DNA of 19,024 bases from Myxococcota bacterium (lineage in GTDB: Bacteria > Myxococcota_C > UBA6777). Position 1 is the stretch's first letter. Each line of letters begins with the position of its first letter. Of the stretch, positions 1 to 19,024 are shown one piece after another. The notes under the pieces are model-generated. The model did no database searches and was not told where the DNA came from. It was given only the letters and a program-made list of their open reading frames with translations. The stretch is taken from the NCBI GenBank assembly GCA_023150835.1, contig JAKLKB010000133.1, positions 1 through 19,024 of the forward strand, in the 5' to 3' direction. The translations under genes and the position numbers were made by a program.

Positions 1-5
1 GAGGT

Positions 6-30
6 AGGGGCAGGCCCCCGTGCCTGCCCT
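6..30. repeat. Short GC-rich palindrome downstream of rtcA
   Basis: Positions 8-15 (GGGCAGGC) pair with 22-29 (GCCTGCCC) around a 6-base loop. The GTAGGGGCAG...CTGCCC composition resembles the hairpins at 1303-1357, 13457-13475 and 18863-18890, so it is probably another intergenic palindrome of the same class. It lies about 140 bases beyond the rtcA stop with no T-run next to it, so a terminator role is not supported. The rest of 1-169 shows no convincing gene. Confidence 0.55.
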
Positions 31-169
31 CGCTCTGTTGCGTCGCTGACCTCTTCATCGCTATCTGTTTTGAATGAACCCCTCGAGTTTTCGTTGTTTT
101 CTTCAACTGTCATGTAGCGAGTTTCGCAAACACCCTCTCACACAAGCTCTCCCCAAACAAAGACAGATA

Positions 170-1243
170 TCAAGGATGGATCTCGACACGCTGAAGCCCT
201 CGTGTATCGGCTTCGATGGAGATCGAGACATGGGGAAGAAAGGACGAGATGATATCTGCGTTGGTGAGAAGATGGCCGGTGCGCTGGGGAGCGAGAAAGA
301 CCGAAGGGCCTTGTGCAAGAGCCAACGGAAGCAGGAGTTGATCGGCCATCCACTCATCGACGACGGCCTCGCTGCGTAAGAATTGAGCGGCGAGGGCAGC
401 GGCTTCGGCTCCGACTTGTTCGGCTGGACGGCCTTTCCACCCCCACGCTGTAAAGCCCGCACGCAGGGGGCCAAAATGACAGATCACATGGCAGACCGCC
501 CCAACACAAAGCGCATCAGGCTCGCTACACAAGAAAGAGGCGCGAAATCCGAGTTGATGAAGAAGCTCTTGGGCTGCATTTCCCATGCGTTGGGCCACAG
601 GTGCAAGTCCGCTGCTAGGGCGTTTTTGTTCGGGAGGTTGCCCAAACAAGGCGAGGATCGAGATCCGATCGAGATCAGGGCGCTGTTCGTATCGGAAAGG
701 TTGAGGGCGTTGTTTGGATGGGATGGCGGCTTCGATCAGGCCGCCACCACGGGGATAAAAGCCATGTCGATGTAAACGCAAACTCACATCCATTCCGCAC
801 ACCCGTATCATCGGAGCCCATACATTGTTGAGGTAGTCGAATGTTGGGGCTTTATCGACATGGGTTCCTCCCGCTAGGCGAAGAGTCCCACCTTGATCGG
901 ACCACGCCATCGGGTAATACAGCGCATGCAGCAGCAAGGATGTTGCGCCCGCTGTGCCGATATCGATGGAGTGTTCTCCAAAAGGCAGATGGTTTGGGCT
1001 GTAGTGGATGCGTGAAGCGCCGACTTCTGCGCCCTCAACGTGGCCCCCACACAGTCGCGCACTGGCTTCGACGGCAGTCAAGTGTTGTGGGCGCAATCCC
1101 GTTTTTTGTCGACGTGCGCGGATGCGATCCATCGAAAAGGGGATACCAAGGATGTTGGACAGCGAAAGCGAAGAACGCAGCATCTGGCCGCCGCCTTCAC
1201 CAAGCGACCCGTCGATCTCGACGGATGTGTGGGTCGATTCCAT
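170..1243 (-). CDS. rtcA: RNA 3'-terminal phosphate cyclase RtcA
   Basis: This 357-residue protein is close to the usual RtcA length (about 340). The family enzyme converts an RNA 3'-phosphate to a 2',3'-cyclic phosphate using ATP and an adenylated histidine intermediate. Visible family signatures, in order, are GEGGGQMLRSSLSLS (residues 15-29), GGTHVDKAPTFDYL in the middle, FYPRGGG, DQLLLPLAL, and TGHLLTN near the C-terminus, which carries the expected nucleophile His324. The ATG at 1243 is preceded by a GGAGAG ribosome site at good spacing. The gene lies 134 bp downstream of the first protease-TPR gene in the same direction, with a hairpin repeat in the gap, so cotranscription is uncertain. 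No rtcB ligase or RtcR regulator is present in the window, so it is an orphan here. Confidence 0.95.
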   Translation of the reverse strand: MESTHTSVEIDGSLGEGGGQMLRSSLSLSNILGIPFSMDRIRARRQKTGLRPQHLTAVEASARLCGGHVEGAEVGASRIHYSPNHLPFGEHSIDIGTAGATSLLLHALYYPMAWSDQGGTLRLAGGTHVDKAPTFDYLNNVWAPMIRVCGMDVSLRLHRHGFYPRGGGLIEAAIPSKQRPQPFRYEQRPDLDRISILALFGQPPEQKRPSSGLAPVAQRMGNAAQELLHQLGFRASFLCSEPDALCVGAVCHVICHFGPLRAGFTAWGWKGRPAEQVGAEAAALAAQFLRSEAVVDEWMADQLLLPLALAQGPSVFLAPQRTGHLLTNADIISSFLPHVSISIEADTRGLQRVEIHP

Positions 1244-1258
1244 ATTTCTCTCCGCTTA

Positions 1259-1357
1259 TACGATTTCCGTGAGAAGTGTACACGAAGGGTCGAAGTGATC
1301 CGTTGTAAACGCCCTGTGGTCGGGCAGCCCCCCTGTGGCAGCCCCGACCTCGTTTAC
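1259..1357 (+). repeat. Dispersed palindromic element, copy 1
   Basis: The copy starts with the head TACGATTTCCGTGAG at 1259 and continues with GTGTACAC. It then runs into a GC-rich hairpin in which GTAAACG (from about 1303) pairs with CGTTTAC (to about 1357), with GGTCGGG and CCGACC as an inner stem. The head and order match the copies at 18810-18890, 13430-13475 and, reversed, 5291-5366. It fills the gap between the first protease gene and rtcA, with its head beside the rtcA ribosome site. It may act as a terminator, an attenuator or an RNA stability hairpin, but this is inference. Confidence 0.65.
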
Positions 1358-1377
1358 GATCGCACCGTTTCGTATGA

Positions 1378-4300
1378 CTAGGGTAGCACAAGTCGCCATT
1401 GACCTTGGCGTCGTCGAAAGAACCAAGCGCCTGCATCGGTTTTGTTGGTCAGGATCAGTTGGTAGCGGATCTGTACGACGCGACCAAGAGAGGGATGGTG
1501 AACCCAAAAGATCCGAGGCGGATCATATAGCGAAGCGTCGTGTCCTTGCTTTTGCAAGATAAAAGAAAAGAGTCGAAACCAAACCAAGGACTTAGCGGGG
1601 GGAACGCTTGGATCAAGGATGTGGCTCCATGCAGAGAAATCGCCGTTGCGAAGGGCTGCAAAGGCGAGGCGGGCATTGCGTGCGACGTGTCTGCGGATGG
1701 CGAAGCTGCGGACGCGTTGGAGGATGATCAGTTTGTTGGGGCGCTTGGGGCGGCGATATACGCGTTTAGGAGGGGGTGGTTGCGTGGGGGGGACGGGAGG
1801 ATGGGTCGGGGTGGGTTGGCCCTGAGGGGGCTGATCTTGGGGTGGATTGGGTTGAGGGGGCGTAGGAACTTGGGGGGCGGCGAGGGAGCGCAGACCTTTT
1901 TGCATACGAGCGATGGAGAGCTTGCGCATGATAGAAGTGACGATCCCAGAGATGCCGCGTTGGACGAGGAAGTTGTAGGTTTCTTGGTCGAGAACGGAGG
2001 GAGTAAGGACGAAGAGTTTGAGCAGGAAGCGATCGTTGGGGAAAGGTCGGGAGAGGGCGAGGATCCTCCATTCTTGGAGGGAGATCGGTCGTGGGGAGAC
2101 GTTGAAGTAGAGGCGTATTTGGTTGCGGGTGGCTTCGTCTTGGGCTTGTTCGAGCAGGATCTGGCCGACGCCGAAGGTGATACCTGGCAGGCCGCTTTGG
2201 TAGGCGACCTTGGCGAGGCGTTTTCCGGCGGTGAGAGCGAGGGGATTGCGAGAGAAAGAGCCGAGCAAAGCTCCCCATGTTCCGAGCAGAAAGAGGATCT
2301 TGATTTTTTGGAGTTGTCCCGTTGCACCACGATCGACGCATTGTCCGCCAACGTAGATGGTATAAGCATCAGGGGTCGAGCCCAAGATCGCGTGACTGTC
2401 TAAGAATTGGATGTAGGCGTTCCAACCTTTGTCGAGATCGTTGGTGGCGTGATAGGCTTGGAGGAGGATGCTGTGGAGGAAGGGGTGGTAAGGGTATTTT
2501 TCTTTGAGAGATTCGAGCGAAGGGACGGCGGTTTCGTATTGTTTGAGCATGATCTGGCCGTGATATTCGGAGATCTTGAGGTCTACTTCGTTGGGTGCGA
2601 TGCGTTGGGCTTTGCGGTAGGCTTCGATGCTTTCGAAGTATCGGCCAGCAGAGAAAAGGATCTGCCCACGCGTGCTGAGTCCGAAGGAGAGGATGCCGCG
2701 AGTCAGTTGGTGTGCTTTGTTGGCGTCTTCGAGGGCTTGTGGGTATTTGGATTGGGCCGCGAGCAGGCGGGCGCGCAAGAGATAAGGCGAGTAATAACCG
2801 GGCTGTTGTTGGATCATCTTGTTGATCAGGTAGGTGGCGGTGGAGAAGTCACGTTTTTCGAGAGAGATGCTGGCGAGCAGCTCAAGGAGGGTGGAGTGGT
2901 CGGGGTCTTGGCGTAGGCCGTTGTCTGCCCATTGACGGGCTTTTTGAAGCATCTTGTCTTGTTGGTCATCTTGGAACTTGTAGGATTCGCCGAGATAGAA
3001 CTGGGCGAGTCCTGCGTAGGCAGCGGCGAGGCGAGGATCTTGTTGGGCAGCGCGTTGGAAGGCTCGGATGGCGGGTTCGTGATAGCCTTGTGCATACCAA
3101 TAGGTGGCGAGATCGTACCATTGGAAGGCAGAGAGGGGGCTTTTGGGTACGGCGAGGTAATCGGGGAAGTGTTGCCAGACAAGATCGATGGGGATGGCGT
3201 AGTAGTAGCCGAGTCCCATTGCAGGGCGGGCGAGGGATTTGTCGAAGATGCCGACCCATGTGTTGATGCCGACGGCAGCACCTGTTTCGAGGTGATAGAG
3301 GGGGCCACCGCTGTTTCCGCCGGCGACTTTTGCGGTGTGTTGGATCTCGTTGACGGTGCGGTTGGTGAGGCGGATCAGACGGGAGATCGTGCCAGAAGTG
3401 GCGGTGATATCCTCAGTGCCCATGTATCCGATGCTATGGCCTTCGGTGGGGAAGCCCATGGCGACGATGTTGTCGCCGAGGGTGGTGGTTTGGATGGAGG
3501 CGAGCGGGGTGTAGGGATAGGGTCCGTCGCCTTCGAGTTTGAGCAGGGCGATATCGATGTGTTGGCGTTGGAAGGTGCGAGAGCGGCCTGTTTTGAAGTC
3601 GTGTTTTTGGGTGGCTTCGCTGAGGGAGCCTTGTCGATAGGCGTGGATCAAGCGGGCTTTGGTGGCGCTTCGCCCTGTACTACGGTCCCAATTGACCATA
3701 AAGCGTTCGAAGAAGCGGCCTATTCGGCTGTTGAAGATGACGTGGTGGTTGGTAATGACGTAGCCATCAGGGGTGACGACAAAGCCGCTGCCGCTGCCTC
3801 CAATAAGCCTTCCTTCGGCGTCTTTGCCGTAGGCGGAGATGCTGACGGTGGCGGGGATCTTGGATTGGATGATCTGTTGTTTGGTTTGGGGGGTGGCGAG
3901 TCTTGGAGCGCGATAAGCCTGTAGCGGCGGCTGTATTTGAAACGATTGGAGGATGGTTTTTGCTTGCGCATCAAAAGCGTCGAAGGTTTCGGGCTGTGAA
4001 AAGACACGGAGGATCATAAAGGCCTTGCGACCGTGGCTCCAGAAGAAGAAGAAGCGGCTTTTGTGTGGGTGCGCGCTGGTGCGATCTTGTCCTCGGATCA
4101 AGGTGGTGGCGGTTTGGAGGGCGTGAAGTTTTTCGGTGCGCAGAGGTGTTTCTTGTCGGAGTTGATCTTCGGAGGCCAAGAGGTTGGAGATGGAAACTTG
4201 GGCGAGTTCGGCCTCGTTGCGCATACGGATCTCAGGGCTGCTTTGGGAGATATACTCGGTAAAGAGACAGATGCCTTGTTTGAGTTGGCCGGTATAGAGG

Positions 4301-5193
4301 GTGTTTTCAGGCGTAAAGCACACGACAGGACGGATATCGGTGGGAGATATCTCTTCGAGGACGTGCCAGCCCGAGGGGACGGCGAATTGAAAGAAGCCGG
4401 AGGCTGAGCGATAGATGCCATCGGAAGGGGGATAGGCGCGTTTGGCTTCGCGCTGTTGGAGGGCGCGTTCGCGATCGCTGAGAGGTCTTTGAGAGGTGGG
4501 CAGAGGTGGATTGGTCGAAGGCATCGGTGGGGCGGGCGTTTGTGAAGGGAGGATTGGTTGTGAGGGATCGATCGGAGCAGGGGAGGGCTGGGCGGGCGTG
4601 GGGGAGGGTTGGTCAGGGTTCGGTGGGGCGGGCGTTTGTGAAGGGAGGATGGTGGGGGAAGGATCCACAGGGGTAGGGGGGGAAAGTGATTTTTGTTTGA
4701 GCTTGTGGATGAGTTGGAGTGTGGGGATGGAGAGTCCGTCGCGGTTGAGTTCGAGGAGTTGTAGAGCGGAGAAGTCGGAATGGAGGACACCGCGAAGGGT
4801 GAGTTGTTGTTGAATCCACGCTTCGTTTTTGCGTTGGGCGAGCCACGATTTCAAGAGGGCGAAAGAGACGGGCTTTGGTGCAGAAACGGCAGGCGCACCG
4901 ATGCCCATCAGGCGAAGGAGGCGAGGGCTGAGGCCCTTTTGTCGGAGTTGGAGGGTTTGGGTGGGAGTGAGGCCAAACTTGCCCTTCATGCCGGACTGTT
5001 CGATGTGTTGGAGCAATTGTTGTTCGGTATAACCGATGTCGACGAGCAGAAGGATATCTTGGACGGTGAGTTTCTTTTGCGCCGCTGTATCCGATGGAAG
5101 AAACAGCAGTGTGTGAAGAGCGATAGCGAGCACAAAGGCCAGAGAACGAAAGAAAACAAACAGTAGAGAGGGTGGTGGCGTGCGTTGAAGCAT
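1378..5193 (-). CDS. Secreted trypsin-like serine protease with TPR region (paralog A)
   Basis: This 1271-residue protein begins with a hydrophobic signal sequence (about residues 9-38, ending TAAQKK), so it is probably exported. Two tandem copies of a helical module (LTVQDILLLV..., about 41-96 and 107-167) are followed by a Pro/Ser/Thr-rich linker (about 170-245). A beta-rich segment with a PSGW motif (about 255-420) has a PsbP-like look. The S1C/DegP-type protease domain (about 440-690) carries TNHHV with His484, HIDIAL with Asp547 and GGNSGGPLY with Ser628, a full triad. TPR-like repeats follow (about 690-960), then a proline-rich stretch (about 1100-1150) and an unrecognised C-terminal domain. 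GGAG seven bases before the ATG supports the start. It is a tandem paralog of the gene at 5367-9011. Substrate and localisation (periplasm or surface) are unknown. Confidence 0.9.
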   Translation of the reverse strand: MLQRTPPPSLLFVFFRSLAFVLAIALHTLLFLPSDTAAQKKLTVQDILLLVDIGYTEQQLLQHIEQSGMKGKFGLTPTQTLQLRQKGLSPRLLRLMGIGAPAVSAPKPVSFALLKSWLAQRKNEAWIQQQLTLRGVLHSDFSALQLLELNRDGLSIPTLQLIHKLKQKSLSPPTPVDPSPTILPSQTPAPPNPDQPSPTPAQPSPAPIDPSQPILPSQTPAPPMPSTNPPLPTSQRPLSDRERALQQREAKRAYPPSDGIYRSASGFFQFAVPSGWHVLEEISPTDIRPVVCFTPENTLYTGQLKQGICLFTEYISQSSPEIRMRNEAELAQVSISNLLASEDQLRQETPLRTEKLHALQTATTLIRGQDRTSAHPHKSRFFFFWSHGRKAFMILRVFSQPETFDAFDAQAKTILQSFQIQPPLQAYRAPRLATPQTKQQIIQSKIPATVSISAYGKDAEGRLIGGSGSGFVVTPDGYVITNHHVIFNSRIGRFFERFMVNWDRSTGRSATKARLIHAYRQGSLSEATQKHDFKTGRSRTFQRQHIDIALLKLEGDGPYPYTPLASIQTTTLGDNIVAMGFPTEGHSIGYMGTEDITATSGTISRLIRLTNRTVNEIQHTAKVAGGNSGGPLYHLETGAAVGINTWVGIFDKSLARPAMGLGYYYAIPIDLVWQHFPDYLAVPKSPLSAFQWYDLATYWYAQGYHEPAIRAFQRAAQQDPRLAAAYAGLAQFYLGESYKFQDDQQDKMLQKARQWADNGLRQDPDHSTLLELLASISLEKRDFSTATYLINKMIQQQPGYYSPYLLRARLLAAQSKYPQALEDANKAHQLTRGILSFGLSTRGQILFSAGRYFESIEAYRKAQRIAPNEVDLKISEYHGQIMLKQYETAVPSLESLKEKYPYHPFLHSILLQAYHATNDLDKGWNAYIQFLDSHAILGSTPDAYTIYVGGQCVDRGATGQLQKIKILFLLGTWGALLGSFSRNPLALTAGKRLAKVAYQSGLPGITFGVGQILLEQAQDEATRNQIRLYFNVSPRPISLQEWRILALSRPFPNDRFLLKLFVLTPSVLDQETYNFLVQRGISGIVTSIMRKLSIARMQKGLRSLAAPQVPTPPQPNPPQDQPPQGQPTPTHPPVPPTQPPPPKRVYRRPKRPNKLIILQRVRSFAIRRHVARNARLAFAALRNGDFSAWSHILDPSVPPAKSLVWFRLFSFILQKQGHDASLYDPPRIFWVHHPSLGRVVQIRYQLILTNKTDAGAWFFRRRQGQWRLVLP
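4525..4650. repeat. 30-bp direct repeat inside the proline-rich linker of paralog A
   Basis: An identical 30-base segment beginning CGGTGGGGCGGGCG occurs at 4525-4554 and 4621-4650. It encodes the duplicated peptide ILPSQTPAPP. The 96-base offset is a multiple of three, so linker length can change without a frameshift. Confidence 0.85.
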
Positions 5194-5290
5194 CGGCGAT
5201 CTCCGAAAAGAGGGGAAGGGATCGAGGCGAAGGGGACGACTGGGGGCGGCTTAGGCGAAATTCGCCTGTTTTGTGATCGTGAAGAGGTCG

Positions 5291-5366
5291 GGGCATTCCC
5301 CTGTAGGTGCCCTATAATAGGGCACCTACGCACTTTTCTTCGTTCACGCATCACTTGGATATCGTA
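5291..5366 (-). repeat. Dispersed palindromic element, copy 2, with perfect 27-base hairpin
   Basis: Read on the minus strand, the copy starts with TACGATATCCAAGTGATG (head 5357-5366), directly next to the stop codon of the second protease gene (5367-5369). A perfect inverted repeat at 5303-5329 follows: two 13-base arms, GTAGGTGCCCTAT and its complement, around a single A. It lies between the two protease genes and could end or attenuate transcription from the upstream gene, although no T-run follows the stem on the minus strand. The rest of the 173-base gap contains a small palindrome, AGGCGAAATTCGCCT, around 5254-5268. Confidence 0.75.
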
Positions 5367-8300
5367 TTAAAAGGAGTACCAGCGGCTTTGGTAGAGGCAA
5401 AACTGCCAGTAGTAGTGTTGGATCGGTTTGCCTTCTCCGATGCGGGCAGGGAACCAAAATCGTGCAACACGTCCATACTTGGGGTCGTTGGCCCATGTGA
5501 TGACGTAAGGGTTGGGGATGCTGTAAACAAAAGCTCCGTTGCGGTAGCCGTTGTGGAGGAGTTGAAAGATCTTGGCGATCTGGGCGCGGTCGGTGAGGCG
5601 GGGGTCGTACATGGCATTCCAGATATCGTAATCACCGCTTTGGAGTGCGCGAAAGAGCATGCCTGAGTTGTTGGTGATCTGGGCGCGGATGCTAGGCGAT
5701 TGGATGGGGGTTCCGAAGCGAGGGTCTTGTTGGATTGGCTGGTTGGGTTGTTGGGGCTGGTTGGGTTGTTGGGGCTGGTGGGGGGGTTGGTGGGGGGGTT
5801 GTTGAGCCGTGGCGGGAACAGCGATGGGGCGGACACCTTTGGCGAGGCGTGCGCTTGCGATCTTGATGAAGATGGCGAGGCTCTGGCCGGAGAGTCCGTT
5901 GCGTTGAAGAAGAGTGAGGGTGTTTTGATCGATCACGGAGGGGGTGAGGATGAGCAGTTTGAGCAGAAAGCGGTCGCTCATGACGGGTCGAGAAAGCCCG
6001 AGTATCCGCCATTCTTGGAGCGAGATCGGTTGGGAAGGGAAGCGCTGAAGAAGGTTTGCGATGGTTTGTTGATCTTTTTCGGTTTTGACCTGTTCTTGAA
6101 GGATACGAAGGATCCCATAAGCGACGCCGGGCATATTGTTTTTGCGTGCAAGGACAGCGAGTTTGGCGGCAGCAGCGATGCCATAAGGACTGCGAGAAAA
6201 AGATCCAACGATCTCACCCCATGTACCGAACAAGAAAAGGGATTTGTATGTTTCGTTCGCGACTGAGGCGCGTTCGATACAGGTTCCGACGGTAAAGATG
6301 GTAAACGGATCACGCGTGACGTTGCGGATCTGGGTGCTTTTGAAGTAATTCATGTAGGTTGCAAAGCATTTGTTGATCTCGTTTTGCTGTTGATAAGTGA
6401 TGACAAGGAGACTTTGTAGTTCTGGGTCATAGGGGTGTTGTTCAAGGAGTTTTTCCATTTGAGGAACACCCACATCAAATTGTTTGAGCAGGATCTGGCC
6501 GAAGAGTTCGTAGAGTTGGAATCGGAGGTTTTTGGGGGCGATGCGTTGGGCTTTGCGGTAGGCTTCGATGCCTTCGTAGAATCGGCCAGAGGCGTAAAGG
6601 ATCTGTCCTCGCAGAGAATGTCCGTAGGGGATAAAGCCTTGACCGAGGCGATGGACTTGTTGTGCGTCTTGGAGGGCTTCGGTGTATTTTTTCTGGGATT
6701 TGTGGAGTGTGCTGCGAAGAAAGAAAGGGGTCCAGTCCCCGGGTTGTTGTTGGATCATCTTGTTGAGGATGTAGTGTGCGGTGGAAGCGTCTTGTTTTTC
6801 GATGGCAACGCGGGCAAGGAGTGTCATGAGGGGATAATTGTCGGGATCGATTTGGAGGCCACGATCGGCCCATTGACGGGCTTTTTGGAGTAGTTTGTCT
6901 TGTTGATCGTCTTGAAAGCGGCTAGAGCGGAGGAGATAAAGCTGGGCGATACCGGCGTAGGCGGAGGCATAGTTTGGATCTTTTTGTTGTGCGCGTTGGA
7001 AAGCGCGCATGGCGGGTTCTTCGTATCCTTTGGAAAACCAGAGCGAGCCGAGTTCGAACCATTGGGCGGCAGAGAGGTTTTGTTGGGGTACGGCGAGGTA
7101 ATCGGGGAAGTATTTCCAGACGAGGTCGATGGGGATGGCGTAGTAGTAGCCGAGTCCCATGCCGGGGCGGGCGAGGGATTTGTCGAAGATGCCTCCCCAC
7201 GTATTGATGCCGACGACCGCGTTGGTCTCGCGATGATAGAGGGGACCACCGCTGTTTCCGCCGGCGATCTTGGCGGTGTGTTGGATCTCGTTGACGGTGC
7301 GATCGGGGAGTCGGATTAGGCGGGATATCGCGCCGGAAGTGGCGGTGATATCTTCGGTGCCCATGGATTCGATGCTACGGCCTTCGGTGGGGAAGCCCAT
7401 GGCCACGATGTTGTCGCCGAGGGTGGCGGTTTGGATGGAGGCGAGCGGAGTATAGGGATAGGGTCCATCGCCTTCGAGTTTGAGCAGAGCGATATCGACG
7501 TGTTGGCGTTGGAAGGTGCGAGAACGGCCTGTTTTGAAGTCGTGTTGTTGGGTAGCTTGTCGGAGGGAGTCTTGGTGGTAGGCGTGAAGCAAGCGGGCTT
7601 TGACGGATTGTCGGTCGGTGCCGCGATCCCAGTTGACACGGTAGTGTTGGATGAACTGGCCGCTTTTTCTGTCAAAGACAACGTGGTGGTTGGTGATGAC
7701 GTAGCCATCGGGAGAGACGACAAATCCGCTACCTGCGGCGACGTAGACGATCTTGCCCTCTTTGTTGCGAAAGCCGAGGCTGATACTGACGGTGGTGTGG
7801 AGCTTGGACTGGATGATTTGTTGGCGGGTTGCAGCGTTTTCAAGTCGGGGCGCGCTGTATTGAAGGAGTGGATCGAGGAGTTTGAACGAAGCGAGGAAGG
7901 CGTTGGCTTGTTTGGAGAAGGCATCAAACTGTGCGGGCGTTGCGTAGATTTGGATGTAGAAGAGGGTTTGTTTGTGGCGTAAGAAGAGGTAGCGAGTGCG
8001 GAGTACGTGTTGGTGAGCGCGTTCTTGGCCTTCGAAGGTGGCGGTCCATGCGGGGCGTTGTGCGAGGGTGGTTTGTTGGAGGGGGGAGAGCTGTTTGACT
8101 TGATCTTCGCGAGCGAGGAAGCGTTGTGTACCGAGTTGTGCGAGTTCTTTGAGGGTACGATCAGCGAGATCGTTGTCGTTGTGGGAGAGATATTCGAGGG
8201 TGAAAGTGACGCCTTGTTGGAGTGCGGCAGGCTGGGGATTTTTTTCGGGGCTGAAATGGACGGTGGGAGCGAGGGCGTCGGGCAGGACTTCTTCGTAGAG

Positions 8301-9011
8301 ATACCACGACGTTGGGGGCTGGATGGAGTAGAGGCGGGTGAGGTTGATGTAGGGGGTTTGGGGCGCGGGGATGGGCTGCGCGGTGCGAGAACGCAAGAGT
8401 TGTTCACGTTCGCTGAGAGGGCGGACGGTTGGGGCTGTGGGGAGGACGGGAAGGACGGGCAGAGAAGGATCGGAGGGAGGGAGTTGTGGGGTGGGTAGGG
8501 GAGTGGGTGATTTTTGTTTGAGTTTGTGGATGAGTTGAAGGGTGGGGATGGAGAGTCCGTCGCGGTTGAGTTCGAGGAGTTGGAGCGCGGAGAAGTCGGA
8601 GGGAAGGATACCGCGAAGGGTGAGCTGTTGTTGAATCCATGCTTCATCTTTGCGTTGGGCGAGCCACGATTTTAAGAGGGCGAAAGAGACGGGCTTTGGT
8701 GCAGAAACGGCAGGCGCGCCGATGCCCATCAGGCGAAGGAGGCGAGGGCTGAGGCCCTTTTGTCGGAGTTGGAGGGCTTGGGCGGGAGTGAGGCCAAACT
8801 TGCCCTTCATGCCGGACTGTTCGATGTGTTGGATTAGCTGTTCTTCGGTATAACCGACGTCGACGAGCAGGAGGATATCTTGGACGGTAAGTTTCTTTTG
8901 CGCCCTTGCATCGGGGGGAATAGAAAGGAGGCAGCCGAGAAATACGCTCAAGAGCAGGGTCAGGCAGCAGAGCCTTGCGAAAAAGCGGTGGGTACGTTGC
9001 GTTGGAGGCAT
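5367..9011 (-). CDS. Secreted trypsin-like serine protease with TPR region (paralog B)
   Basis: This 1214-residue paralog has the same domain order as the gene at 1378-5193. A signal sequence (about 10-36, ending ARAQKK) precedes two helical modules nearly identical to those of paralog A, a shorter proline linker (about 167-200) and a diverged beta-rich domain (about 220-380). The protease domain (about 397-643) has TNHHV His443, HVDIAL Asp506 and GGNSGGPLY Ser587. The 63- and 81-residue triad spacings equal those of paralog A. TPR-like repeats, a Pro/Gln-rich stretch with PQQPNQ repeats (about 1064-1103) and a C-terminal domain follow. The frame is open to 9230, but the start at 9011 is chosen because GAGGAGAAGG lies just upstream and a signal peptide begins there. 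A sigma70-like promoter lies at 9102-9130. The function is inferred to be an envelope protease or processing factor. Confidence 0.9.
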   Translation of the reverse strand: MPPTQRTHRFFARLCCLTLLLSVFLGCLLSIPPDARAQKKLTVQDILLLVDVGYTEEQLIQHIEQSGMKGKFGLTPAQALQLRQKGLSPRLLRLMGIGAPAVSAPKPVSFALLKSWLAQRKDEAWIQQQLTLRGILPSDFSALQLLELNRDGLSIPTLQLIHKLKQKSPTPLPTPQLPPSDPSLPVLPVLPTAPTVRPLSEREQLLRSRTAQPIPAPQTPYINLTRLYSIQPPTSWYLYEEVLPDALAPTVHFSPEKNPQPAALQQGVTFTLEYLSHNDNDLADRTLKELAQLGTQRFLAREDQVKQLSPLQQTTLAQRPAWTATFEGQERAHQHVLRTRYLFLRHKQTLFYIQIYATPAQFDAFSKQANAFLASFKLLDPLLQYSAPRLENAATRQQIIQSKLHTTVSISLGFRNKEGKIVYVAAGSGFVVSPDGYVITNHHVVFDRKSGQFIQHYRVNWDRGTDRQSVKARLLHAYHQDSLRQATQQHDFKTGRSRTFQRQHVDIALLKLEGDGPYPYTPLASIQTATLGDNIVAMGFPTEGRSIESMGTEDITATSGAISRLIRLPDRTVNEIQHTAKIAGGNSGGPLYHRETNAVVGINTWGGIFDKSLARPGMGLGYYYAIPIDLVWKYFPDYLAVPQQNLSAAQWFELGSLWFSKGYEEPAMRAFQRAQQKDPNYASAYAGIAQLYLLRSSRFQDDQQDKLLQKARQWADRGLQIDPDNYPLMTLLARVAIEKQDASTAHYILNKMIQQQPGDWTPFFLRSTLHKSQKKYTEALQDAQQVHRLGQGFIPYGHSLRGQILYASGRFYEGIEAYRKAQRIAPKNLRFQLYELFGQILLKQFDVGVPQMEKLLEQHPYDPELQSLLVITYQQQNEINKCFATYMNYFKSTQIRNVTRDPFTIFTVGTCIERASVANETYKSLFLFGTWGEIVGSFSRSPYGIAAAAKLAVLARKNNMPGVAYGILRILQEQVKTEKDQQTIANLLQRFPSQPISLQEWRILGLSRPVMSDRFLLKLLILTPSVIDQNTLTLLQRNGLSGQSLAIFIKIASARLAKGVRPIAVPATAQQPPHQPPHQPQQPNQPQQPNQPIQQDPRFGTPIQSPSIRAQITNNSGMLFRALQSGDYDIWNAMYDPRLTDRAQIAKIFQLLHNGYRNGAFVYSIPNPYVITWANDPKYGRVARFWFPARIGEGKPIQHYYWQFCLYQSRWYSF
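5739..5774. repeat. 18-bp tandem repeat in the Pro/Gln-rich linker of paralog B
   Basis: Two exact 18-base units beginning CTGGTTGGGTTG (5739-5756 and 5757-5774) encode the PQQPNQ peptides on the minus strand. They run into two 7-G tracts just beyond (about 5780-5800), so the plus strand carries six G-tracts in about 60 bases. Confidence 0.8.
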
Positions 9012-9014
9012 CAA

Positions 9015-9024
9015 CCTTCTCCTC
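9015..9024 (-). promoter_or_regulatory. Ribosome binding site deciding the paralog B start
   Basis: On the minus strand GAGGAGAAGG lies five bases before the ATG at 9011. It supports that start over the upstream ATG at 9230, whose extra 73 residues are Pro/Cys-rich and come before the signal sequence. Confidence 0.75.
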
Positions 9025-9101
9025 GTGTGTTGTTTGGGTGTTTTGCTTGATCTGTCCCAATGGATAGACGCGACGTTTGGGTCTGTGGGTGATGGGGATT
9101 T

Positions 9102-9130
9102 GTTATACGGCAGCGTGGGTGGATTGTGAA
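9102..9130 (-). promoter_or_regulatory. Candidate sigma70-type promoter for protease B
   Basis: On the minus strand TTCACA (9125-9130; five of six match to TTGACA) is followed after exactly 17 bases by TATAAC (9102-9107; five of six match to TATAAT). It would give a leader of roughly 85 bases before the start at 9011. Confidence 0.6.
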
Positions 9131-9324
9131 GAGGCGAGCAGGGTAAGCAGCAAAGGTCGGTGAATGGGGGTTGCAAGCATTTTTTTTTCTGCCAGTATGA
9201 CGAGGATCGCCGAAGGAAAAGCAAGCGCAAGGGCGATCGATCGAGAGAAGAGGGGTGCTGAAGGATCGCGTTGGAATTGTTGGGGTGTGTGGTTTTTGTG
9301 GATGGAAAGCACGGTAGGTTGTTG

Positions 9325-9924
9325 ATGGTAAAAGAAGAAAAGCTGATCGCGGGGTTGCGTGGAGGCGAAGATTGGGCGTATCGGGAGGTTCTCCAACACT
9401 ACGGGCCTTTGCTGATGGGGTACGCGAAGCGCCTTGTGGGAGATCGCGATGAAGCAGAAGAAGTGGTGCAAGAGACGGTGGTTGCGATCTTACAACACAT
9501 CGAGCGTTTTGAGGGGCGTTGCAGCATCCGCAGTTGGTTGTTTCGGATCGTGCATCACAAAGCGATCGATCATCTGAGGCGGACTGCGCGTTTTGTAAAG
9601 CCTCCCGAAGAAGATCCTTACGCGGAGGCGTTTGATCGGGGAGGGCATTGGAAAGAGACGCCTGCGGCGTGGGGTCACGATCCCGAAGGTCAAGCAGGCG
9701 CACGTCAGATGTTGCACAAGATCCGAGCGGTGATCGATCAATTGCCAAATAATTACAAAGAGATGATTCTGTTGCGCGAGATTTATCAGATGGATACACA
9801 AGAGATCTGTAATGTTTTGGGGATCACATCCGTCCATGCGCGAGTGCTGCTTCACCGCGCTCGACAAGCATTATATAAGCTCTTGGAAGAAACATATCGG
9901 GGTTCCATAGAGTCGATGGATTGA
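9325..9924 (+). CDS. ECF-family RNA polymerase sigma factor
   Basis: This 199-residue protein has the standard two-domain ECF sigma layout. The sigma2 region covers about residues 5-90 and includes DEAEEVVQETVVAIL and the RSWLFRIVHHKAIDHLRR core-binding and -10-binding segment. A linker follows, then sigma4 (about 130-192) with LPNNYKEMILLREIY and the helix-turn-helix TQEICNVLGITSVHARVLLHRAR. The frame opens at a TTG at 9271, but the ATG at 9325 gives the usual family N-terminus (VKEEKLIAGLRGGE), so it is preferred; its ribosome site is weak. The next gene encodes a zinc anti-sigma-like protein 63 bases downstream, the usual arrangement. The gene is divergent from the protease-TPR pair, which makes those genes candidate targets; this is not shown by sequence. 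Confidence 0.92.
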   Translation: MVKEEKLIAGLRGGEDWAYREVLQHYGPLLMGYAKRLVGDRDEAEEVVQETVVAILQHIERFEGRCSIRSWLFRIVHHKAIDHLRRTARFVKPPEEDPYAEAFDRGGHWKETPAAWGHDPEGQAGARQMLHKIRAVIDQLPNNYKEMILLREIYQMDTQEICNVLGITSVHARVLLHRARQALYKLLEETYRGSIESMD

Positions 9925-9987
9925 CTTATTTTGTGTTTTTTATAGAAAAAATCGTACACGCGACAAGGAGCCGTAGCGAGGAAAAAG

Positions 9988-10296
9988 ATGGATGTGATGC
10001 GTTGTGACGCGATGGTGCGGCGGATCGATCGGATCGTCGACGGTGAGGCGTCTTGGAGTGAAAGACTGGGATTTTACTTTCACATGGCGATATGTTGGAA
10101 GTGTCGGCGTTATCTGCGGCAGTTTCGACAGATGCGGTTGTTGGTGGGGCAGATCCAAGAAGAGATGTTGCCTGAGGACTTTGCTCAAGTGATGGGTCGG
10201 GCGCTTGCTTTGGGTGGGGATCGGTCGGAGCAGGGGCTTGAGGTGGATGATGAAGGTGTGTGGATCGGTCGCCCTGTGTGGATCACGAAGCGTTGA
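9988..10296 (+). CDS. Small zinc-binding anti-sigma-like protein
   Basis: This 102-residue protein carries an N-terminal Cys6 followed by His32-x3-Cys36-x2-Cys39, the pattern of zinc anti-sigma (ZAS) domains. Their usual role is to hold an ECF sigma factor inactive until a redox or envelope signal releases it. No membrane segment is visible, so it would be cytosolic, like redox-sensing RsrA-type proteins. GAGG in GAGGAAAAAG precedes the ATG at good distance. It lies 63 bases after the ECF sigma gene in the same direction, probably one transcript. The acidic C-terminal half has no recognisable domain. The sequence covering its last codons (10288-10303) is repeated downstream at 10429-10444. 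Confidence 0.75.
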   Translation: MDVMRCDAMVRRIDRIVDGEASWSERLGFYFHMAICWKCRRYLRQFRQMRLLVGQIQEEMLPEDFAQVMGRALALGGDRSEQGLEVDDEGVWIGRPVWITKR

Positions 10297-10444
10297 TCGA
10301 AAGCATCGCGGGGTGGGCAGCAACCAGCTCGTTTATCGGCTTTTGCGTCTTATTGAACGTTATTTCAGCCTGTAACGTCGCGGGGTGGGCAGCAACCAGC
10401 TCGTTTATCGGGTGCTGTGTGTATCGAAAAGCGTTGATCGAAAG
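10288..10444. repeat. Nested direct repeats after the anti-sigma gene
   Basis: A 34-base segment beginning TCGCGGGGTGGGCAGC is present identically at 10306-10339 and 10378-10411 (period 72). Outside these, the 16-base AAGCGTTGATCGAAAG occurs at 10288-10303, overlapping the anti-sigma stop codon, and again at 10429-10444. The block fills most of the gap between the convergent anti-sigma and HMA genes. No terminator hairpin with a T-run was seen there. Confidence 0.9.
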
Positions 10445-10480
10445 AGGGGTTTGGAGATCGGGGGTAGGCGGAGTGGTTTG

Positions 10481-11092
10481 TTAGGGGAGGACGCGGTATC
10501 CGGCATCGCGGATGATCTGGGCGAGTTGGGAGGGGTTGGTGAGTTTGGAGTGGAAAGAGACGATGGCTTGGGGAGGATCGAGGGTGACTTGGGTATGGAG
10601 GACGCCTTTGGTTTTTTGGAGGGCTTCGGTGATGCGTGCGACGCAACCGCCACAACTCATGCCAGCGATCTTGAGGGTGACTTTTTGGGTGGATGTTGGT
10701 TGAGGTGGAGTGTGCGGTTTGGGTGGAGTTTTTTCTGTTTGGATCACGCCCTTGTATCCGGCTTTTTCGATGGCTTGGAGCATCTGCTGTGGGGTGACTT
10801 GTTTGGGTGTGTACACGACGATCGCACGCTGTGGTTCGAGGGTGACATCTGCTTTTTGAACGCCCGGGAGGGATTGCAGGGCACGCGTGATGCTTTCGAC
10901 ACAGCCTCCGCAGTGTAGCCCCGAGAGGTCGAGGGTGATCTGTTGGGTGTGCGTGGGGGGAGTGTGTGGTTTGGGGGAAGCGATGGAAAGAGAGGAAAGG
11001 CCGGATGGAAGGGCCGCAGCGATCAGGAGTAGGGCCAACAAGACAGGTGCGAATGCGGCGAGGCGGATGCTGGGTGGGGTGGATGGCTTCAT
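10481..11092 (-). CDS. Membrane-anchored protein with two heavy-metal-associated domains
   Basis: This 203-residue protein has one N-terminal hydrophobic segment (about residues 11-32), either an anchor or a signal sequence. Two HMA (MerP/CopZ-type) domains follow, joined by a Pro/Thr-rich linker. Domain 1 has GLHCGGC with Cys61 and Cys64; domain 2 has GMSCGGC with Cys147 and Cys150. Both retain the family's Cys-x2-Cys metal site and the AGY near their ends. The likely role is binding and passing a soft metal (copper or mercury) outside the cytoplasm. No metal ATPase or mer/cop gene is visible nearby. The frame extends to 11170, but the ATG at 11092 has GGAG nine bases upstream and starts just before the hydrophobic segment. 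Confidence 0.85.
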   Translation of the reverse strand: MKPSTPPSIRLAAFAPVLLALLLIAAALPSGLSSLSIASPKPHTPPTHTQQITLDLSGLHCGGCVESITRALQSLPGVQKADVTLEPQRAIVVYTPKQVTPQQMLQAIEKAGYKGVIQTEKTPPKPHTPPQPTSTQKVTLKIAGMSCGGCVARITEALQKTKGVLHTQVTLDPPQAIVSFHSKLTNPSQLAQIIRDAGYRVLP

Positions 11093-11139
11093 CAAAAAAT
11101 TCTCCGTATGGGTGAAGGATGTGCCGACGAGTTGGTTTT

Positions 11140-11290
11140 GTTTGGTGGGGCTTTGCCCCACGCCCCACAAGGGAGCGAAGCCCCCTTGACCCCGTATTGA
11201 CGGGACGAACAGAGCTTTTTTTAACCAACGACTTTGTTGCTAGGGCATCTGCGAACGCGGGGTTTTTTCTCTTCCACGTCGTTGCTCTTT
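11140..11290 (+). repeat. ~150-bp dispersed two-hairpin repeat, copy 1
   Basis: The element opens with the hairpin GTGGGGC-TTT-GCCCCAC (11145-11161), followed by a hairpin whose stem is CAAGGG/CCCTTG (11168-11188), then TTGACCCCG. A T-rich run near 11216-11222 and GCGGGGTTTTTTCTC near 11260-11270 follow. The same order occurs on the minus strand at 13660-13822. Boundaries are approximate. The copy starts about 50 bases upstream of the HMA start codon. Confidence 0.8.
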
Positions 11291-11342
11291 ATAGGGGTTA
11301 CGCAGTTGAAGAGGGAAACCGTGAAGAATCAACCCGTTGTAG

Positions 11343-11362
11343 GGGCGGTTCGCGAACCGCCC
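11343..11362. repeat. Perfect 20-base GC palindrome
   Basis: GGGCGGTTCGCGAACCGCCC is a perfect palindrome. It is preceded by GTAG and followed by GCCCAAACATGGGC and a five-T run (11379-11384), which together could act as a weak plus-strand terminator. The GTAGGGGCGG...CCGCCC form is a common type of bacterial intergenic palindrome. Confidence 0.7.
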
Positions 11363-11519
11363 GCGCCCAAACATGGGCCTTTTTCGTATCGAACTGTGTA
11401 AGTCCTATCTTTATTCGGAGCGAAGGAGGCGAGTGGAGCGCGCAAACATCTGAGGTATAGCGAGATCGGCGAGAGTAGGCAAGCGCGGTGGGATGTGGCG
11501 ATTTGTCGCAGGCGTGAAA

Positions 11520-11613
11520 CAAAGCGGGAGGTTGTGCGGTGGAGGGGTGTCATAACAGCGCCTGTATCAAGCCCGCCATGAGGCAAAGCGGGAGGTTGTG
11601 CGGTGGAGGGGTG
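11520..11613. repeat. 30-bp direct repeat, period 64
   Basis: An identical 30-base segment beginning CAAAGCGGGAGGTTG occurs at 11520-11549 and 11584-11613. It lies upstream of the GMC gene, so it could also be a paired regulatory site. Confidence 0.9.
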
Positions 11614-11684
11614 GATTGTGTGGGCTTGTGTCGTGGCGAGGGGAGCGTTAGCATGGCGGGGTGATCAAGATCAAGAAAGACAGT

Positions 11685-11689
11685 GGAGG
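11685..11689 (+). promoter_or_regulatory. Ribosome binding site deciding the GMC start
   Basis: GGAGG lies eight bases before the ATG at 11698. The upstream in-frame GTG at 11683 overlaps this site and is therefore unlikely to be the start. Confidence 0.8.
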
Positions 11690-11697
11690 AAAAGAAG

Positions 11698-13422
11698 ATG
11701 GGAGAATCATTTGACGTCGACTTTGCGGTGGTAGGTTCGGGGTTTGGGGGATCGGTGTCGGCGTTGCGGTTGAGCGAAAAAGGCTACAGCGTGGCGGTGT
11801 TTGAGCAGGGCAAGCGTTTTCGGGCGCAGGACTATGCGGAGACGAATTGGGATGTTCGGCGGTTTTTGTGGTTGCCGCAGGCTGGGTGTATGGGGATTTT
11901 TCGGATGACGTTGTTGTCCGATGTGTTTGTGTTGTCGGGTGCGGGGGTGGGTGGGGGATCGTTGGTGTATGCGAATACCTTGTACGTTCCGCCAGAGTCG
12001 TTTTTTTCAGCGGCGCAGTGGCCGAAAGATATCGATTGGAAGGGCGAGTTGCTGCCGCATTATCGGATGGCGCAGTATATGTTGGGCGTGACGAGGAACA
12101 TTTACGAAGGAGAGGCGGATCGCCTGTTGCAGCAGGCGGCGGAGGAGTTGGGAAAAGGCGACACCTTTGTGAAAACACCTGTGGGTGTGTACTTTGGTCA
12201 TGCGGAAAAGACCGAGCCGGATCCGTATTTTGGAGGGGCAGGGCCGGAGCGGACGGGTTGTAATTTCTGTGGTGGTTGTATGGTGGGATGTCGTTTTGGG
12301 GCGAAGAATACGCTCGACAAGAACTATTTGTACCTTGCGGAAAAGCTTGGGTGTACGATCCATCCCGAGCGAACGGTCTCGGATGTTCGGGCATTGGAAG
12401 GTGGGGGGTATGAGATCGTGCATCGGCGTTCAGGCTCGTGGCTGCGCCGAGATGTCAAAGTGACACGTGCGCGCAATGTGGTCCTTTCTGCGGGGGTGTT
12501 GGGTACGGTCAAGCTTTTGTTTGAAGCGCGAGAGCGAGGTTCTTTGCCGAAGGTGTCGCCGTTTCTTGGGGAGCAGGTTCGTACAAACAGCGAAGCGATC
12601 TTGGGAGTGAGCGATACTCGCGAAGGCATCGATCACAGCAAGGGGATCGCGATCACGTCTTCGGTGCATGTCGATGATCATACGCATATCGAAGTGGTGC
12701 GTTATAGTAAAGGCAGCGATCTGATCGGTCGGATCGCGACGTTGATGACGGATGGAGGGCCGGGGCGATGGCGTCCTTGGGAGTGGGTGAAGACGGCAGC
12801 AAGCCACCCGCGCAAGTTTTTGTCGACGTTGTGGCCCTTTGGTTGGGCGCAAAGAACCTTTGTGTTGTTGGTGATGCAAACGCTTGATAACGCGGTGGGT
12901 TTGCGGATGCGCCGTTCGTGGCGGACGTTGTGGGGGCGAGGATTGGATACGGTGATGCCGAAAGACGGAGAAGCGATCCCGACCTACATTCCGCTAGGAA
13001 ACCAAGTCGCTCGCTCGATCGCACACAAAACCAACGGTGTTCCGCTGTCATCGATCCCCGAAGTGCTGCTGAATGTTCCGACAACAGCGCATATCTTGGG
13101 AGGATCGGTGATCGGTGATTCGGCGGCAACGGGGGTGATCGACGCCAATCACGAAGTCTTTGGTCACAAAGGGTTGTATGTATGCGATGGTTCGGCGGTT
13201 CCTGCCAACTTGGGCGTCAATCCGAGCCTGACCATCACCGCGATGACAGAGCGAGCGATGAGCAAGATCCCCGTCAAGGAAGGGGCCACCTATCGGCCCG
13301 CGATCGAACCCGCATGGACAGAGGCGCGAATTGCTGCGATCGAGAAACGGTGGGCGTTCCACCAGAGCCCCAATGTCTACCTCCCCGTCTCCGAACAAGC
13401 CGAACCATCGGAGAATGGATAA
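11698..13422 (+). CDS. GMC-family oxidoreductase, cholesterol-oxidase-like
   Basis: This 574-residue flavoprotein begins with the FAD-binding dinucleotide motif VVGSGFGGS (G13-x-G15-x-G17-G18). The C-terminal signature HILGGS...GLYVCDGSAVPANLGVNPSLTITAMTE holds His465 and Asn508, which correspond by motif to the catalytic His/Asn pair of cholesterol oxidases. A cysteine cluster, Cys188-x2-Cys191-x2-Cys194-x3-Cys198, just before GAKNTLDKNYL, has ferredoxin-like spacing. No signal peptide is visible. The family oxidises an alcohol, often a sterol 3-hydroxyl, with FAD; the real substrate here is unknown. The gene stands alone between repeat-rich spacers, flanked by inverted copies of a ~150-bp repeat. 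Confidence 0.92.
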   Translation: MGESFDVDFAVVGSGFGGSVSALRLSEKGYSVAVFEQGKRFRAQDYAETNWDVRRFLWLPQAGCMGIFRMTLLSDVFVLSGAGVGGGSLVYANTLYVPPESFFSAAQWPKDIDWKGELLPHYRMAQYMLGVTRNIYEGEADRLLQQAAEELGKGDTFVKTPVGVYFGHAEKTEPDPYFGGAGPERTGCNFCGGCMVGCRFGAKNTLDKNYLYLAEKLGCTIHPERTVSDVRALEGGGYEIVHRRSGSWLRRDVKVTRARNVVLSAGVLGTVKLLFEARERGSLPKVSPFLGEQVRTNSEAILGVSDTREGIDHSKGIAITSSVHVDDHTHIEVVRYSKGSDLIGRIATLMTDGGPGRWRPWEWVKTAASHPRKFLSTLWPFGWAQRTFVLLVMQTLDNAVGLRMRRSWRTLWGRGLDTVMPKDGEAIPTYIPLGNQVARSIAHKTNGVPLSSIPEVLLNVPTTAHILGGSVIGDSAATGVIDANHEVFGHKGLYVCDGSAVPANLGVNPSLTITAMTERAMSKIPVKEGATYRPAIEPAWTEARIAAIEKRWAFHQSPNVYLPVSEQAEPSENG

Positions 13423-13427
13423 GGACT

Positions 13428-13572
13428 CGTACGATATCCGAGTGGTATGTACATAGGGGGGCTGCCCCTACATCGTTCGATCACACCATGCACATTCGCC
13501 GCGAAAATGGCGAAAGGCACGGGGGCTGCTCCTATGTCGTTCGATCACACCGCGAGCGGATTTCGTACAAGG
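13428..13572 (+). repeat. Dispersed palindromic element, copy 3, with MITE-like inverted ends
   Basis: The left end, TCGTACGATATCCGAG (from 13428), starts a few bases after the GMC stop codon. The right end, GGATTTCGTACAAG (13559-13572), is an imperfect inverted copy of it. Inside are two direct repeats of 31 bases (13457-13487 and 13521-13551), each beginning GGGGGCTGC and ending TCGATCACACC, with three differences and period 64. The left head matches the copies near 1259, 5366 and 18810. There is no coding capacity. Confidence 0.7.
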
Positions 13573-13659
13573 ACCCAATCGCTGCTTTTGGGGAGAGTTG
13601 ACGGGGCCTCAAGGGGTTGACAACGAGGCCGTTTTGTGCAGAGTGACTTTTTTGGGCAT

Positions 13660-13822
13660 GAAGTCAAAGCAGCGTTGGACGTATTTGACAAAAACCCCCG
13701 TGTTCGGGCTGGTTCGAGCGACAGAGTCGTCTGTTTGAAAAACAGTGAGCGTTTCGCTCAACACGGGGTCAAGGGAGCCGAGCTCCCTTGTGGGGCGTGG
13801 GGTGAAACCCCACCCAGCTATT
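13660..13822 (-). repeat. ~150-bp dispersed two-hairpin repeat, copy 2 (inverted)
   Basis: Read on the minus strand it gives GGTGGGG-TTTCA-CCCCACGCC, then CAAGGGAGCTCGGCTCCCTTG and GACCCCGTGTTG, a T-rich spacer, and ACACGGGGGTTTTTG. This is the same order and largely the same sequence as 11140-11290. Together the two copies form inverted flanks around the GMC gene. Boundaries are approximate. Confidence 0.8.
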
Positions 13823-14051
13823 CCCACAAATCAGTCCGATGTTGTTGGCGTTTTTGTGGGCCGTGATCTTTTGGTGTTTGCGGCGTAAGGTTATCGAGAG
13901 TTGTTGCGAAAAAGTGACGGCAGGTAGCGCGGGTTGCCTTGTGGCGGGGGTTTGCTTGGTGCTGTGTGTTTTTTGATTGGAAGCGATACAGAGGGCGGAT
14001 GGAGCGGGTTGATCCGAAGAGGCAACCGAGGCTCGGAAAGAGGAGGTCTTG

Positions 14052-14345
14052 ATGTTGAAACGATCCCATTCATCATCGCTAGAGCGTATGCGTTGGGGAG
14101 GTGCGGAAGAATGGAGCGCGACGAAGGCGTGTGGGGTGGTGATGTTGTCGCATCACGACAGCGTGTTGTCTTCGGAGGCCGAAGAAGTCGAAGGGGACGG
14201 GCGGACGATGTGGGAGGTGGCAGGTCGGGGAGTGATCCGATCAAGAAATCTGCAATGGTTGTTGACCGAAGAATTCTGGGGACCAGTACTGGGTTGGGAA
14301 GTAGAGAGCAAGCGGCGCGAAGCAGAGGACGGCTCGTTGGTGTGA
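14052..14345 (+). CDS. Small hypothetical protein
   Basis: This would encode 97 residues. The main support is a strong ribosome site, AGGAGG, five bases before the ATG at 14052. The protein is mixed and slightly charged, rich in Glu, Arg and Ser, with no membrane segment or recognised motif. A longer frame overlaps it in another phase (13934-14431) but lacks such a site. It could be a real small gene or a chance frame in a repeat-rich spacer; no family is recognised. Confidence 0.4.
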   Translation: MLKRSHSSSLERMRWGGAEEWSATKACGVVMLSHHDSVLSSEAEEVEGDGRTMWEVAGRGVIRSRNLQWLLTEEFWGPVLGWEVESKRREAEDGSLV

Positions 14346-14384
14346 TCGCGGTGTGCGATACAGAAGGAAGTGGGGGGAGGCATT

Positions 14385-14413
14385 TTGTTTTTAAAAGCGG
14401 GGTGCTTTATATT
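14385..14413 (+). promoter_or_regulatory. Weak candidate promoter upstream of the 314-residue gene
   Basis: TTGTTT (14385-14390) and TATATT (14408-14413) are 17 bases apart. The -10 is good (five of six) and the -35 is poor. It lies about 155 bases before the start at 14575. Confidence 0.3.
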
Positions 14414-14574
14414 GGGGGGCGTGTCAAGTGAACTCCCGACATCTTGGAGGGAGAAACGCGGAAAGTGCGCGACGAAGGGCCAAGGATAGCTTTTTTTTTT
14501 GCGTGGCGTTGGTTTGTTTGGGAAGAAGAAAAACGAGCCATCGTATCGGTTCCGCAGACAACGGGGATGCGTTC

Positions 14575-15519
14575 ATGTCCGTGTATCGGGTGCATTACAA
14601 AGCGATGAAAGCTTTGTTGGGCCAAAGCACCATTCAAACGAGTGAAGGGTGTCCATTTGCGCCGATGTTGCGGGGGCAGATGGAAGATCTGACGATGTAT
14701 CGGGAGGCATTGGAGGGCCAAGGCTTGTTGGTCGGGGGAGGGGGGTTGTGTGAGGAGGCGCGGGAAGCGCTCGAAGTGATCGCACGTCCGACGGATTGTT
14801 TGGCGGTGACCTCTTTTGCGTCGGGGAATCGCCAGCGGGTGACGTATTTTTTGCGGGAGGGTCGTGCGGTGGTGGCGGGATTTGATCACCAAGAGACGTG
14901 CAACTTTTCAAAACCTGTGTTGTATGGGCGTCTTGCAGAGAATTTGGCGCGACAGCTTGCAGGAACAAAGGGTGGTGGAGCGCAGAGACCGTTTCGGATG
15001 AATCCCGCGCTACTGCGAGTGTTTGCGCAGTGGATGGATGAAGGGATGCGCTTACAACCACCGCGTGAGGCAAGCGAGGCGTATCGGCGTTCTGCGTTGA
15101 GCAAGCAGATGATCTTGCGGCAGATTTCGGAGCAGGTGTCGAGCCGCAGCGCGGAAGCGTTGTGTGTGGCGTTGTTGGAGCTTCGGTTGTTGGTGGAAGA
15201 AGGGGCGTTGTGTTGGTTTGGGCCGGAGTTTTCGTTGTGGTACGAGGCTTTGTCTGGGGATGAGCGGGTGGAGTTGCAGTTGCGGGTGTTGCCGTTGCGG
15301 GATCAGGTGATGCCAGAGCGGGGGATGATCTTTGTGGGAGAAGCGGGTCAGCGTTTGATGTTGTGGTCGCAAGGCGAGCGCGAGGTGATCTGGGCTTTTC
15401 GTGCAGAAGAGGTGTTGGCCCAAGCGTTGTTGCGGGATCTGCTGGGCTGTCGGGAGGTTTCGGACAAAGAGATGTTGGAGGGATGGATGTCGAGAGGGGT
15501 GATGTTGGATGTCCTCTGA
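14575..15519 (+). CDS. Hypothetical protein, coupled to the EamA transporter gene
   Basis: This 314-residue soluble-looking protein has no signal peptide or membrane segment, and the family is not recognised. The N-terminal half (MSVYRVHYKAMKALLG..., L-x-V-x2-GGGL, then beta-like V-x-YFLREGRAVVAGFD) and the C-terminal half (LLELRLLVEEGALCW..., then RGMIFVGEAGQRLMLW) look alike in plan, suggesting an internal duplication. The frame extends back to 14428, but the ATG at 14575 is chosen because GGGG lies about nine bases upstream and the extension is Arg/Cys-rich with a poly-Phe stretch. Its end overlaps the EamA start by 11 bases, so the two are probably cotranslated. Confidence 0.75.
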   Translation: MSVYRVHYKAMKALLGQSTIQTSEGCPFAPMLRGQMEDLTMYREALEGQGLLVGGGGLCEEAREALEVIARPTDCLAVTSFASGNRQRVTYFLREGRAVVAGFDHQETCNFSKPVLYGRLAENLARQLAGTKGGGAQRPFRMNPALLRVFAQWMDEGMRLQPPREASEAYRRSALSKQMILRQISEQVSSRSAEALCVALLELRLLVEEGALCWFGPEFSLWYEALSGDERVELQLRVLPLRDQVMPERGMIFVGEAGQRLMLWSQGEREVIWAFRAEEVLAQALLRDLLGCREVSDKEMLEGWMSRGVMLDVL

Positions 15520-16426
15520 GCGCAAAGTGGTGGGAGAGACGGTTCCGTGGTTGCGGTTGGTGTTGGTGTTGGCAGCGGGGGTGTTGGCGGTGTCCTCGTC
15601 AGCGATCTTGGTACGTTTGGCCAAGCAAGCTCCGCCGTTGAGCATCGCTTTTTGGCGAGTGACGTTGGCGAGTGTGTTGTTGCTGCCGCTGTGGTTTTCG
15701 GTGTCAAGGCGGCGCGAAGTCACGCTGTTGTCGGTGGATCAGCGTTGGCGCTTGCTGTTATCGGGGGTGTGTTTGGGGGTGCATTTTGGGGCGTGGATCA
15801 GCAGTTTGTCGTACACAAGTGTCGCGGCGTCGGTGTTGTTGGTGACGACGAATCCGATCTGGGTGGGGTTGATGTCGCCGTTGGTTGTGGGGGAACGGTT
15901 GTCGGGTGGGGCGTGGTTGGGTGTGGGGCTTGCGCTGTTGGGGGCGGGGATCGTGGCGTTGGATAGCGAGATCGCAGGATCGCCGAACCCGTTGTTGGGG
16001 AATGGCTTAGCGTTGTTGGGGGCGGTGGCGGCGAGCGGATATCTGTTGTTGGGGCGGCGTGTTCGTGCGCAGTTGGATGTGTGGTCGTATGCGTCGGCGA
16101 CGCTGGCGGGTGCGTGGTGTGTTTTGTTGATCATGGCGATGGTTTGGGGTGTTCCGTTGTGGGGATTTGGGTGGGAGGTGTGGGGGTTGTTTGGGGCGAT
16201 GGCTTTGTTGCCGCAGATGGTGGGGCATAATGCGATGAGTTGGAGTTTGCGGTATGTGCGTGCGGATGTGATCGCGGTGGTGTTGTTGTTGGAGCCGATC
16301 GGTGCGGCGTTGTTGGCTTGGTTGATCTTGTCGGAAGCACCGAGTCGTGGGGTCTGGTGGGGTGGAGCGGTGTTGTTGGGGAGTGTTGCGTGGGTGAGTC
16401 TCCAAGCTCGAAAGCCTTCGCGTTAA
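15509..16426 (+). CDS. EamA/DMT-family membrane transporter
   Basis: This 305-residue protein is almost wholly hydrophobic, with about ten membrane segments arranged as two EamA repeats (about residues 15-150 and 160-298). Family features include AILVRLAKQAPPLSIAFWRV near the start and LLLEPIGAALLAWLILSE in the second repeat. The drug/metabolite transporter superfamily generally exports small metabolites or amino acids from the inner membrane; the substrate cannot be told. The ATG overlaps the last 11 bases of the preceding gene. The TAA stop overlaps head-on with the stop of the convergent HEAT gene in a shared TTAA. Confidence 0.9.
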   Translation: MSSERKVVGETVPWLRLVLVLAAGVLAVSSSAILVRLAKQAPPLSIAFWRVTLASVLLLPLWFSVSRRREVTLLSVDQRWRLLLSGVCLGVHFGAWISSLSYTSVAASVLLVTTNPIWVGLMSPLVVGERLSGGAWLGVGLALLGAGIVALDSEIAGSPNPLLGNGLALLGAVAASGYLLLGRRVRAQLDVWSYASATLAGAWCVLLIMAMVWGVPLWGFGWEVWGLFGAMALLPQMVGHNAMSWSLRYVRADVIAVVLLLEPIGAALLAWLILSEAPSRGVWWGGAVLLGSVAWVSLQARKPSR

Positions 16427-17547
16427 GAAGCGATCTGGAGGTGGGAGGTGGTTTGAAGGAAGGCTTGGAGGGTGGTGCGTTGGGTGGGGAGTCCGAAGAG
16501 GTCGAGGATGGCGGCGATCTCGTGAGAGATCGTCCAGAGGTGTTTGGTGTCGACGAGAGCGTGGAGGATCTCGCGTTGGAGGGGTTCGAGTCGTGCGGCT
16601 TCGGCGGGAGATTCGAGGCGAGAGAGATCAAGGAGTGTGAAGGTCATGTGGACAGCGCTGTAGGGGTCAACGATCGGGAGCAGATCGAGAAGGCGGGGGA
16701 TCACGAATTCGGGGACGCCCTCGCCAAGATGGCAAAGCAAGCGGCTGAGATCGCCGACCGTATCGGATTCGGCCCAAGGGAGAGTTGCGTAAAGGTCGGA
16801 TACTTCGGAGAGCGTGAGTGTGTGCATCAGGATGCGGAGAGCGTTGCGGGAGGGTTGTTGGGGATTTTGGCGGGTGAGCGAAGTGGCGGCGGCGAGACGG
16901 ACAAGTGCGGGGTGGGAGGAAACAAGGTAGCTTTCGAGCAAAGGTTCGAGCAGGATATCGTCGATCTCAAGGACACCGAGCGCAAAGAGGATGCTTGCGA
17001 GGACACAGGGGTGATCTTCGAGGAGCAGGCGTTGTTGGAGGGCGTGTTGGATGCGCTTGCTTTCAAGGGGGAAGCAGGCGAGCAGAAAGGCCGCGTGAAC
17101 ACGCAAAGCGGCTTGGGGTGCGTGGAGGCATCGGAGATAGAGGTCCATTCCTTTTCGGGCTTCTTCGTGGGTGCGTTGGAGCCATGCGGTATGGAGGGAT
17201 GGAGGTTCTTCGCACCCGGGGAGGAGCAGCGCCATGCGGCGATGTTGGGGGATCTCGTAAGTGTTGGGGCAAGTTTCGCCTGTGGCGAGATGGGCGAGGA
17301 GCAACAAGAGTTCTTCTTTGTCTTGGACACCGGGGTCTTGGAGCATCTCGATCAGGAAAGGGATGGAGACCGCGCTGGCTTCGAACACAAGGCCATGATG
17401 CCAGAGGGCTTCGTAACACCAAGAGAGAGCTTCGAGGCGTTCGTGTTGGAGGGGGGAGCGCAAGGCATGAAGGTGAAGGGGAAGGTCGGCTGCGTGTCCG
17501 TGGGCGTGCGTCATTTTTTCCCAAGCGATGGGTTGCGTGATCTGCAT
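16423..17547 (-). CDS. HEAT-repeat-like protein
   Basis: This 374-residue protein is Leu- and Ala-rich and mostly helical. Its N-terminus (WEKMTHAHGHAADLPLHLHAL, then WCYEALWHHGLVFEASAVSIPFLIEML) matches a recurring family of bacterial HEAT-type proteins. Further helical repeats cover about residues 150-260, including HAAFLLACFPLES, ALRVHAAFLL and PALVRLAAATSL. Such proteins usually bind other proteins; no enzyme motif is visible. The frame is open to 18837, but the start at 17547 is chosen because AGGAAAGG lies just upstream and the family-typical N-terminus begins there. It is convergent with the EamA gene, sharing four bases at the stops, and divergent from the 127-residue hypothetical gene. 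Confidence 0.8.
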   Translation of the reverse strand: MQITQPIAWEKMTHAHGHAADLPLHLHALRSPLQHERLEALSWCYEALWHHGLVFEASAVSIPFLIEMLQDPGVQDKEELLLLLAHLATGETCPNTYEIPQHRRMALLLPGCEEPPSLHTAWLQRTHEEARKGMDLYLRCLHAPQAALRVHAAFLLACFPLESKRIQHALQQRLLLEDHPCVLASILFALGVLEIDDILLEPLLESYLVSSHPALVRLAAATSLTRQNPQQPSRNALRILMHTLTLSEVSDLYATLPWAESDTVGDLSRLLCHLGEGVPEFVIPRLLDLLPIVDPYSAVHMTFTLLDLSRLESPAEAARLEPLQREILHALVDTKHLWTISHEIAAILDLFGLPTQRTTLQAFLQTTSHLQIAS

Positions 17548-17762
17548 GGTGTCGTCCTTTCCTGTCGATCGGTAAGGTGGGGGTTGTTTGTGGCGACTTG
17601 AGAAGGGGTTGTACTTTGTGGTTGTGACGGATGTTGACACGCAAGGGATCGAGCAGGTTGTGAGAGGTGGATGCTTGAGTCCGAGGAGGGGGCGTGTTAG
17701 AAAAGTGGCCGTTGGATGGAGGTTCAAGTGATATCGAGGACGCAAGATCGGGAGAAAGATGG

Positions 17763-18146
17763 ATGTTGTCATCAGAGGCGTATCTTCAGGCTCGTCAGAA
17801 AGCGCGTTATCACGTCCAAGTTCAGATCGAGCGGGTGGGGTTTCCTCCTCGGATGCCGGGAGAGGCCGAGGTGGGGGGGAAAGTCGTGCAGGTGTTTCGT
17901 GCGGATGGCTCGGAGTTGCGTTGTGGTGATCCGATCCGTTTTCGGTTGAGTGTTGCGGCCTACAACGAAGCGATTCCGCCCGAAGATGGGGTGTGGTGGT
18001 TGCCTGCGGATGCGATCTATGAGGGGGCCTGTATTGAGGCTTTTTTGAATGGCGAAGCGCCCGATTGTGCGGTCGCTTTGTGGCAAGTGACGATCTTGGA
18101 GGGGGCTCCTTCGCCACCTTGGATGAGCGAGGATGTATTGGACTGA
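17763..18146 (+). CDS. Hypothetical protein of 127 residues
   Basis: The protein has a helical start (LSSEAYLQARQKARYHVQVQIE) and then a beta-rich body (GGKVVQVFRADGSELRCGDPIRFRLSV...WWLPADAIYEG). Three cysteines are present, with no signal peptide or membrane segment, and no family is recognised. The frame begins at a GTG at 17694; the ATG at 17763 is preferred because GGGAGA lies about seven bases upstream. The stop TGA is part of the first unit of the 9-bp tandem array that follows. In this phase nearly every array unit carries another TGA. Confidence 0.65.
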   Translation: MLSSEAYLQARQKARYHVQVQIERVGFPPRMPGEAEVGGKVVQVFRADGSELRCGDPIRFRLSVAAYNEAIPPEDGVWWLPADAIYEGACIEAFLNGEAPDCAVALWQVTILEGAPSPPWMSEDVLD

Positions 18147-18331
18147 TCGGATTGATCGGATTGATCGGATTGAACCGACTGATCGGATTGAACCGACTGA
18201 TCGGACTGATCGGACTGATCGGACTGATCGGACTGATCGGATTGAACGGATTGAACGGGCTGATCGGACTGATCGGACTGATCGGATTGATCGGACTGAT
18301 CGGATTGATCGGACTGATCGGACTGATCGGT
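18143..18331. repeat. 9-bp tandem repeat array rich in GATC
   Basis: About 21 units of the 9-mer CTGATCGGA (or TTGATCGGA) run without interruption. Four units have the variant core GAACCG or GAACGG instead of GATCGG. The array fills almost all of the gap between the convergent 127-residue gene and the GNAT gene. Because the unit is a multiple of three, each phase reads as a repeated tripeptide (TDR, LIG, or SDQ on the minus strand) or repeated stops. There are no spacers, so it is a minisatellite and not a CRISPR. Confidence 0.97.
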
Positions 18332-18344
18332 GGGGTGGGCAGCG

Positions 18345-18767
18345 TCAGGGAAGAGAGAGGGACATCTTTTGATGGGGGATGCCGGCCTCTTCGTAGACGG
18401 GGCCGTCGGTGGTGAAGCCAAAGCGTTCGTAAAAGCCGATGGCATGGGTCTGTGCGCTCAGGTAAACTGTTGGCAGGCGCTGTTGTTGTGCGTGGGCAAC
18501 CAAGGCTTCGAGCAGCCATCGTCCGAACCCACAGGAGCGCCAAGGTTTTCGGACGGCCATGCGACCGATCTTTCCGCTTGGAAGGAGGCGTGCGCATGCG
18601 ATGGGTTCGCCTTGTGCGGAGCGCAGGAGCAGATGGAGTGCGGTATGATCGTGTTCGTCGATCTCGATCTCGGGGGGGACGTGTTGTTCTTCGATGAAGA
18701 CTTCGCGTCGAACCAAATAGAGGTCGGCTTGATCGTCGGGCCAGCGGGCGATATGGAGTGTGGTCAT
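18345..18767 (-). CDS. GNAT-family N-acetyltransferase
   Basis: This 140-residue protein has the GNAT fold signature. The N-terminal VRREVFIEEQHVPPEIEIDEHD is typical of a small ElaA-like subgroup. IGRMAVRKPWRSCGFG follows, with the acetyl-CoA loop R77-x2-G80-x-G82. The C-terminus is THAIGFYERFGF followed by EEAGIPHQKMSL. It transfers an acetyl group from acetyl-CoA to an amine; the substrate is unknown. The frame extends to 19007, but the extension passes through the palindromic repeat, so the ATG at 18767 is chosen even though its ribosome site is weak. The stop lies 13 bases beyond the 9-bp array. Confidence 0.9.
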   Translation of the reverse strand: MTTLHIARWPDDQADLYLVRREVFIEEQHVPPEIEIDEHDHTALHLLLRSAQGEPIACARLLPSGKIGRMAVRKPWRSCGFGRWLLEALVAHAQQQRLPTVYLSAQTHAIGFYERFGFTTDGPVYEEAGIPHQKMSLSLP

Positions 18768-18809
18768 GGTTTTGGGCCGCCGTGTCGGGGTGATTGTTGC
18801 GATGTCTTG

Positions 18810-18890
18810 TACGATATCCGAGTGATGTACACAGCAAAGGAGAGTACGTAGACGCCCTATGATCGGGCAGACACAGGGGTCTGCCCCCAT
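18810..18890 (+). repeat. Dispersed palindromic element, copy 4
   Basis: The head TACGATATCCGAGTGATG (from 18810) is followed by TACACAGC, then ACGTAGACGCCCTATGATC and a hairpin in which GGGCAGAC pairs with GTCTGCCC around ACAGGG (about 18865-18887). The layout matches copy 1 (1259-1357) and, reversed, copy 2 (5291-5366). Its head lies 42 bases upstream of the GNAT start, so it forms part of that gene's leader or promoter region. Confidence 0.75.
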
Positions 18891-18928
18891 ACGCGCCTTG
18901 TTAAGCGCTTGTCGGCCCCCCACCCCAG

Positions 18929-18952
18929 CCCTCCCCCGTGAACAGGGGAGGG
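18929..18952. repeat. CCCTCCCC/GGGGAGGG hairpin
   Basis: Two 8-base arms, CCCTCCCC (18929-18936) and GGGGAGGG (18945-18952), surround an 8-base loop and are preceded by CACCCCAG. This is a widely seen kind of bacterial intergenic palindrome. The remaining bases to 19024 show no supportable gene; the window ends there. Confidence 0.7.
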
Positions 18953-19024
18953 AGTGAAAGTCGGAGTCAGCGAGGTTTTGGGTTTCCATGCCGCACGCTG
19001 TTTGCACGAGAGATCGTCTTTGCC

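What the first reader, a model, noticed from the sequence alone, without database searches (positions are those of the whole stretch)
1378..9011. Tandem giant secreted protease-TPR paralogs with mosaic conservation
Two adjacent genes share a seven-part domain order and identical triad spacing (63 and 81 residues). Conservation is strongly blockwise. The N-terminal modules (about 4830-5010 against 8650-8830) and the protease core are nearly identical even at silent sites, while the beta-rich domain and C-terminal domain have diverged far. This suggests a tandem duplication followed by local gene conversion, or selection for one shared recognition module with two different sensor or target domains. 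The full combination was not recognised as a named system.
Basis: partly seen in the sequence, partly recalled or inferred. Interest (0 to 1): 0.72.

Follow-up and report, generated by a model that had tools for sequence, protein, structure and literature searches.

The report
Twin secreted proteases patched by recombination
Two neighbouring genes for large exported proteases arose from one ancestral gene; parts of them are kept almost identical by DNA copying between the genes, while their presumed sensing parts have drifted far apart, which is a clear example of a known evolutionary process in an otherwise undescribed protease family.

Summary
Genes A (1378-5193, -) and B (5367-9011, -) are tandem paralogs with one domain order and identical triad spacing (63/81). 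Silent divergence is blockwise: dS 0.03-0.4 in the N-terminal module, about 0.2-0.6 in the Asp/Ser half of the protease, and 0.8 to saturation in most other windows. A congeneric genome (G001) carries both genes, cut by contig ends, consistent with the same order. Ortholog silent distances are flat along the genes, so silent-site constraint is excluded. In A residues 81-120 the paralogs within one genome (dS 0.06, dN 0) are closer than the orthologs (0.25-0.57), which indicates gene conversion after the species split. The protease tract is older. Three other genomes of the family have one copy each, one with the same neighbours, so the duplication is genus-specific. A is the fast, derived copy; both are under purifying selection. 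The 'beta-rich' domain is PsbP/Mog1-like. The N-module is two four-helix units, the first related to an unnamed motif of envelope-type proteins elsewhere. The architecture was found only in this five-genome phylum. Best reading: an exported HtrA-type protease without PDZ, duplicated, one copy re-specialised. Function is inferred.

The parts
1378..5193 (-). Gene A, 1271 aa exported multidomain protease; fast-evolving (derived) copy
   Evidence: ORF; Trypsin_2 E 2e-22 and TPR; tree branch 0.84 against 0.42 for B
5367..9011 (-). Gene B, 1214 aa, tandem paralog upstream of A; retains more of the ancestral sequence
   Evidence: ORF; Trypsin_2 E 5.5e-24; PsbP-like domain 36% and CTD 33% identical to single-copy G003, against 22% and 23% for A
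4690..5076 (-). A: N-module, two four-helix units (aa 40-98 and 107-168)
   Evidence: helices in model m92439267cb3a (low confidence, built on B); unit 1 against the outside motif hhalign 97.7%; unit 2 against unit 1 79%
8511..8897 (-). B: N-module, two four-helix units
   Evidence: same as for A; 93% aa identity to A
3919..4407 (-).
   Evidence: aligned to the B domain modelled; 30% identity to B
7863..8348 (-). B: PsbP/Mog1-like domain
   Evidence: Foldseek E 4.8e-5 to CyanoP 2xb3; VIA-align Z 10.8 (3hlz, rmsd 3.4, 132 aligned) and 9.5 (2xb3, rmsd 4.8, 138 aligned)
3169..3888 (-). A: trypsin-like (S1C-type) protease domain, triad H484 D547 S628
   Evidence: Pfam Trypsin_2; triad
7110..7829 (-). 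B: trypsin-like protease domain, triad H443 D506 S587
   Evidence: Pfam Trypsin_2; triad
2404..3141 (-). A: TPR array
   Evidence: Pfam TPR_2, TPR_1, TPR_19
6345..7082 (-). B: TPR array
   Evidence: Pfam TPR_2, TPR_19
1381..1713 (-). A: C-terminal domain after a Pro-rich linker, helices then four strands (NTF2-like guess)
   Evidence: aligned to the B domain modelled; fold assignment is inference from the order of elements
5370..5705 (-). B: C-terminal domain after a Pro/Gln-rich linker
   Evidence: secondary structure of model mb3cdf586c327; 25% identity to A
4723..5091 (-). A: homogenised tract 1 (aa 35-157), containing the most recent tract aa 81-120 (4834-4953)
   Evidence: silent-codon segment test, 0 of 20000 shuffles; A=B against B ortholog 10:0 site patterns in aa 81-120
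8544..8912 (-). B: partner of tract 1, containing 8655-8774
3418..3672 (-). A: homogenised tract 2 (aa 508-592, Asp side of the protease core)
   Evidence: segment test p 0.001
7359..7613 (-). B: partner of tract 2
9271..9924 (+). ECF-type sigma factor, divergent from gene B; also next to the single-copy gene in G003
   Evidence: Pfam Sigma70_r2 1.8e-20 and Sigma70_r4_2 1.5e-11; G003 sigma-like ORF at L054 7843-8484
9988..10296 (+). small protein with Hx3Cx2C, probable zinc-finger anti-sigma factor; counterpart in G003
   Evidence: motif HMAICWKC here and HLMMCGKC in G003; no Pfam hit at 1e-3
170..1243 (-). RNA 3'-phosphate cyclase gene downstream of A; same neighbour in G001 and G003
   Evidence: Pfam RTC 2.4e-66; G001 and G003 homologous ORFs

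Best explanation
One ancestral gene for an exported, multidomain S1C-like serine protease was tandemly duplicated in the ancestor of this genus. Copy B kept more of the ancestral sequence. Copy A evolved faster, above all in its PsbP/Mog1-like and C-terminal domains, and then settled under purifying selection. The N-terminal helical module and the Asp/Ser part of the protease were overwritten between the copies by short homologous recombination (gene conversion) more than once, most recently in aa 81-120 in this species. Inferred working model: both proteins act in the cell envelope or outside it; the conserved N-module docks both to the same partner or surface; the TPR array binds protein clients; the PsbP-like and C-terminal domains, the parts that diverged, set which ligand or client switches the protease on. 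Shown: duplication, mosaic divergence, conversion, intact triad, domain content, selection on both copies. Inferred: export (signal-peptide-like N-termini read by eye), docking, sensing, clients. The confidence given is for the duplication and conversion part; for the functional model it is about 0.4.
For: Blockwise dS with permutation support. Ortholog pS is flat: A-A' 0.18-0.23 in the PsbP, core, TPR and C-terminal domains and B-B' 0.17-0.24 in every block tested, including the homogenised ones. Paralogs are closer than orthologs in aa 81-120: 2 differences in 120 nt against 12 for the B orthologs; site patterns A=B 10, B=B' 0. Of the four-sequence informative sites, the first four all join copies within a genome, the longest such run having p 0.0001, against 353 ortholog-type sites over the region. 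Single copies in three other genomes, and A+B monophyletic at 100/100 in unconverted regions. Ortholog dN/dS for A is 0.16 in the PsbP-like domain and 0.19 in the C-terminal domain. Domain assignments.
Against: The aa 81-120 window was chosen after looking. The second genome is a draft whose contigs break inside the pair, so A' lacks aa 1-101 and B' its C-terminal half. The apparent separate conversion in that genome (aa 121-168, dS 0.06) is not significant by site patterns (5:3 and 7:3). Both genomes are fragmented drafts and no reads were seen. Nothing tests function: no ligand, partner, substrate or expression data. Both structure models are low confidence (mean pLDDT 52 and 59).
Confidence: 0.8

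Rival explanations
1. Silent-site constraint rather than conversion: codon bias, RNA structure or an overlapping signal keeps the blocks alike.
For: The same blocks are also the best conserved at protein level.
Against: Orthologs differ at silent sites in these blocks as much as elsewhere: A-A' dS 0.20-0.57 in the N-module and 0.27 in the core, B-B' 0.20-0.28.
Confidence: 0.04
2. Assembly artefact: two similar genes were merged into mosaics by the assembler.
For: The genomes are fragmented (239 and 520 contigs); in G001 both copies end at contig breaks inside the pair, and 33 bases at one end are shared exactly.
Against: The longest exact A/B match is 58 bases, shorter than ordinary reads. The same block pattern appears in both genomes, and the older tracts carry species-specific differences.
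Confidence: 0.06
3. A single early replacement of N-module and core (or a partial second duplication) before the species split, with no later exchange.
For: The protease tract fits this: the copies still sort by gene (A0+A1 90/85, B0+B1 82/85) and paralog distance is about equal to ortholog distance.
Against: aa 81-120 sorts by genome, not by gene: 10 against 0 sites.
Confidence: 0.15
4. The proteins are not active proteases but protease-fold scaffolds.
For: Large accessory domains; His lobe and PsbP-like domain diverge quickly between the paralogs.
Against: The triad and flanking motifs (NHHV, DIALLK, GGNSGGP) are invariant in all seven sequences from five genomes.
Confidence: 0.1

Closest known systems
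HtrA/DegP/DegQ family (S1C peptidases; TIGR02037)
   Same: Signal-peptide-like N-terminus, trypsin-like domain with the H-D-S motifs; the best NCBIfam matches are this family (E 4e-20 and 1e-20).
   Different: Score 72-74 against a cut-off of 416; no PDZ domain matched; H-D spacing of 63 residues; carries N-module, PsbP-like, TPR and C-terminal domains instead.
PsbP/Mog1/DUF1795 fold (CyanoP, MTC28, LpqN, EagT6)
   Same: Predicted fold of the beta-rich domain.
   Different: No sequence match in Pfam or PDB profiles; here fused to a protease.
Gene conversion between duplicated bacterial genes (tuf genes of Salmonella, PMC5485169; PE/PPE genes of M. tuberculosis, PMC13061034)
   Same: Non-reciprocal exchange keeps parts of paralogs alike.
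   Different: In tuf, conversion keeps similar duplicates alike; here it is confined to two parts of an otherwise strongly diverged pair.
Unnamed helical motif near the N-terminus of envelope-type proteins (DxxxLxxAGxSxxxIxxxIxxSG-F-LTxxxIxxLxxxGxSxxxI)
   Same: Homologous to N-module unit 1 (hhalign 97.7%); seen with Gly-zipper, PEGA and Trp/Tyr-rich partners.
   Different: Single there; followed by a diverged second unit here.

Membership tests
S1C / HtrA-type serine protease | trypsin-like domain | tested here: met
   Pfam Trypsin_2 E 2e-22 and 5.5e-24, above cut-off
S1C / HtrA-type serine protease | H-D-S triad in order with GNSGGP | tested here: met
   invariant in all seven sequences
S1C / HtrA-type serine protease | C-terminal PDZ domain(s), as in DegP/DegQ/DegS | tested here: not met
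   no PDZ match at E up to 1 in Pfam for five proteins
S1C / HtrA-type serine protease | score above the NCBIfam Do-family cut-off | tested here: not met
   72-74 bits against 416
S1C / HtrA-type serine protease | proteolytic activity and trimer assembly | not testable with these tools
   needs purified protein
PsbP/Mog1-like fold | structural similarity over the whole domain | tested here: met
   Foldseek E 4.8e-5; VIA Z 9.5-10.8 over 132-138 residues, from a low-confidence model
PsbP/Mog1-like fold | sequence-profile membership (Pfam) | tested here: not met
   no such family at E up to 5
TPR protein | TPR repeats above Pfam cut-off | tested here: met
   TPR_2, TPR_1, TPR_19
NTF2-like C-terminal domain | fold | tested here: inconclusive
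   helices then four strands in the model; the fold searches were filled by TPR matches
gene conversion between tandem paralogs | paralogs within a genome closer than orthologs in a bounded tract | tested here: met
   aa 81-120, 10:0 site patterns; run test p 0.0001
gene conversion between tandem paralogs | independent tracts in a second lineage | tested here: inconclusive
   aa 121-168 in G001: dS 0.06 but site patterns 5:3 and 7:3

The most novel reading that the evidence does not exclude
The N-module is a modular envelope docking domain of a widespread but unnamed family, and the genus runs a two-protease system in which selection preserves conversion of the docking module and catalytic half while the sensing domains diverge, so that two different signals feed one shared site.
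Probability: 0.25. Interest if true: 0.6.

Novelty: new variant of a known kind. Interest (0 to 1): 0.42.

Why it matters
It is a clean natural case in which conversion acts on parts of a protein and leaves others free, with orthologs at hand to separate conversion from constraint. It also points to an unnamed helical motif near the N-terminus of envelope-type proteins outside the phylum, and to a protease architecture present in all five genomes held for a poorly sampled phylum. None of this overturns known biology.

Tried and rejected
Silent-site constraint as the cause was rejected on flat ortholog dS. A shared PQQNLSA stretch (start of the TPR junction, about A aa 680-686) between the two copies of G001 was first read as a conversion; it lies within the last 33 bases of a contig, shared exactly with the other copy, and was set aside. 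Homologs of the pair elsewhere in the window's genome: none at E 1e-5. PDB sequence search with the N-module and beta-domain profiles gave nothing useful. Literature searches for a PsbP + protease + TPR protein and for the KLAP109 genome found no paper. An ECF -35 GGAAC-type promoter was looked for upstream of A and B and not found. Regulation of the protease by the neighbouring sigma factor was considered; only conserved neighbourhood supports it. The wide searches outside the phylum scored only a few candidates per genome, so absence there is not proof. Whole-genome download was not available.

Full report
Observation. Two tandem genes lie on the minus strand: A (1378-5193, 1271 aa) and, upstream of it, B (5367-9011, 1214 aa). 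Both have the order signal-peptide-like N-terminus, N-module, Pro-rich linker, beta-rich domain, trypsin-like protease, TPR array, helical region with Pro-rich linker, and C-terminal domain. The triad spacing is 63 and 81 residues in both. Over 40-codon windows the paralog dS runs from 0.03 to saturation, with a whole-gene value of 0.83. Two segments of excess silent identity stand out against shuffles: A aa 35-157 (0 of 20000) and aa 508-592 (p 0.001). The protease is itself mosaic: the His half is diverged, the Asp/Ser half is not.

Relatives. The window lies in a 7.56 Mb draft genome in 239 contigs. Only five genomes of its phylum are held, all of one family, and all five carry the gene. 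One relative of the same genus (G001; its contig C210 is CAUJFU010000210.1, titled 'Myxococcota bacterium isolate KLAP109') has B up to about aa 650 on one contig and A from aa 102 on another, consistent with the same tandem order. G002, G003 and G004 have one copy each; G003 has it in the same place, between a divergent sigma-factor gene and the RNA cyclase gene. In unconverted regions A and B group together at 100/100 apart from the single copies, so the duplication belongs to this genus's lineage. A has the longer branch (0.84 against 0.42), and its PsbP-like and C-terminal domains are less like G003's than B's are (22 against 36%, 23 against 33%). A is therefore the derived copy.

Conversion. 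Ortholog silent distances are flat along the genes: pS 0.18-0.23 for A-A' in the PsbP-like, core, TPR and C-terminal domains, and 0.17-0.24 for B-B' in all blocks tested. Selection on silent sites therefore cannot explain the blocks. In aa 81-120 the two paralogs of the window differ at 2 of 120 bases, while the B orthologs differ at 12; sites joining A with B against B' number 10, sites joining B with B' number 0. Among 367 informative four-sequence sites, 353 group by gene; the sites that group by genome include a run of four at the start of the region shared by all four sequences (aa 103-119; p 0.0001). This is a conversion after the species split. The protease tract has paralog distance about equal to ortholog distance but still sorts by gene, so it was last homogenised near or before the split. 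A second tract in G001 (aa 121-168, dS 0.06) is suggestive only. Assembly error is unlikely, because the longest exact A/B match is 58 bases, but it is not excluded without reads.

Selection. Between orthologs dN/dS is 0.16 for A's PsbP-like domain and 0.19 for its C-terminal domain, 0.13 for B's PsbP-like domain and 0.03 for B's protease core. Both copies are maintained.

Domains. The beta-rich domain matches the PsbP/Mog1 fold: Foldseek E 4.8e-5 to CyanoP, VIA-align Z 10.8 and 9.5 to BT_1490 and CyanoP, although the model's mean pLDDT is 52. The N-module shows eight helices as two four-helix units. Unit 1 matches a motif found in envelope-type proteins of four genomes outside the phylum, near the N-terminus in most (hhalign 97.7%), and also an N-terminal region of a HEAT-repeat protein in G004. 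Unit 2 is probably a diverged repeat (79%). The C-terminal domain is helices followed by four strands; NTF2-like is a guess.

Function. Best inference: exported proteases whose shared N-module docks both to one place, with TPRs for clients and diverged sensing domains. The adjacent sigma-factor gene and a small Hx3Cx2C protein, both also beside the G003 copy, may control expression; that is untested.

Comparison with the known. It works like an HtrA-type protease, but it lacks PDZ domains and scores far below the family cut-off, so it is not filed as one. Partial gene conversion between bacterial paralogs is well known (PMC5485169, PMC13061034). What is new is the architecture and its restriction, so far, to this phylum.

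Noticed in passing
5256-5367: A 112-base imperfect palindromic repeat between B and A, ends like ATACGAAATCCG...CGGATATCGTAT. Scored matches: 47 in this genome and 38 in G001, none in G002-G004; some copies lie head to tail about 115 bases apart. No Rfam match.
   Followed up: partly
N-module unit 1 (4900-5076 and 8721-8897); L046, L047, L048, L049: An unnamed motif of about 55 residues in envelope-type proteins outside the phylum, with Gly-zipper, PEGA or Trp/Tyr-rich partners; no Pfam or NCBIfam model for it.
   Followed up: partly
L053 (G004:C1): A second protein with one N-module unit, followed by HEAT repeats, in a related genome.
   Followed up: partly
10484-11170: Protein with two heavy-metal-associated domains behind a hydrophobic N-terminus, possibly exported.
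   Followed up: no
18140-18330: Tandem array of a 9-base unit (GGACTGATC), 21 copies, next to an acetyltransferase gene.
   Followed up: no
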